A DNA stretch of 64,000 nucleotides, taken from assembly GCF_000521215.1 (NCBI RefSeq), contig NZ_KI928930.1:98778-162777 (forward strand), in the 5' to 3' direction. The notes below the pieces were generated by a model. It saw nothing but the letters and a program-made list of their open reading frames with translations. It did not search any database and was not told the origin of the DNA. Made by a program: the position numbers and the translations under genes. Position 1 is the stretch's first letter, and each line of letters opens with the position of its first letter. Of the stretch, positions 1-64,000 are shown piece after piece. This DNA comes from Labrenzia sp. DG1229. Lineage in GTDB: Bacteria; Pseudomonadota; Alphaproteobacteria; Rhizobiales; Stappiaceae.

Positions 1-240
1 CTGGTCGATCCAGTAGAGCGATGCGCCCTGGCTCATGGCGACGAATACGGCAATCGCAAAAAACGGAAAAGCCTCGAACCCGTTGACCTGGGCTGCTTGT
101 GCGCGGGCGCGGAAGCCGTCGCGCCAAAAATCCGGATTCTTCGGGTTCTCGTTGTCGTAATCCTTGCTGAGCTTGGCTGGAAAAATCGACAGGACAGGAA
201 GAATTGCGGCGGCGAGAATGCACCAGATGGCAATCGGCAT
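1..240 (-). CDS. MAPEG family membrane protein (3' part off the left edge)
   Basis: Eighty codons read leftwards from an ATG at 240 and continue past the window edge without a stop. The N-terminus is a hydrophobic helix (MPIAIWCILAAAILPVLSIF). It is followed by a polar loop with NPKNPDFWRDGF and RARAQAAQVNGFEAFPFF. The ARA-x-NGFEAFPFFA pattern is typical of small bacterial MAPEG proteins, relatives of membrane-associated glutathione-metabolising enzymes with about four membrane helices and 130 residues. Only the first helix and the start of the second are visible. No substrate can be inferred, and the family name rests on this N-terminal pattern. Confidence 0.75.
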   Translation of the reverse strand, partial: MPIAIWCILAAAILPVLSIFPAKLSKDYDNENPKNPDFWRDGFRARAQAAQVNGFEAFPFFAIAVFVAMSQGASLYWIDQ

Positions 241-440
241 GTTTGGGTCCTTGTTGAACGTGTCACCTTTTCAAATAGGTCAGATTTGCGCGATTGTGAG
301 AAAAAGATTGGGAGCGGCGCTGCCGGATCACCCTTGCAGATGTGCCGCGCGGTCGAGAAATCCTCATGAAAATCACCTGGACACAGGCTTTGTCACATTC
401 TTATCCCGTCGTCCGTTTATGCGGAGGCGCAGAAGGTGAA

Positions 441-929
441 ATGATTCGCGTTTGCCGAGTTGGGGAATTGCTGGTGACAAAGACGACAGTCCTGTTTCTG
501 TGCCCGGACAACGCTTTTCTGGGGCCGCTGGCCGAAGCTTATCTGAATTTCAGGGCAAGGGGCCTGATGAGGGCATTTTCCGCAGGCACAAATCCTGCAG
601 TCTGCCTGAGCCGGCACGTGAAGAGGTTGTTGTCACCCTGCGGAGTTGATGCAAGTGGCCTTGCGCCCAAATCCGTCGATGTATTCCTGATGCCGCATGC
701 CATCATTCCGGACCGGGTCATTTATCTCACCGAAATGGCTCCCGTCACGTTGCCGCCACTTTGGAAAACTACCACCTCCAGCCATTGGTGGAATATTGTC
801 GGCGCGTCTGCCGAAAAGGAAACATTCGGTGCCTGTGTCGAGAGCTTTCAGGAAATTCGCTCTGCGATAGACTTTTTGATCGCACCATCAAACGGGTTGG
901 GGAAATCATCTGTGTGGAATGTTGCGTGA
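441..929 (+). CDS. Low-molecular-weight phosphatase-like protein lacking the catalytic arginine
   Basis: The reading frame is open from 342. I start it at the ATG at 441, which follows an AGAAGGTGAA stretch. The core VLFLCPDNAFLGPLAEAYL aligns with the P-loop of low-molecular-weight protein tyrosine phosphatases and ArsC-like proteins (C-x5-R-S-x-x-A-E). Cys21 and the following P-x-A-E are kept. The invariant Arg is Leu27 and the next Ser is Gly28. A beta strand (RAFSAGTNP) typical of the fold follows. Residues 120-160 resemble the region after the general-acid loop, but I cannot place a clear Asp-Pro. It is probably a non-catalytic relative, since the missing arginine should abolish phosphate binding in the usual way. 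It stands alone, with MAPEG divergent on the left and a lipoprotein 100 bases downstream. Confidence 0.65.
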   Translation: MIRVCRVGELLVTKTTVLFLCPDNAFLGPLAEAYLNFRARGLMRAFSAGTNPAVCLSRHVKRLLSPCGVDASGLAPKSVDVFLMPHAIIPDRVIYLTEMAPVTLPPLWKTTTSSHWWNIVGASAEKETFGACVESFQEIRSAIDFLIAPSNGLGKSSVWNVA

Positions 930-1028
930 CTGGCAAAGTACACGCAATTTTGCAGTGTTTTGGATTTTAAACAAATTGTAGGCTAAGAGATGCCTCCAAA
1001 TAGGACGATGGTGAGGGATTGATTCGTC

Positions 1029-1556
1029 ATGATGCGCGCGGGAAAACTGGTTTTGGTTTTGGGAATGGTGGTTCTGGCGGCGGGATGCCAGAGGCTTTCC
1101 GGAGGTCCGAACTATGCGGCGCCTTTGCCGGCAACGCCGACAACACCGGTAGGGGCAGGCTCACTTGCACCACTTGACCCGAATGCCGCGCCGCCCGTCG
1201 GAACAACGACGGATGGAACGGGAGCGCCTGCTGATCTGGCGAGCAATCCGGTCTCGGCTCCGGGCAATGCACAACAAGTCGGCCGTACGGATCTTCTGGG
1301 TGGCTGGAAGCTCGCTTCAGCCGGTGACAACTGCATGGCTTTCATGACGCTGACAACCTGGTCTGGCGGCTACCGGGCTAACACCAGAGGTTGTAGTACG
1401 CCAACTCTGTCAGGGATCTCGGCGTGGGACCTGAACGGTAACCAGGTGGTTCTTAAGGACGGATCCGGTGTGATCGTGGCACAACTTTATTCCAGCGAAC
1501 CCGGGAAGTTTAACGGTCAAACCTCGGTTGGCTCTCCCATTTCACTTTACCGTTAA
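1029..1556 (+). CDS. Outer-membrane lipoprotein, Omp19 / AprI-Inh protease-inhibitor family
   Basis: The N-terminus is a lipoprotein signal peptide (VLGMVVLAAGC; lipobox L-A-A-G-C with Cys20 counted from the first Met). A long Pro/Ala/Thr-rich linker follows, to about residue 85. The C-terminal 90 residues form a small beta-barrel domain starting GGWKLASAGDNCMAFMTLT, with a second cysteine in TRGCSTP. This signal-linker-barrel order matches Brucella Omp19 and the AprI/Inh inhibitors of metalloproteases. Two ATGs (1029 and 1032) are adjacent, and GAGGG lies about 12 bases upstream. It likely sits in the outer membrane facing the periplasm. Inhibitor activity is inferred from the family only. 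Confidence 0.8.
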   Translation: MMRAGKLVLVLGMVVLAAGCQRLSGGPNYAAPLPATPTTPVGAGSLAPLDPNAAPPVGTTTDGTGAPADLASNPVSAPGNAQQVGRTDLLGGWKLASAGDNCMAFMTLTTWSGGYRANTRGCSTPTLSGISAWDLNGNQVVLKDGSGVIVAQLYSSEPGKFNGQTSVGSPISLYR

Positions 1557-1630
1557 ACACCCTCAGTATTTTTGCTGGACACTGCGCGTAATAGGTGTAT
1601 GTTTGCATTGCTATCGGAAAGGCTGTGCAA

Positions 1631-2416
1631 ATGTCAAAATACGATCCTTTACGCGAACACCTGTCCCGTCTTGAAGATGTCGTCTGGGCTCCCAAGCTCA
1701 ACGAACTGGAAGAAATTCTAGGTACATGCCTGCCGAAAAGCGCGCGGGAGCACCGGACGTGGTGGGCAAATTCGGGCGGCAGTCTGGTTCACCAGAATTC
1801 CTGGCTTGATGCGGGATGGCGCGTCGAGCGCACCGACCTGATGCGCGATGTTATCGTTTTCAGACGATTGCGGATCGGAGGAACGGTCGCTGTCGCGCGG
1901 GCTTCTGTCACCGAAAGACTCTCCAAAAATCCGAAACGGGCTGCTGAAAAGCGGCTTGCGAAGGAGATGGCAGCACTTCGACAGCCTGCGACCGTGACAC
2001 TCAGGTCGGAATGGGAGCTTCTGGGAGAAGTCCAGAACACACCGTGCTCGAGCAGTTCGATACCCCAGCAGGGCGGTGTCCTGCGGTTTGCGGCAATGGA
2101 GGGTGACAGTGTCGTCACTGCTATCGTCGCCACACTCGCAGTGTCACGAGCTTACCGGGGATTGCGGCTCGAGATGAAAGGTCTCGATGCCGAGGATGAT
2201 TCACGCGTTGGCCCGGAATTGATCGAAAGGGCCGGATTTGATCCGGCGGCGCCGATCGAATGTGATGTCGTCAAACCCGGAAACGCATGGCTCCTGACGG
2301 ACGGTCGAGGCCGCAAGGCAAACCTGGATGATCAGTCCGAGTGTTATCTGGTTGCACAACTGCTTTATCTGCAGGAACTGCAAAGTGGCCGGAAGTCGAC
2401 GTTGCTTTTGAGGTAG
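1631..2416 (+). CDS. Uncharacterised protein with a DUF7662-like N-terminal domain
   Basis: I start at the ATG at 1631 (MSKYDPLREHLSR). The frame is open from 1595, but the extra residues fit no family pattern. Residues 1-85 carry the pattern Y-DPL...LP-SAR...WW-N...W-DAGW-V...V-F-R, which I recall from a small domain now catalogued as DUF7662. I am unsure of that number. The middle is basic and helical (KNPKRAAEKRLAKEMAALR). The C-terminal 100 residues look globular but unfamiliar, with an acidic stretch LDAEDDSRVGPELIERAG. No membrane segment or signal peptide is seen. It is monocistronic and is followed by a strong terminator. No function can be assigned. Confidence 0.7.
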   Translation: MSKYDPLREHLSRLEDVVWAPKLNELEEILGTCLPKSAREHRTWWANSGGSLVHQNSWLDAGWRVERTDLMRDVIVFRRLRIGGTVAVARASVTERLSKNPKRAAEKRLAKEMAALRQPATVTLRSEWELLGEVQNTPCSSSSIPQQGGVLRFAAMEGDSVVTAIVATLAVSRAYRGLRLEMKGLDAEDDSRVGPELIERAGFDPAAPIECDVVKPGNAWLLTDGRGRKANLDDQSECYLVAQLLYLQELQSGRKSTLLLR

Positions 2417-2451
2417 TTTCCTCCAGCACAGTGTCCCCTCCCTGTGCAGTT

Positions 2452-2487
2452 CGCCCGCATCCGGCTTGCCGGTTGCGGGCGTTTTTA
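2452..2487 (+). terminator. Rho-independent terminator after the DUF7662-like gene
   Basis: A 13-bp stem with one mismatch (CGCCCGCAtCCGG / CCGGtTGCGGGCG) closes a 4-base CTTG loop and is followed at once by TTTTTATT. It lies 35 bases after the stop at 2416. It also separates this gene from the GrpB-family gene that ends at 2499 on the other strand. Confidence 0.85.
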
Positions 2488-2498
2488 TTGTTCACAGA

Positions 2499-3041
2499 TC
2501 AAGTGCAGCGTTGGCTGAGCACATTCGTGATGAATGACGTTTTTCCCGAGTTGTAGCGCTCCCGGCCTTCTGCAGGACCAAACCTTGCTACCAACTCCTG
2601 CTTGAGTTGCTGATAGTTTGCAGCGATCACTGGATCGCGTCTGAGCGCATCTCTGAAATCGCGCCGGTGTTTCGGAGCTGTGTGCCCGGCCCGGCACAGG
2701 CAGAGCCTGTGCGCCATAAGTGTCGAACGTTCGCCGGGCGGGCATGGAAACATTCTCCGGCCGGCCGGTCTGGTGGGCTGAATTTCGCCCTCCCGGCGAA
2801 CAAATCCGGGATTCGCGTAGCTGCGAACGTAAAACGGAGGGCAAAGCGAAACCGGTTCGATATCCGGGCGAAGCGTAATGTCGATGTGGAGCTTTGGTTT
2901 GGCTGTAAGTCCGGGAACAGCAGTGGATCCGACATGATCGATTCTCGACGCATTATCTCCGAGCAGGCGCGACGGGTCGAAAATCAGCAATCCGGCCTGT
3001 TTGATCCAGTCTGGGTCATGAGAAAAAAGCTTAATAGCCAT
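2499..3041 (-). CDS. GrpB family protein (nucleotidyltransferase-fold)
   Basis: The ATG is at 3041, and 180 residues fit the family length of about 170-180. GrpB/UPF0157 hallmarks are present: SRIDHVGSTAVPGLTAKP near residues 32-49, then an I-D-I strand (LHIDITL). Further on are HRLCLCRAG, RDFRDALRRDP and the C-terminal ANYQQLKQELVARF...R.RYNSGKTSFI. The fold belongs to the nucleotidyltransferase superfamily and its biochemical role is not established. The middle (residues 75-110, PTRPAGRRMFPCPP) diverges from most relatives, but the frame is continuous and matches the family on both sides. It is convergent with the preceding gene and divergent from zapE. Confidence 0.8.
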   Translation of the reverse strand: MAIKLFSHDPDWIKQAGLLIFDPSRLLGDNASRIDHVGSTAVPGLTAKPKLHIDITLRPDIEPVSLCPPFYVRSYANPGFVRREGEIQPTRPAGRRMFPCPPGERSTLMAHRLCLCRAGHTAPKHRRDFRDALRRDPVIAANYQQLKQELVARFGPAEGRERYNSGKTSFITNVLSQRCT

Positions 3042-3200
3042 TTGTTTTGAAATTGTTAGCTTTCAATCGGTTGAATAGGCGCCGGCGTGAAGCAGTGTAA
3101 CAGTTTTAAACCATAACTTGACTTGCATCTGTGGTCTGATGACCTTATTCGCCGAGTTGACAGACGAGGCCATTCCTTGGCCATAGCCCCATGAATTCTC

Positions 3201-4382
3201 ATGGAGGGAGCCGCGCTCTTGAAGATGGAATTGCCGGTCAACCGCGCCTTGAGTGCCCGCTACGATGCCCTGATCGCGTCCGGCGAGATCAAGGAGGATC
3301 CCGTTCAGCGGGAAGCCGTCCGGCATCTCGACCTGCTCAACACCCGGCTTGCGGAAACACGGCTTGCTTCGAAGAAAAGCTCGCTCGGCTGGTTGTTCGC
3401 CAAGAAGAAGAACCAGCTGTGGTCTGCGGTGAAGGGCCTTTACATGTGGGGTGGTGTCGGCCGGGGCAAGACCATGCTGATGGACCTGTATTACGAGGTG
3501 ACCGTCATCCAGCGGAAGCGCCGGGTCCATTTTCACGAATTCATGACGGATGTACACGAGCGCATCCATGAACATCGGCAGGCTCACAAACGCGGTGAGG
3601 TCAAGGGGGATGACCCCATACTTCCGGTGGCCAACCAGATTGCTGCCGAAACCAGGCTGTTGCTGTTCGACGAGTTTTCCGTGACGGATATCGCCGACGC
3701 AATGATCCTGGGCCGCCTGTTCACTCAGCTATTCGAAAAAGGCGTGATTGTTGTCGCGACCTCCAATGTCAATCCGTCGAACCTTTACAAGGACGGACTG
3801 AACCGTCAGCTCTTCATTGCCTTCATCACCATGCTGAAGTCGCAGGTCGAGGTTCTTCACCTGGACTCGCCGACCGACTACCGGCTGGAAAAGCTGGCAG
3901 GAGCCCCGGTCTATGTAACGCCGCTGGGACAGCAGGCGGACACGGAGATGGATCGCCTCTGGACAAAGCTGACGCACGGTATGAAATCGCATGCCGAAGA
4001 ACTTGAAAACAAGGGACGGAAAATTCCGGTTCCCTGTGTTGCGTCCGGCGCGGCCCGTTTCAGCTTTGACGACCTTTGCATGCAGCCCCTGGGCGCAAGC
4101 GACTATCTTCGGATCGCCAATGCGTACAGCACGGTTTTCATCGAGGACATCCCGGTCCTGTCGAAGGCACGTCGGAACGAGGCCAAACGTTTCATCAACC
4201 TGATCGACACGCTTTACGATAACGGCATCAGGATAGTGGTGTCCGCTGAGGCGGAGCCCCTGGAACTTTACACATCGGAAGATGGCACGGAAGCTTTCGA
4301 ATTCGACCGGACGAGCTCGCGTTTGATTGAAATGCGCTCCGAAGCCTACCTTGCGGGTGAGAGACGGGAAATACACGCTTAG
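3201..4382 (+). CDS. zapE: Cell division protein ZapE (AFG1-like ATPase)
   Basis: ZapE is a P-loop ATPase of the AFG1/LACE1 family that associates with the Z-ring in bacteria. Seen here are Walker A GGVGRGKT (Lys90), Walker B LLLFDEFSVTDIADAMIL and the downstream ATSNVNPSNLYKDGLNRQLFIPFI-type sensor region. The C-terminal RFSFDDLC...SDYLRIA block is also typical. The length (393 aa) is normal for the family. The start is uncertain. A GGAGGG at 3203-3208 lies inside the ATG-3201 reading, so TTG at 3219 or ATG at 3225 (MELPVNRAL) may be the true start. It is followed after 173 bases by mdh, an order common in Rhizobiales. Confidence 0.93.
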   Translation: MEGAALLKMELPVNRALSARYDALIASGEIKEDPVQREAVRHLDLLNTRLAETRLASKKSSLGWLFAKKKNQLWSAVKGLYMWGGVGRGKTMLMDLYYEVTVIQRKRRVHFHEFMTDVHERIHEHRQAHKRGEVKGDDPILPVANQIAAETRLLLFDEFSVTDIADAMILGRLFTQLFEKGVIVVATSNVNPSNLYKDGLNRQLFIAFITMLKSQVEVLHLDSPTDYRLEKLAGAPVYVTPLGQQADTEMDRLWTKLTHGMKSHAEELENKGRKIPVPCVASGAARFSFDDLCMQPLGASDYLRIANAYSTVFIEDIPVLSKARRNEAKRFINLIDTLYDNGIRIVVSAEAEPLELYTSEDGTEAFEFDRTSSRLIEMRSEAYLAGERREIHA

Positions 4383-4453
4383 GTCTGCATTCCGTATAGG
4401 AGAATTACGCAGGCGAGAGGAATTGAGAAATTTTGCTGCCCCAAACGCAATAT

Positions 4454-4473
4454 TCTTTTGGCGAACTTGCGCA
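4454..4473 (+). promoter_or_regulatory. Shared 20-nt element upstream of mdh (mate of 28103-28122)
   Basis: TCTTTTGGCGAACTTGCGCA lies 82 bases before the mdh start. The same sequence with two substitutions (18/20 identical) lies upstream of atpH at 28103-28122. TTGCGC could be a -35 hexamer, with TAGTGC 17 bases downstream as a poor -10. The two sites lie on the same strand relative to their genes. I infer a common promoter or activator site for TCA-cycle and ATP synthase transcription. No known regulator is claimed. Confidence 0.5.
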
Positions 4474-4540
4474 GGGGCGGCAAAGGGGGTAGTGCCATCT
4501 TCAGTCATCAGCGGATGGCATGTAGTTCCATCTTACGTAA

Positions 4541-5518
<978 letters not shown>

Positions 5519-5596
5519 GCGTCGACTGTCTCGGGTAAGCAGCGATCGTTCTTTTCAACCCTGGATAGAACGGTCCTCCGACAACGGGGGAAACAC

Positions 5597-6791
5597 ATGA
5601 ACATTCATGAATACCAGGCAAAGGCTGTGCTGAAGGATTTCGGCGCTCCGGTCGCCGACGGCGTCGCCATATTCTCCGCCGATGAGGCGGAAGCCGCAGC
5701 AAAGCAACTTCCCGGTCCGCTCTGGGTCGTCAAGACACAGATCCATGCCGGCGGCCGTGGCAAGGGCAAGTTCAAGGAACTGCCGGCAGATGCCAAGGGC
5801 GGTGTCCGGCTGGCTTTCTCTCTGGACGAAGTCACCGCGCACGCAAAGGACATGCTCGGCAACACGCTTGTCACCAAGCAGACCGGCGAAGCAGGCAAGG
5901 TCGTCAACCGTCTCTATATCGAGGACGGTGCAGACATCGAGCGCGAGCTATATCTCTCCATTCTCGTGGACCGCACGGTCGGACGTCCGGCCTTTGTCGT
6001 TTCCACCGAAGGTGGCATGGACATTGAGGCGGTTGCCGAAGAGACCCCCGAAAAGATCATCACTTTGCCGATCGACCCGGAATCCGGCGTGACCGAAGCA
6101 GATGCCGCCAGGCTCTGCGACGCGCTGGCATTGGACGGCGCGGCGCGCCAGGACGGCATGACCCTGTTCCCGATCCTGCACAAGGCCTTTGTCGAAAAGG
6201 ACATGAGCCTTCTGGAAGTGAACCCTTTGATCGTCATGAAGGACGGACGTTTGCGCGTCCTCGATGCCAAGGTATCCTTTGACGGCAACGCCATGTTCCG
6301 TCATCCGGACATCATGGAACTAGCGCGACATCACCGAAGAAGATGCAAAAGAGATCGAGGCGTCCAAACACGATCTTGCCTACGTCGCGCTCGACGGCGA
6401 CATCGGCTGCATGGTCAACGGGGCCGGGTTAGCCATGGCGACCATGGACATCATCAAGCTGTACGGCGCCGAGCCGGCGAACTTCCTTGATGTCGGTGGC
6501 GGTGCCTCCAAGGAGAAGGTGACCGCGGCCTTCAAGATCATCACGTCCGATCCGAACGTGAAGGGCATCCTGGTCAATATCTTCGGCGGCATCATGCGTT
6601 GCGACGTGATCGCGGAAGGCGTGGTGGCGGCCGTCAAGGAAGTCGGTCTTCAGGTTCCGCTCGTTGTCCGCCTGGAAGGCACCAACGTGGAACTCGGCAA
6701 GAAGATCATCAACGAAAGCGGTCTGAATGTAATTGCCGCCGATGATCTCGACGACGCCGCCCAGAAAATCGTGAAAGCGGTCAAGGGCTGA
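5597..6791 (+). pseudogene. sucC: Succinyl-CoA synthetase beta subunit, interrupted by a 1-nt frameshift
   Basis: SucC provides the nucleotide-binding ATP-grasp half of succinyl-CoA synthetase. Codons from ATG 5597 to about 6321 give a normal N-terminal two thirds ([19 protein letters not shown]..., [16 protein letters not shown]). The frame then runs on in nonsense to 6490. The remaining third is intact in the next frame ([38 protein letters not shown]) and ends at 6791. Removing the A at 6322 restores E-L-R-D-I across the junction and a full product of about 397 residues. It is either a real disruption or a base error. Error is more likely, since the gene is central and both halves are conserved. 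Its TGA overlaps the start of the next gene (TGATG). Confidence 0.93.
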
Positions 6792-7105
6792 TGTTTTCTC
6801 CCGAGCGGTTGCTCACCGTATGTGTCGCCGGCACCCTGTTTTCTGCGTGTAGCGAAGGCGTAGTATCGCCAACGCAACAAGAGCTGAATGCATGCGCAAA
6901 GGCGATCCTTGAATATGGTGGAGTAGGCGTCAAGGGTGACGAGTACGGCTACAATGTTCGCTCCGGATCAAGCAGCAGATCCGTACAGGTGAACTATCCG
7001 CTTACGGAAAAAAGACCTGGTTTTTCATGCGCACTTGAAGACGATGAGTTGATCCAAATAGTTCGAATTGAACAAATCTTCCCGTCTTCCGATCAAGAAC
7101 ATTAG
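6791..7105 (+). CDS. Small predicted lipoprotein between sucC and sucD
   Basis: The ATG overlaps the sucC stop by one base (TGATG), so translation is probably coupled. The 104-residue product starts with a short signal sequence and a lipobox-like T-L-F-S-A-C (Cys20). An acidic, soluble remainder follows, with cysteines in NACAK and FSCALED. I recognise no family. The gene uses more A/T-ending codons than sucC and sucD (for example GAACAAATC and AATATGG runs), which suggests later insertion. It sits 32 bases before sucD, inside a pair that is normally contiguous. The lipobox has Phe at -3, so lipidation is likely but not certain. Confidence 0.65.
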
Positions 7106-7137
7106 GCCAGTGCTTTCGAACTGAGGAAATCGAATAC

Positions 7138-8043
7138 ATGTCCATCCTCGTAAATAAAGACACGAAAATCATTGTTCAGGGCCTGACCGGCAAGACCGGT
7201 ACGTTCCATACGGAACAGGCGCTTGAATATTACGGCACCAAGATGGTCGCCGGCGTTCACCCGAAAAAGGGCGGCGAAACCTGGGGCTCTGTCGAAAGTG
7301 CCGCGCAATTGCCGATCTTCGCCAGTGTTGGTGAAGCCAGGGAGGCAACCGGTGCGGACGCTTCCGTGATCTATGTGCCGCCGGCAGGTGCAGGTGCCGC
7401 GATCATCGAGGCGATCGATGCGGAAGTCCCGTTCATCGTCTGTATTACCGAAGGCATCCCGGTTGCCGACATGGTCAAGGTCAAGGCGAAGCTGGACAAG
7501 TCCAGTTCACGTCTTCTCGGCCCGAACTGCCCGGGCATCCTGACGCCGGAAGAGTGCAAGATCGGCATCATGCCGGGCTCCATCTTCAAGAAGGGTTCTG
7601 TCGGTGTCGTGTCGCGCTCCGGCACGCTCACCTATGAAGCCGTCTTCCAGACCACCAATGCCGGCCTCGGCCAGACGACGGCCGTCGGTATCGGTGGTGA
7701 CCCGGTCAAGGGAACCGAGTTCATCGACGTCCTGGAAATGTTCCTGGCCGACGATGAAACCGAATCGATCATCATGATCGGTGAGATCGGTGGATCAGCC
7801 GAAGAAGATGCAGCTCAGTTCCTGATCGATGAGGCAAAGAAAGGCCGCAAGAAACCGACGGCCGGTTTCATCGCGGGCCGGACGGCGCCTCCGGGACGCA
7901 CGATGGGCCATGCAGGAGCCGTGATTTCCGGCGGCAAGGGCGGCGCGGAAGACAAGACCGCGGCGATGGAAGCAGCCGGCATCAGGGTGTCACCGTCTCC
8001 CGCCAAGCTTGGCGAGACGCTTCTGGAAGCCTTGAAAGGCTGA
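7138..8043 (+). CDS. sucD: Succinyl-CoA synthetase alpha subunit
   Basis: SucD binds CoA and carries the phospho-histidine of succinyl-CoA synthetase. The 301 residues begin [29 protein letters not shown], the CoA-binding Rossmann start. [20 protein letters not shown] and GPNCPGIL follow. [23 protein letters not shown] carries the active-site histidine. GAGGAAATCG precedes the ATG. It is complete and well conserved. It pairs with the sucC that ends at 6791, with one small lipoprotein gene in between. Confidence 0.97.
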
Positions 8044-8058
8044 AATCACAAGAATTCT

Positions 8059-8099
8059 ATGCAGCAGGTGACGGAAACTGTTTACGTTTCCTGCTGCAT
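8059..8099 (+). other. Strong hairpin between sucD and sucA
   Basis: ATGCAGCAGG and CCTGCTGCAT form a perfect 10-bp outer stem. GGAAAC and GTTTCC extend it after a small TGAC bulge. It begins 16 bases after the sucD stop. No T-run follows (GTTAAAGGAT), so it is not a standard terminator. It could be an attenuator, an RNase-protective 3' end or a processing site that sets sucCD and sucAB ratios. The remaining 145 bases up to sucA hold no gene that I can see. Confidence 0.5.
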
Positions 8100-8244
8100 G
8101 GTTAAAGGATAGGTTACGGCGCGACAAAGTGTCGTAATACTTTTCGAGGGGCCGGTGATTCTCCGGTCTTTGTAGGGAACCGGCCGCGGGTCTATTTTCG
8201 GCCCGCCATAACAAAAAGGGCGGAGCAGCCCTCCGCTAAAGGAC

Positions 8245-11232
8245 ATGGCACGGCAGGAAGCGAACAACGTATTCGCACTGACGTCGTTGCTTTACGGCGC
8301 CAACGCATCCTATATCGAAGACCTCTATGCCCAGTACAAGACGGATCCGAACTCGGTTGATGCCGAGTGGCAGGACTTCTTTGCGGCCTTCCAGGATGAA
8401 AAGGAAGCGGTGCTCAAGGAAGCGCGCGGTGCTCCCTGGAAGCGCAAGGACTGGCCGATCGAAGCCAATGGCGATCTCGTCAATGCCTTTGACGGCAACT
8501 GGGCACCGATCGAACAGCAGCTCGGTGACAAGCTCAAGAAAAAGGCCGAGGCCAGGGGCGAGCCTGTTTCCGACGCCGAGGTTCATCAATCGACCCGGGA
8601 TTCGGTTCGTGCCCTGATGATGATCCGGGCCTACCGCATGCGCGGCCATCTTCACGCCGATCTCGATCCGCTGGGTCTTGCCGGCAAGGGCGATCACGAA
8701 GAGCTGCATCCCTCATCCTACGGCTTCACGGAAGCCGACTGGGACCACAAGATCTTCATCGACCATGTTCTGGGTCTGGAATACGCCACAATCCGCGAGA
8801 TGATGGATATTCTGAAACGGACCTATTGCTCGACACTTGGTGTCGAGTTCATGCATATTTCCGACCCGGCGGCCAAAGCCTGGATCCAGGAACGCATCGA
8901 GGGACCGGACAAGCAGGTAGCCTTTACCTCCGAGGGCAAGAAGGCAATCCTCAACAAGCTGGTCGAGGCGGAAGGCTTCGAGAAATTCCTGGATGTCAAA
9001 TACACCGGCACCAAGCGTTTCGGCCTGGATGGTGGCGAAGCCCTGATCCCCGCACTTGAGCAGATCATCAAGCGCGGTGGCCAGATGGGGCTCAAGGACA
9101 TTGTTTTCGGCATGGCGCACCGTGGCCGGCTGAACGTGCTTTCCCAGGTGATGCGCAAACCGCATCGCGCCATCTTTCACGAATTCAAGGGCGGTTCCTA
9201 TGCACCTGACGAGGTGGAAGGCTCCGGCGATGTGAAATATCACCTCGGTGCATCATCCGACCGAACATTTGACGGCAACAACGTTCACCTGTCGCTCACA
9301 GCGAACCCGTCTCACCTGGAAATCGTCAATCCGGTCGTGCTCGGCAAGGCGCGTGCAAAGCAGGACCAGCTTGCGGCCGACGAGAACGGCAAATTCATCG
9401 AGACCACCGCAGTCGAACGTAACACCGTCTTGCCTCTGCTGTTGCACGGCGATGCGGCATTCGCCGGCCAGGGTGTCGTAGCGGAATGTTTCGGCCTGTC
9501 CGCGTTGCGCGGCCATCGTACCGGCGGTTCGGTCCACGTCATCATCAACAACCAGATCGGCTTTACCACCAATCCGCGTTTCTCGCGGTCCTCGCCCTAT
9601 CCGTCCGATATGGCGAAAGTGATCGAGTCGCCGATTTTCCACGTCAATGCGGACGACCCGGAAGCGGTCGTGTTCGCAGCCAAGATCGCAATTGAATACC
9701 GCCAGACATTCCAGCGTCCGGTGGTCATCGATATCATCTGCTATCGCCGCTTCGGTCACAACGAGGGCGACGAGCCCGCGTTCACGCAGCCGATCATGTA
9801 TCGCAAGATCCGCAAGCACGAGACGACGCTGCAGCGCTATTCCGAGCGCCTGATCAAGGAAGGTGTGCTCAGTCAGGAAGACGTTGACCGGATGAAGGCG
9901 GACTGGCGTGCGCACCTGGATGGCGAATTCGATTCCGGTCAGGCATTCAAGCCGAACAAGGCCGATTGGCTCGACGGCAAGTGGGCGGGCATGAAGAGGG
10001 CCCGCGATGAGGAAGACCCTCGCCGCGGCGAAACCGGCCTAACGATCGCCGAAATCAAGGAGATCGGACGGGCCCTGACCCACGTGCCGGAAAGCTTCAA
10101 CATCCACCGCACCATCGCACGCTTCATGAAGCAGCGTGAACGCATGATCGAGACCGGCGAGGGGATTGACTGGGCAACTGCGGAAGCGCTTGCCTTCGGC
10201 TCATTGCTGAAGGAAGGCCATCCGGTACGCCTGTCGGGCCAGGATTGTGAGCGCGGCACGTTCTCCCAGCGTCATTCGGTCCTCTACGACCAGGAAGACG
10301 AAAGCCGCTATATCCCGCTCAACCATGTTTCGCCGGACCAGCAGCGCTACGAGGTCATAAACTCGATGCTCTCCGAAGAGGCGGTGCTCGGGTTCGAGTA
10401 CGGTTATTCACTGGCAGAGCCGCGCGCTTTGACCATGTGGGAAGCGCAATTCGGCGATTTCGCCAACGGGGCACAGGTCCTGTTCGACCAGTTCATTTCG
10501 TCAGGGGAACGCAAGTGGCTGCGCATGTCCGGCCTCGTCTGCCTTCTGCCGCACGGCTATGAAGGCCAGGGGCCGGAACACTCGTCTGCCCGACTCGAGC
10601 GGTATCTGCAACTCTGCGCGGAAGACAACATGCAGGTTGCCAATTGTTCGACCCCGTCGAATTATTTCCATATCCTGCGTCGTCAGTTGCGCCGCGACAT
10701 CCGCAAGCCGTTGATCCTGATGACGCCGAAATCGCTTCTGCGCCACAAGAAAGCGGTCTCCAGGATCGACGAACTCGGTCCGGACACAACATTCCACCGT
10801 CTGCTTTGGGATGATTGGGGTCCCAATCTGAGTTCGGACGGCAAGCTTGTGTCGGACGACAAGATCCGCCGGGTCGTGATGTGCTCCGGCAAGGTCTACT
10901 ACGACCTGTTTGAAGAACGCGAGAAACGCGGCGTCGATGACGTCTACCTGATGCGTGTTGAGCAGCTGTATCCGTTCCCCAAGAAGGCGTTGATGCTCGA
11001 GCTTGCCCGCTTCCCTCAGGCCGAAATGGTCTGGTGTCAGGAAGAACCCAAGAACATGGGCAGCTGGTTTTTCGTTGAGCCCTATATCGAATGGGTCCTG
11101 GAACAGATCGACGCCAAGCACCGGCGCCCGCGCTATGCCGGTCGTTCCGCGATGGCATCGACCGCGACGGGCCTGATGTCAGTGCATCTCGCGCAAATGC
11201 AGCAATTCCTTGAAGAGTCTCTAGGAAACTGA
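8245..11232 (+). CDS. sucA: 2-oxoglutarate dehydrogenase E1 component
   Basis: The 995-residue thiamine-diphosphate enzyme decarboxylates 2-oxoglutarate and succinylates the E2 lipoyl arm. The N-terminal SLLYGANASYIEDLYAQY peptide that docks to the core is present. So are GMAHRGRLNVL, GDAAFAGQGVV (ThDP site), INNQIGFTT, CYRRFGHNEGDEPAFTQP and LPHGYEGQGPEHSSARLERYLQ. The C-terminus carries the YCQEEPKNMG-type pattern (WCQEEPKNMGSW). CCCTCCGCTAAAGGAC precedes the ATG. A hairpin-rich 200-base gap separates it from sucD. Confidence 0.98.
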   Translation: MARQEANNVFALTSLLYGANASYIEDLYAQYKTDPNSVDAEWQDFFAAFQDEKEAVLKEARGAPWKRKDWPIEANGDLVNAFDGNWAPIEQQLGDKLKKKAEARGEPVSDAEVHQSTRDSVRALMMIRAYRMRGHLHADLDPLGLAGKGDHEELHPSSYGFTEADWDHKIFIDHVLGLEYATIREMMDILKRTYCSTLGVEFMHISDPAAKAWIQERIEGPDKQVAFTSEGKKAILNKLVEAEGFEKFLDVKYTGTKRFGLDGGEALIPALEQIIKRGGQMGLKDIVFGMAHRGRLNVLSQVMRKPHRAIFHEFKGGSYAPDEVEGSGDVKYHLGASSDRTFDGNNVHLSLTANPSHLEIVNPVVLGKARAKQDQLAADENGKFIETTAVERNTVLPLLLHGDAAFAGQGVVAECFGLSALRGHRTGGSVHVIINNQIGFTTNPRFSRSSPYPSDMAKVIESPIFHVNADDPEAVVFAAKIAIEYRQTFQRPVVIDIICYRRFGHNEGDEPAFTQPIMYRKIRKHETTLQRYSERLIKEGVLSQEDVDRMKADWRAHLDGEFDSGQAFKPNKADWLDGKWAGMKRARDEEDPRRGETGLTIAEIKEIGRALTHVPESFNIHRTIARFMKQRERMIETGEGIDWATAEALAFGSLLKEGHPVRLSGQDCERGTFSQRHSVLYDQEDESRYIPLNHVSPDQQRYEVINSMLSEEAVLGFEYGYSLAEPRALTMWEAQFGDFANGAQVLFDQFISSGERKWLRMSGLVCLLPHGYEGQGPEHSSARLERYLQLCAEDNMQVANCSTPSNYFHILRRQLRRDIRKPLILMTPKSLLRHKKAVSRIDELGPDTTFHRLLWDDWGPNLSSDGKLVSDDKIRRVVMCSGKVYYDLFEEREKRGVDDVYLMRVEQLYPFPKKALMLELARFPQAEMVWCQEEPKNMGSWFFVEPYIEWVLEQIDAKHRRPRYAGRSAMASTATGLMSVHLAQMQQFLEESLGN

Positions 11233-11295
11233 TCTTGAGGGGGGCTCAAGGGCCCCTTCCGAAATTTGGCCGGGTAATTTTAAGAGAAGGCGACC

Positions 11296-12807
11296 ATGGC
11301 AACCGAAATTCGCGTGCCCACTCTGGGTGAATCCGTTTCTGAAGCAACTATTGCACAATGGTTCAAGAAACCGGGCGACGCCGTCAGTCAGGACGAGCCG
11401 CTCGTGGAACTGGAAACCGACAAGGTGACCGTTGAAGTGCCGGCCCCGACTGCCGGGACGCTTGAAAGCATCGTGGTCAACGAAGGCGACACCGTTGAGG
11501 TCGGTGCGCTTCTCGGACAGATCGCAGAAGGCGACGGAGCTGCGGCTGCACCGGCTGCCGCAGCACCTGCTCCGCCCAAGGAGGAGGCAGCTCCCGCAGC
11601 AAAGGCGGAACTGGTGGACGTGATCACGCCGAGCGCAGGTGAATCGGTCACCGAGGCTGAAGTCGGCGAATGGAGTGTCAAGGTCGGTGACGTCGTCAAG
11701 GTGGACGATACGCTTGTCGAACTTGAAACAGACAAGGCGGCCCAGGAAGTTCCGGCCCCTGTCGGTGGAACCGTCGTGAAAATCGCGGCGGAGACAGGTG
11801 CCACGGTAGAGCCGGGAGTGCTGCTCTGCCAGATCGATCCCTCGGGTGCTGCAGCTGCGGCCGCCCCGGTTGCAACTGCTTCGGCGCCAGCGCCCGCAGC
11901 GTCAGGTACCTCGATGCCAGCAGCGCCGTCAGCACAGAAGATGATGGCGGAAAACAATCTTGCCGCCGGTCAGGTGGCTGGCTCCGGCAAGCGCGGTCAG
12001 GTTCTGAAGGAAGATGTCATTGGTGCGATTGCGTCCGGCGCGACCGCCACTGCATCCGCTTCGGCCGCGACACAGGTCGCCCGGGGTCCGGCTGCAGCTG
12101 ATGATGAAGGACGTGAAGAGCGCGTGCGCATGACCAAGCTGCGCCAGACCATCGCGCGCCGGCTGAAGGATGCACAGAACACGGCCGCAATGCTGACCAC
12201 CTACAATGAGGTGGACATGGGCCCGGTCATGGATCTTCGAAAGGAATACAAGGACCTCTTCGAAAAGAAGCACGGCGTAAAGCTCGGCTTCATGGGCTTC
12301 TTCACCAAGGCGGTCACCCATGCGCTGAAAGAGATCCCGGCCGTTAACGCCGAGATCGACGGCACGGACATCATTTACAAGAATTTCTGCCATATCGGCG
12401 TTGCCGTCGGCACACCAAAGGGCCTCGTGGTTCCGGTTGTCCGTGACGCCGACCAGATGTCGATAGCCGAAGTCGAAAAGGAGATCGGCAATCTCGGTCG
12501 CAAGGCGCGCGACGGCAAGCTCGGCATGGCTGACATGACCGGCGGCACTTTCACCATCTCCAATGGCGGTGTTTATGGTTCGCTGATGTCGTCTCCGATC
12601 CTGAACGCTCCCCAGTCGGGTATCCTGGGCATGCACAAGATCCAGGAACGGCCGATGGCCGTGAATGGTCAGGTGGTGATCCGTCCGATGATGTATCTGG
12701 CGCTGTCCTATGACCATCGGATCGTGGACGGCAAGGAAGCCGTGACCTTCCTGGTCCGCGTCAAGGAAAGTCTGGAAGATCCTCAGCGTCTGGTTCTGGA
12801 TCTTTAA
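11296..12807 (+). CDS. sucB: 2-oxoglutarate dehydrogenase E2 (dihydrolipoyl succinyltransferase) with two lipoyl domains
   Basis: This is the core transferase of the 2-oxoglutarate dehydrogenase complex. There are two tandem lipoyl domains, residues about 2-77 and 106-180. The lysines to be lipoylated are Lys43 (E-T-D-K-V) and Lys147 (E-T-D-K-A). Ala/Pro-rich linkers separate them. An E3-binding domain follows at about 210-250 ([21 protein letters not shown]). The catalytic domain ends with [15 protein letters not shown] (His474) and LVLDL. Most SucB proteins have one lipoyl domain and about 400 residues. The 503-residue two-lipoyl form occurs in several marine alphaproteobacteria. The start follows AGAGAAGGCGACC, 63 bases after sucA. 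Confidence 0.97.
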
Positions 12808-12819
12808 GGGACACCGCAA

Positions 12820-13197
12820 ATGTTCGGCAGGCCAATTCCAATCTGGTTGATACTTGGGTTCTTGGCCTATATCGCGCTGGGAACCACATGGAATTTGGTC
12901 GCAACACTGGGTGTGGGCGCTTCCTCCGTCACGTTGCACTCGGTTTTTGGTGCTGTGATAGCAGGGCTGGCGTCGTGGCTTGCGGTCGAGATTTGGCTGC
13001 AGAGCCGCCGTATCTTGCGTGCTGCCCTGGCTAACCTCGGGTTCACGGTGGTTTATTACAGCCTGATTGCAGCAGGGTTCGCAACGCGCGGCTTTTACGA
13101 AGGGATTGTGTCCGCTGCGATTATTGGCACAATCCTGGCGGCGATCTGGCTTGCGATCTTCTACTATCTCAAAGGCCAGACAAAGAACCACGTCTGA
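12820..13197 (+). CDS. Small four-helix membrane protein, unknown
   Basis: The 125 residues form about four hydrophobic helices (IPIWLILGFLAYIALG, ASSVTLHSVFGAVIAGLASWLAV, ANLGFTVVYYSLIAAGF, GIVSAAIIGTILAAIWLAIFYYL) and end in a basic tail KGQTKNHV. The ATG lies 12 bases after the sucB stop, with AAGGG nine bases upstream, so it is probably cotranscribed with sucB. I recognise no family. Its position inside the sucAB-lpd block suggests only co-expression, not function. Confidence 0.65.
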   Translation: MFGRPIPIWLILGFLAYIALGTTWNLVATLGVGASSVTLHSVFGAVIAGLASWLAVEIWLQSRRILRAALANLGFTVVYYSLIAAGFATRGFYEGIVSAAIIGTILAAIWLAIFYYLKGQTKNHV

Positions 13198-13225
13198 CAA
13201 GAGCCGGGAAAATCTGGGGACCGAA

Positions 13226-13840
13226 ATGAGTCTGGAATTTCTGATTACCGCCCTGATCGTCGTTCTGGTCCCCGGGACCGGAGTCGTCTACACGGTCGCC
13301 GTCGGGCTGGGCAAGGGCCGTCAGGCCGCGCTTGCCGCCACCGTCGGCTGCACGATCGGGATCGTTCCGGCGATCCTGGCGTCCGTCGTCGGGCTGGCTG
13401 CTCTCATGCATACCAGCGCCGTCGTCTTTCAGGTGGTGAAATATGCTGGTGTCGCCTACCTGCTTTATCTGGCCTGGAAGACACTGAATGACAGCGGTCC
13501 TGTTGACCTGAAGGCGGACAAGGGAGTGCGCAAGAGCTTCGTCGCGACGGCACGAACCGCCTTCCTGATCAATATTCTCAATCCGAAACTGACCGTCTTC
13601 TTTATGGCGTTTTTGCCGCAATTCGTCAGTCCCTCTGCAGCGAACCCGACGCTGGACATGCTGATGCTCGGAGGCGTCTTCATGGCCATGACCTTTGTGG
13701 TCTTTCTCGGCTATGGGCTGTTTGCATCACTGGTCGGAGAAAAGGTTCTGAAAAGCGACCGGGTGATGGTCTGGATGCGGCGGACGATTGCGGCCACCTT
13801 TGCCGGGTTCGGCCTCAGGCTGGCTATCGCGGAGCAGTGA
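13226..13840 (+). CDS. LysE/RhtB family amino-acid exporter
   Basis: The start is the ATG at 13226 with CTGGGGA upstream. The open frame extends back to 13067 but overlaps the previous gene. The 204-residue product has about six membrane segments. The LysE signatures are VPGTGVVYTVAVGLGKGRQAALAATVGCTIGIVPA at the N-terminus and FLINILNPKLTVFFMAFLPQFVSP in the middle. The family exports amino acids or related small molecules from the inner membrane. The substrate is unknown. It is the second of three unrelated small genes between sucB and lpd. Confidence 0.88.
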   Translation: MSLEFLITALIVVLVPGTGVVYTVAVGLGKGRQAALAATVGCTIGIVPAILASVVGLAALMHTSAVVFQVVKYAGVAYLLYLAWKTLNDSGPVDLKADKGVRKSFVATARTAFLINILNPKLTVFFMAFLPQFVSPSAANPTLDMLMLGGVFMAMTFVVFLGYGLFASLVGEKVLKSDRVMVWMRRTIAATFAGFGLRLAIAEQ

Positions 13841-13891
13841 CGGGTTTCAAATCGGCGGCTTGGGCCCAATCAAGCAGGTTCTGGAGAGTAG

Positions 13892-14650
13892 ATGTCTGAC
13901 AGTGTGTTCATCGTAACGGGCGGAAGCCGGGGAATTGGCGCCAGCGTGAGCCGGAAACTCGGTAGTCCGGGGCAAACGGTTGTTGTCAACTACACGGCCA
14001 ACAAGGCGGCTGCCGATGCGGTTGTTGCCGAAATCGAGCAACAGGGCGGTAAGGCTGTCGCTGTGCAGGGTGATGTCGGCAGCGAGGCCGATATCCTCCG
14101 TCTTTTCGAAGAAGCGGACAAGCACGGCCGCCTTGCAGGACTGGTCAACAATGCCGGTGTGGTCGACGTCTCCCAACGCGTCGACGAAATGAGTGTCGAG
14201 CGCCTCAACCGGATTTTCACGATCAACGTGGTCGGTTCCTTTCTGTGTGCCCGAGAGGCAGTGAAACGCATGTCGACGAAACACGGCGGGCAGGGTGGCT
14301 CGATCGTCAATCTGGCCTCGGCGGGCTCCAAACTGGGATCGCCAGCGCAATATGTCGATTACGCTGCCTCCAAGGGCGCGATCGACACGATGACGGTGGG
14401 CCTGGCGTTGGAAGTTGCCGACGAAGGCATCCGGGTGAACGCCGTTCGGCCCGGCATCATCGACACGGAACTGCATGCGTCCGGGGGGCTGCCTGACAGG
14501 GTGGCTCAAGTGCAATCGAAACTTCCCATGAAACGCGCGGGAACCGCCGATGAAGTGGCGGATGCAATCATCTGGCTCATGTCCGACCAGTCCAGCTACA
14601 CGACCGGAGCCATCCTGGACGTGTCCGGAGGCCGGGCAATCCTACCTTGA
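13892..14650 (+). CDS. Short-chain dehydrogenase/reductase (SDR) family oxidoreductase
   Basis: This is a classical 252-residue SDR. It has the cofactor motif TGGSRGIG at residues 9-16 and the structural motif LVNNAG near residue 85. The catalytic Ser lies in IVNLASAGSKLG and the catalytic Tyr/Lys in YVDYAASKGA. VNAVRPGIIDTE and the C-terminal YTTGAILDVSGG complete it. The TGGSRG and NY after the second strand favour NADP over NAD, as in FabG-like enzymes. The substrate is unknown. It ends 45 bases before lpd, in the same direction. Confidence 0.92.
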   Translation: MSDSVFIVTGGSRGIGASVSRKLGSPGQTVVVNYTANKAAADAVVAEIEQQGGKAVAVQGDVGSEADILRLFEEADKHGRLAGLVNNAGVVDVSQRVDEMSVERLNRIFTINVVGSFLCAREAVKRMSTKHGGQGGSIVNLASAGSKLGSPAQYVDYAASKGAIDTMTVGLALEVADEGIRVNAVRPGIIDTELHASGGLPDRVAQVQSKLPMKRAGTADEVADAIIWLMSDQSSYTTGAILDVSGGRAILP

Positions 14651-14695
14651 TCCGGCAAACTGGATCTGAAACTGAAAGAGGCAAAGGCGACCAAA

Positions 14696-16099
14696 ATGTC
14701 CCAATATGATCTTGTCGTCATCGGAACCGGCCCGGGCGGCTATGTATGTGCGATCAAGGCGGCTCAGCTTGGTCTGAAAACCGCCGTTGTCGAAAAACGC
14801 GCAACCCTTGGCGGCACCTGCCTCAATATCGGCTGCATTCCCTCCAAGGCGCTCCTTTATGCGTCCGAGATGTTCGAGGAAGCAGGCCACGGTTTTGAGA
14901 AGCTCGGCATCAAGGTCTCGAAGCCGAAGGTCGATCTTCCCGGCATGATGGAGCACAAGACCGACACCGTGGATGCCAACGTCAGCGGTGTCGCCTTCCT
15001 GATGAAGAAGAACAAGATCGACGTTCACACCGGTACCGGCAAGGTCCTTGGGGCCGGCAAGGTGGAGGTCACCGCCGACGGCGGCAGTGCGTCCATCTTG
15101 GAAACAAGGAATGTCGTGATCGCGACCGGCTCCGATGTCATGCCGCTGCCCGGTGTCGAGATTGACGAAAAGCAGATTGTGTCGTCTACCGGGGCTCTGG
15201 AACTTGAGAAGGTTCCGGGCAAACTGGTTGTCGTGGGTGGCGGTGTCATCGGCCTGGAACTGGGATCCGTTTGGAACCGGCTCGGATCAGAGGTCATCGT
15301 GGTCGAATTCATGGACAAGATCCTTGGTCCGATGGATGGCGATGTTTCCAAGAACTTCCAGCGGATGCTGAAAAAGCAGGGCATGACGTTCAAATTGTCA
15401 TCGAAAGTCACCGGTGTCACGAAAAAGGGCAAGGGCCTTTCTGTCAGCGTCGAGCCGGCAAAGGGTGGAGACGCTAAGGAGATCGAGGCCGACATTGTCC
15501 TGGTCGCCATCGGTCGCCGTCCCTACACGGAAGGCCTTGGACTTGAGGCAGCAGGTGTCGCTCTTGATGATCGTGGCCGCGTGCAGATCGACGCGCACTA
15601 CAAGACGAATGTCGACGGTATCTATGCAATTGGCGACGTGGTTGCCGGACCGATGCTGGCGCACAAGGCAGAAGACGAAGGCGTGGCGATTGCCGAAATT
15701 CTCGCAGGCCAGGCCGGACACGTGAACTACGATGTCATTCCGGGGGTAGTTTACACCCAGCCGGAGGTGGCCTCTGTCGGCAAGACCGAAGAAGAACTGA
15801 AGGCAGGAGGTGTCGCGTACAAGTCCGGCAAATTCAACTTCTCCGCCAACGGCCGGGCTCGTGCCATGAATCACACCGACGGTTTTGTGAAGGTACTGGC
15901 AGATGCCGCGACCGACAGGGTCCTCGGTGTTCACATCGTCGGCTTCGGCGCGGGCGAGATGATCCATGAAGCAGCGGTTCTGATGGAATTCGGTGGCTCT
16001 TCGGAAGATCTGGGGAGAACGTGTCACGCGCACCCGACCATGTCCGAAGCGGTCAAGGAAGCCGCCCTTGCCACCTTTGCAAAGCCAATTCACTCCTGA
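14696..16099 (+). CDS. lpd: Dihydrolipoyl dehydrogenase (E3)
   Basis: This flavoprotein reoxidises dihydrolipoamide of the 2-oxoglutarate dehydrogenase complex and passes electrons to NAD. The 467 residues have the FAD motif GTGPGGYVCAIKAAQLG and the redox disulfide in GGTCLNIGCIPSKALL. The NAD motif is VVVGGGVIGLELGSVW. The second FAD contact is IYAIGDVVAGPMLAHKAEDEG. The C-terminal active-site histidine lies in HAHPTMSEA. The start lies downstream of GAGGCAAAGGCG. It closes the mdh-to-lpd TCA block and is followed by a hairpin that may terminate transcription. Confidence 0.97.
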   Translation: MSQYDLVVIGTGPGGYVCAIKAAQLGLKTAVVEKRATLGGTCLNIGCIPSKALLYASEMFEEAGHGFEKLGIKVSKPKVDLPGMMEHKTDTVDANVSGVAFLMKKNKIDVHTGTGKVLGAGKVEVTADGGSASILETRNVVIATGSDVMPLPGVEIDEKQIVSSTGALELEKVPGKLVVVGGGVIGLELGSVWNRLGSEVIVVEFMDKILGPMDGDVSKNFQRMLKKQGMTFKLSSKVTGVTKKGKGLSVSVEPAKGGDAKEIEADIVLVAIGRRPYTEGLGLEAAGVALDDRGRVQIDAHYKTNVDGIYAIGDVVAGPMLAHKAEDEGVAIAEILAGQAGHVNYDVIPGVVYTQPEVASVGKTEEELKAGGVAYKSGKFNFSANGRARAMNHTDGFVKVLADAATDRVLGVHIVGFGAGEMIHEAAVLMEFGGSSEDLGRTCHAHPTMSEAVKEAALATFAKPIHS

Positions 16100-16131
16100 G
16101 TGTGCAAACGCGCTAATAAATGACTGAATTC

Positions 16132-16163
16132 GGGCGCTGCGGGCAACATTGGCTGCGGCGCCC
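16132..16163 (+). terminator. Candidate terminator or 3' hairpin after lpd
   Basis: GGGCGCTGC pairs with GCGGCGCCC (nine pairs, one G-T) around a 14-base loop, 33 bases after the lpd stop. The sequence after it (GTTGCTTGTATTGG) is only weakly T-rich, so termination would be partial. The rest of the 150-base gap before the next gene shows nothing else. Confidence 0.4.
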
Positions 16164-16249
16164 GTTGCTTGTATTGGCTGGAGTTGCGATGCCGGTGCGG
16201 ATAGGCCTCGCGGACAAGGGATCGCAAAGCCGGGGGGCTATCGTGCGAA

Positions 16250-17748
16250 ATGACGACGCCAAGCAGCTTCACGATACTGCATGCCTGCCTTTGGCTGCTG
16301 TTGGCTGGTCTCGCGGCACCTGTCTTTTTCTGGCCGGATCACACGATTGCGCATGTGGATGATCTCTTTTTCATACCCTGGGCGGCGGAATATGCCGCGA
16401 CGGGAAATCACGCAATCCACTGCTTGCAGTTCAGTTTCCCGGACTTGAAAACTATCACCTTTATACCCGCTTCCATCTGATCCTTTCCGGCTTGTTCCTG
16501 GATCAGTTCGGTGTCAGCAGACAAAGCGTTGTTGCTTATGAGTATCTTTGCTTCCTGCTGACGACGCTTGCTTTCACGGCTCTGTGCCTGACCATCAGAT
16601 TGCCGAAAGCTGCGTTGATCGCGCCGCTGTTACTTGTCCCGACTTATGTCGTGACCGGGTTCCGGCTTGAGGTCACTGCCTGCGTCTTCTGGATGTTGGG
16701 CCTCTCCCTGTTGTTCTGGGCTGCAAGACAGAAGGACGCCGGAACGGCGGATTTTCAGGTATCCTGTCTCAGGACACTGGCGAAACTGGCCTTGGTCTTT
16801 GCACCACTGGCCTCACCAGCTCTCTTTGCCTGGGGCCTGGGCGCTATTGTTGTTCACGACATCTGGAGGTTCGCGTTCCGGGAAGCAAAGATTGTTGCAT
16901 TGATCTTCGAAAATGCTATCGCGCTTGCTCTGGGAATGGTGATCTTTTCGCTCAGCATCGACTTTCAGTATCGCGAGTTCGTCGACCAGATCGTCTTCCA
17001 TGCAGCAAGGTCGACCGGACACGGGATCAATGATGAGTCGCTTGGCAGGGCGGCGATATATGCCGTTGTCGGAGCTGTGCTGACAAGATGGTCGCGTCCT
17101 GCTGCGCTTATCTGCCTGATATTGTCCGTCGGTCAGGGACTTGCTGCAATTCTTCACGACAAGGTTCTGGTACGCAATCTCGCCGCGGGTATGGTTTTTC
17201 TGGTGGCGCTCGATGCAGTCACGAGGAAAAGGTTCCAGCGAACCGCGTACGTGCTTTACACGCTGGTATTCCTCGTCCTCACGGCCAACTTCCTGGCTTT
17301 TTATGTCCTCTCCGATCGTGCGCCCGGCCGGGCTGCAGCAACCCGGGACTACTGGAACGATATCGATGCAGACAACCGGGTCTTCATCGACGAGACCATG
17401 GCGCATCACTATCTCGATCATCAGACCCGCGAAGCTGTTTCATGGACATGGGGTCGGGAGTTCCCGCTGGCGCGCGCAGAGGAATTGAACGAATTGAAAG
17501 CCGGTGAGGTCTGGTATCTGAGCCCTTATACGCTGTTTGCCTATCTCAAGGGACACACGGCAATTGCCAAAGCGCTCGCCGACGATATCGACTACCGGCG
17601 ATTGCCCCAGCTTTCCTGTGTCATGGGCCGGCATTCCTGCCGCCTTCCGGCGGAACGATGGACCATGCTTCGCCTTCAGCGGGATGAAGACCGGATCATG
17701 GTGACTGACTACGCTTCTGATCGCGTGTTTACGCTTCCGGCAAACTGA
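16250..17748 (+). pseudogene. Multi-pass membrane protein, GT-C glycosyltransferase-like, broken by a 1-nt deletion
   Basis: The ATG at 16250 opens a frame with a membrane anchor and a first-loop HVDDLFFIPWAAEYAATG. The adjacent acidic pair there resembles the catalytic loop of GT-C enzymes such as ArnT/PMT. Around 16403-16415 the conserved reading moves to the next lower frame (NPLLAVQFPGLENYHLYTRF..., then LSGLFLDQFG). It stays open to 17748 with some nine hydrophobic helices and a soluble C-terminal domain of about 110 residues. One missing base explains the break. The intact protein would have about 500 residues. The TTG at 16492 is not a convincing independent start. It is convergent with the methyltransferase gene, with seven bases between stops. 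Confidence 0.7.
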
Positions 17749-17755
17749 GGAAATC

Positions 17756-18535
17756 TCAACCCGGCTTCGAAGCCGTGATGACAAAGTGGGTTATCGAGAA
17801 AAAGAAGCGTCCTGATTTGGAGAGCTGAACCTGTTCCTCGGCCCAGTCATTCGCGTCGTCCTCCGACACCGTGCCCTTCCTGACAACATATTGTTTCATG
17901 AGATGGATCATCATGTTCGGCATACCGTCGGGATGCAATTCGGTGCTGTTGAACGGGATTGCAGTCACGTCGTCGACCCGGAAACCGGCATCACGCAAGA
18001 TGGGCGGCAACACGGCGGGGACGCAACGTTCCACGAGATGTTTGTCCCAGGTGTCGAGCATCAGTTTCATGCGCTCCGGCTTGTCGCTGAACCAGGCCGT
18101 GGTATCCCAGTGCATGTCACCGACAACCAACTGGCCGCCGGGCTTCAGAATGCGCTTAACCTCGGCTATGGCGCCGGCAAGATCGTCCAGATATTCGAAC
18201 ACCTGCAACGAAACCGCCTTGTCTGCGGAATTTCGACCAAGCGGCAGCTCCGTGGCGGTGCCGCGCAGGATCTCGACATTTGAACACTGTGCACAGCGCT
18301 TGACGGCAGCGTCATGCATGTCTTCACTCGGGTCGATTCCGAGAACTTTTCCTGCGTCTCCGATGGTGCGGGAAAGTTCGAGCGTCAGCAGTCCGTTGCC
18401 GCAGCCGATATCGGCAATGATATCACCTGGTCTTGGTCGCAAGGCATCGAATGAGGCGCGTCTGCGTCTGGAAAAATCCGCCCCCAGATAGGCCTCCTCC
18501 AGAAGCCTTGTAGTCTGTTCGTCGAATTGGAGCAT
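17756..18535 (-). CDS. Class I SAM-dependent methyltransferase downstream of a MerR gene
   Basis: I start at the ATG at 18535 (MLQFDEQTTRLLEEAYLG), with GGAAG nine bases upstream. The 259-residue product has the SAM-binding motif I (IIADIGCGNGLLTLEL), motif II acidic residue (GIDPS), AVSLQVFEYLDDLAGAIAEVKRILKPGGQLVVGD and a C-terminal FFFSITHFVITASKP strand. These are typical of UbiE/ArsM-like enzymes. No three-cysteine arrangement of arsenite methyltransferases is evident beyond CAQCSN. The substrate is unknown. It is 16 bases behind the MerR gene on the same strand, so it is probably in the same metal-linked operon. Confidence 0.85.
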   Translation of the reverse strand: MLQFDEQTTRLLEEAYLGADFSRRRRASFDALRPRPGDIIADIGCGNGLLTLELSRTIGDAGKVLGIDPSEDMHDAAVKRCAQCSNVEILRGTATELPLGRNSADKAVSLQVFEYLDDLAGAIAEVKRILKPGGQLVVGDMHWDTTAWFSDKPERMKLMLDTWDKHLVERCVPAVLPPILRDAGFRVDDVTAIPFNSTELHPDGMPNMMIHLMKQYVVRKGTVSEDDANDWAEEQVQLSKSGRFFFSITHFVITASKPG

Positions 18536-18551
18536 CTGATCATCTTCCGCG

Positions 18552-18971
18552 TCAGTGATTGTCCAGGCACTGGCTGTGATCGCCGAATGCCTTGAGCACA
18601 TTGCACTGGGTCACCGTATGATCGCCTTGGCAACTCGTAGCTATCCGGGCGAGTTCCACCTCGAGTTTTTTCAGATGAACAATGCGCTCGCGTATCGACT
18701 TGAGCTGGTCGGCCGCAATCCGGTCCGCTTCGTGACAGGGCTTGTCAGGGTGCTGGCTGAGTTCAATCAGGTCGCGGATCGCCGGCATGGGAAGACCGAG
18801 ATCCCGGCTGTGCCTGATGAAACGGAGACGCTCACGATCGGTTTCCCGGTACCGCCTCTGATTGCCTTCGGTGCGCACAGGCGGGTCAATCAGGCCCTCT
18901 TTTTCATAGTACCGGATGGTCGGTACTTTCACACCGGTCTGTTTTGACAGTTCGCCGATTGAAAAATTCAT
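18552..18971 (-). CDS. MerR family heavy-metal-responsive regulator (Zn/Cd/Pb-type)
   Basis: The start is the ATG at 18971 (MNFSIGELSKQTGVKVPTIRYYEKEGLI). The winged helix-turn-helix covers residues 1-70, followed by a dimerisation helix. The metal site shows Cys79 (D-K-P-C-H) and Cys114/Cys123/Cys135 in a C-x8-C-x11-C arrangement, with nearby histidines in GDHT and GDHSQC. This resembles CadR/PbrR/ZntR-type proteins, which untwist a 19-20 bp spacer promoter on binding divalent metal. It is divergent from a cation-efflux gene, and the intergenic region contains a matching promoter. Confidence 0.92.
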   Translation of the reverse strand: MNFSIGELSKQTGVKVPTIRYYEKEGLIDPPVRTEGNQRRYRETDRERLRFIRHSRDLGLPMPAIRDLIELSQHPDKPCHEADRIAADQLKSIRERIVHLKKLEVELARIATSCQGDHTVTQCNVLKAFGDHSQCLDNH

Positions 18972-18981
18972 CAAAAACCTC

Positions 18982-19012
18982 TTGAAGCTCTAGTCGCTAT
19001 AGGGATTAGAAG
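18982..19012 (+). promoter_or_regulatory. MerR-type promoter/operator between merR-like and cation-efflux genes
   Basis: The -35 TTGAAG (18982-18987) and -10 TAGAAG (19007-19012) are separated by a long 19-base spacer. The spacer is filled by an imperfect inverted repeat (GCTCTAG tcg CTATAGG, five of seven paired positions). The elongated spacer with a dyad inside it is the signature of MerR-activated promoters. It faces the efflux gene at 19054. Confidence 0.7.
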
Positions 19013-19053
19013 ACTCTGCAAGGAAGAAATCAAGACACTTTGCGGAGAAAGAA

Positions 19054-19692
19054 ATGGGCGCCTGCTGCGGACACTCTCACGGAACTTTTGACGGCATGTC
19101 GAAAGACTACCGCCGCCGTCTTTGGCTCGTGATCGGTTTGAATGCGGCCATGTTCATCGTTGAAATGGGGGCGGGTCAGGCGGCAGGATCAAAGGCGCTG
19201 CAGGCGGATGCTCTCGATTTCTTCGGTGATGCCGTGACCTACGGAATTTCGATGGCCGTGATCGGCGCGTCTTTGAAGACCCGCGCTGTGGCGGCGCTTG
19301 CAAAGGGTGTCAGCCTGCTGCTGATGGGTTTGTGGGTCGCAGGAACAACAATTCACCAGGTTTTTGTTCTTGGCGTGCCTCAGGCCGCCGTGATGGGTTC
19401 TGTCGGGTTTCTCGCGCTGGCGGTCAATCTTGCCAGTGTGATGCTGCTGGTGCGCTACAAGGATGGTGATGCCAATGTGCGGTCGGTCTGGCTCTGTTCG
19501 CGCAATGACGCGATCGGCAATGTTGCGGTCATGATCGCTGCGATGGGTGTCTGGGGCACGGCGACTGCCTGGCCGGACCTCGTGGTTGCCGGCCTGATGG
19601 CTGCGCTTTTCGTAAGCTCTGCGGTTCAGATCCTGAGCCAGGGAATTCGGGAATTCAGGCACGACACCCTGATATCCACGGAACGCTCCTGA
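19054..19692 (+). CDS. Cation efflux (CDF-like) membrane protein with altered metal ligands
   Basis: The 212-residue product has a Cys/His-rich N-terminus (GACCGHSHG) and about six membrane helices (for example LWLVIGLNAAMFIVEMGAG). The CDF landmark E-x-G...S-K-A-L-Q-A-D-A-L-D identifies the family. In most CDF zinc/cobalt exporters, transmembrane helices 2 and 5 each carry H/D-x3-D ligands. Here they are Asp55-x3-Asp59 and Cys148-x3-Asp152, an unusual ligand set. The cytoplasmic C-terminal dimerisation domain of large CDFs is missing, leaving the short form. It is controlled by a MerR-type promoter, so it probably exports a heavy metal. Confidence 0.85.
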   Translation: MGACCGHSHGTFDGMSKDYRRRLWLVIGLNAAMFIVEMGAGQAAGSKALQADALDFFGDAVTYGISMAVIGASLKTRAVAALAKGVSLLLMGLWVAGTTIHQVFVLGVPQAAVMGSVGFLALAVNLASVMLLVRYKDGDANVRSVWLCSRNDAIGNVAVMIAAMGVWGTATAWPDLVVAGLMAALFVSSAVQILSQGIREFRHDTLISTERS

Positions 19693-19710
19693 TTAGACAG
19701 ACCCGAAGCA

Positions 19711-20676
19711 TCAGGCAGATGCCCCGGGTTCAGTATTGCCGAGATGCACGAGGGTCACTTCAGGTGGAACGCCTATTCTGACGGGCAGCAGAGAGCAGCC
19801 GAGACCGCCGGAAACAACAAGGTTCCGGGGCTCGGCCGAAAGACCAAGGTGCCGGATCAGCTTCGAACCCGAGAACTCGACATAGTGCCCATAAGGGTAC
19901 TTTTTGCCGTGCCTGGCCGGGTATCCTGGCCGGTAACCGAAACAGTTGATCTGGCCGCCATGGGTGTGCCCGCTCACGGTCAGGCTGACGCGGGAAGGAA
20001 CGTCGTCGAATATGTCGGGTTCGTGTGCCATCAGAAGGACGGGTGCATCATCGGTAATTTGTGCAAGGGTGGCGGACAGGTCGTCGAGACCCTGCATAGC
20101 CTTCCGCTTCAGCTTTAGGTTCGGACCGAGTGCCATCTGGTCTTCCAGGCCTGCCACCCAGAATGGATGGCCGTCCTTTTCAAGGCGGACCGCTCGATTT
20201 TGATAAAGAGGAACACCCGCGTTGAGAAGGGCCTGTCCGTATTTCGTTGGGCCGCTTCCGGACAATTGTGCCTCCTCGTCATCCCACCAGTCGTGGTTTC
20301 CCAGGATGGCATGTGTGCCGAGCGGCGCGGAAAGGTTTCCGAATTGGTCCGCCCAGGCCTGTGGTGGAATCGGACCGTATTGCATTTTGTGATCAGCGAC
20401 GTAGTCCCCCAGCATCAGGATGATGTCCGGTTTCAACTCATTGGTTCGCTCGACAATAAAACGGACCCGGTCGAGACCCATCCAGGGGTCACAGATATGC
20501 GGGTCTGCGATGAGCGCGGCCGTGAGGTGCAGGTCTTTGGGCCAATTCGGGGGTGTCAGATAGTGGCGTTGGACCCGTAGACGGAAAGGTTCGATGCCGA
20601 CTGCGTAGGCGGCGGTCGACATGGTGCTGAGGGCTGCGATGCCCAAGCCTTGCAGGAAATTTCGCCTGGAAATCAT
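19711..20676 (-). CDS. Tat-exported metallophosphoesterase (YkuE/YaeI-like)
   Basis: The 321-residue product starts with a twin-arginine signal (SRRNFLQGLGIAALSTMSTAAYA). Calcineurin-like motifs follow in order: IADPHICD, LMLGDYVAD, ILGNHDWWDD, LMAHEPD and VSGHTHGGQINC. The C-terminal NLVVSGGLGCSLLPVRIGVPPEVTLV strand pair is typical of YkuE-type membrane-surface enzymes. The family includes UDP-diacylglucosamine and other lipid-linked phosphodiesterases. The substrate here is unknown. It is convergent with the cation-efflux gene, with 18 bases between stops. Confidence 0.93.
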   Translation of the reverse strand: MISRRNFLQGLGIAALSTMSTAAYAVGIEPFRLRVQRHYLTPPNWPKDLHLTAALIADPHICDPWMGLDRVRFIVERTNELKPDIILMLGDYVADHKMQYGPIPPQAWADQFGNLSAPLGTHAILGNHDWWDDEEAQLSGSGPTKYGQALLNAGVPLYQNRAVRLEKDGHPFWVAGLEDQMALGPNLKLKRKAMQGLDDLSATLAQITDDAPVLLMAHEPDIFDDVPSRVSLTVSGHTHGGQINCFGYRPGYPARHGKKYPYGHYVEFSGSKLIRHLGLSAEPRNLVVSGGLGCSLLPVRIGVPPEVTLVHLGNTEPGASA

Positions 20677-20788
20677 GAAGCCCCTTGGTTTGCCATCGTA
20701 ATTGCGTTTGGCTTTTCAGTACTATCCAGTCCGGAAGAGGCGCAATGAAGGAAACTTTCAGCAGATTTTGTGCAGGTTGGCCTTGCGC

Positions 20789-20815
20789 AAAAAAAAACCG
20801 CTGCCGAAGCAGCGG
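20789..20815 (-). terminator. Rho-independent terminator for the small gene at 20845-21081
   Basis: Read on the minus strand, CCGCTGC-TTCG-GCAGCGG is followed by nine Ts. This is a perfect 7-bp stem with a UUCG tetraloop, 30 bases beyond the stop of the small exported-protein gene. It also isolates that gene from the metallophosphoesterase gene. Confidence 0.9.
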
Positions 20816-20844
20816 GAGACTGATTGGAGCAAAAGAAACTTGGA

Positions 20845-21081
20845 TTACTCAGTTGGTTCCTCTGCAGGAACCGGCAGGATGATCTCTTCCTGCGTGATCT
20901 CATCGCTGAGATCGTTGGTCGCGATGGCGACATCGGCATTGACTTCCGGAACGAAAGTCGTGTCCGCGACAGACATGTTCTCGTCGGCCTTGGCTGTCTT
21001 TCCCCAGGAACACGCGCTTGCCGGAGCAATGGCGAATGCTGTCAGGGCGAAACCTGCTATGGCTGTGTTGATCAGACGCAT
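20845..21081 (-). CDS. Small exported protein of unknown function
   Basis: The start is ATG 21081, preceded by GGAGGCTCATC, a strong ribosome-binding site. The 78 residues begin with a signal peptide (LINTAIAGFALTAFAIAPASA). The mature protein would begin CSWGKTAKADENMSVADTT and then be acidic and low-complexity (DLSDEITQEEIILPVPAEEPTE). The C-S-W-x-K-T-A start and M-S-V-A-x-T-T stretch look conserved in form, but I know no function. A-S-A-C could serve as a weak lipobox. A perfect terminator follows, which supports a real, well-expressed monocistronic gene. Confidence 0.75.
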   Translation of the reverse strand: MRLINTAIAGFALTAFAIAPASACSWGKTAKADENMSVADTTFVPEVNADVAIATNDLSDEITQEEIILPVPAEEPTE

Positions 21082-21200
21082 GATGAGCCTCCGTCTGTTG
21101 CTGCGCGGGACAAGCGCAGTAACACGTAGGGTAAAGCAAAAATGAAATCGGACAAGGAAAAACCGGGTGGAGATTGATACCAAGGTTAAGATCGGCCGAT

Positions 21201-21605
21201 TTACCTTCTGTTAAGATTGTAGGTCTTTTCGGTACGAGGCTCGGACAAGTCGTTGACGACGTTGACGACATGTGCGTCGAGCATGTCCCCGAACGCCTTC
21301 ACTGTAATCTGCTTGCTGCTCAGAAAACCGATCAGAAGAACGTCTATTGCGCCATCGGAACGAAGGTCTGCCTTGGTCCAGCCCCACTTGCAGTCACGCG
21401 GGATACAGGATGTGAATGCCCTGACACGAACGAAAACCTGTTCGTTCTCGCACTTGCTTTCCACTTCGATCCGGCTGATCTCCTTGGGCTTGGCGTCCGA
21501 AAAGACCCAGGTCCCGTCTTCGGGAAGCGGACAGTAGACCCGCTGCGCCTGGGACGGTGCAACGAGAAGCAGGAATATTCCGGCGACCAGGATCAACATA
21601 CGCAT
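21201..21605 (-). CDS. Secreted protein of unknown function
   Basis: The start is ATG 21605 (MRMLILVAGIFLLLVAPSQAQ), a clear signal peptide cleaved after A-Q-A-type residues. The mature part of about 113 residues contains five cysteines (VYCPLP, SKCENE, TSCIPRDCKWGW) that could form disulfides in the periplasm. A domain of alternating strands follows (AIDVLLIGFLSSKQITVKAFGD). I recognise no family. It has its own promoter region, divergent from the acetyltransferase gene. Confidence 0.7.
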   Translation of the reverse strand: MRMLILVAGIFLLLVAPSQAQRVYCPLPEDGTWVFSDAKPKEISRIEVESKCENEQVFVRVRAFTSCIPRDCKWGWTKADLRSDGAIDVLLIGFLSSKQITVKAFGDMLDAHVVNVVNDLSEPRTEKTYNLNRR

Positions 21606-21755
21606 TGACGCTCTCCAGAAAAGGCTCTCTAGCGGTGCATGTCTGCGGCGCCTTTTCCAGTTCAGCGCCATGGCTGGATGCAGGTGCCCTGCGAACCCGC
21701 CGGCGATATACTGGTCACATTCGGCGATTCGCAATCAATCGGACATAACCCGGTC

Positions 21756-22258
21756 ATGCACTCACTTACCACGGAGCAGCTTGTGCTGCGCCCACCAGAG
21801 GATAGCGACTTTGAAGTTTACAAGTCGTTTTTTCCAACCGGGAGGCGTCACGATTTTACGGTGGTCCGCTTCGGCCTGATCAGGCGTGGCGGGTCTTGGC
21901 CTCTCATCTCGGACACTGGCAATTGCGTGGCTACGGCATGTGGATGATTGTGCCCGGTAACAGCGGGGAGCCTGTCGGTGGTTGCGGATTCGTCTGGCCG
22001 GAAGGCTGGCCGAGGCGTGAATTGACATGGTGGCTGATGCCGGAGGCCCGTGGCCGCGGCATTGCCGTCGAAGCTTCGCGCACCGCCATTCGCCACGCCT
22101 ATGATCACTATGGCTGGCCGTGCGCCGAAACGCACATGAGTGATGACAATATCGCAGCAAAGCGACTGGTCCAGAAACTGAATGGCACGGAGATCGCTCG
22201 CGAGATCTTTCCTGACGGCGAAACCCGCACTGTCTATGAGTTGCCGCGCCCTGACTGA
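21756..22258 (+). pseudogene. GNAT (RimJ/RimL-type) acetyltransferase, broken at a T homopolymer
   Basis: The first codons (MHSLTTEQLVLRPPEDSDFEVYKSFF) give the typical RimJ/RimL N-terminus. At the T6 run at 21828-21833 the conserved reading jumps to another frame and continues SNREASRFYGGPLRPDQAW. ASHLGHWQLRGYGMW and the acetyl-CoA loop LMPEARGRGIAVEAS follow, then DNIAAKRLVQKLNG, ending at 22258. Seven Ts instead of six would restore one protein of about 168 residues. Single-base loss in a homopolymer is either a slippage mutation or a common sequencing error. The substrate is unknown. It is convergent with xerC. Confidence 0.85.
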
Positions 22259-22271
22259 AAACGGAGGGTGT

Positions 22272-23231
22272 TCATCGTCTCGGATGGGCCTTGTCATAGG
22301 CTGCCAGCAGATGTGTGCTGTCGACCTCGGTATAGATCTGCGTCGAGGACAGGCTCGCGTGGCCGAGCAATTCCTGGATCGTCCTGAGGTCGCCGCCGCC
22401 GGCCAGGAGATGTGTGGCAAAGGAATGGCGCAAGGCGTGTGGCGTCGCGCTGTCCGGCAGACCCAGCGCGCCACGCAGTTTTTCCATGGCGAGCTGGATC
22501 ATGCGCGGATTGAGGGCTCCTCCGCGTGCTCCCAGAAACAGCGGACCTTCCGGACTGATGGCGTAGGGGCAGAGCTTTTGATATTGGGCGATGGCTTCGC
22601 AGACCGCCGGCAGGATCGGTACGATGCGCTCCTTGCGGCCCTTGCCGACGATGCGCAGGGTCTTCGTGCCCGGGCCAGGTGCCATGCCACCGGTCAGCGA
22701 CAGGGCTTCGGAAATTCGAAGTCCGCAGCCGTAAAGAAGGGTCAGGACAGCCGCGTTGCGTGCTTCGATCCAGGCGGCACTTTCCAGCGCGAAATCACCG
22801 CTTGTCACATCGATCGCGTCGCGCGAGGAAACGGGTTTGGGCAACGATTTTGCCTGGCGTGGCGGCCGGACAGCGGCGGACGCCGCAGCATTCACTTCTC
22901 CGCGCCGCTCCAGGAATTTCAGGAAGGAACGAATTCCGGCAAGCCCGCGTGCAAGCGACCGGCTCTGGGCTCCGGTCCTGCGCCGGGAGGCCAGAAAGCC
23001 GCGAAAATCCGATGGGCGCAGCTCGGCAAGGTCTTTCAGCGACGGTGCCCCGCCGAGATGCCCGGTCAAAAAACGAAGGAACTGCCGCAGATCCCGTTCA
23101 TAGGCAACCAGCGTCTGGTCCGACAGCCGCCGCTCGTCGGACAGGTGATCGAGCCAAAGTCCGACCCGGTGATTGAGGTCCGGTTTCGCGGTCACAAGAA
23201 GGTCTGACGTATCGGGGGCGGTCTTGCTCAT
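22272..23231 (-). CDS. xerC: Tyrosine recombinase XerC
   Basis: XerC acts with XerD at dif to resolve chromosome dimers at division. I use the ATG at 23231. The frame is open further, to 23408, but the extra residues are not family-like. The N-terminal core-binding domain runs from about 25 to 110 (LSDQTLVAYERDLRQFLRFL). The catalytic domain holds Arg in YGCGLRISEALSL, Lys in GKGRKERIVP, His/Arg in HALRHSFATHLL, His in GHASLSSTQIYT and the nucleophile Tyr in the same motif. The length of 319 is normal. It lies apart from other recombination genes, with priA two genes away as in related genomes. Confidence 0.94.
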   Translation of the reverse strand: MSKTAPDTSDLLVTAKPDLNHRVGLWLDHLSDERRLSDQTLVAYERDLRQFLRFLTGHLGGAPSLKDLAELRPSDFRGFLASRRRTGAQSRSLARGLAGIRSFLKFLERRGEVNAAASAAVRPPRQAKSLPKPVSSRDAIDVTSGDFALESAAWIEARNAAVLTLLYGCGLRISEALSLTGGMAPGPGTKTLRIVGKGRKERIVPILPAVCEAIAQYQKLCPYAISPEGPLFLGARGGALNPRMIQLAMEKLRGALGLPDSATPHALRHSFATHLLAGGGDLRTIQELLGHASLSSTQIYTEVDSTHLLAAYDKAHPRR

Positions 23232-23374
23232 GAGGAACACTAACGCGATAGCCGGTTCCGATTGGTTAATGGGCCTCACAGAGAATTTGGATCGGATTTC
23301 AGACCGATTGCCGTCCCGCGATGCGTTCCGGCAGCATAGCTCGCAATCCACAATGACATCTGTCGAGGGCAGCT

Positions 23375-23854
23375 TTAATTGGCAAACTCGACGTCGCCCT
23401 CGAACCATGTGGTCTTGCGGCCGTCGGCGAGTTCGTTGCTGACATATGTCCCTTTACCCGTCATGCCGACATAGCGGCCAGTACCATGGACCACGTGCCA
23501 GACACCCTGCCTCTGAAAGGGGTTCTTGTCCTGCGCGTTCCACAGATTGCTGCCGGGTGTCAACTCATGGGCGACTGTCCAGCGATCAGGAGACGTGCCA
23601 AAGATGCAGATGCCGTCTCCCAGTATCTCCTTGGGCGTCCAGAAGCCGGCACCGTGGCATTCGACAGCACCATCCGGAAGCGGCCCTTTCTCCCAGACTG
23701 TCGCACCCTTGCTGTCGTAAACGTAGTAGCCGGCATACTCGCCGGTCTTCCAGGTCCGGGCTTCGGAGATATAGGTATTCGTACCTCCGATCAGTTCTCC
23801 TGCTGACGCCGGGAGGGTCAGCAGAACCAGGCTGGTAGCAATGAACTTCTTCAT
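23375..23854 (-). CDS. Secreted protein of unknown function
   Basis: The 159 residues start MKKFIATSLVLLTLPASAGE, a cleavable signal peptide. The mature domain is rich in Gly, Trp and Tyr and strand-forming (YVYDSKGATVWEKGPLP, GDGICIFG, WHVVHGTGRYVGMTGKGTY). The G-x-G-R-Y-x-G-x-T-G-x-G-T-Y motif recalls small beta-barrel proteins of the allene-oxide-cyclase-like type. That is a resemblance only. GGAAATATTCCC lies before the start. It is upstream of xerC on the same strand, with a 143-base gap. Confidence 0.7.
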   Translation of the reverse strand: MKKFIATSLVLLTLPASAGELIGGTNTYISEARTWKTGEYAGYYVYDSKGATVWEKGPLPDGAVECHGAGFWTPKEILGDGICIFGTSPDRWTVAHELTPGSNLWNAQDKNPFQRQGVWHVVHGTGRYVGMTGKGTYVSNELADGRKTTWFEGDVEFAN

Positions 23855-23928
23855 GGGAATATTTCCTGTCCGGGCAGTCTTTGCACGACGGCAATCTTAT
23901 CGGATAATCTCCGAATTGGCCCAGAAAA

Positions 23929-23955
23929 CAAAAAAAGCGGCTCGAAAGCCGCTTT
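23929..23955 (-). terminator. Rho-independent terminator after the VPLPA-CTERM gene
   Basis: Read on the minus strand, AAAGCGGCT-TTCG-AGCCGCTTT is followed by a run of seven Ts. It lies 24 bases past the stop of the VPLPA-CTERM gene and before the next gene on the same strand. Confidence 0.85.
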
Positions 23956-23978
23956 GAATTCGTCGTCACTAACTGCGG

Positions 23979-24605
23979 TTAGCCTGTCTTGCGTCGACGC
24001 CATCCGGCAAAACCAAGCAGGCCGATGCCACCAGCGAGCAGCGGCAATGCAGCGGGAAGCGGTACAGGCGTAATCGCATCACCGGTGACCCGGACCCAGT
24101 CGACCTTGTAGCCTTCGCTGCTGGTACCAACATCCGACCAGAACATCAGGTTGAAAATGGAATTGTCGGCGCCAGGGCTGATCGAGATCAGATTGGTGAG
24201 CCAGGTCCCGCCGCCTGTGTTCCCGTTAAATACCTCGTTCCACGCGCCTTCGTTGCTCATCGCCGGTGCGGGGCTTTCAGCCCAGGAAAGGTAAAAGTCG
24301 TCACCTGTCTCAACACTGCTGAATCCCCTCCAGCGAAACTCGACTTGAATATTGGTATAGCCTGTCGCGTCGATGGTCTTGCTGGCAGCCGCTGCATCCG
24401 GGTTTCCAGGCAGAAAGTCTCTTAGTCTCAGGGCGTTGCCGAAAACTCCAACGTCGTTGTTGTCGTCTTCAAGCTGAGTCCAGCCGTTGCCGGGATTGTT
24501 GCTGTTTGCCCTGTTGAAGCTGTCATAAAACAAAGTAGCCGCTGATACGCTGCTTGTTGCCATGATGGCAGCCAGTACCGTTGCAGTTCCAAGCAATTTT
24601 TTCAT
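23979..24605 (-). CDS. Exported protein with VPLPA-CTERM sorting signal
   Basis: I start at the ATG at 24605, preceded by GGGGGAC. The open frame upstream is not protein-like. A signal peptide (KLLGTATVLAAIMATSSVSAA) leads to a domain rich in Asn, Gly and Trp (FYDSFNRANSNNPGNGWTQLE...). Beta-sandwich strands follow (QVEFRWRGFSSVETGDDFYLSW), resembling carbohydrate-binding or lectin-like folds. The C-terminus is a textbook sorting tail: VPLPAALPLL, a hydrophobic helix and GWRRRKTG. In this group the tail is thought to be processed by an exosortase-type enzyme. None is in the window. Confidence 0.85.
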   Translation of the reverse strand: MKKLLGTATVLAAIMATSSVSAATLFYDSFNRANSNNPGNGWTQLEDDNNDVGVFGNALRLRDFLPGNPDAAAASKTIDATGYTNIQVEFRWRGFSSVETGDDFYLSWAESPAPAMSNEGAWNEVFNGNTGGGTWLTNLISISPGADNSIFNLMFWSDVGTSSEGYKVDWVRVTGDAITPVPLPAALPLLAGGIGLLGFAGWRRRKTG

Positions 24606-24792
24606 TGTCGTCCCCCAAAATTGTAGATACGAAATTCGAAAGTTTTTTATCGGGCTCGTTTGAAGCACACCATCACTAGTTAGCGTATTGTTAACGTTGA
24701 CACAACCATGTTTGCAACTGTGGTTTGCTGCGTCGGAAGAAAGACAACCCGGAAACCGGGCCGTCCAAAAACAATGATTTGTATATGAGCCG

Positions 24793-25446
24793 TCAGAGAA
24801 CGCTCTGGCCGGTCTTGGCCCAATCGGCCAGAAATGCATCGAGGCCCTTGTCCGTCAGCGGATGCTTGACGAGGCCTTTCAGGGTCGCTGGCGGAACCGT
24901 TGTGACGTCCGCGCCGATGAGTGCACAATCCTTGACATGGTTTGCGGTGCGAATTGACGCCGCAAGGATTTCCGTCTCGAACCCGTAATTGTCATAGATC
25001 ACGCGGATCTCGCGGATCAGCTCCAGGCCGTCGATATTGAGGTCGTCCAGGCGGCCGATGAAGGGAGAGATATAGGTCGCGCCGGCTTTTGCGGCGAGCA
25101 GCGCCTGGTTCGCTGAAAAGCACAAGGTGACGTTGGTTTTGGTGCCTTCTTCCGTCAACTGCTTGCACGCTTTCAGGCCATCAAATGTCAGCGGCAGCTT
25201 GATGACGACGTTGTCGGCGATGGCTCGCAGGACATGAGCTTCCTTGATCATGCCGTCAAAGTCGGTCGCGGCGACCTCGGCGGAGACGTCGCCCTTGGTG
25301 ATCGCGCAGATTTCGGCAATCACTTCCTTGAATTCGCGGCCCGACTTGGCGATGAGAGATGGGTTGGTGGTAACGCCGTCGAGAAGTCCGGTGGATTCCA
25401 GTTCCTTGATCTCGGCTGTGTCGGCTGTGTCGACAAAGAATTTCAT
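24793..25446 (-). CDS. tal: Transaldolase (short, FSA-like subfamily)
   Basis: It transfers dihydroxyacetone units in the non-oxidative pentose phosphate pathway. The start is ATG 25446 ([31 protein letters not shown]). The 217 residues match the compact TalC/FSA-like class. The Schiff-base lysine is Lys83 in [33 protein letters not shown] and [12 protein letters not shown] are typical. It is divergent from priA, as in many Rhizobiales. The 276-base gap between them shows no further gene. Confidence 0.95.
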
Positions 25447-25722
25447 ACGTGTTGTCTCCCGGTGAGGCGCCCGTTCGGCCGCCGGATGCGCTCGTCCCGT
25501 CTTGTGCAAAACGGTTGCGTGGTTGGTCGCGCCCTCTTTACCCTAGGATGATGACAAGAAGAACCCCTGATTCTCCGGTGGACGATTTTTCTGCGGTACG
25601 TACCTCAACGCCCTTTCGTCTTGATTGCCCACCGGCCACAGGCAAACGTCTGTACCTTCTTGCCATATTGCAAACGCCCTCCGGCTCCTTTCAAAATCGA
25701 AGGTACAGGGACCTGAATATAA

Positions 25723-27918
25723 GTGCTGTTTGACGACCCAGACTTTCAGGAAACCATTGCCAGTGTCCTGGTGCCGGTCGCGGTGCCGAGGGCCTATACC
25801 TATAAGGTCCCTCCGGGACAGTCGGTCGTTCCCGGAACAATCGTCAGGGTGCCGCTCGGTCCGCGGGAAGTCGTCGGCGCGGTCTGGGACATTGAACCGG
25901 ATGCCGCGATCAATCCGAAAAAACTGAAATCCATTACCCGGATTTACGACCAGACCCCGCCGCTGGATGAAGATCTGCGCCGGTTCGTCGACTGGGTGGC
26001 AAACTGGACCCTGGGAGCACCCGGAATGGTGCTGCGCATGGTCCTGCGTTCGGAAGAGGCGCTGGAACCGGAGCCTCCGGTTGCCGGCGTGCGCCGGATC
26101 GAAGGTGCTGAACCGGACAGGCAGACGTCCGCCCGCCGGAGGGTAATGGAAACCATGGAAGACGGATTTGCCTGGACCAGGAGCGGTCTGGCCCATGCCG
26201 CCGGCGTGTCGCCGTCGGTGATCGACGGACTGATTCAGCAGAACGTGCTCGAAGTCGTGTCCATGCCGGCGGCGCCACCACCGCCGAAACCCCAGCTCGA
26301 CTATGCCCGCAAGAAACTGACGGACGCCCAGGAAGCGGTTGCTGCCGGCATCGTCAGCACCTTCGACAAGGGACCCGGCGTGACGCTCATCGACGGTGTC
26401 ACGGGGTCAGGAAAGACGGAGGTTTATTTCGAGGCGATTGCGGAGGCCTTGCGGCGGGAGAGACAGGCTCTGGTCCTTCTGCCGGAAATCGCTCTCACGG
26501 AGCAGTTCCTGCGCCGCTATGAGCAGCGATTCGGTGTCTATCCGGCTGAATGGCATTCGGAGATCACTCCGAAGAATCGGGCACGCGTCTGGCGCGGCGT
26601 GGCGTCGGGAGACGTGCGCGTGGTGATAGGCGCGAGATCTTCCCTGTTCCTGCCATTCCGGGAACTGGGCCTGATCATTGTCGACGAGGAACACGACGCA
26701 GCCTTCAAGCAGGACGATCGTGTTCCCTACAGTGCGCGGGACATGGCTGTCGTTCGTGGGCACATTTCGGGGTTCCCGGTCGTGCTCGCCTCCGCGACGC
26801 CATCGGTCGAAAGTCACGTGAACGCGGAAATCGGCAGATACGCTCTTTATGAACTGCCTGAACGGGCATCGGGCGCGGCACTGCCGGATCTGCAGGCGAT
26901 CGACATGCGCCTGGATGGGCCGGAGCGGGGCAGATGGCTTGCGCCACGGCTTGTCCATGCCATCAAGGATACATTTGCCGCAGGCGACCAGTCTCTCCTG
27001 TTTCTGAACCGGCGCGGATACGCCCCTCTGACCTTATGTCGCACCTGTGGCCACAGGTTTCAGTGCGCCCATTGCAGTGCCTGGCTGGTTGAGCACCGGT
27101 TTCAGAAAAAACTCGTCTGTCACCATTGCGGTCATTTTGAACCGGTTCCGGACAATTGTCCCTCGTGCCAGAGCGCCAACAGCCTTGTTGCCTGCGGACC
27201 GGGCGTCGAACGTGTTGCCGAAGAAGTCTCCGACCTCTTCCCGCAGGCGCGCACCCTGGTGCTGTCTTCCGATCTGCCGGGTGGGCCGGAACGGTTGAAG
27301 CGGGAGATGAAGATTGTCGAGGAGGGCGGCGCCGATATCATCATCGGGACACAACTGGTCGCGAAAGGTCACAATTTCCCCAAGATGAAACTGGTCGGGG
27401 TCATCGACGCCGATCTGGGTCTGGCGCATGGCGATCCGCGCGCCGCGGAAAAAACCTTTCAGCTTCTTGCGCAGGTGACCGGCCGCGCGGGGAGGGTGAC
27501 TGGAGGCGGCCAGGGACTGCTTCAGACCTATAATGCGGACCACCCCGTCATCAAGGGGCTGCTATCGGGCGACAAGCATGCCTTTTACCAGGCCGAGATC
27601 GAGGCGAGACGGGTCGCGGGCCTGCCTCCGTTCGGCCGATTGGCGGCCGTTGTCGTGTCGGGACCGGACAAGATTTTTGCCGAAGGCTATGCCCGTGCGC
27701 TGGCCCGGGCAGCGCCTCCCGATGAAGCAGTCACCCTGCTGGGCCCCGCGGAAGCCGCTCTCGCGATGGTACGCGGCAGGCACCGTTATCGGCTGCTGAC
27801 CATGGCGCCGCGCCAGTTCGATCTCCAGTCTTACCTGCGGCGCTGGTTGAATCAGGGTCCGAAACCAACAAAAGGTCTGCGCGTCCAGATCGATATCGAT
27901 CCTCAGCATTTCATGTGA
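25723..27918 (+). CDS. priA: Primosomal protein N' (replication restart helicase PriA)
   Basis: PriA restarts stalled replication forks by loading the primosome. It starts at GTG 25723, with 731 residues. The N-terminal DNA 3'-end binding domain covers residues 1-105 (VAVPRAYTYKVPPGQSVVPGT). Superfamily 2 helicase motifs follow: Walker A DGVTGSGKTEVY, DEEHDAAFKQ and LASATPS. The eight-cysteine zinc-binding module is complete (CRTCGHRFQCAHCS ... CHHCGHFEPVPDNCPSC). Motif V/VI (GTQLVAKGHNFP and QVTGRAGR) is also seen. All catalytic elements are intact. Confidence 0.97.
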   Translation: MLFDDPDFQETIASVLVPVAVPRAYTYKVPPGQSVVPGTIVRVPLGPREVVGAVWDIEPDAAINPKKLKSITRIYDQTPPLDEDLRRFVDWVANWTLGAPGMVLRMVLRSEEALEPEPPVAGVRRIEGAEPDRQTSARRRVMETMEDGFAWTRSGLAHAAGVSPSVIDGLIQQNVLEVVSMPAAPPPPKPQLDYARKKLTDAQEAVAAGIVSTFDKGPGVTLIDGVTGSGKTEVYFEAIAEALRRERQALVLLPEIALTEQFLRRYEQRFGVYPAEWHSEITPKNRARVWRGVASGDVRVVIGARSSLFLPFRELGLIIVDEEHDAAFKQDDRVPYSARDMAVVRGHISGFPVVLASATPSVESHVNAEIGRYALYELPERASGAALPDLQAIDMRLDGPERGRWLAPRLVHAIKDTFAAGDQSLLFLNRRGYAPLTLCRTCGHRFQCAHCSAWLVEHRFQKKLVCHHCGHFEPVPDNCPSCQSANSLVACGPGVERVAEEVSDLFPQARTLVLSSDLPGGPERLKREMKIVEEGGADIIIGTQLVAKGHNFPKMKLVGVIDADLGLAHGDPRAAEKTFQLLAQVTGRAGRVTGGGQGLLQTYNADHPVIKGLLSGDKHAFYQAEIEARRVAGLPPFGRLAAVVVSGPDKIFAEGYARALARAAPPDEAVTLLGPAEAALAMVRGRHRYRLLTMAPRQFDLQSYLRRWLNQGPKPTKGLRVQIDIDPQHFM

Positions 27919-28270
27919 CTGTGCACAGCTCGCCGCACCGTTCCCGGAACCGGAATTCTCATGAAATTGCAACGTGTTCCGGCCTTGCGAGCAGGCGTAG
28001 CCGGACACTCGCCCAGGTTTATTTCGGAAGGTTGAGTGGCCTCGCCTGGAATGACTTTTTATCGCCATGCAGCAAAAAACACCCAAGATTCCTTCAGAAC
28101 AGTCTTTTGGCGAAGTTGCACACTGGGAAACCCTGTGCTAATTGAGGCGCGGCTTTGGGGGAACGGTTTAACCGTCATACCTTCTGACCTCGAAATCATT
28201 CATTATTTTCAATGCCTTGCGAGCGCTTGCCGTTTTGCGGGCTTGAAAAACGTCAGAGAGCACGGACCTG
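27919..28270. other. Gene-free leader of the ATP synthase operon
   Basis: The 352 bases between priA and atpH hold no convincing coding sequence. The shared 20-nt element described at 28103-28122 lies here, 148 bases before atpH. No clear terminator for priA was found. It is best read as the atp promoter and untranslated leader. Confidence 0.6.
28103..28122 (+). promoter_or_regulatory. Shared 20-nt element upstream of atpH (mate of 4454-4473)
   Basis: TCTTTTGGCGAAGTTGCACA matches the element upstream of mdh at 18 of 20 bases. TTGCAC (28116-28121) could be the -35, with CTAATT 16 bases downstream as a possible -10. It faces atpH. The function is inferred from its recurrence in front of two energy-metabolism operons. 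Confidence 0.5.
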
Positions 28271-28831
28271 GTGACTGACAACGTATCTCTCGTATCCGGC
28301 GTGGCACAGCGTTATGCGTCCGCCCTTCTCGACCTCGCGGAGGGTGACGGCACTACGGCTGACGTGGAACGGGATCTCACTGCTTTCCAAGGCATGCTTG
28401 CCGAAAGCGAAGATCTCGATCGTCTTGTGAAGAGCCCGGCATTCAGTGCTGAAGAGCAGCTTACAGCGCTCACCGCACTTCTTGACAAGGCAGGCATCAC
28501 GGGCCTCGCCGCAAATTTCGTGAAGCTGGCCGCCCGTAACCGGCGCCTCTTCGTTCTCCCCGACATGATCAAGTCGTTCCACGCCCTGCTCGCAGAAAAA
28601 CGTGGTGAGGAAACTGCAGAAGTCACTTCTGCAACTGTCCTTTCAGACGAGCATGTCGCAGCCCTGAAGGAAGCATTGTCTGCTTCGACGGGCAAAACCG
28701 TAAACATCGCAGCGAAAGTCGATCCTGCCCTGATCGGTGGCCTCGTGGTCAAGGTCGGTTCCCGCATGATTGACACATCACTGCGTACCAAGCTCAATTC
28801 ACTCAAGTTCGCGATGAAAGAGGTCGGCTGA
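28271..28831 (+). CDS. atpH: ATP synthase F1 delta subunit
   Basis: This subunit links F1 to the peripheral stalk. GTG start at 28271, 186 residues. Typical sequence includes the N-terminal [13 protein letters not shown], the helical bundle to residue 105 and the C-terminal [32 protein letters not shown] hallmark. The stop overlaps the atpA start (TGATG). It is the first gene of atpHAGDC. The F0 genes are not nearby, as usual in alphaproteobacteria. Confidence 0.95.
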
Positions 28832-30360
28832 TGGATATTCGGGCCGCGGAAATCTCCGCAATCCTCAAGGACCAGATCAAGAGCTTTGGCCAGGAAGCCG
28901 AAGTTTCTGAAGTTGGTCAGGTGCTCTCCGTCGGTGACGGTATCGCCCGTGTTTATGGTCTGGACAAGGTTCAGGCTGGTGAAATGGTCGAGTTTCCAGG
29001 TGGCATCAAGGGCATGGCCCTTAACCTGGAATCAGACAATGTCGGTATCGTTATCTTCGGTTCTGACCGTGACATCAAGGAAGGCGACACCGTCAAGCGG
29101 ACCGGCGCCATCGTGGAAGTCCCGGTCGGCAAGGGCCTGCTCGGCCGTGTTGTTGACCCGCTCGGCAACCCGATTGACGGCAAGGGCCCGATCGAGGCCA
29201 CGGAAAAGCGCCGCGTTGACGTAAAGGCGCCGGGCATCCTGCCGCGGAAATCCGTGCACGAGCCGATGTCGACTGGCCTCAAAGCCATTGACGCCCTGAT
29301 CCCGATCGGACGTGGTCAGCGTGAGCTTGTCATCGGCGACCGTCAGACCGGCAAGACTGCAATCATTCTGGACACTTTCCTGAACCAGAAGCCGCTGCAC
29401 GCATTCGATGACGAAGACGCCAAGCTGTACTGCATCTACGTTGCCGTCGGTCAGAAGCGGTCCACCGTTGCCCAGTTCGTCAAGGTTCTGGAAGACAACG
29501 GTGCCATGGATTACTCCATCGTCATCGCCGCGACCGCGTCCGACGCGGCTCCGCTGCAGTTCCTGGCACCGTTTGCCGGCTGCGCGATGGGCGAGTTCTT
29601 CCGTGACAATTCCATGCACGCCGTTATCGGCTACGACGATCTGACCAAACAGGCCGTGGCCTATCGTCAGATGTCCCTGCTTCTGCGCCGCCCGCCGGGA
29701 CGTGAAGCTTTCCCGGGCGACGTTTTCTATCTGCACTCCCGTCTTCTGGAACGTGCTGCGAAGCTGAACGAAGAGCATGGCAGTGGCTCATTGACCGCGC
29801 TGCCGGTCATTGAAACCCAGGGCAATGACGTGTCAGCGTTCATTCCGACCAACGTGATCTCGATCACCGACGGTCAGATCTTCCTTGAAACGGACCTCTT
29901 CTATCAGGGTATCCGCCCGGCGGTGAACGTCGGTCTGTCGGTCTCCCGCGTGGGCTCTTCTGCTCAGATCAAGGCGATGAAGCAGGTTGCGGGCCCGGTT
30001 AAGGGCGAACTCGCGCAGTACCGTGAAATGGCGGCCTTCGCACAGTTCGGTTCCGACCTCGATGCCACCACGCAGCGTTTGCTGAACCGTGGTGCACGTC
30101 TGACCGAGCTTCTGAAGCAGCCGCAGTTTTCGCCATTGAAAACGCAGGAACAGGTCGCGGTGATCTATGCCGGCGTGAATGGTTATCTGGATGGTTTTGC
30201 GGTTGACCGGGTGAAGGACTTCGAAGAAGGTCTGCTTCTGTTCCTTCGCGGTGAGCATCAGGATCTGCTGGATGCAATCTGGGACAAGAAGGCTCTCGAC
30301 GACGAACTGACTGGCAAGCTGAAAGCTGCCATCGATGCGTTCGCCAAGAACTTCGCTTAA
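28831..30360 (+). CDS. atpA: ATP synthase F1 alpha subunit
   Basis: This is the regulatory nucleotide-binding subunit of F1. It has 509 residues. The N-terminal beta barrel is followed by Walker A GDRQTGKT (residues 169-176) and the Q-K-R-S-T-V region. The catalytic-interface arginine lies in the [16 protein letters not shown] block. All are intact. Its ATG shares one base with the atpH stop, indicating translational coupling. Confidence 0.98.
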
Positions 30361-30393
30361 GACGACACGCCGGGATAAGGAGCAGGGGCGGCC

Positions 30394-31278
30394 ATGCCGA
30401 GCCTGAAGGACTTACGAAACCGCATCGCTTCCGTGAAGGCGACGCAGAAAATCACCAAGGCCATGCAAATGGTGGCCGCGGCGAAACTGCGTCGTGCACA
30501 GGAAGCTGCAGAGGCCGCGCGCCCCTATGCGGAACGCATGGGAGCCGTGCTGGCCAACCTCGCGGAAGCATTCGAGGGTCGCGATGACGCTCCGAAACTG
30601 ATGTCCGGTACGGGCAGTGACCAGGTCCATCTCCTGGTTGTCGCTACTGCCGAACGCGGGCTTTGCGGAGGCTTCAACACGAACATTGCCAAACTGGCTC
30701 GTGAAAAGGCGCGCAGCCTGATCGCGGCCGGCAAGACGGTCAAGATCATCTGTGTCGGCAAGAAGGGTTTCGATGCCCTCAAGCGCGAACTCGGCCAGCA
30801 TGTGATCAAGACGATCGATCTGCGCAGCGTAAAGAATGTGGGGTTTGTCAATGCTGATGAGATCGGCAAAGAGGTTCTCTCCATGTTTGCTGACGGCGAA
30901 TTCGACGTCTGCACGTTGTTTTATTCGACGTTCAGGTCGGTGATTGCACAAGAGCCGACGGCAAAGCAGTTGATCCCGGCCAGTTTCGAAACCGACGAGA
31001 CTGAGGACCGTAGCGGTGCCCAGCCGGTTTACGAATATGAGCCGGATGAAGCGGAAATCCTTGAGGATCTGCTGCCGCGTAACATTTCCGTCCAGATTTT
31101 CCGGGCTCTTCTGGAAAATGCTGCTTCCGAACAGGGTGCCCGCATGTCCGCGATGGACAATGCGACCCGCAATGCCGGTGACATGATCGACAAACTGACG
31201 ATCAACTACAATCGCCGGCGTCAGGCGCAGATTACGACGGAATTGATTGAAATTATCTCGGGTGCGGAAGCGCTCTAA
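30394..31278 (+). CDS. atpG: ATP synthase F1 gamma subunit
   Basis: This is the rotating central shaft of F1. The 294 residues begin [36 protein letters not shown], the conserved N-terminal coiled-coil helix. They end with the partner helix ([28 protein letters not shown]...[27 protein letters not shown]). The middle domain has the usual [27 protein letters not shown] precedes the ATG, 33 bases after atpA. Confidence 0.97.
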
Positions 31279-31286
31279 AGCGTTTT

Positions 31287-31302
31287 GCGCCCGTCAGGGC
31301 GC
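31287..31302 (+). other. Intra-operon hairpin between atpG and atpD
   Basis: GCGCCC-GTCA-GGGCGC is a perfect 6-bp stem with a tetraloop, eight bases after the atpG stop. No T-run follows. It could act in mRNA processing or stability. It is one of two stems flanking atpD. Confidence 0.4.
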
Positions 31303-31372
31303 AGAGTGCCGGACTAGAATTAGTATCGATCAACTCTTCCGCCTTGTTGCGAAGCCGCACAGGGCAAGTTGA

Positions 31373-32827
<1,455 letters not shown>

Positions 32828-32839
32828 TCCGAGATTTGG

Positions 32840-32863
32840 CCGGACGCCCGCTCGAGCGTCCGG
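32840..32863 (+). other. Intra-operon hairpin between atpD and atpC
   Basis: CCGGACGC and GCGTCCGG form a perfect 8-bp stem around an 8-base loop, 12 bases after the atpD stop. TATTCCTGATTTTT follows, so weak termination or attenuation before atpC is possible. Confidence 0.45.
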
Positions 32864-32922
32864 TATTCCTGATTTTTGATGGCCTGGCCATCTGAAACGT
32901 AGACTGACAAGGAAGACGCCAA

Positions 32923-33330
32923 ATGGCTGAACTTTTCCAGTTTGAGTTGGTCTCGCCGGAGCGCCAGCTCCTCTCCGAACAGGTGGCAGAGGTCGTTGTT
33001 CCCGGCGCTGAAGGCGAGTTCGGCGTTCTGAAGGACCATAGCCTGTTCATGTCCAGCATTGCGCCGGGCATTCTGAAGGTCCGGAACGACGGCGATTCCT
33101 GGACGGAATACTTCGTGCGCGGCGGCTTTGCCGATGTGTCAGGCGGCAGGTTGACGGTACTTGCCGAGCAGGCTGTTCCGGTCGCGGAGATCAGCCGCGA
33201 ACAACTCGATCTCGCGATTAAGAACGCGGAAGAAGACGCTGCAGACGCCAAGGACGACATGACCAGGCAGAAGGCAGACCGGACACTTCGCAGGCTCAAG
33301 GATGTTGCCGAGGCCCTGAAACAGGTCTGA
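32923..33330 (+). CDS. atpC: ATP synthase F1 epsilon subunit
   Basis: The 135 residues form the N-terminal beta sandwich (FQFELVSPERQLLSEQVAEVVVPGAEGEFGVLKDHSLFMSSIAPGIL) and a C-terminal helical hairpin. The latter covers ISREQLDLAIKNAEEDAADAKDDMTRQKADRTLRRLKDVAEAL. In this class the subunit inhibits ATP hydrolysis and couples gamma to the c-ring. It is the last gene of the operon and is followed by a terminator. Confidence 0.95.
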   Translation: MAELFQFELVSPERQLLSEQVAEVVVPGAEGEFGVLKDHSLFMSSIAPGILKVRNDGDSWTEYFVRGGFADVSGGRLTVLAEQAVPVAEISREQLDLAIKNAEEDAADAKDDMTRQKADRTLRRLKDVAEALKQV

Positions 33331-33358
33331 CGGGAGCCCTGCGCTTCACATCTTCCAG

Positions 33359-33388
33359 AACGCGGACCGGAAACGGGCCGCGTTTTTT
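33359..33388 (+). terminator. Rho-independent terminator of the atp operon
   Basis: AACGCGG-CC pairs with GG-CCGCGTT (one bulged base each side) around a short GGAAAC loop. TTTTTT follows directly. It lies 28 bases after the atpC stop and separates the operon from the convergent GGDEF gene. Confidence 0.85.
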
Positions 33389-33422
33389 GATTCAGCTGCA
33401 AAATCTCGTCTGGAAAAAATGC

Positions 33423-36400
33423 TTACGCGTTCAACGCACCAGGTTCTTCAGGAAGTTCGAAGAATCTGAAATCGTTTCTACCGCTGTTTTTAACGTCATA
33501 AAGCGCGACGTCAGCGTTCTTGATAATTGCATTGGCATCCGAAAGGGGGCCGGAGATCGGCGAGATACCGACACTCACTCCAATTCGGATCATATGTTCC
33601 TTTATGGAAAACGCACCCTGCAATTTGTGAACGATCCGGCTTGCAATGACTTCTGCAACCGTCCGTGACGCGCTGTTGAGAATGATACCGAATTCGTCCC
33701 CCCCCAACCTGGCCACGAGATCAGTGGACCTCACGCACGCTTTCAGCCGTTCACTGACCTGTTTGAGCAAAGCATCGCCTGCGTCGTGACCATACGTGTC
33801 GTTCACCGGCTTGAATTTGTCCAGATCAAGCAGCATCAGGGCGCTTTCCGAGCCTTGGACCAATTCCTCCAGAGTTTCCTCGAGCCGGGAATTGAAGAGT
33901 GTTCTATTGGCCAGCCCTGTCAGTGTGTCGTGATGTGCTGCATACTCGATTTTTTGAACGGCCAACTCACTCTTCGTGACGTCCTCATGCGTTCCGATCC
34001 AGCCGCCTCCAGGCAGCGGCGCATGAACCGCGCTGATGAACTTTCCGCCAGGATGCCGGAATTTGGAGCGAACGACTTCTCCCGCCGAGAGCTGAATGAG
34101 CAGATCCCTGACGTGTTCGATCACGTCTCCTTCGAATTCTCCGCGGGCTTTCTCTGCCTCAATCAGGTTGACAAGGGTAACGCCTTCTCTGACGTCGTCC
34201 TCGGGCTTGTCGAAGATATCGATGTACTGCTTGTTCCAGAGTCTGAGGCGGCCGTCCTTGTCGAAGACGCTGACGCCTTGCCTCATGTTGGCCAGAATGG
34301 CTTCAAGCTCCAGAGACCGGCTGCGCGAAGCACGTTCGCTCTCCGCCAGCTGGCTTTCCATTCTCTTGCGGTCTGTTACATCAAAGAAATTGTAGACAAA
34401 ACCGCCTGAAGGCAACGGTGTCCCTCTGATTTCCAGAAACGAACCGCTTGCGCTACCGCGAACATAGCTGTGGGATTGGTTTCGGTCGTAGGAATGAAAC
34501 TTGTCGAGAGCGAGTTGCTCGGAGTCGCCCTCTCCATAGTCACCTCGTTCCGCGTTGTATTTCAGGTAGTCAAGCAAATGAAGTTTCTGATCGACGAAAT
34601 CCTGCGGATAACCAAGGAGGCGCCCGAATTCCGAGTTTGCTGCCCCCAATTGAAAATTCTCGTCATAATATGCAAATCCGCCTGGGAAATTGTCGAAGAT
34701 AGCCTGGAGCGTGTCGGCTTGCTCCTTTGTTTCCGTGATGTCGGCGATCGATACGACAACACCGTCCAGACCATTCTCGCCAAGCGGATCGATCGGCCTC
34801 GCGTTTATGCGAAGCCAGGTCAAACCATGGCGATAGGAGGTGCGCAGGCTCGCGACGAGATCCGTAACGGCGTCTGGATCATGGACTGCCAGTTTGAGTG
34901 GGTCGCTGTTGTTGCTGACTTCTGAAGACTCCAGGGTGACTGAGAGAGCGAGTTCGTCAATTCGAACACCCGTCAAACCGTTGTCATCAAAGCCAAGCAG
35001 TTTTTCCGCAACGGGATTTGCGGATTCGATAACACCTTCCCGCGACAGCAGAAGAATGCCCTCACTCAGGGCTTCCAGGGTTGCCCGTTGAACAACCTCC
35101 GACTGCCGGATTGTCTGCTCCCGCCGTTTGTGGTCTGAAATATCCAGAAGACTGAACACGATACCGCCATTCGGCAAAGGCGTGGATCTGACATCCAGAA
35201 CGGTCCCGTCTGCAGTCACCCGTTCGAGTTGAACAGGCTTTCCGCTCATGAAAGGGTTGTATCTCTCCTCGACCACCTTCTCTGCGTTGCTGGCAACGCG
35301 CTGTTCCTGGCGTGCGGCATACATCATCGTGTCTTTGAGGTGAGGTTTCCGGGACAGCAACTCCTTTGGAAGCTTGAAGGCATTTTGGAAGGCGTCATTA
35401 TAATTCTGCAGACGCAAGGCTTCATCGAAATAGACCATTCCGCCAGGAAAATTGTCGAAGATCGCTTGCAGGGTATCTCTCTGCGTCTTTGTTTCCGTGA
35501 TGTCCGTTAACGAAACGACGATACCGTCCAGACCGAACTCGTTGGTTTCTCCAATGGATGCTGCATTGATCCTGAGCCAGGCACCTCCGGTTTCGTCTCG
35601 CCTGGTAACATGAACAACTGTGCCGTTGACATGATCGGAACCGTTGGCGATTTGCCGGAACAGGTCTTCCGGTGTGTTGAACGCTTTGTCTTCAAACCGG
35701 AACTCAAGGTCGAGGTCCTTGAACCTGGTGTCGACAACCTCTTCATGCGAATAGCCCAGAAGGTCTTCACCGGCCTTGTTGATCGATCGGATGCGCCCGG
35801 AACGGCTGAGAAGAAGGACACCTTCCGACAATGTATGCAAGGTGGCCCGGTGCATGGATTCGGAGCAACGGATGGACTGTTCGGTCTTTTTCCGAACAGT
35901 AACGTCCTGAAGAGCACCGACGATACGGATGACTTCACCGTCTTTGATGATGGGCCTTCCGGCGGCACGGACCCAGATATTTCGACCCTTTGCAGTAACA
36001 AAAGGCAGTTCTGCATCCCAGCTGACGCCATGCCCGATCGCGTCCTCGACTGCCTTTGAAATGATGTGGCGGCTGTCAGGAGGATAGAACGACAATGCAA
36101 AATCCACGGTCGGACGAAAGTCCGCGGGCACCTCATGAATCTCCTTCGTTTTGTCAGTCCATGTCAGTGTCTTGGTACGAACGCAGAGTTCCCAACCACC
36201 GACGCCGGATACACTTGTAATTTCTTCAAGGAGATCATTCTTGTGAACGGCCAGTTCGTGTTCCTGCTCGGCCTGCGCGAGAGCTGCATCTTTCTCCCGG
36301 CGAATCTCATGCGACTTGATCAGGCCTTCGACGACCTTGCCCAGTCTGCGTAATTGATTGAGTTGCAGCCGGGAGGGACTGCGTGGAACACGGTCAATGG

Positions 36401-36788
36401 CGCACAGCGTGCCCAACCGGTTTCGGCCATCGATGGAAAGGGGGCATCCGGCGTAGAAGCGGATATTGGGAGGCCCGGTCACGAGTGGATTGTTCTTGAA
36501 CCGCTGGTCGGCATGGGTGTCTTCGACGATGAAAAGCTCGTCGGAAAGAATGGCATGCTGGCAGAATGAAATATCCCGTGGCGTGCCTTCAACATCCAGT
36601 CCGCATCTGGCCTTGAACCACTGCTCATCTTCCGAAACGAGGGACACCAGGGCTATCGGGCAATCGAATATGGCTGCAAGGGCTTCAACGACGGAATCGA
36701 ATTCAGGCAGACGCTCAGACCCGAGGATCTGAAGTTCGTGCAAGGTCTCAATTCGCTCTTCTTCGTTGTCTGGCCTCACGGTATCCAT
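33423..36788 (-). CDS. GAF-multi-PAS-GGDEF diguanylate cyclase with internally duplicated PAS module
   Basis: I start at ATG 36788 (MDTVRPDNEEER), with GGGAGACGGGA upstream. The product has 1121 residues. A GAF domain covers about 20-165, followed by a first PAS near 195-300. Two homologous copies of a roughly 254-residue two-PAS module follow, at about 308-561 and 562-815. Each copy has an ATL-x-ALSEG-LLLSR start and an AIFDNFPGG motif. A further PAS lies near 830-950 (ILANMRQGVSVFDKDGR). The GGDEF domain has the active site GGDEF at 1029-1033 and an R-S-T-D I-site nine residues before it. No EAL and no membrane segment are seen, so it is a cytoplasmic c-di-GMP synthase with many sensor inputs. 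It lies tandem to a shorter paralogue. Confidence 0.92.
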   Translation of the reverse strand: MDTVRPDNEEERIETLHELQILGSERLPEFDSVVEALAAIFDCPIALVSLVSEDEQWFKARCGLDVEGTPRDISFCQHAILSDELFIVEDTHADQRFKNNPLVTGPPNIRFYAGCPLSIDGRNRLGTLCAIDRVPRSPSRLQLNQLRRLGKVVEGLIKSHEIRREKDAALAQAEQEHELAVHKNDLLEEITSVSGVGGWELCVRTKTLTWTDKTKEIHEVPADFRPTVDFALSFYPPDSRHIISKAVEDAIGHGVSWDAELPFVTAKGRNIWVRAAGRPIIKDGEVIRIVGALQDVTVRKKTEQSIRCSESMHRATLHTLSEGVLLLSRSGRIRSINKAGEDLLGYSHEEVVDTRFKDLDLEFRFEDKAFNTPEDLFRQIANGSDHVNGTVVHVTRRDETGGAWLRINAASIGETNEFGLDGIVVSLTDITETKTQRDTLQAIFDNFPGGMVYFDEALRLQNYNDAFQNAFKLPKELLSRKPHLKDTMMYAARQEQRVASNAEKVVEERYNPFMSGKPVQLERVTADGTVLDVRSTPLPNGGIVFSLLDISDHKRREQTIRQSEVVQRATLEALSEGILLLSREGVIESANPVAEKLLGFDDNGLTGVRIDELALSVTLESSEVSNNSDPLKLAVHDPDAVTDLVASLRTSYRHGLTWLRINARPIDPLGENGLDGVVVSIADITETKEQADTLQAIFDNFPGGFAYYDENFQLGAANSEFGRLLGYPQDFVDQKLHLLDYLKYNAERGDYGEGDSEQLALDKFHSYDRNQSHSYVRGSASGSFLEIRGTPLPSGGFVYNFFDVTDRKRMESQLAESERASRSRSLELEAILANMRQGVSVFDKDGRLRLWNKQYIDIFDKPEDDVREGVTLVNLIEAEKARGEFEGDVIEHVRDLLIQLSAGEVVRSKFRHPGGKFISAVHAPLPGGGWIGTHEDVTKSELAVQKIEYAAHHDTLTGLANRTLFNSRLEETLEELVQGSESALMLLDLDKFKPVNDTYGHDAGDALLKQVSERLKACVRSTDLVARLGGDEFGIILNSASRTVAEVIASRIVHKLQGAFSIKEHMIRIGVSVGISPISGPLSDANAIIKNADVALYDVKNSGRNDFRFFELPEEPGALNA

Positions 36789-37019
36789 GCTGCGTCCCGT
36801 CTCCCACAGGAATCTCCATTGGGTATGTGCCCGTCGGATCGGAAATGACACTAGGCCAAGAAGCGCAACAAATGATTAAGTTTTGAACATTCCCGGCATT
36901 GTTGGAGGATGGCACAACGTGCCTGAGAGATTTTATAAGATATTGATAACAAGGCATTTTTAGCGGAAATGGAATTGCCGGACACCAACAATTGAACACA
37001 AGGTGCAGACGTCACGCAT

Positions 37020-39620
37020 TCAATCTGTTTCCACAGCGTTTTCTTCGAAATGCCTGTAGCCGTCGCGGCCTTCATTCTTGACGGCATAAAGGGCAAGATC
37101 AGCCATCTTTAGGATCGGGCTCGCGACTTGCTCGCCGGAAATGGATGCAATACCCACGCTTGCACTGATTTCGACGATGTTACCGTTGATGTGGTAGGGC
37201 TTCTTCAGTTTTTCGACAACACGCTCCGCAATCCTGGAAGCCAGATCCCGGTCGCCGGCAGTGTTGCGGACGATGATCGCAAATTCATCTCCGCCCAGTC
37301 GTGCGACGGTGTCCTTCGTTCGCACGCACTCATTGAGGCGCACCGCAGCCTGAAGCAGAAGATCATCGCCGACATCGTGGCCGTATGTGTCGTTCACCGG
37401 TTTGAAGTGATCAAGATCAATCATCAGAAGGTCGCTTGTTTCATCGTGGTGTTCTGTCCTGGCGATTGCGTCTTCAAGCTTGAGGTTGAAAAGCGTTCGA
37501 TTGGCCAGCCCCGTGAGCGTGTCGTGATGGGCGGCATATGTGATTTCCTCGGTCGCTTTTTCCCGCGACGTCACGTCCTCATGCATACCCACCCAACCCC
37601 CGTCTGGAAGCGGTGTGCGCACGATACTGATAATCGTGCCATTGGGGTGTTTGAAGTTGGTCTTGATGACCTCGCCGGCGTCCAGTCTTTCTCTCAAGGC
37701 AGCGTAAAAGGCATAGGGATCGTCGTGAAATTCTCCCCGTTCCTTCTCCAGCTGAAGCATTTCGACCAGTGTCATGCCCTTTCGGATCTCGCCGTCCGGT
37801 TTTCCGAAAAGTTCCTGGAAATCGGTATTCCAGAGTGTGATGCGGCCCTCGCCGTCAAAGACACTGACACCCTGCCGCATGTTGGCGATCACCGCCTCCA
37901 TTTCAAAGAGGCGATTGCTGGCAAGCTGTTCCTTTTCAACGAGCTGCTCTTCCATGCGTTTGCGTCTGGTGATGTCAAGAAAACTCGATACGCTTCCGCC
38001 GCCTGGAAGCGGTGTACCGCGCACTTCGAGAACCTTGCCGTCGCTGGTTCTGCGCTCGTAGGCGTGCCGGTTGCCGGCGCCGTACCTGTCCAGCCTCTCG
38101 CCGGCAATCAGTGCCGGGTCACCTGGGCCATAGTCTCCACGGTCTGCAAGATACCTGATGACCTGTCGCAAGTTGGGCCGCTGGTCGAGAAAACCGTGTG
38201 GCAAGTTAAGCAGGCGGGCAAATTCTTCATTCCAGAAGGTGAGTTGAAGCTGCGTGTCGTAGTGAACCAGGCCGCCGGGGAAATTGTCGAAAAACCCCTG
38301 TAGTGTGTCAGATTGCTGTTTGACCTTTGTGATGTCGGTAAGCGACACGACCACGCAATCCGGGCCGTGAACACTGTTTTCGTCGACAGGCCTGGCATTG
38401 ATCCGGAGCCATCGGACCTGTCCGGATCCGGCTTCCGTAAGTTGAACTTCGAGATCCAGATCCTGTCCCGGGTCGGTCACGGCTAGAACCAGCGGGCTCA
38501 CGCGATGGCTGCCGGCATCGGTTTCGTCTTGAAAAGCCAGCTGAAGGTCGTGGACACTGGATCCGACCAAGGTGGTTTCCGGATAACCCAGAAGTTGCGA
38601 GGCAGCCTTGTTTGACGACTGAATCCTACCCGATGGGCTTACGAGAAGAATACCTTCCTGAAGTGCTTCGAGCGTTGTTCGCTGGATGACCTCGGAGGTC
38701 CGGACTTCCTCCTGCTTGCGTTTGCTGTCTGAAATGTCCTGGAGCGCGCCGATGATGCGGCGAACCGACCCTCCTTCGAATACGGGATTTCCGACAACCC
38801 GGACCCAGATTTGCCGATCCCCGGCGGTGACAAGATTGAGCTCAAGATCCCAGCCGCAACCGGTTTCGAAGGCAGTCTCGAATGCTGCTCTTAGCGCTTT
38901 GCGGCTGTCGGATGGATAAAAGCTCAACGCGGCGTTCAAGTTCGGTTGAATGTCTGGCCCGACCTCATGAATTTCCCGGGTCTTTGCTGTCCAGGTCATT
39001 GCGTCCGTTTTGGGGTCGTACTCCCAACCGCCTACGCCCGAAACAAGGGTGATTTCCTTGAGCAGGTCCTGGTTCCGGCGTGCTCTGTCCTGCTCGAGTT
39101 GCGCTTCTTGTAGCGCTTCCCTGGTTTCCAGGCCTGCCTTGTGGGCCTTGATGAGACCTTCGACGATCTTTGCCAGGTTGCGCAGCTGAGCGATTTGCTC
39201 CTCGCTCACACTGCGGGGTTTTGTATCTATGACGCAGATCGTTCCGATACGATGTTTGTCGTCTACAGTAACTGGACAACCGGCATAAAATCGGGCGCCG
39301 ACGTCTCCGGTGACAAGCGGGATGTCGCAAAATCTGCTGTCTGCCTGTGCGTCCGGCACAATCAGAACATCATCTGAAAGGATGGTATGCCCGCAAAAGG
39401 AGTTTTCCCGATGCGTTTCTGTCGCATCGAGACCAAAAGCGGCCTTGAACCAGATTTCTTCTGCATCGACAATCGAAATCACGGCCATCGGACAGTCAAA
39501 CAAATATGACGCGTTCGAAACTGCGGCGTCGAATTCGTGCAGGTGCTCTGAGTGAAGGAGTGCAAGCCTGTGAAGAGCTTCCAGTCTTTCTGTCTCAATT
39601 TGAACCTGCGCAAGCGTCAT
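37020..39620 (-). CDS. GAF-multi-PAS-GGDEF diguanylate cyclase, shorter paralogue
   Basis: I start at ATG 39620 (MTLAQVQIETERL), 12 bases after GGAG. A TTG at 39632 would add four residues. The 866-residue product parallels its neighbour throughout: a GAF domain (FDCPMAVISIVDAEEIWFKAAFGLD), then PAS, then one copy of the two-PAS module. A last PAS (VIANMRQGVSVFDGEGR) precedes the GGDEF domain with GGDEF at 776-780 and an I-site RTKD. The dimension and gene order indicate tandem duplication. The neighbour then gained a second module, or this gene lost one. There are 230 bases between this stop and the start of the neighbour, enough for separate promoters. Confidence 0.92.
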   Translation of the reverse strand: MTLAQVQIETERLEALHRLALLHSEHLHEFDAAVSNASYLFDCPMAVISIVDAEEIWFKAAFGLDATETHRENSFCGHTILSDDVLIVPDAQADSRFCDIPLVTGDVGARFYAGCPVTVDDKHRIGTICVIDTKPRSVSEEQIAQLRNLAKIVEGLIKAHKAGLETREALQEAQLEQDRARRNQDLLKEITLVSGVGGWEYDPKTDAMTWTAKTREIHEVGPDIQPNLNAALSFYPSDSRKALRAAFETAFETGCGWDLELNLVTAGDRQIWVRVVGNPVFEGGSVRRIIGALQDISDSKRKQEEVRTSEVIQRTTLEALQEGILLVSPSGRIQSSNKAASQLLGYPETTLVGSSVHDLQLAFQDETDAGSHRVSPLVLAVTDPGQDLDLEVQLTEAGSGQVRWLRINARPVDENSVHGPDCVVVSLTDITKVKQQSDTLQGFFDNFPGGLVHYDTQLQLTFWNEEFARLLNLPHGFLDQRPNLRQVIRYLADRGDYGPGDPALIAGERLDRYGAGNRHAYERRTSDGKVLEVRGTPLPGGGSVSSFLDITRRKRMEEQLVEKEQLASNRLFEMEAVIANMRQGVSVFDGEGRITLWNTDFQELFGKPDGEIRKGMTLVEMLQLEKERGEFHDDPYAFYAALRERLDAGEVIKTNFKHPNGTIISIVRTPLPDGGWVGMHEDVTSREKATEEITYAAHHDTLTGLANRTLFNLKLEDAIARTEHHDETSDLLMIDLDHFKPVNDTYGHDVGDDLLLQAAVRLNECVRTKDTVARLGGDEFAIIVRNTAGDRDLASRIAERVVEKLKKPYHINGNIVEISASVGIASISGEQVASPILKMADLALYAVKNEGRDGYRHFEENAVETD

Positions 39621-40046
39621 AGGCGGCGTCAACTCCGTGATTGAAATGCAACGGATCCAAGCCAGAGACTTAGTATCGAGATTTTTTCAAAGTGTGTGCA
39701 ATAAACCCAGAATTGAAATATCTAAAGGGAATAAAACCAAATAGTTGCATTGATGCAGTTAATATTTTCGCATTCGAAGTTGGAAAGTACTAAGAATACT
39801 CCCTTTCCGGGCAGGTTGAATTTTTTCGAGCGAATATTGATATCTTTGAGGTTCGAGTTCCAAAAACACAAGGAGCAGTACAAAGCAATGAGAGACTGCC
39901 AATACTAATTGTGCTTTGCAGCCTAGAGAGAATTACCAGTATCGCCTAATTGGATTCCAACAAAAAACCCGGCACGAAGCCGGGTTCCAGGGAATGTGGA
40001 AAATTCCACAAATATTCTGCTTGTTCAATGCGAGCAGATTTATTGA
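39621..40046. other. AT-rich gene-free region between the GGDEF genes and the GcrA-like gene
   Basis: The 426 bases hold no credible coding sequence. They include the divergent promoter area of the GGDEF pair, a terminator at 39962-39986 and a small inverted repeat TGTGGAAAATTCCACA at 39995-40010. Nothing else stands out. Confidence 0.6.
39962..39986 (-). terminator. Rho-independent terminator of the GcrA-like gene
   Basis: On the minus strand AACCCGGC-TTCG(T)-GCCGGGTT is followed by TTTTTTG. It lies 61 bases past the stop of the small GcrA-like gene. Confidence 0.85.
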
Positions 40047-40256
40047 TTACGCCGCGCGGCGGAAAGAAAGGCTCATGCCTCCGCCACCGGAACGATTGCG
40101 ACGACGCTCTTCCGGCGGAATATACACGATTGCGCTATGTTCAGCGCAGTAGGATACACCCGGCTCAACACGAGTGTTGCACGGGAATGTGTAGTTTCCA
40201 GCTTCGCCTTCTGCCCATTTGCAGCAGCCCGGACGCGGGAGAGTCATGTCAGCCAT
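40047..40256 (-). CDS. Stand-alone GcrA C-terminal-like zinc-knuckle protein
   Basis: ATG 40256, 69 residues (MADMTLPRPGCCKWAEGEAG). The pattern C-C-K-W-x-E-G-E...F-P-C-N...YC-A-E-H-x-A-I-V-Y-x-P matches the C-terminal Cys/His block of the GcrA cell-cycle regulator family. There it reads C-R-W-P-x-G-D-P-G...F-C-G...YC-x-x-H-x-A. Here it stands alone, without the N-terminal DNA-binding half. Cys11 or Cys12, Cys26, Cys37 and His40 could bind zinc. The C-terminus is Arg/Gly-rich. It has its own terminator. The role is unknown; a sigma-factor-binding or protein-interaction module is an inference. Confidence 0.7.
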   Translation of the reverse strand: MADMTLPRPGCCKWAEGEAGNYTFPCNTRVEPGVSYCAEHSAIVYIPPEERRRNRSGGGGMSLSFRRAA

Positions 40257-40529
40257 TTGTTCTTCCTTTTCAACCAAGCAACAAAAGCGCTCGAGCATCC
40301 TCGGGAGGGGAGGATCCGAACAGCTTTCGTAAGAAATCGGATGTAATCGGCGCTCGGGACGTCATCCGTTGTCCAACCTGTAACAGGTGCCCTTCAGCAA
40401 GCGCAGGCATTACATAAGCGGCATGTCACAAAAATGCAATAGAATACCTGACATTTCCGGCCTGCACTCAGCGCATAGCAGGTTAATTTAAGATAACGAA
40501 TATTGCAGTGCGCACAAAGATGAGTGCGA

Positions 40530-42146
40530 TCAGTTGACGTCGTCCGGGAACGAGCCACCCGCTTCGCGAAGTGCCTGAGGCGTGTCGAGGTCCAGACGTG
40601 CTGCGATTCCAAGCTCCACTTCGGCGACAAAACCCGGATTGTCCGCAATGATATGTCGCGCCCCGACATCACCTCGAAGACCGTTGAGGGTGTCAAAAAA
40701 CCGCCGGTCCCAAAGGACCGGGTTGCCGCGTTTGCCATTTGCGGTCGCTGTCACAATCAGGTTGTTATCGTTGTCCTGATAGGTGGCAATCAGTTGCCCG
40801 ATATCTTCAGTTGTGATCCCGGGCATGTCACCGAGCAGAATGAGAACAGCCTGGGTGTCGTCGGCCAGCGCCTTCATTCCGGTGCGGATGGAACTGGCCA
40901 TGCCGTCTGCAAAATCCGGATTGTGAACGATTGCGATATCCAGGTCTGCGACCTGGCTGCCAACCTTTTCCGCAAGATGTCCGGTCACGAGGATTGTCTG
41001 CGACAATCCGACGCCACACGCAGCTTCACCCACGTGACGAACAAGAGACTTGCCATTGAGTTCTGCAAGCAACTTGTTCGGGCCACCCATGCGTGTTGAT
41101 TTTCCTGCACCGAGAACAATCGCTGCGATTTTCGCAGTTGCCGATTGTCGCTTGGTTTCGCGGGGTTGTGGACGCGTTCCGATTTCCATCAGGAGGCCTC
41201 CTACGCCCATTGCGGTGATGTCGTCCGGTTCGGTCGCCACATCGGCAAGCAATCGGTCGAGAACCCAGTCGAAACCATTCTCCTTGGGGCTCCTGGCGCA
41301 GCCGGGAGCACCCAGAACGGGGAGCCCGCCGAATTCCGCAAGCATAAGCAGATTGCCCGGATCGACCGGCATGCCAAGATGCGTCACGGATCCACCTGCA
41401 CGCTCGACGGCCGCAGGAAGAATATCGTAACGGTCGACGACGGCGGAAGCACCGAACAGGATCAGAAAGTCGGCGCCCTCTTCCGCAAGCGTTTTCATGG
41501 CGGACGCAACAGGCTCCTCATAGTGAGGGACACGTTTTTCCGCAAGAATGGAACTGCCGCTCGGTCGCAGTCTGTCTTCCAGAACCCTGCGGGTCTTGTC
41601 CATCGTCACCGGTTTCAGATGTGGCAATTCCGTCGCGACAAGACCGATCTTTCTGGGTTTGAACGCTGCAACACCTACGGCCTCGCGAATGGCAGCTTCC
41701 GCATGGGTCAGGGACACGTTTGAAACGGCAAATGAAATGATCTTGGCGGTGGCGATCATCCGATCGCCGGAAACCTTGCTGTGGTTCGGCAGGGTTGCGA
41801 AGGTTATGGCCGGATCAATCCGATTGGCAGCGGTGACTGCCGCGCTGTTCACGACCAGAATGCCGTCCGTGTCCGCATAGAGGTTCATGCGGCCGGTAAA
41901 GGCTGTGTCTTCGCTGATACCGGGACCCTTCGCAGCCAGACCCAGACGCCTTGCTGCTTCATCCTCGCCGACATCGCCGACTTCCAGCTGTGCGACCGTG
42001 AGGCTCGATTCTCCGGTTGACGACAGTTCGCGGCAATCTTGTTCCGTTAAAACATGCCCCTTTTTTAGGACCCGGCCAGGGAGCCTCGTTTTGTGAGCAA
42101 GGATGCATCCTGTTGCTTCGTTCAGCGGAACAGGGCCGAACTTCAT
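40530..42146 (-). CDS. Molybdopterin-binding / CTP:molybdopterin cytidylyltransferase (MocA-like) fusion
   Basis: I start at ATG 42146. It overlaps the previous gene's stop by four bases (ATGA). The open frame upstream is not family-like. Residues 1-335 form a MoeA/MogA-like molybdopterin-binding region (MKFGPVPLNEATGCILAHKT, GADFLILFGASAVVDRYDILP, LGMPVDPGNLLMLAEFGGLPVLGAPGCARS). Residues about 340-538 are an NTP-transferase domain with LGAGKSTRMGGPNKLL, ILLGDMPGIT and GDVGARHII. Such fusions convert molybdopterin to its cytosine dinucleotide for xanthine dehydrogenase/CO dehydrogenase-type enzymes. XdhC neighbours support this. Confidence 0.92.
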   Translation of the reverse strand: MKFGPVPLNEATGCILAHKTRLPGRVLKKGHVLTEQDCRELSSTGESSLTVAQLEVGDVGEDEAARRLGLAAKGPGISEDTAFTGRMNLYADTDGILVVNSAAVTAANRIDPAITFATLPNHSKVSGDRMIATAKIISFAVSNVSLTHAEAAIREAVGVAAFKPRKIGLVATELPHLKPVTMDKTRRVLEDRLRPSGSSILAEKRVPHYEEPVASAMKTLAEEGADFLILFGASAVVDRYDILPAAVERAGGSVTHLGMPVDPGNLLMLAEFGGLPVLGAPGCARSPKENGFDWVLDRLLADVATEPDDITAMGVGGLLMEIGTRPQPRETKRQSATAKIAAIVLGAGKSTRMGGPNKLLAELNGKSLVRHVGEAACGVGLSQTILVTGHLAEKVGSQVADLDIAIVHNPDFADGMASSIRTGMKALADDTQAVLILLGDMPGITTEDIGQLIATYQDNDNNLIVTATANGKRGNPVLWDRRFFDTLNGLRGDVGARHIIADNPGFVAEVELGIAARLDLDTPQALREAGGSFPDDVN

Positions 42147-42838
42147 AAACCTGGCTCCGGTGCCTTGCGCAGCGCGCTGATGATTGAGCCAAGAACAGCG
42201 ACTGCGATTTCTTGAGGAGATGCAGCCCCGATATCCAGGCCGATCGGTGCGTCGATCCGTTCGAAAAGCGCAGGATCCAAGCCTTCTGCCGTGAAACGTT
42301 CCAATCGTTTGCCGTGAGTCTTCCGGCTGCCCAGGGCTCCGATGTAAAAACATTCGGTTTTGAGCGCTTCTGTCAGCGGGAAGTCGTCAATCTTGGGATC
42401 ATGTGTAACGGCAGCAACCGCTGTATATGCATCCAGAGGCGTGTGCTTCAGAACCTCTTCAGGCCAATCCGGCCTAAGGGTGCATCCGGGAAAACGCTCT
42501 TCCGTTGCAAAGGCGGTACGGGGATCGATGACCGTGACATCCAGACCGGCGATCTCGGCCATGGGTACCAGCGCCTGGGTAATGTGGACGGCGCCGATAA
42601 CGACAAGTCTTGGAGACGGCACGGAAACGGTCAGAAAAACATCGCCGGTATCTGTCGCGACGGTTCCGGATTTGCCCGACCGGAAGCGTTTTGCGAATTC
42701 CTCCTCCAAAGGATCGGCGGAGTAGGTCTCGCTTCTGCGCACCAGCCTCTGGGAGCCGTCGTCAAGCCGGGTCACGAGAATGGCTGCGCGGCGCGCGGCG
42801 CGTTCCTCATTCAATTGTTGGAGCAGAGAAAGATCCAT
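42143..42838 (-). CDS. XdhC family protein, C-terminal Rossmann-domain type
   Basis: 231 residues. An N-terminal stretch (SLLQQLNEERAARRAAILVTRLDDGSQRLVRR) leads to a Rossmann domain: LVVIGAVHITQALVPMAEIAGLDVTVIDPRTAFATEERFP, then VAAVTHDPKID and FYIGALGSRKTHGKRLERF. The end, APIGLDIGAASPQEIAVAVLGSIISALR, is diagnostic of XdhC/CoxI proteins. These deliver sulfurated Mo cofactor to molybdenum hydroxylases. It overlaps the cytidylyltransferase gene by four bases and lies 4 bases after an exporter gene. Confidence 0.92.
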   Translation of the reverse strand: MDLSLLQQLNEERAARRAAILVTRLDDGSQRLVRRSETYSADPLEEEFAKRFRSGKSGTVATDTGDVFLTVSVPSPRLVVIGAVHITQALVPMAEIAGLDVTVIDPRTAFATEERFPGCTLRPDWPEEVLKHTPLDAYTAVAAVTHDPKIDDFPLTEALKTECFYIGALGSRKTHGKRLERFTAEGLDPALFERIDAPIGLDIGAASPQEIAVAVLGSIISALRKAPEPGL

Positions 42839-42842
42839 GACG

Positions 42843-43472
42843 TCAGGTCCGGTCCGTTGCCAGCTTCAGACCAAGCCCGACCAGAAGCGAGCCGCCTATC
42901 CAGCGGGTCAGGTCCTGGAACCGGGACGTTCTGGCGAGCTTTTTCTTGACCTGGGAGGCAAAAAGCACGGTCACGATATCTGCGGATGTGAATGCCAGAT
43001 TGACGACCGTTCCCAAAACGAGAAATTGCGCCCATATGGGAAGGCTGGCCTCCGGACTGACGAACTGGGGAAGAAACGCAATGAAAAAGACGGCAACCTT
43101 CGGGTTGAGCACCTCGACGAGGATGCTGTCCACAAAGGCTCTTCGTGACGATTTTTGCGGCAGGGTGGGTACGGTGCCGTTCGAGACCTTTGTCCGGATC
43201 ATCTGGACACCGAGAAACACCAGATACAGGCCTCCGGCAAGTTTGAGAGCAAAGTAGAGGCTTGGAACGACCGCAAATACTGCCGATAGGCCGAACGCTG
43301 CTGCAAGAACGTGCACGTAGCAACCCAGGTGTATACCTGCGGCTGCCATGAAACCGGCGCGCTGACCGCGTGAGACAGTCTGCGCGGCTGTATAGAGAAG
43401 TGCAGGTCCGGGCATATAGGCGAAAAGCGCGGTTGCTGCGAAAAAGGCGAGAAGCGTTTCAGTTGTCGGCAA
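42843..43472 (-). CDS. LysE/RhtB family exporter inside the XdhC cluster
   Basis: The 209-residue product has about six membrane helices and LysE motifs (YMPGPALLYTAAQTVSRGQRAGFMAAAGIHLGCYVHV, then ILVEVLNPKVAVFFIAFLPQFV). The start is TTG at 43472. No nearer ATG suits the family N-terminus. It lies 13 bases after the small XdhC gene and 4 bases before the larger one, so it is cotranscribed with Mo-cofactor genes. The substrate is unknown. Confidence 0.85.
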   Translation of the reverse strand: MPTTETLLAFFAATALFAYMPGPALLYTAAQTVSRGQRAGFMAAAGIHLGCYVHVLAAAFGLSAVFAVVPSLYFALKLAGGLYLVFLGVQMIRTKVSNGTVPTLPQKSSRRAFVDSILVEVLNPKVAVFFIAFLPQFVSPEASLPIWAQFLVLGTVVNLAFTSADIVTVLFASQVKKKLARTSRFQDLTRWIGGSLLVGLGLKLATDRT

Positions 43473-43485
43473 GGCGAAATCTCAA

Positions 43486-43821
43486 TCAGTTGACGGGTTC
43501 GACATAGACACGGATGCGGCCGCCGCAAGAAAGGCCGACGCGCCAGGCCGTTTCATCGGCGACACCGAATTCCAGCGTTGTCGGTTTTCCGGTTTCAATG
43601 ACTTCAACGGCTTCTGCAACCACGGCGCCTTCGACACATCCACCCGAAACGGAACCCTCGAAATTGCCCTCGGCATCGATGACGAGATGAGAGCCGACCG
43701 GACGCGGTGCCGATCCCCACGTTTCGACAACGGTTGCGATCGCCACGTCACGGCCGGATTTGCTCCAGTCTTCCGCAGCTTTCAACACATCAGCGATTTG
43801 CCGGCTATGTGCATGCGTCAT
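43486..43821 (-). CDS. XdhC family protein, N-terminal (CoxI-type) domain only
   Basis: ATG 43821 (MTHAHSRQIADVLKAAEDW), with GGGG upstream. The 111 residues carry the XdhC N-terminal block: AIATVVETWGSAPRPVGSHLVIDAEGNFEGSVSGGCVEGAVVAEA, then GLSCGGRIRVYVEP. The GSAPRPVG, GCVEG and SCGGRI motifs are all intact. The usual C-terminal Rossmann half is absent and appears instead in the gene at 42143-42838. Split XdhC pairs occur in Rhizobiales. It is the first gene of the cluster. Confidence 0.92.
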   Translation of the reverse strand: MTHAHSRQIADVLKAAEDWSKSGRDVAIATVVETWGSAPRPVGSHLVIDAEGNFEGSVSGGCVEGAVVAEAVEVIETGKPTTLEFGVADETAWRVGLSCGGRIRVYVEPVN

Positions 43822-43951
43822 TGCTTGATCCCCGAAGAATGTCTGCCCGTTTCGAATATAGAATTTTTTGAAGCAGATGAAAGCTCTACAAAACAGAAAC
43901 GGCACCTGACGCCTCAGATGCCGATCCATTTGATCAGTTGGTTTTTAGTCT

Positions 43952-45562
43952 CTACTCGGCGGCTGACTGAAGACAGGGAGCCGCGTTTCGAACGGTTCCG
44001 TCCACATGGGCCTCAAATGTCTCGAAGTTGTCGACGAACATCTGGACGAGACTGGCTGCCTGCAGATCGTAGGCCTTCCTGTCGCTCCAGGTTTCGCGCG
44101 GTGTCAGGATATTTGCCTCGACACCCGGAACAGCGACAGGGACTTCAAAGCCGAAATTCGCATCCGTGCGGAATTCTGCATCTTTGAGGTCTCCCGAAAG
44201 GGCAGCCTGGAGCAACGTGCGGGTTGCCTTGATAGGCATGCGGTGGCCGGTACCGTGTGCTCCGCCGGTCCAGCCGGTATTGACCAGCCAGCAATCCACA
44301 TTGTGTTTTGCGATCAGTTCTTTCAGCAGATTTCCGTATTCGGACGGATGTCGCGGCAGGAACGGAGCACCAAAGCAGGTAGAGAAAGTTGCTTGTGGTT
44401 CCGTGACACCCTTTTCGGTGCCAGCTACTTTGGCAGTATATCCGGACAGAAAGTGATACATCGCCTGCGCGGGCGTCAGCCGGGCAAGAGGAGGCATCAC
44501 GCCGAACGCATCCGCGGTCAGCATGATGATCGTCTTCGGTATCGGCGCGTAACCCGTCGCACTGGCGTTTGAGATGAAATGGATCGGGTAGGCGGCACGG
44601 GTATTTTCGGTTTTTGAACCGTCGTCGAAATCCGGGATGCGATTTTCATCCAGCACCACGTTTTCCAGCACTGTGCCGAACCGTTGCGTTGTCGAGTAGA
44701 TCTCGGGTTCCGCTTCGGCGGAAAGTTTGATCGTCTTGGCGTAGCAGCCACCCTCGAAATTGAAGACGCCGCCTTCGCTCCAGCCATGTTCGTCGTCGCC
44801 GATCAGCGTCCGGTCAGGGTCAGCGGAGAGCGTTGTCTTGCCTGTTCCCGACAGACCGAAAAAGACGGCTGTGTCACCAGCGTCGCCGACATTTGCGGAA
44901 CAATGCATCGACATGATGCCTTTCGCCGGCAGAAGGTGGTTCAGCATTGTGAAAACCGATTTTTTCATCTCGCCGGCATAGGACGTCCCGCCGATGAGGA
45001 CGATCTTTCGGGTCAGGTCGCAGGCGATGATCGTTTCGCTCCGGCATCCGTGCCGCGCGGGATCGGCCTTGAAGCTCGGCAGGTCTACGATCGTCATTTC
45101 CGGGGCGAAGGCAGAAAGCTCCGCAGCCTCTGGCCGCAGCAGCAAGTTGCGGATGAACAGAGAGTGCCAGGCATATTGCGTATAGACCCGCACAGGCAGG
45201 CGGTGCTTTGGATCCGCTCCGCCATACAGGTCCTGTGCAAACAGCTCGAGACCTTCCGCATGCTCCAGGAAATCGTCCAAAAGGACATCGAATTGTGACT
45301 TTGAAATCTGGGCGTTGTTGTCCCACCAGACGGTATTCCTGGTCTCTTTGTCGAGAACTACGAATTTGTCTTTCGGAGACCTTCCGGTGTGAATGCCGGT
45401 TTCGGCAACGAGCGCACCGCCTGCTGCAAGCCGGGCTTCACCGCGGGACAGGGAATGTTCGTAAAGGGCAGGCTCGTTCTGGTTCCAATAGAGCGCCTTC
45501 AGCCCCTTGAAGCCGAAGGATTCGCTGCCACTGGAAGGGTTCCTGACACCTGTTTCTTGCAT
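43952..45562 (-). CDS. pckA: Phosphoenolpyruvate carboxykinase (ATP)
   Basis: It converts oxaloacetate to phosphoenolpyruvate at the entry of gluconeogenesis. I start at ATG 45562 ([20 protein letters not shown]). 536 residues. Substrate-binding [15 protein letters not shown], kinase-1a [11 protein letters not shown] and metal site LIGDDEHGW are seen, as is the CO2-binding [12 protein letters not shown] region. The C-terminal [17 protein letters not shown] is typical of the ATP-dependent enzyme. It is divergent from chvI. In Agrobacterium and Sinorhizobium the same neighbours are found and ChvI affects pckA expression. Confidence 0.97.
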
Positions 45563-46056
45563 GTTCCCGCAGTCCTCGTGATGGGTGCAATTCCGTCGCC
45601 GGAGACAGACCAAGAAGACTTTTCCGGCTGTGAGGGCTGCGAACCTAGTAGAATGACTGAACGGCAGCAAGACTACCAAAGGTGCTATGTCATTGTTTAA
45701 TCGATTAAAATGCTGCGCAAAGTGCCGGATGATTAATTTGGAATACAAAGTAATAAACGAAACCTTCGAAATATTCGACTTGAAGCACGATACGAAAATA
45801 TTCGCACTTAAATCGCGCATCCTGTTAACGATTTTCGTGTTCGCGAGTGGTTAACGTACAAAGCGTCCAAAAGAGACCTTGTATTTCGGTGTTCAAGCCC
45901 TCATCAAGCAGATTGGGACCCGGTCTGAAGGTTTTTGGAACGCCTGAAGATAGGGTTTGCCTTAATTTATGCGCATTTAGCAGGCCAAAGGCTGTGTGAT
46001 ACAGTAAGTAATACCGATGCGTACTGTCGTGCGCTGCCGGAAATGGAAAATAAAGT
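45563..46056. other. Divergent regulatory region between pckA and chvI
   Basis: The 494 bases contain no credible gene; a few short frames exist but lack family patterns. It is AT-rich, with GTTAACG repeated at about 45826 and 45852. It must hold the promoters of both pckA and chvI. ChvI binding is expected from relatives, but I cannot name a site. Confidence 0.55.
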
Positions 46057-46755
46057 ATGCCGACAATTGCTCTGGTCGATGACGACCGCAACATTTTGAC
46101 TTCGGTGTCGATTGCGCTTGAGACGGAAGGCTACCGCGTCCAGACCTACACGGACGGAACGTCTGCGCTTGATGGGCTGCAGAGCGACCCTCCGCAATTG
46201 GCAATATTCGATATCAAGATGCCGCGCATGGACGGCATGGAGTTACTGCGCCGATTGCGCCAGAACTCGGATCTGCCGGTCATCTTTCTGACGTCCAAGG
46301 ATGACGAGATCGATGAATTGTTCGGTTTGAAAATGGGTGCAGACGATTTTATTCGCAAACCGTTTTCCCAGCGTCTTCTGGTCGAGCGTGTGCGTGCGGT
46401 TCTGCGCCGGGCACAGCCGAAAGATGCCAGTGCTCCGCGAGAAGACGCGGACAAACTGCTTGAGCGTGGTCAGCTCGTCATGGATCAGGAACGACACACC
46501 TGCACGTGGAACAACAAGCCCGTAACGCTGACAGTCACCGAATTCCTGATCCTGTCTGCCCTGGCGCAGCGTCCCGGGGTCGTGAAAAGCCGCAATGCGC
46601 TTATGGACGCAGCTTATGATGACCAGGTCTACGTGGACGACCGGACAATCGACAGCCACATCAAGCGTCTGCGGAAAAAGTTCAAGGTTGTTGACGACGA
46701 CTTCGACATGATCGAAACACTTTATGGGGTTGGGTACCGCTTCCGGGAAGTCTGA
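46057..46755 (+). CDS. chvI: Response regulator ChvI (OmpR family)
   Basis: 232 residues. The receiver domain has acidic DDD near residues 8-10, phospho-acceptor Asp52 ([10 protein letters not shown]), Thr/Lys switch residues (FLTSKDD, then FIRKPF), and an OmpR-type winged helix ([22 protein letters not shown]...[16 protein letters not shown]...[11 protein letters not shown]). ChvI responds with ChvG to acid and envelope signals in related bacteria. It is followed after 24 bases by its kinase gene. Confidence 0.95.
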
Positions 46756-46779
46756 AGCAGCCATTAAGATAGCGGGCAG

Positions 46780-48597
46780 ATGGCGGTTGAAAGCGAGAGC
46801 GCTGAGAGCATTGTCGACTCCGATCCCGCCAACGGTTCGGAGCGCTCCCGCCTGCGCCGGCTTGGCAACAAGCGGATCCGGCGCCGTCTTCTGAACCAGT
46901 TGGGCCGCATTTTCGGAACCTACGTCCTGTCGTCGCTGACGCGCCGGATCATTGCGATCAATCTCGTCGGCCTGCTCGCCCTCGTGATCGGCATCCTCTA
47001 TCTGAACCAGTTTCGCGCGGGGTTGATCGACGCCCGGGTTCAGAGCCTGCTGACACAGGGTGAGATCATTGCCGGTGCGATTGCCGCGTCGGCGACGGTT
47101 GACACCGGAACGATCACGGTTGATCCGGAGCGGTTGCTGCAATTGCAGGCGGGGGAAAGCATCACACCCACGGTCGATGATCTGGACAGTCTCGATTTCC
47201 CGATCAACCCCGAACGGGTCGGCCCCGTGCTGCGGCGCTTGATTTCCCCGACCAAGACCCGGGCCCGGATATACGATCCGGAAGGCATTCTGATCCTCGA
47301 CTCCCGCCACCTCTATTCCAGCGCGCAGATCCTTCGCTTCGACCTGCCGCCGCCGACGGCGCAGGAGACCGGGTTTTGGGATTCGGCCTGGCAATGGACC
47401 AAACGCTGGCTTCGGCAGGGGGACTTGCCGCTCTACCAGGAAGTCGGTGGTGGCGACGGGCGTGCCTATCCGGAGGTGGAGGCAGCACTGGCCGGATCAC
47501 CGGCCAGTGTGACGCGGATTTCGCAGCGAGGTGAACTGATCGTTTCAGTTGCTGTTCCGATCCAGCGCTTTCGCGCCGTTCTTGGCGCTTTGCTTCTGTC
47601 GACACAGGGGGGGGACATCGACGCGATTGTTCGGGCAGAGCGGATCGCCATTATCCGCGTGTTTCTGTTCGCGGCAACAGTAACCATCCTGTTGTCGATC
47701 CTTTTGGCAGGTACGATCGCCGGGCCGGTTCGCAGGTTGGCTGCCGCTGCTGACCGTGTACGCCGCGGATCCAATTCCCGCGAGGAAATCCCGGAATTCT
47801 CGGAACGCCAGGACGAAATCGGCCATCTCGCCCGTTCGTTCCGGGAAATGACCAACGCGCTTTACAACAAGATCGATGCGATCGAGCGTTTTGCCGCGGA
47901 TGTCGCCCATGAACTCAAGAACCCGCTGACATCATTGAGAAGTGCCGTTGAAACCTTGCCGCTTGCAAGAACAAAATCCTCTCAGGACCGGCTGATGGAA
48001 GTGATCCAGCATGACGTTCGCCGCCTAGACCGGTTGATCAGTGACATTTCAGACGCTTCGCGTCTTGATGCGGAGCTTGCACGCATTCAGTCCGAGACAA
48101 TCGATCTGGCCGAACTTCTGCGAAACATGGCGGATGCGGCAAACCAGCATACCGGTTCCGAAGAAGCCAAGGTGAAACTGACTGTCGCGGATGCGCCAGG
48201 TTCCAAACCCTATCGGGTCCAGGGACACGACATCCGGCTTGGACAAGTGATGAGCAATCTTCTCGACAACGCGCGGTCCTTCTCTCCAACCAGTGGGACG
48301 GTGCGGATCGATCTCGCCCGCGAGGGCCGACGGATCAGGGTTACTGTCGATGACGACGGGTCCGGAATTCGTGCGGAAAACACCGAACGCATATTCGAGC
48401 GCTTTTATACGGACCGCCCCGACGGCGAGGGCTTTGGTAACAACTCCGGGCTCGGGCTTTCCATCTCAAGACAGATAATCGAAGCGCATGGTGGCACTTT
48501 GTCCGCGACCAACCGCAAGGAACAGGGCGCGGATGGTAGGTCGAAGATCGCAGGCGCCCGGTTCACGATTTATCTTCCAGCGGGAACCGCCAAGTGA
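46780..48597 (+). CDS. chvG: Sensor histidine kinase ChvG (ExoS)
   Basis: 605 residues. Membrane helix 1 (IIAINLVGLLALVIGILYL) is followed by a periplasmic sensor domain of about 225 residues and membrane helix 2 (VFLFAATVTILLSILLAGTI). A HAMP linker leads to His377 (ADVAHELKNPLTSLRSAVE) and the ATPase domain, with N-box LDNARSFSP, DDDGSGI and GLGLSISRQI. It phosphorylates ChvI. Its stop overlaps hprK (GTGA), so signalling and PTS genes are translationally linked. Confidence 0.95.
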   Translation: MAVESESAESIVDSDPANGSERSRLRRLGNKRIRRRLLNQLGRIFGTYVLSSLTRRIIAINLVGLLALVIGILYLNQFRAGLIDARVQSLLTQGEIIAGAIAASATVDTGTITVDPERLLQLQAGESITPTVDDLDSLDFPINPERVGPVLRRLISPTKTRARIYDPEGILILDSRHLYSSAQILRFDLPPPTAQETGFWDSAWQWTKRWLRQGDLPLYQEVGGGDGRAYPEVEAALAGSPASVTRISQRGELIVSVAVPIQRFRAVLGALLLSTQGGDIDAIVRAERIAIIRVFLFAATVTILLSILLAGTIAGPVRRLAAAADRVRRGSNSREEIPEFSERQDEIGHLARSFREMTNALYNKIDAIERFAADVAHELKNPLTSLRSAVETLPLARTKSSQDRLMEVIQHDVRRLDRLISDISDASRLDAELARIQSETIDLAELLRNMADAANQHTGSEEAKVKLTVADAPGSKPYRVQGHDIRLGQVMSNLLDNARSFSPTSGTVRIDLAREGRRIRVTVDDDGSGIRAENTERIFERFYTDRPDGEGFGNNSGLGLSISRQIIEAHGGTLSATNRKEQGADGRSKIAGARFTIYLPAGTAK

Positions 48598-49061
48598 CCG
48601 GGCAATCCGTTCACGCCAACTGCCTTGTTGTCGGAACGCACGGTATCCTCATCCAGGGAGAATCCGGCAGTGGCAAGTCGGAACTGACCGACATGCTGAT
48701 CACTGCCGCAAGGATCAGCGGCAATCTGGGTGTCCTGATTGCCGACGACCGTGTCGTCCTGTCGGCAGAGCGGGGGCAGCTTGTTGCCAGGGCGCCGGGA
48801 AGTATTCTGGGCTTGATGGAAGTGCGCGGGGCAGGAGTGCTGGCAACGGAGGCGATGCCGGCGGCGAAGGTGCACCTTGCTGTCAGTTTGCGTCCGATCG
48901 GGACAATGGAACGCCTGCCGGACAACATCGTCACGTGGCAGAACCTTGAGACTGTCTCGCTCCCCGCGCTGATTTGCCCGGCAAACAGGCCGGACCTCAG
49001 TCTGAGGTTGCTGCGCTGGGGATTGCGAACGCTCTTTCCGGCCTCTCCGGATTACATTTAG
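48594..49061 (+). CDS. hprK: HPr kinase/phosphorylase, short alphaproteobacterial form
   Basis: It phosphorylates a serine of HPr. GTG start overlapping chvG, 155 residues. Only the catalytic C-terminal domain is present, as usual in alphaproteobacteria. Walker A is GESGSGKS (Lys28). HprK signature stretches are LIADDRVVLSAERGQLVARAP, GLMEVRGAGVL and LAVSLRPIGTMERLP. It belongs to the regulatory PTS with the two genes that follow. Confidence 0.93.
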   Translation: MTGQSVHANCLVVGTHGILIQGESGSGKSELTDMLITAARISGNLGVLIADDRVVLSAERGQLVARAPGSILGLMEVRGAGVLATEAMPAAKVHLAVSLRPIGTMERLPDNIVTWQNLETVSLPALICPANRPDLSLRLLRWGLRTLFPASPDYI

Positions 49062-49179
49062 GGTATCGATGCGTTTTTTGCTTGCAACTGGATTAACGGT
49101 TGAAGAGAGTGCATCAGACTGATAGACGCCCGGCTCTGCCTAAGAGCCAAATGCACACGATAGTCAGGCTGAAGACTGA

Positions 49180-49584
49180 ATGATCGGACTTGTACTTGTT
49201 ACGCACGGACGCCTCGCTGAAGAATTCAAGGCGGCGCTGGAGCATGTTGTCGGTCCCCAGGAGCAGATCGAAACAATTTCCATCGGTCCTGACGACGACA
49301 TGGAACAGAGGCGGCAGGACATTTTGTCCGCCGTGGAGGCAGCCAATTCCGGTAACGGTGTTGTTCTGCTGACGGACATGTTCGGCGGAACGCCTTCCAA
49401 TCTGGCCATTTCCGTCATGGATGGCAAATCCGTGGAAGTTGTTGCCGGGGTGAACCTGCCGATGCTTATCAAGCTTGCCAGTGTACGTGCAGACAGGGAA
49501 CTGGCAGACGCCGTCGATGAGGCTCGTCAGGCCGGACAAAAATACATTTCAGTTGCAAGCCAGGTGCTGTCGGGACAAAACTAA
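49180..49584 (+). CDS. manX: PTS EIIA component of the mannose/fructose family (regulatory PTS)
   Basis: 134 residues with phospho-acceptor His9 in MIGLVLVTHGRLAEEF, VVLLTDMFGGTPSNLAI and GVNLPMLIKLAS. The mannose-type IIA stands alone, with no IIB, IIC or IID. It probably relays phosphate for regulation rather than sugar uptake, as in other Rhizobiales. It sits 118 bases after hprK and 8 bases before the HPr gene. Confidence 0.92.
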   Translation: MIGLVLVTHGRLAEEFKAALEHVVGPQEQIETISIGPDDDMEQRRQDILSAVEAANSGNGVVLLTDMFGGTPSNLAISVMDGKSVEVVAGVNLPMLIKLASVRADRELADAVDEARQAGQKYISVASQVLSGQN

Positions 49585-49592
49585 AAACGATT

Positions 49593-49877
49593 ATGACGGC
49601 ACAGAATTTGTTTGAAAAAGACCTGACCATCGTCAACCAGCGCGGACTGCATGCCCGGGCATCTGCCAAGATGGTCAAGCTTGTCGAGACCTTCGAGGCT
49701 GATGTTCAGGTGTCGAAGGACGGACAGACGGTTGGCGGAACGTCGATCATGGGTCTGATGATGCTGGCGGCCAGTCCGGGCTGCTGCATCAGGGTTTGCG
49801 TCAGCGGCCAGGAAGCGCAGGCCGCGCTCGACGCGATTTCGGAACTGGTTGAAAGCGGATTTGGCGAAACGGATTGA
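49593..49877 (+). CDS. ptsH: Phosphocarrier protein HPr
   Basis: 94 residues. The EI-dependent phosphorylation site is His20 (RGLHARASA) and the HprK target is Ser51 (GGTSIMGLMML). The C-terminal helix ends in ISELVESGFGE. It receives phosphate from EI, which is encoded elsewhere, and passes it to the EIIA upstream. HprK is two genes away. Confidence 0.95.
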   Translation: MTAQNLFEKDLTIVNQRGLHARASAKMVKLVETFEADVQVSKDGQTVGGTSIMGLMMLAASPGCCIRVCVSGQEAQAALDAISELVESGFGETD

Positions 49878-49979
49878 TGTCCAGAACCTGGATCGTTCGT
49901 TTCCAGGGAAGAACCCGCGCGCCGGTTCGCAAGGGTGTCATGACGCGGATCATATGCCGTAAATTTGGTGGGGAATGTT

Positions 49980-51293
49980 ATGGCAAGCCAATCCGGTGAC
50001 CGGACGATTTCAGCGGCGCGATCCGTGCTGTCTCATCTTCATCAGGCACTGGATCTGCAGTTTGCGTTCGAATTGTGGGACGGATCTCTCGTTCCAGCGG
50101 ATGCGGCCGCCGACGGACTTCGGATTGCGCTTGCACCCAAAGCCCTCACCAGACTGCTTCGCAGTCCGGGTATCAAGACCGTCGTCGATCTTTATTCCAC
50201 CGGAGAGATCGACCCGCGCGGCGGAACAATCTTCGATTTCGCCGAGAGAAGGCCGAAGATCAAAAGCCGGGAACTGCGCAAGCGGCTGAACAAGATGTTG
50301 CTACTGAAAAACGCGGTGCCGCTGCTACTGGGCGCGAAGGACGCCGGCGCCCGGCAACAGGAAGAGGGTCTGGACGCCGGCACGGTGGCCGACAGAAGCT
50401 CAGGCAGCCGGAAAGACGACATCGCCTTTCACTACGACGTCTCAAATGAATTCTATAGACTCTTTCTTGACCCCGAGATGGTCTACACATGCGCCTATTT
50501 CCGCGATTGGTCCAATGATCTGGCAACAGCCCAGAAAGACAAGCTGGACATGATTTGCAGGAAACTTCGCCTGAAGCCTGGCGACCGGATGCTCGACATC
50601 GGTTGCGGTTGGGGTGCCCTGATCTGCCATGCGGCGGAACACTATGGCGTGACGGCGGTCGGTGTGACCCTTGCCGAAGAACAGCTCAAACTTGCGCGGG
50701 AAAGGATCGCGGAGCGCGGTCTTGGGGACAAGGTCTCGGTGGAGTTGATCGATTACCGCGACATGAAGGGCGAGCGGTTCGACAAGATTTCCTCAATCGG
50801 CATGTTCGAAGCTGTCGGTCTGGACAATTACGACAACTATTTCCAGAGCGTGCACCGGCTGCTCAAGCCGCGGGGGATATATCTGCACCACGCGATCACT
50901 CGGCGCGGCAAGAAGGACCTGAAGAAATTCCGCCGGAAGAAACCGGAGTACCAAGCATTGGTACGTTATATCTTCCCTGGTGGGGAAGTGGACCATATCG
51001 GCTGGACACTGACAAATCTGGAATCGCACGGATTTGAAGTTCACGACGTGGAGGCCTGGCGTGAACACTATGCCCGCACCACGCGTCTTTGGGCCGAAAA
51101 CCTGATGGCGGTCAGGGACGCGGCAATCGCGGACATAGGTGAACAGAAATACCGTCTCTGGCTGGCTTATCTGTGCGGTGTTTCTCTCGGTTTTGAGCGC
51201 GGGTCCATCGGAATCTTCCAAACCGTCGCCTCCCGCCGCACGAAAGGGCCTTCCGGACTGCCGCCTTCCAGGGAAGATCTTTATCAGCGGTAA
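49980..51293 (+). CDS. cfa: Cyclopropane-fatty-acyl-phospholipid synthase family methyltransferase
   Basis: I use ATG 49980, because GGTGGGGA lies just upstream. A TTG at 49965 is also open. The 437 residues have an N-terminal domain of about 150, DIAFHYDVSNEFYRLFLDPEMVYTCAYF (the CFA substrate motif), SAM-binding MLDIGCGWGALICHAAEHYG and GMFEAVGLDNYDNYF. VRYIFPGGEVDHIGWTL and the C-terminal FERGSIGIFQTVASRR complete it. It may make cyclopropane or related methylated lipids; exact product chemistry is not shown. It precedes ahcY, which removes the SAH by-product. Confidence 0.9.
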   Translation: MASQSGDRTISAARSVLSHLHQALDLQFAFELWDGSLVPADAAADGLRIALAPKALTRLLRSPGIKTVVDLYSTGEIDPRGGTIFDFAERRPKIKSRELRKRLNKMLLLKNAVPLLLGAKDAGARQQEEGLDAGTVADRSSGSRKDDIAFHYDVSNEFYRLFLDPEMVYTCAYFRDWSNDLATAQKDKLDMICRKLRLKPGDRMLDIGCGWGALICHAAEHYGVTAVGVTLAEEQLKLARERIAERGLGDKVSVELIDYRDMKGERFDKISSIGMFEAVGLDNYDNYFQSVHRLLKPRGIYLHHAITRRGKKDLKKFRRKKPEYQALVRYIFPGGEVDHIGWTLTNLESHGFEVHDVEAWREHYARTTRLWAENLMAVRDAAIADIGEQKYRLWLAYLCGVSLGFERGSIGIFQTVASRRTKGPSGLPPSREDLYQR

Positions 51294-51311
51294 AGCGCGG
51301 TCGGAAAAATC

Positions 51312-51331
51312 ATATAAAGAATTCTTTATAT
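51312..51331. promoter_or_regulatory. Perfect 20-bp palindrome upstream of ahcY
   Basis: ATATAAAGAATTCTTTATAT reads identically on both strands and lies 170 bases before the ahcY ATG. A further partial copy (TCTTTATTG) follows directly. Perfect dyads of this length are typical dimeric-repressor operators. It resembles sites I recall for the SAH-responsive ArsR-family regulator SahR that controls ahcY and met genes in alphaproteobacteria. That link is memory, not proof. No such regulator is in the window. Confidence 0.65.
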
Positions 51332-51500
51332 CTTTATTGCGAGAAGTGGATTCGGGCGTTATAACCGCACCCAACGGCTTCCGGCTTGAACCGGAATCCG
51401 GCTGGTGGCGGCCCAACCCGTGATGTTGACTGATCGGAAACAGGGCAGCTGCTTTCACAAGGCCGGCGCACATAGCTGGATCCAACAGCAGGACATTTTC

Positions 51501-52889
51501 ATGACTGACTACATCGTCAAAGACATCGGGCTCGCAGACTGGGGCCGCACAGAGATCGAAATCGCCGAACACGAAATGCCGGGCCTGATGGCATGCCGAG
51601 CAGAATTCGGCGAAACCAAGCCGCTGAAAGGCGCACGCATTGCCGGCTCTCTGCATATGACCATTCAGACAGCAGTGCTGATCGAGACGTTGGTTGCTCT
51701 GGGCGCCGAAGTCCGTTGGGCGTCCTGTAACATCTATTCCACTCAGGATCAGGCAGCAGCCGCGATTGCAGCGGCAGGTATTCCGGTTTTCGCTATCAAG
51801 GGCGAGACGCTGGAAGAATACTGGGATTATGCCGACAAGATCTTCGATTTCCCCGATGGCGCCAACATGATCCTGGACGATGGTGGCGATGCAACGCTTT
51901 ACATCCTGATGGGTGCACGCGTTGAAGCTGGTGAAACCGACATCATCGAGAACCCGACATCCGAGGAAGAAGAGTGCCTCTTCGCTCAGATCAAGAAGCG
52001 CATGGCCTCTCATCCGGGCTGGTTCACGAAGCAGAAAGAGCTGATCCAGGGTGTTTCGGAAGAAACCACCACCGGGGTTCTGCGTCTTTACGAAATGCAG
52101 AAGAAGGGCGCGCTGCCGTTCCCGGCGATCAATGTCAACGACAGTGTCACCAAGTCCAAGTTCGACAACCGTTACGGTTGCCGTGAATCTCTCGTCGACG
52201 GAATTCGGCGTGGCACTGACGTGATGATGTCCGGTAAGGTTGCCGTTGTTTGCGGTTATGGCGATGTCGGCAAGGGCTCCGCGCAATCGCTGGCAGGCGC
52301 TGGCGCCCGGGTCGTCGTTACTGAAATCGACCCGATCTGTGCACTGCAGGCTTCCATGGACGGCTTTGAGGTCAAGACCATGGAACAGGCGTTGCCGGAA
52401 GGCGACATCTACGTCACCGCGACAGGCAACAAGGACATAATCACCTTCGACCACATGCGTGGCATGAAGGACATGGCCATCGTCTGCAACATTGGCCACT
52501 TCGACAATGAAATTCAGGTTGCCGCCCTGAAGAACACCAAATGCCGCCCGGTCAAGGACCAGGTCGACATGTACGAATTTCCGGACGGCAAGCGGATGAT
52601 CCTCTTGTCCCAGGGCCGCCTGGTAAACCTCGGCAACGCGACCGGTCATCCGAGCTTCGTGATGTCCGCGAGTTTCACCAATCAGGTTCTGGCGCAGATC
52701 GAGCTCTACTCCAAGGGCGATCAGTACAAGAACGAAGTGTATGTTCTGCCGAAGCACCTGGATGAAAAGGTTGCCCGTCTGCACCTTGAAAAACTGGGTG
52801 TCACGTTAACTGAATTGACGGACAATCAATCTGATTATCTGGGGATTAATAAGGCTGGTCCGTTCAAGGCAGAGCACTACAAATACTGA
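51501..52889 (+). CDS. ahcY: S-adenosylhomocysteine hydrolase (adenosylhomocysteinase)
   Basis: It cleaves SAH to adenosine and homocysteine, using bound NAD. I start at ATG 51501 ([16 protein letters not shown]). The open frame upstream to 51405 covers the palindromic leader. 462 residues. Landmarks in order are [44 protein letters not shown], the NAD loop [23 protein letters not shown] and the C-terminal [10 protein letters not shown] with the conserved K-x-x-Y-R/K-Y end. AGGA precedes the ATG. A terminator follows. The CFA gene upstream is a SAM user. Confidence 0.98.
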
Positions 52890-52954
52890 TTTCACATTAC
52901 TGGCCCACTACATGTGGTAATCGCCACGATTCGGCCATGTGAACAAAAAAATGC

Positions 52955-52990
52955 AGAACCCTTCAATTTGAAGGGTTCTGTTAACTTTTC
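52955..52990 (+). terminator. Hairpin terminator after ahcY
   Basis: AGAACCCTTCAA-T-TTGAAGGGTTCT is a perfect 12-bp stem, 66 bases after the ahcY stop. GTTAACTTTTCGG follows, a weak T tract. On the minus strand the flank is A/T-rich with seven As in front, so it may also work in reverse. Confidence 0.6.
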
Positions 52991-53132
52991 GGTTACGGAC
53001 TCTTCTGCGTGATTCTCAAAAAGGTTATGGTTTAGGCGAATCAGGGGCCAAGAGGCGGATGCCTTTGATTTGCTCCCAGAATCCGGGGGCTGCTCCCGCA
53101 AGGCGGGATAGGCGGCGTAAGGGGATCATAAT

Positions 53133-55643
53133 ATGCCGAAAGGCAGCAAGGACGGCGCGCTCAAAAGCGCGGCGTGGCGAGATCGGAGTCTGAAATCGTT
53201 GAAGCTCGGCAGCACGGCTCTGGCGGGCTGCGGACTTATGTCGGGTCCGGCGGCAGCGAACATGCTCGCCGATACCACTGCTGCGATTAATCCTGGTGCA
53301 ATGATCCTCGTGGGCGCGGTCGGTGGCATGTGCGCCTTTGCCGTAACCGCGGCTGTCTCCCTTGTCAGGCATCGCAAGCAGTCCGCTCAGGTAACTGCAT
53401 CGCTTGAAAAGGAAAAGAGCGACCTGAAATTCCGGATCGATCGGCTGGAAGCCATGCTCAACACGGATGAGCAGCGTGTGATCGTCTGGACCGGCAACGG
53501 TGCCGTCCCGCAGATCTGGGGCATTCTTCCGGAAAAATCGGGTGTGCCGCGGCCTCCTGCGCAGCTCCTTGCATTTGGAAGCTGGCTCACGACCAAATGT
53601 GCCGGCGATCTCGAGCGGCATCTGGATATGCTGTTTCGTACGGGTGAGGCCTTTGCCGCAACACTGAAGACGCACACGGGCACTTATGTGGAGGCCCTGG
53701 GGCGCACCACCGGTGGCGCGGTTGTCCTGCGTTTGCGCGATCTGACCGGCGAACGGCAGATGCAGGCGGAACTGTCCGCACGCAACGCCAGAATTTCCGG
53801 CGAGCTCCATATGCTGCACGCGTTGCTGGACGCCATGCCCGCTCCGGCCTGGCAACGGGATGCGGAGGGCAAACTGATCTGGGCCAATGCCGCATACGCC
53901 GAAGCCGTTGAGATGACCGATGCGGAAAGTGCAATCAGGGAAGGCGCGACATTCCTGGACGCTGCAGCACGTACAGCCATGGCTGTGCAGCGCACCGAAG
54001 ATGGTTGCTTCTCGGCACGCATTCCCATTGTCGCTTCCGGCGACCGATGCGTGTTTGAAGTCACCGATGTCAACGCGAGTGTCGGCGGTGCCGGTATTGC
54101 CGTTGACATCAGTGAGCTTGAACAAGCGCGCAAGGAACTTGGCAGGGCCGAGGAATTTCATGGCCGCACGCTGGACCAGCTTGCCGCTGCGGTCGCAATT
54201 TACGGCAGCGATCGCAAGCTGCAGTTTTACAATGCCGCATTTCGCCAGCTCTGGGACCTGGATGATGCCTTCCTGGAGAGCCGTCCTGAAGACAGCACTG
54301 TTCTGGATGCGCTTCGTGCCTCGCGCAAACTGCCCGAACAGGCCGATTACCGGGTCTGGCGCAACAAGATGCTGAAAAGCTATCAATCACTGGAGGCGCG
54401 CGAAAGCTGGTGGCATTTGCCCGATGGCCGCACCTTGCGTGTCATTGCGAACCCCCATCCGCAGGGCGGCGTCACTTATATCTATGAAAACTTCACCGAG
54501 CGGCTTGACCTGGAAAGCAGGTACAACGCACTGACCCGGGTTCAGGGTGAAACCCTCGATAATCTGTCCGAAGCCGTTGCAGTGTTCGGGTCCGATGGGC
54601 GTCTGCGTCTCTGGAATCCGGCATTCGGCCGGATCTGGCAGCTCGAGGAAGACCAGCTGGCTGAGCTGCCGCACGTCAACGAAGTCGTCTCGGCCTGTAC
54701 ACTCAGCGAAACGGAAGAAGACGCCTGGGAACAGCTGGCTGGAAATGTCACGGGCCTCCTCGACAATCGCACGCACAAGGTCAGCCGTCTGGAACGCCAT
54801 AATGGCGATGTTCTTGACTATGCCACTGTCCCGTTGCCGGATGGCGGCACGCTGGTAACCTTCGTCGACGTGACGGACAGCGTGAATGTCGAACGCGCCC
54901 TGCTTGAGAAAAACGAGGCGCTGCAGCAGGCCGATCAGATCAAGAACGCCTTTATCCAGCACGTTTCCTACGAACTGCGCTCACCGCTGACCAACATCAT
55001 CGGATTTGCCCAACTGCTGTCGGATCCGAAGTTCGGAGAACTTTCCGAAAAGCAGGGTGAATATGCCGAATATATTCAGTCGTCTTCGTCGGCCCTTCTT
55101 GCAATCATCAATGACATTCTCGACCTGGCGACGCTTGATGCCGGTATCATGGAACTCGATCTGGGTGAGGTCGATGTTGCTTCCACCGTATCGGCAGCCG
55201 TCGAAGGCCTGAAAGACCGAATTGCCGAAGCAAAGATAAATCTCCGGACCAATGTGCCTGAAAACATCGGCGTCATCGTTGCCGATGAGAAAAGGCTCCG
55301 GCAGGTCCTGTTCAACCTGATTGCCAATGCTGTTCGCTATTCGGAAGAAAACGGCGTCGTCGATGTGAGCTGCAACCGGGAGGATGACAAGGTTTCCTTC
55401 GTGGTGCAGGACCACGGCTATGGCATACCGGCCGAAATTCTCGCCCAGGTCTTCAATCGCTTTGTCGGCCACGACACCGGCAGCCGCAGGCAGGGTGCCG
55501 GTCTTGGATTGGCCATCGTGAAGAGCTTTGTTGAACTTCATGGCGGTACAGTTGATATCGAATCCGCAGAAGGTAAAGGGACAACCGTCACGTGCGTGTT
55601 TCCGGCGCGCCCTGAATTGGCGGACCAGGTCGCTGCCGAATAG
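53133..55643 (+). CDS. divL: DivL-like multi-PAS sensor kinase with tyrosine in place of the phospho-histidine
   Basis: 836 residues. A membrane segment lies near 57-80 (AMILVGAVGGMCAFAVTAAVSLV), followed by PAS domains and an intact kinase core. The dimerisation/H-box reads IQHVSYELRSPLTNIIGFAQLL, with Tyr613 where normal kinases have His. This is the hallmark of Caulobacter DivL, a member of the CckA-CtrA cell-cycle pathway. The ATPase boxes are normal (LIANAVRYSEE, DHGYGIP, GAGLGLAIV). AAGGGG precedes the ATG. It is followed by tsaE, amgK, murU and addBA, as in related genomes. Confidence 0.9.
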   Translation: MPKGSKDGALKSAAWRDRSLKSLKLGSTALAGCGLMSGPAAANMLADTTAAINPGAMILVGAVGGMCAFAVTAAVSLVRHRKQSAQVTASLEKEKSDLKFRIDRLEAMLNTDEQRVIVWTGNGAVPQIWGILPEKSGVPRPPAQLLAFGSWLTTKCAGDLERHLDMLFRTGEAFAATLKTHTGTYVEALGRTTGGAVVLRLRDLTGERQMQAELSARNARISGELHMLHALLDAMPAPAWQRDAEGKLIWANAAYAEAVEMTDAESAIREGATFLDAAARTAMAVQRTEDGCFSARIPIVASGDRCVFEVTDVNASVGGAGIAVDISELEQARKELGRAEEFHGRTLDQLAAAVAIYGSDRKLQFYNAAFRQLWDLDDAFLESRPEDSTVLDALRASRKLPEQADYRVWRNKMLKSYQSLEARESWWHLPDGRTLRVIANPHPQGGVTYIYENFTERLDLESRYNALTRVQGETLDNLSEAVAVFGSDGRLRLWNPAFGRIWQLEEDQLAELPHVNEVVSACTLSETEEDAWEQLAGNVTGLLDNRTHKVSRLERHNGDVLDYATVPLPDGGTLVTFVDVTDSVNVERALLEKNEALQQADQIKNAFIQHVSYELRSPLTNIIGFAQLLSDPKFGELSEKQGEYAEYIQSSSSALLAIINDILDLATLDAGIMELDLGEVDVASTVSAAVEGLKDRIAEAKINLRTNVPENIGVIVADEKRLRQVLFNLIANAVRYSEENGVVDVSCNREDDKVSFVVQDHGYGIPAEILAQVFNRFVGHDTGSRRQGAGLGLAIVKSFVELHGGTVDIESAEGKGTTVTCVFPARPELADQVAAE

Positions 55644-55655
55644 ACAGGACGGCCC

Positions 55656-57182
55656 ATGGCAGAGCACCGGCTGCGGCAATTGCCTGCATCATTCCTGACA
55701 CTGGAGACATCCGGCGAAACTGAAACAGGGCAGTTGGCGGATGACGTCGCCATGATCCTGAAGGCGGGGGATGTTCTGTGCCTTTCCGGAGACCTGGGAG
55801 CCGGCAAATCCACTTTTGCACGTGCCTTGATAAGAACATTAGCGGCAGACGCGGGTCTGGAAGTTCCAAGCCCGACTTTCACGCTGGTGCAGACTTATGA
55901 CTTGCCGCGATTCGACCTGTCACACTTCGATCTCTATCGTCTTGAAGAACCGGAAGAGCTGGAAGAACTCGGTCTTGAAGATCTTCTGGAAACAGGAGCC
56001 GCACTGATCGAGTGGCCCGAAAGGGCGGAAAGCCTGCTCCCCCGGGATGCCTTGTGGATACAGAATGTCCAGCCGGATGAAGAGACGGACAACAGGCGGT
56101 TCGTTTTCCATTCCGAAAACCCGGACTGGCAGCAGCGCATCGAGCAGACGCTCGGTGTTCGAGATTTCCTGGAAAATGCAGGTCTCGGTAGTGCCAACCG
56201 CCGGTTTCTGGCCGGAGATGCCTCCTTGCGGACGTTCGAAAGCATCGCATCGATATCCGGAAGATCTGTTCTGATGCGCTGGCCTTTTCGGGAAGGTACC
56301 GTTTCGGAAGACGTCAGGGCATACATGACCCGTGTCCATCTGGCGCAGGACTGCCGCTCCGTTCTTGCGATCGGTTCGGAGCTGCGCCGGCGGGGTATCA
56401 GGGCGCCGGAAACCCTTTCGGTCGACCTTGAAAATGGCCTCGTCCTTTCCGAGGACTTCGGCAGCGAGACGATCGTGGTCGATGGCCGTCCGGATCCTGC
56501 GCGCTACCGAATTGCTGTCGAAATCCTTGTTCACCTCCACCGGCAAAGTTGGCCAGAGAGCGTCCGGCTGAAGGAGGGAGGAACCTATGAGGTTCCTCAC
56601 TACTCGGATGCGGCGCTCGTTGCGGAAGCCGCTCTGTTCGTGGACTGGTATGTCCCTGAAATCTCGGGACATCCTGTCGATGCGTGCTTGCGTGCGGAAT
56701 TTGCTGCTCTTTGGCAGCATAACCTGGATCGTATTTCCGGTGCGCAAAGGGGATGGGTGCTTCGGGACTTCCATTCACCCAATTTGTTGTGGCAGGAAGC
56801 GGCCGGCGGCATCGACAGGATCGGATTGATCGATTTGCAGGATACGGTGATCGGGCCCGTCGCCTATGATGTTGCCTCTCTTTTACTGGACGCTCGAACC
56901 GAAATGAGTATCGAGCTGGAAACCAGTCTGTATGATGCTTATGTCTCCGGGATGGAGAAGCAGTCTCCGGGGTTCGACAGGGCCAGCTTTTCAGACGCCT
57001 ATTCGGTACTGGCGGTTCAGCGTGTTTCGAAGATCCTCGGGATCTTCGTCAGGCTGGCGCGACGTGATGCCAAGCCGGCTTATTTGAGCCATTTGCCGCG
57101 CATGATAGGCTATCTGGATCGCGTTCTTGAAAGGCCGGGTATGTCAGGCTTGAAAGACTGGTACAGACGTTTCCGGCACTGA
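55656..57182 (+). CDS. Fusion of TsaE with an AmgK-like sugar kinase
   Basis: 508 residues with two domains. Residues about 10-165 are TsaE, the ATPase for the tRNA t6A modification complex: Walker A GDLGAGKST (Lys51), PSPTFTLVQTYDL, HFDLYRLEEPEELEELGL, ALIEWPERA. Residues about 170-508 are an aminoglycoside-phosphotransferase-like kinase with WVLRDFHSPNLLW (the H-x-D-like catalytic loop is RDFHSPN) and LIDLQDTVIGP. This domain resembles AmgK, an anomeric kinase for N-acetylmuramate and N-acetylglucosamine. A MurU-like gene follows. The two activities are unrelated, so the fusion is a genomic arrangement known in Rhizobiales. Confidence 0.93.
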   Translation: MAEHRLRQLPASFLTLETSGETETGQLADDVAMILKAGDVLCLSGDLGAGKSTFARALIRTLAADAGLEVPSPTFTLVQTYDLPRFDLSHFDLYRLEEPEELEELGLEDLLETGAALIEWPERAESLLPRDALWIQNVQPDEETDNRRFVFHSENPDWQQRIEQTLGVRDFLENAGLGSANRRFLAGDASLRTFESIASISGRSVLMRWPFREGTVSEDVRAYMTRVHLAQDCRSVLAIGSELRRRGIRAPETLSVDLENGLVLSEDFGSETIVVDGRPDPARYRIAVEILVHLHRQSWPESVRLKEGGTYEVPHYSDAALVAEAALFVDWYVPEISGHPVDACLRAEFAALWQHNLDRISGAQRGWVLRDFHSPNLLWQEAAGGIDRIGLIDLQDTVIGPVAYDVASLLLDARTEMSIELETSLYDAYVSGMEKQSPGFDRASFSDAYSVLAVQRVSKILGIFVRLARRDAKPAYLSHLPRMIGYLDRVLERPGMSGLKDWYRRFRH

Positions 57183-57226
57183 AAAACAGGTCGTGCGATG
57201 CCGGGCACAATCATTCGAGTGAAAAA

Positions 57227-57961
57227 ATGAATCAACAGCGCTTCCGCCCATCAAAAGCAATGATCCTGGCCGCAGGCCTCGGCAAGAGGATGCGGCCACT
57301 GACCGCGACCACGCCCAAGCCGCTGATCGAAGTCAATGGCCAGGCGCTGATTGACCATGGTATGGACCGGCTGGCCGCGGCAGGAGTAAGGACATGCGTG
57401 GTCAACGTGCATTACCTTGCCGATCTTGTTGAAGTTCACGTGCGTCGCCGCAGTGACATGGAAATCCTCATCTCCGATGAACGCGAGCAATTGCTGGAAA
57501 CCGGTGGCGGCATCAAGAATGCGCTCCCGCTTCTTGGTGCAGATCCGTTCTTCCAGTTGAATGCCGACACCTGCTACTGGATTGAAGGCGTCAAACCGAA
57601 CCTGGAACACATGGTTGATGCCTGGGACGAGGACCGCATGGATGCGCTTCTTTTGGTCGCCGAAACCGTCAAGTCCGTCGGGTACGCCGGCCGGGGAGAC
57701 TTCGAAATGTCGAAAGACGGCAGTCTTACCAGGCGGTTGGAAAAAGGCGTGACACCCTTTGCCTATGCAGGTGCGGCGATCCTGCATCCGCGGTTTTTCG
57801 AGGGCGCGCCGGAAGGACCGTTCTCGATGAATATCCTGTTTGACCGGGCAATCGAATCAGGGCGCCTGTTCGGCGTTCAGATGGAAGGGTTGTGGCTTCA
57901 CATAGGCACACCGGATGCAATCAGGGCTGCGGAATATGCGGTTGGTGGAAGCGCCGCCTAG
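57227..57961 (+). CDS. murU: N-acetylmuramate 1-phosphate uridylyltransferase (MurU-like)
   Basis: 244 residues. The NTP-transferase start is AMILAAGLGKRMRPLTATTPKPLIEVNG (G-x-G-x-R-x4-T and K-P). LETGGGIKNALPLLG, LNADTCYW and LHIGTPDAI follow. MurU makes UDP-MurNAc from recycled sugar phosphate, the step after AmgK. The preceding gene supplies the AmgK-like domain. Together they form a cell-wall recycling pair. Confidence 0.9.
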   Translation: MNQQRFRPSKAMILAAGLGKRMRPLTATTPKPLIEVNGQALIDHGMDRLAAAGVRTCVVNVHYLADLVEVHVRRRSDMEILISDEREQLLETGGGIKNALPLLGADPFFQLNADTCYWIEGVKPNLEHMVDAWDEDRMDALLLVAETVKSVGYAGRGDFEMSKDGSLTRRLEKGVTPFAYAGAAILHPRFFEGAPEGPFSMNILFDRAIESGRLFGVQMEGLWLHIGTPDAIRAAEYAVGGSAA

Positions 57962-58571
57962 GCAGTGCGCTCACAAACGAGGTCGAGGTAGTGCTGGAAA
58001 CAGCAAAATTCGACCGGGAAAGGCGCAATGAGCAATGCTTCTGCCAGCCGAACCGCCTGGCAAAGCAGATCAAAGCCGTCTTGGTGCCGCCTGGCGATGA
58101 GGTGGATTAGCCTGGCATCAGCGTCGCAAGCTCTTGAAAATCGGGTGGTTTCCTGCAAGCTTGCGCCTTGTATCAAGGCAAATCTACATTCACCGATTCA
58201 ATTTCGTTTGTGAGGGTTTGGCCGGGAGCCCAATAGAAGAACACGGAGCCTCTTGATGGATCCAGATCGGCTCATATCCGAGGCACGGAGCGACGTTCGA
58301 TGCCGAGTGCCGGGACTGCTCCGCAGCAAGGGAGATGGGTCGAGTTTCAGGCCTGCCGGGCAACATCGCATGCTGCTGGTTTTCAACCGGGCCACATCAC
58401 GGACCGCGCGCAAATCATCCGGCACCCAATGGAACGCCGGTCAGATGCTTCGCCAGTTGGAAGGCGGACAACTTTGCACTTCAAAACACGTGCGAACTGA
58501 TGCAAGCCGATTGTGTCGGCACAACCGAAGACCGGGTCGAGCGGCTCCGTATTCTTCAAAAGGGTTTTAGG
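57962..58571. other. 610-base gap between murU and addB with one weak reverse ORF
   Basis: No recognisable gene. A 72-residue frame on the minus strand (TTG 58176 to stop 57958) converges exactly onto the murU stop within the palindrome CCTAGG. It has coding-like composition (IARRHQDGFDLLCQAVRLAEALL), but it has no family pattern and no good start. The frame ahead of addB is open back to 58335, but those 79 residues are not protein-like. Confidence 0.45.
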
Positions 58572-61500
58572 ATGGCCGAGCGCGCGCGTCTCTTTTCCGT
58601 TCCGCCATCTGTTCCCTTCCTCGAAACTCTCGTCGACAAGCTTGTTGAAGGCGCCCTGGTTCCGGGATTTTGTCCCTTGGACAATCCACACCTTTTGCCT
58701 TCGGTGACACTGTATCTGCCGACGCGGCGCTCTGCACGGCTGCTTCCGCAGGTCTTTCAGAAGAAGTTCGGTGGAAAGCCGGTGCTTCTGCCTGTTATCA
58801 GGCCCGTTGGCGATGCGGATGAAGACGCTCAGAGCCTCACAGCTGACATCGATCTTGCGCCCCTGCCGCCGGCGATGCCCCTGCTTGAGCGTCACCTGGC
58901 AATGACCCGGCTCGTCAAGGCCTGGAAGGGAACCCTGCGCCGGGAAGCGCTGAGCTTGCGTCTGGACGAACCCCTGGGTGTTCCCGCTTCCACTGCGGAT
59001 GCCGCCTGGCTCGCCGCAGATCTGCTGTCACTGATGGACGAGGTTGAGACCGAGGAGGCGGACTGGAGTGAACTGACCGCGCTCGTTCCGGAGGATTTTG
59101 CGCGCTATTGGCAGATCACGCTGGATTTTCTGAAGATCGTGCAGGAAGCCTGGCCGGCCCACCTTGCCGAACGGGGGCAGATGGATCCGAAGGCGCGCAG
59201 GTCCGCGCTGATACGGCGGGAAGCTCAGCGTCTTGCAAAGGCAGCACCTGGAAACCCCGTCATCGTCGCCGGGGTCACCGGATCAGTGCCTGCGACTGCA
59301 GAACTTTTGAAAGTTGTTGCCGGATTGAAGCAGGGCGTCATCGTGCTTCCGGGGCTTGATCAGCATCTCGATAACAGGTCCTGGGCAACGCTCGGGCAAC
59401 GTAGCGCCGGGGCATCGACAAATGCCGCGCGGATCGGCATGGGCATGGCGACCTTGCCGTCTCATCCGCAATATTCGCTCAAGCAACTGCTCGACCGGCT
59501 CGGTGTTTCCCGTCCTGATGTCGCAACTCTCGGGGAGATTCCCGATCGTGCCAGGGGACTCAGGGAAACTCTTGTGTCCGAAGCCTTGCGGCCCGCCGAT
59601 ACCTCAGACGCCTGGACCGGCTTTCTTGAGGAAACGGAACCTTCCGATCGTGCAGAAGCTCTCGGGGATGTGGCAATTCTGGTGGCGCGCAACGAAGCGG
59701 ATGAAGCCCTGAGCCTGTCGATTGCCTTGCGTGAAGCGATTGAGCGGAATGAAATTTCGGCGTTGATTTCGCCGGACAGGATGCTGACCCGCCGTGTCGC
59801 GGCAGAACTGTCACGATGGAACATCCAGGTGGATGACAGTGCCGGGCGTCCGCTCGACCAGACTGCTCCGGCGATCTTGTCGGTCCTTGCAGCAAAGCTT
59901 GCCTTGAATGGATGTGAACCGATCGACCTTCTGGCGTTGCTCAAGCACCCGCTCGCACGTTTCGGTTTGCCGTTCAAGGATATCCGTTCCGCCGCGCGTG
60001 CATTGGAACGCGGCGTCATCCGTGGTCCGCGTGCAAAACCCGGAACCGGCGGTTTGCGTGCTGCGGTCGAAGCCAGCCGCGAGGACGTGGACAACACACA
60101 CATACCGCGCTGGAAGAAAGTGCACGAAGCGGACTGGGATGTGATTGTCGACCTGGTCGACAGGCTCACGGTCGCCCTCGCACCATTGGAAGATCTCAGC
60201 GGAAGCACTGAATCGATCTCGGTCACGGACCTTGCACGGCTGCATATTGAGGTCATCCAGGCCGTGGCGACGGACGACGCCAGTTCTTTTGAGGAGCTAT
60301 ATGCGGGAGAGGCGGGTGAGGGCCTCGCACAGTTTCTGAGCGATCTTCTTGAAGGTGGATCGAGCGGCCTGGAGGTGCCACCCGGCGAATGGCCGACCGT
60401 GTTGCCTGCATTGATGGCGGGACAGGCGGTGCGCCGAAGGCTTCCGGGAGATCAGAGGGTACAGATACTCGGTCCGATGGAGGCGCGTCTTCAGACATTT
60501 GATTTCGTGATCCTGGGCGGGCTCAATGAAGGTATCTGGCCGCAACGAACCCGCAATGATCCCTGGTTGAGCAGACCCATGAAGCGGGACATCGGTCTGG
60601 AGCCGCCGGAAAGGCGACTTGGTGCTGCGGCCCATGATTTCGCTCAGGGGCTCGGAGCAAGACGGGTACTCCTGTCTCGAGCCGCACGCTCTGACGGCGC
60701 CCCCACGGTCGCTTCCCGCTGGCTGCAGCGACTGACGACGCTCGCAGGTCCCGACGCAACCCGTTCGATGGAGCAGCGCGGAAGTACATACGCAAAACTG
60801 GCCGGTCTTCTGGACCAGCCGGATGGTCCGGTTCGCCCGGCAAAACGGCCCGTTCCAGCTCCCGCTCTCGGCGCAAGACCGAAATCGCTGTCGATTACGG
60901 AGATCGAGCGACTGATCCGCGATCCCTATGCGATCTATGCCCGTCACGTCCTGGAACTGCAGGCGGTGGATCCCATCGGCGGCGAACCGGGAGCGGCCGA
61001 CAAGGGAACCCTGATCCACGATGCCCTTGCCGAGTTTCTCGCGACCTGGTCGGGACCGTTTGATGACAGCGCCGTTGCAGCCCTCAAGGAGATCGGCGAA
61101 AAACTATTCGAGCCTCTCGATGCCTTTCCGGCCGTTCGGGCGCTGTGGTGGCCACGGTTCCAGAAGATTGCGACAGGATTTGTGGCCTTTGAGGAACGGC
61201 GTTCGAAAGCGGTCGATGAACGGTTTCTGGAGATTGGTGGCGGTGTGGAACTCACGCTGCCGGGGTTCGATTTCCGGCTGCGGGGACGCGCGGACCGTAT
61301 CGATCTTCTGACAACCGGAGACCTGGCTGTCATTGACTACAAGACAGGGCAGGTCCCGTCCCAGAAACAGGTCGATGCGCTGTTGTCTCCCCAGTTGCCA
61401 CTGGAAGCTGCCATGATCAGGAGGTCCGGGTTCAAGGATGTTCCATCGGGAAAGCAGATCTCGGAACTGCTCTATCTGCAGCTGAAAGACGGCGCTGATC

Positions 61501-61709
61501 CGGTTTCACGCAATCCCAGGGAAACATCCTTGGAAGACCTCGTTGAGGATGCCTGGCAACGCCTGGAACAATTGATCGCCTACTATTGCAATCCGGAAAC
61601 CGGTTACCTCTCCCGTGCCCGGGTCATGCGGGGAAGGGCGATGGATGGTGACTACGATCACCTGGCACGCACCCAGGAATGGGCGTTGGGAGGCGAGGAA
61701 CCGACATGA
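58572..61709 (+). CDS. addB: Double-strand break repair protein AddB
   Basis: AddB is the nuclease-helicase partner of AddA in RecBCD-type end resection. I start at ATG 58572 (MAERARLFSVPPSVPFLETLVDKLVEGAL). 1045 residues. The long N-terminal half is degenerate UvrD-like. The PD-(D/E)xK nuclease lies near the C-terminus: GTLIHDALAEFL, RGRADRIDLL, AVIDYKTGQVPSQKQ and the QLPLEAAMI motif. Its stop overlaps the addA start by four bases (ATGA). The two are cotranscribed. Confidence 0.95.
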   Translation: MAERARLFSVPPSVPFLETLVDKLVEGALVPGFCPLDNPHLLPSVTLYLPTRRSARLLPQVFQKKFGGKPVLLPVIRPVGDADEDAQSLTADIDLAPLPPAMPLLERHLAMTRLVKAWKGTLRREALSLRLDEPLGVPASTADAAWLAADLLSLMDEVETEEADWSELTALVPEDFARYWQITLDFLKIVQEAWPAHLAERGQMDPKARRSALIRREAQRLAKAAPGNPVIVAGVTGSVPATAELLKVVAGLKQGVIVLPGLDQHLDNRSWATLGQRSAGASTNAARIGMGMATLPSHPQYSLKQLLDRLGVSRPDVATLGEIPDRARGLRETLVSEALRPADTSDAWTGFLEETEPSDRAEALGDVAILVARNEADEALSLSIALREAIERNEISALISPDRMLTRRVAAELSRWNIQVDDSAGRPLDQTAPAILSVLAAKLALNGCEPIDLLALLKHPLARFGLPFKDIRSAARALERGVIRGPRAKPGTGGLRAAVEASREDVDNTHIPRWKKVHEADWDVIVDLVDRLTVALAPLEDLSGSTESISVTDLARLHIEVIQAVATDDASSFEELYAGEAGEGLAQFLSDLLEGGSSGLEVPPGEWPTVLPALMAGQAVRRRLPGDQRVQILGPMEARLQTFDFVILGGLNEGIWPQRTRNDPWLSRPMKRDIGLEPPERRLGAAAHDFAQGLGARRVLLSRAARSDGAPTVASRWLQRLTTLAGPDATRSMEQRGSTYAKLAGLLDQPDGPVRPAKRPVPAPALGARPKSLSITEIERLIRDPYAIYARHVLELQAVDPIGGEPGAADKGTLIHDALAEFLATWSGPFDDSAVAALKEIGEKLFEPLDAFPAVRALWWPRFQKIATGFVAFEERRSKAVDERFLEIGGGVELTLPGFDFRLRGRADRIDLLTTGDLAVIDYKTGQVPSQKQVDALLSPQLPLEAAMIRRSGFKDVPSGKQISELLYLQLKDGADPVSRNPRETSLEDLVEDAWQRLEQLIAYYCNPETGYLSRARVMRGRAMDGDYDHLARTQEWALGGEEPT

Positions 61710-64000
61710 GCGGCATTCAGGTTCCCGAACTGACCAGAAAACGCCAGGACCTTGCCTCTCGTCCGCGCGCATCGGTATGGGTGAGCGCCAATGCCGGTTC
61801 CGGAAAGACATTCGTGCTGTCGCGCCGGGTGGTCCGGCTGTTACTGGACGGGACAGACCCGAGCCGCATTCTGGCGCTGACGTTCACAAAGGCTGCGGCG
61901 GCGGAAATGGCGAACCGCGTCTTCGGCAACCTCGGAGCCTGGGTGACCATGCCCGATGAAACGCTCGCCGCCGAGCTTCGGGACATTGAGGGGCGCAAGC
62001 CCGATGCTGCGCGGCTGGCAATGGCGCGTCGGTTGTTTGCGCGGGCGCTGGAAACACCAGGTGGTCTGAAGATCCAGACGATCCACGGATTTTGCGAAGC
62101 CTTGCTTCACCAGTTCCCGTTGGAAGCAAACGTTGCCGGGCATTTTTCAGTGCTTGACGACCGGGTTGCCGCTGAACTGATGGCAGAAGCGCGCGGGACC
62201 GTACTTCACCGGGCGGAATCTGAACCGGCCAGTCCCCTTGGCCAGGCACTTGCTTCCGTCATATCGCTCATGAGCGATGGCGGCGCACAGAAGGCGCTGG
62301 AGGAACTGATCCAGAGCCGTGATGCGTTCCGCCGCTGGACGGTTGACGCAGGCAGCCTTGACGACGCTCTTGAAGAACTTGCAGGGCTTTTGGGTGTTGA
62401 CGGGTCCGACCGGCTTGACGAATTCGACGCGCGTTTCATGACCGGCTGTCCGTTCGATCGGAACACCTGCCTGAGTTACGCGGAAGCCTTGAGAACGGGG
62501 CCCAAGACAGATCAGGCGCGTGCCGAAGCACTCGTTGAGGCTGCCCGTCAGAAAGACCCAGAAAATTTCCGTGAGGCGTGGCTGCCGGTCTTTTTGACAT
62601 CGAAACTGGATCCTCGAAAATCGCTCGCGACCAAAAAGGTGGCTGCCAGTTTCCCCGAGGTGATGGAAGCGCTGGTTGCCGAGCAGTCGCGGTTGCTTTT
62701 GCTTTTGGAGGAACGCCGAAAAATCGCCACGTTCGAGGGGACTTCGTCTCTGCTCCGGTTGGCAGATGCCGTGATACGGCACTATGAACGTGCCAAGACA
62801 GCACGAGGCTTTCTCGATTTTGAGGATCTGGTCGTCAAGACGGCAACCCTGCTGCAGAAATCGGATGCTGCACAATGGGTCCAGTACAAGCTCGACCAGG
62901 GGCTTGATCATATTCTCGTCGATGAAGCACAGGATACCAGCCCGCGGCAATGGGACGTGGTCACTTCGCTCGCCTCTGAATTTTTTGTTGGAGCCGGGGC
63001 GCATGAACGGACCAGAACACTCTTTGCGGTCGGTGATGAAAAACAGTCGATCTATTCCTTCCAGGGCGCTGTCCCGGCCTATTTCGATGCCATGCGGCGC
63101 GCATTTTCGAAGCAGGCAGATGCTGCGGAGCAGGAATTTCATTCGGTCAATCTGCAATTGTCCTTTCGTTCGACACCCGACGTGCTCGGTGCCGTTGACA
63201 GGGTCTTTCAGGAGGAATCCGCCCATCGTGGTTTGTCTCAGGAGGTCAGTGCTCCGGTACATGAAGCCATCAGGCGGGATCCCGGAATAGTGGATCTCTG
63301 GCCTCTCGAGGTGGAAGCTGACATCGAGGAACCCGAGGACTGGCGGTTACCGGTCGATCATGTCGGGTCCGGTAGCCCGATGCTGAAGGTTGCAAGGCGA
63401 ATTGCAGCGCAGATCGCCGGCTGGATGCGCGAAGGCACAGCGGATCCGGGAGAAGTAATGATCCTGGTGCGCAAGCGGGGGCCGTTTGTCGAAGCGCTCA
63501 ACCGGGAACTCAAGGAACTGAATGTTCCCGCGGCCGGCAGTGACCGCCTGGTTCTGACGGACCACATAGCGGTTCAGGACCTTGCTGCGCTCGGGCGGTT
63601 CATGTTGTTGCCTGAGGACGATCTGTCTCTGGCCGCTGTGCTGAAGTGCCCGCTGTTCGGTCTGACGGACGAAAACCTGTTCGAAATAGCCAGGGAAACG
63701 CCGGCGAAAATTCGTCCCGGTACATTATGGCAGATGCTGGTGAAGCGGTCGGAAACGTCCCCGCAATGGCATGCCGTGAGGACCCGGCTGGAAGATTGGC
63801 GGGCCCGTGCCGACTTCGTTCCGCCTTATGAATTCTACTCCCGGCTTCTGGGGAGCGATGGCGGCCGCAAGGCGTTCCGCGCCAGGCTTGGCGTCGAAGT
63901 GGATGATGTTCTGGACGAGTTTCTGGCTCTGACGATCGCCTATGAACAGGCCGGGACGCCAGGCCTGGAAGGGTTTCTTGCCTGGATGGCTGCTGCTCCG
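61706..64000 (+). CDS. addA: Double-strand break repair helicase AddA (3' part off the right edge)
   Basis: 765 codons are visible from ATG 61706, with the stop beyond the window. UvrD-type helicase motifs are Walker A SANAGSGKT (Lys34), LALTFTKAAAAEMANRV, LDFEDLVV, ILVDEAQDTSPRQWD (Walker B), FAVGDEKQSIYSFQGA and LQLSFRST. The nuclease domain expected at the C-terminus is not in the window. It overlaps addB by four bases. Alphaproteobacteria use AddAB in place of RecBCD. Confidence 0.96.
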   Translation, partial: MSGIQVPELTRKRQDLASRPRASVWVSANAGSGKTFVLSRRVVRLLLDGTDPSRILALTFTKAAAAEMANRVFGNLGAWVTMPDETLAAELRDIEGRKPDAARLAMARRLFARALETPGGLKIQTIHGFCEALLHQFPLEANVAGHFSVLDDRVAAELMAEARGTVLHRAESEPASPLGQALASVISLMSDGGAQKALEELIQSRDAFRRWTVDAGSLDDALEELAGLLGVDGSDRLDEFDARFMTGCPFDRNTCLSYAEALRTGPKTDQARAEALVEAARQKDPENFREAWLPVFLTSKLDPRKSLATKKVAASFPEVMEALVAEQSRLLLLLEERRKIATFEGTSSLLRLADAVIRHYERAKTARGFLDFEDLVVKTATLLQKSDAAQWVQYKLDQGLDHILVDEAQDTSPRQWDVVTSLASEFFVGAGAHERTRTLFAVGDEKQSIYSFQGAVPAYFDAMRRAFSKQADAAEQEFHSVNLQLSFRSTPDVLGAVDRVFQEESAHRGLSQEVSAPVHEAIRRDPGIVDLWPLEVEADIEEPEDWRLPVDHVGSGSPMLKVARRIAAQIAGWMREGTADPGEVMILVRKRGPFVEALNRELKELNVPAAGSDRLVLTDHIAVQDLAALGRFMLLPEDDLSLAAVLKCPLFGLTDENLFEIARETPAKIRPGTLWQMLVKRSETSPQWHAVRTRLEDWRARADFVPPYEFYSRLLGSDGGRKAFRARLGVEVDDVLDEFLALTIAYEQAGTPGLEGFLAWMAAAP

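Follow-up and report, generated by a model that had tools for sequence, protein, structure and literature searches.

CadR-CDF divergons are described on pWW0 (in ISPpu12) and on pKLH202 in the accessible text of Permina et al. (PMC1526738), with predicted cadmium transport. According to the accessible text of a second study (PMC4447125), three Pseudomonas strains given the cloned CZC module of pLM20P2 (Paracoccus yeei) had higher MICs for Cd, Co and Zn, and A. tumefaciens had higher MICs for Cd and Zn; only some of the 15 hosts benefited from the module, MICs fell in a small number of cases, and the ISPpu12a module conferred resistance in no strain. As to methyltransferases, CzcN of the czc clusters is an isoprenylcysteine carboxyl methyltransferase in the available portion of another report (PMC12029693). 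Our search of the literature found no measured metal response for the MerR-CDF clade treated here, and nothing on Roseibium combined with zinc and MerR.

Here we describe a MerR-CDF-methyltransferase locus of a 7.6-Mb Roseibium (Stappiaceae) genome. The locus lies in a window of 64,000 nucleotides, the whole stretch of DNA that was analysed, and forms a MerR-CDF divergon of CadR/ZntR-like character, in which a lineage-specific methyltransferase gene stands behind the regulator gene (Table 1). An earlier note, made from the letters alone, had described a MerR gene, a methyltransferase gene and a divergent short CDF gene, and each element that it stated is found in the sequence. Its 16-base gap between merR and the methyltransferase gene holds with ATG 18535 as the methyltransferase start. 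The mechanical ORF (17756-18601) begins inside merR, and the start at ATG 18535 is supported because the orthologues align from there and because the longer versions in three relatives (G061, G065 and G067) run into in-frame stops; the enzymes of these three are intact from the ATG equivalent to 18535. We consider it probable that the locus serves Zn(II)/Cd(II) homeostasis as a MerR divergon of the CadR/ZntR type and that the methyltransferase is a separate, lineage-specific enzyme. In our judgement, two points stand out: the Cys148 ligand of the CDF subfamily, and the genome G061, which lacks one part of the locus, as set out below.

Table 1. Features of the MerR-CDF-methyltransferase locus, in window coordinates
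Feature	Coordinates	Strand	Remarks
class I SAM-dependent methyltransferase gene	17756..18535	-	259 aa; Pfam Methyltransf_11
gap, merR stop to methyltransferase start	18536..18551	-	16 bp
merR	18552..18971	-	139 aa from ATG; Pfam MerR_1 and MerR-DNA-bind
MerR-type operator/promoter of CDF gene	18982..19012	+	conserved layout
short CDF-family exporter gene	19054..19692	+	212 aa; Pfam Cation_efflux

On the far side of the methyltransferase gene, the gene of a 418-aa protein (16492-17748) converges on it across a gap of 7 bp. Neither Pfam nor NCBIfam gives a match to the 418-aa protein at E <= 0.001. Its sequence changes rapidly, with 44-48% identity in many members of the genus, and its gene adjoins the conserved lpd. 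No structured RNA is found at gathering thresholds between positions 15000 and 23000 of the window. Recent acquisition, considered on composition, was rejected, as the GC content shows no break across the genes (0.53-0.60).

The promoter of the CDF gene has a -35 element TTGAAG (18982-18987) and a -10 element TAGAAG (19007-19012), separated by a 19-bp spacer, CTCTAGTCGCTATAGGGAT, that contains the MerR dyad, in agreement with the elongated MerR spacer proposed earlier. This layout, a TTG plus a dyad in a 19-bp spacer, recurs in 47 of 47 family loci and in 73 of the 78 divergent intergenic regions overall, and in the five regions that miss it the dyad is still visible by eye. The counts were made with a fixed pattern, generic promoter scoring having been dropped since it picked mixed sites. 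Mononucleotide shuffles gave the layout in a mean of 0.07 of 78, a figure that serves as a guide and not as a test because the pattern was composed after the sequences had been viewed. Within the same genome, the strict pattern has a single match, and up to two mismatches add one further operator-like site, adjoining a MerT-like locus; we claim no wider MerR regulon, as backward-pattern controls matched 11 and 13 times. A sigma-70 scan of 17700-19760 returned no promoter with a 16-18-bp spacer, which carries little weight since the shuffles averaged just 0.8. On contig C6 of this genome (L223 4174-5207), a second MerR gene has an operator-like site; opposite it stand a MerT-like ORF and a small ORF rich in Cys (GDCCVFC), and the whole is perhaps a miniature mercury locus.

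The regulator carries an HTH domain, a cysteine in the dimerisation helix and two loop cysteines, the marks of the metal-sensing CadR/PbrR/ZntR branch. The four cysteines counted in the earlier note are C79, C114, C123 and C135, with H118 between C114 and C123. In an alignment of 80 MerR sequences, which counts the window protein twice and includes E. coli ZntR, C79 is present in 80, C114 in 79, C123 in 80 and H118 in 34. The C-terminal tail, H132-x2-C135-x3-H139 (window 18555-18578), has H132 in 67, C135 in 68 and H139 in 51 of the 80 sequences, and among family members each of its positions is kept in 42 of 46; judging from this residue pattern, the tail could form a second metal site.

The best NCBIfam match of the regulator is TIGR02047 (CadR-PbrR) at 119.5 bits, under the cut-off of 151.45, and TIGR02043 (ZntR) gives 98.5 bits, under the cut-off of 167.95. 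Because both scores lie below the cut-offs, we place the protein in the CadR/PbrR/ZntR branch only, and not in CadR/PbrR/ZntR proper. E. coli ZntR has the same architecture, and its cysteines align with those of the window protein in the dimerisation helix and at the two positions in the loop. It differs in having a CC pair where the window protein has a single cysteine, the aligned member of the pair changing between two alignments, and in its target: ZntR is known to control zntA, a P-type ATPase gene, and not a divergent CDF gene. The near-invariant cysteines shared with ZntR thus speak for a Zn/Cd divergon, and the scores below the curated CadR and ZntR cut-offs speak against it.

The NCBIfam CueR and MerR models also match the window protein, at 95.9 bits each, and for the MerR of an Acetobacter relative CueR is the best-scoring model, its 127.3 bits falling short of the cut-off. 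Such scores would suit a regulator that senses Hg(II) or Cu(I) instead of Zn/Cd, next to a CDF protein that exports another metal. We regard this as very unlikely, given that the CadR-PbrR model scores higher on the window protein (119.5 bits) and that CDF proteins transport divalent metals. Furthermore, another MerR of the genome adjoins a MerT-like ORF, and roughly 1 kb separates a MerR paralogue from a CopA-like ATPase; the MerT-like, CopA-like and FixI-like names used here are presumptive and rest on motifs.

The CDF protein matches Pfam Cation_efflux with 53 bits (cut-off 26.6; 4.8e-14). With NCBIfam TIGR01297 it scores 67.1 bits, below the cut-off of 82.35, this being a model of 285 positions and the window protein being without the C-terminal part. 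The same model gives 57.5 for the pWW0 relative and 76.1 for the Acetobacter relative, both below the cut-off, and 87.8 for the pLM20P2 relative, above it. Specifically, the window protein stops where FieF and ZitB continue into the C-terminal cytoplasmic domain, and it bears a CCGHSH motif near its N terminus. MmCDF3 of Maricaulis maris, attributed to Russell and Soulimane in 2012, is likewise said to be a CDF protein without a cytoplasmic domain and reportedly binds zinc and cadmium; we suspect that it belongs to the same subfamily. A structure model of the window protein shows six helices, but with a mean pLDDT of 45.7 from a four-sequence alignment.

The ligand residues are D55-x3-D59 in TM2 and C148-x3-D152 in TM5, so that TM5 is without the H/D-x3-D motif which characterised Zn/Cd/Mn-type CDF proteins have in TM2 and TM5 alike. 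D55, D59 and D152, which fall on the known metal ligands of FieF and ZitB, are present in all 121 aligned relatives (37 of them from Roseibium). C148 aligns with the TM5 histidine of E. coli FieF and ZitB, and its position is occupied by Cys in 118 of the 121 close relatives and by Phe in three. The D-x3-D and C-x3-D residues had thus been read correctly before, but the description of these ligands as altered does not stand, since they are the norm of the close relatives. Because TM5 C-x3-D is common to these relatives, we file the protein as a CDF subfamily and not as ZitB-type or FieF-type. The Cys148 ligand allows a preference for soft metals. In the more distant relatives checked (pLM20P2, pWW0 and a Xanthomonas plasmid) the position is Phe. 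With Cys in the closer relatives of this short, domain-less CDF protein and Phe in the more distant ones, at the place of the FieF TM5 histidine, nature offers a clean experiment on how a thiolate affects CDF metal selectivity.

CDF relatives are found in 72 of 289 genomes of the class (E <= 1e-25) and match 622 plasmid records (E <= 1e-15). Within Roseibium, 37 of 45 genomes have the CDF gene, with a divergent MerR beside all 37, and the divergent pair is present in all 47 CDF-bearing family genomes fetched (37 Roseibium, 10 from other genera). That check covers 47 of the 49 CDF-bearing genomes, setting aside G074 and G077 (32-33% identity), as well as the broken second CDF copy of G038. These results support the earlier description of a metal-sensing type of MerR that faces a CDF exporter over an elongated-spacer promoter. 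At the level of the class, the pair occurs at 29 of 69 loci, which are 69 of the 74 CDF places outside this genome; the search for MerR used the window protein in tblastn at E <= 1e-5, a setting that would pass over remote MerRs. Neither the second CDF copy of G012 nor that of G062 has an adjacent divergent MerR, which, together with the CueR match of the Acetobacter regulator, counts against a Zn/Cd divergon. At the MerR-less class loci there are 37 immediate upstream genes; 21 of them, under 220 aa, were scanned, of which at least 10 match ArsR-type HTH families and one is of the PEMT/ICMT type. The Acetobacter CDF relative sits in front of TolC and RND efflux genes; this placement and the ArsR-type matches speak for the Zn/Cd divergon. 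On pROLI83, a Roseobacter litoralis plasmid (L201 2744-5184), a CDF gene of 70% identity shares its start with an overlapping transglutaminase-family gene and is followed by a gene for a PEMT-type membrane methyltransferase, and an HTH regulator gene is divergent.

With regard to the metal, the genome has two E1-E2 ATPase matches only, with CopA-like and FixI-like motifs, and neither appears to carry a ZntA-like motif. The locus is likely to provide an inducible zinc/cadmium exporter for a Roseibium genome without a recognised ZntA-type ATPase. The MICs of pLM20P2, the cadmium prediction for the CadR-CDF divergons, the separate MerR on the MerT side and the restriction of the ATPases to CopA-like and FixI-like ones make Zn(II)/Cd(II) our best guess for the exported metal, with Co and Pb as possible further substrates. 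The pLM20P2 module is the closest tested relative that we came across; its restricted host range, its lowering of some MICs and the lack of resistance from ISPpu12a count against the Zn/Cd reading. The substrates of pLM20P2 and ISPpu12 may not transfer to the window protein, because these relatives have Phe and not Cys at the position of C148 (read from pWW0 in the case of ISPpu12). A CDF protein devoted chiefly to Co(II), Ni(II) or Fe(II), its selectivity tuned by Cys148, would fit both the difference of Cys148 from the histidine of FieF and ZitB and the raised Co tolerance that the accessible text of PMC4447125 gives for the pLM20P2 relative in three strains. As the regulator is closer to the Cd/Pb/Zn sensors than to others, we consider this unlikely and keep zinc and cadmium as the preferred metals.

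The methyltransferase matches Pfam Methyltransf_11 at 5.1e-22 (scan of the longer ORF), and it reaches no NCBIfam cut-off among the matches listed (25 of 34). Its best similarity among those matches is to arsenite methyltransferases, at 71.6 bits against a cut-off of 510, and PRK11873 gives 67.3 bits (cut-off 263). By sequence, the solved proteins nearest to it are a mixed group (MitM, a sterol methyltransferase and others), and its structure model, with a mean pLDDT of 49.7 from a four-sequence alignment, is too weak for use. The enzyme of R. album is 95% identical. Relative to the window gene, dN/dS is 0.085-0.154 in eight of ten pairs and 0.27 in the closest pair (where dS is only 0.08), and one pair is not computable; these codon comparisons show that the gene as such is under purifying selection. 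The value of 0.085 for G063, a genome that has lost merR and the CDF gene from the locus, alone proves no selection since that loss, because it averages the time before and after.

The weak similarity to arsenite methyltransferases raises the question of whether the enzyme is a functional arm of the system, one that is co-expressed with MerR and, in a two-pronged detoxification with the CDF protein, acts on a soft metal(loid) or on a thiol metabolite by methylation. ArsM enzymes have several conserved As(III)-binding cysteines. Among the 11 Roseibium methyltransferases, C45 and C81 are present in 11 and C171 in 10, as such a role might require, but across 25 homologues C81 is the sole invariant cysteine. 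In the same direction as a functional arm, the gene lies behind merR in 9 of 9 Roseibium genomes that hold both the methyltransferase and the CDF gene, and merR and the methyltransferase gene are separated by 15-16 bp here and in five relatives. Four others have gaps of 51, 67, 74 and 343 bp, which makes co-transcription with merR likely in this genome but not a general feature. The side of the operator counts against a functional arm: the methyltransferase gene is on the merR side, where the accessible text of PMC1526738 gives no regulation or only repression.

The distribution of the gene points away from such a role. The methyltransferase is found in 11 of 45 Roseibium genomes, against 37 of 45 for the CDF protein, and in two of 42 other family members, and within Roseibium its presence is not associated with that of the CDF gene (9/2/28/6; Fisher p = 1). 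In a Lpd+XerD tree of 38 of the 45 genus genomes and G012, which leaves out six genomes having neither CDF nor methyltransferase and G059 (no Lpd hit) and in which several backbone supports are low, the 11 genomes with the methyltransferase fall inside a clade of 22. Fitch parsimony counts three changes there, a pattern that a single gain with later losses, or a few gains at one site, would explain. In G063 the methyltransferase is intact; merR, the CDF gene and a recognisable operator are gone from the locus (the absence of merR refers to the locus), and the genome as a whole has no CDF match.

Beyond Roseibium, the methyltransferase is unlinked in all seven genomes or plasmids found with homologues of both proteins, although homologues at class level may not be orthologues. 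In six genomes (G005, G006, G207, G209, G229 and G311), the methyltransferase homologue (34-51% identical) and the CDF homologue are on different contigs or more than 100 kb apart, and on a Ruegeria conchae plasmid they are about 185 kb apart. Among 20 chosen neighbours of distant methyltransferase homologues, Pfam reveals no metal transporter. Beside the G311 homologue are a CMD gene and, together, an ArsR-family HTH gene and an AHSA1 gene, and 'peroxidase-related enzyme' genes lie near both methyltransferase homologues on Ruegeria plasmids. The linkage of methyltransferase and regulator in related genomes, on which the earlier note had let its reading depend, thus stands within Roseibium (9 of 9) and fails outside it (0 of 7).

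We therefore rejected metal(loid) detoxification by the methyltransferase, against which the phyletic pattern, the lost linkage and the ArsM models count, and judge a functional arm quite unlikely. The earlier suggestion of a soft metal or metalloid, as far as it was drawn from the methyltransferase, is not borne out: the gene is rarer than the CDF gene and not associated with it, persists in G063, is unlinked in seven of seven cases outside the genus and matches no ArsM model at cut-off. Most likely the methyltransferase is a passenger, probably with no role in metal detoxification. One genome counts against this reading, which leaves it unexplained: G061 retains the methyltransferase and an intact merR and has no CDF match in its 680-contig assembly. 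If MerR and the methyltransferase were a real two-gene unit in Roseibium, a clade that would then have supplemented its Cys-ligated, domain-less CDF protein with the methylation of a thiol or metal(loid) species made under Zn/Cd stress, G061 would be a remnant that displays the unit; we hold this to be quite improbable. At the G061 locus (L103 6592-7939), no CDF gene lies between a metallophosphatase gene and merR, and upstream there is just a degraded dyad.

Taken as a Zn/Cd divergon with a passenger enzyme, the locus would work as follows. A MerR dimer would sit on the 19-bp-spacer promoter between merR and the CDF gene, and Zn(II)/Cd(II), possibly Co(II)/Pb(II), would bind at a Cys79'/Cys114/Cys123 site. 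By analogy with the MerR family, the metal-bound regulator would untwist the promoter and so turn on the CDF gene. D55, D59, C148 and D152 would form the transmembrane site by which the CDF protein then exports the metal. The methyltransferase is probably expressed from the promoter of merR itself and not metal-activated.

Compared with known systems, the window locus shares its core with both plasmid-borne relatives. Like the window protein, the pWW0 CDF protein has a CadR-type MerR divergent from it and is without the C-terminal cytoplasmic domain; it is 34% identical, has 298 aa and an N-terminal extension, carries Phe in place of Cys148 and is followed by lspA, with no methyltransferase gene within the stretch seen. 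On pLM20P2, a MerR (44% identical) is likewise divergent from a CDF protein (46% identical). That protein has an N-terminal domain matching CopZ/MerP-type metal-binding models, which the window protein is without, as well as Phe in place of Cys148, and lspA is again downstream. The czc clusters, to go by the available portion of PMC12029693, resemble the window locus in placing a methyltransferase gene within a metal-resistance cluster; the type differs, CzcN being an isoprenylcysteine carboxyl methyltransferase and the window enzyme a class I SAM methyltransferase. CadR-type MerR-CDF divergons have already been published, and the window locus is a further example of them.
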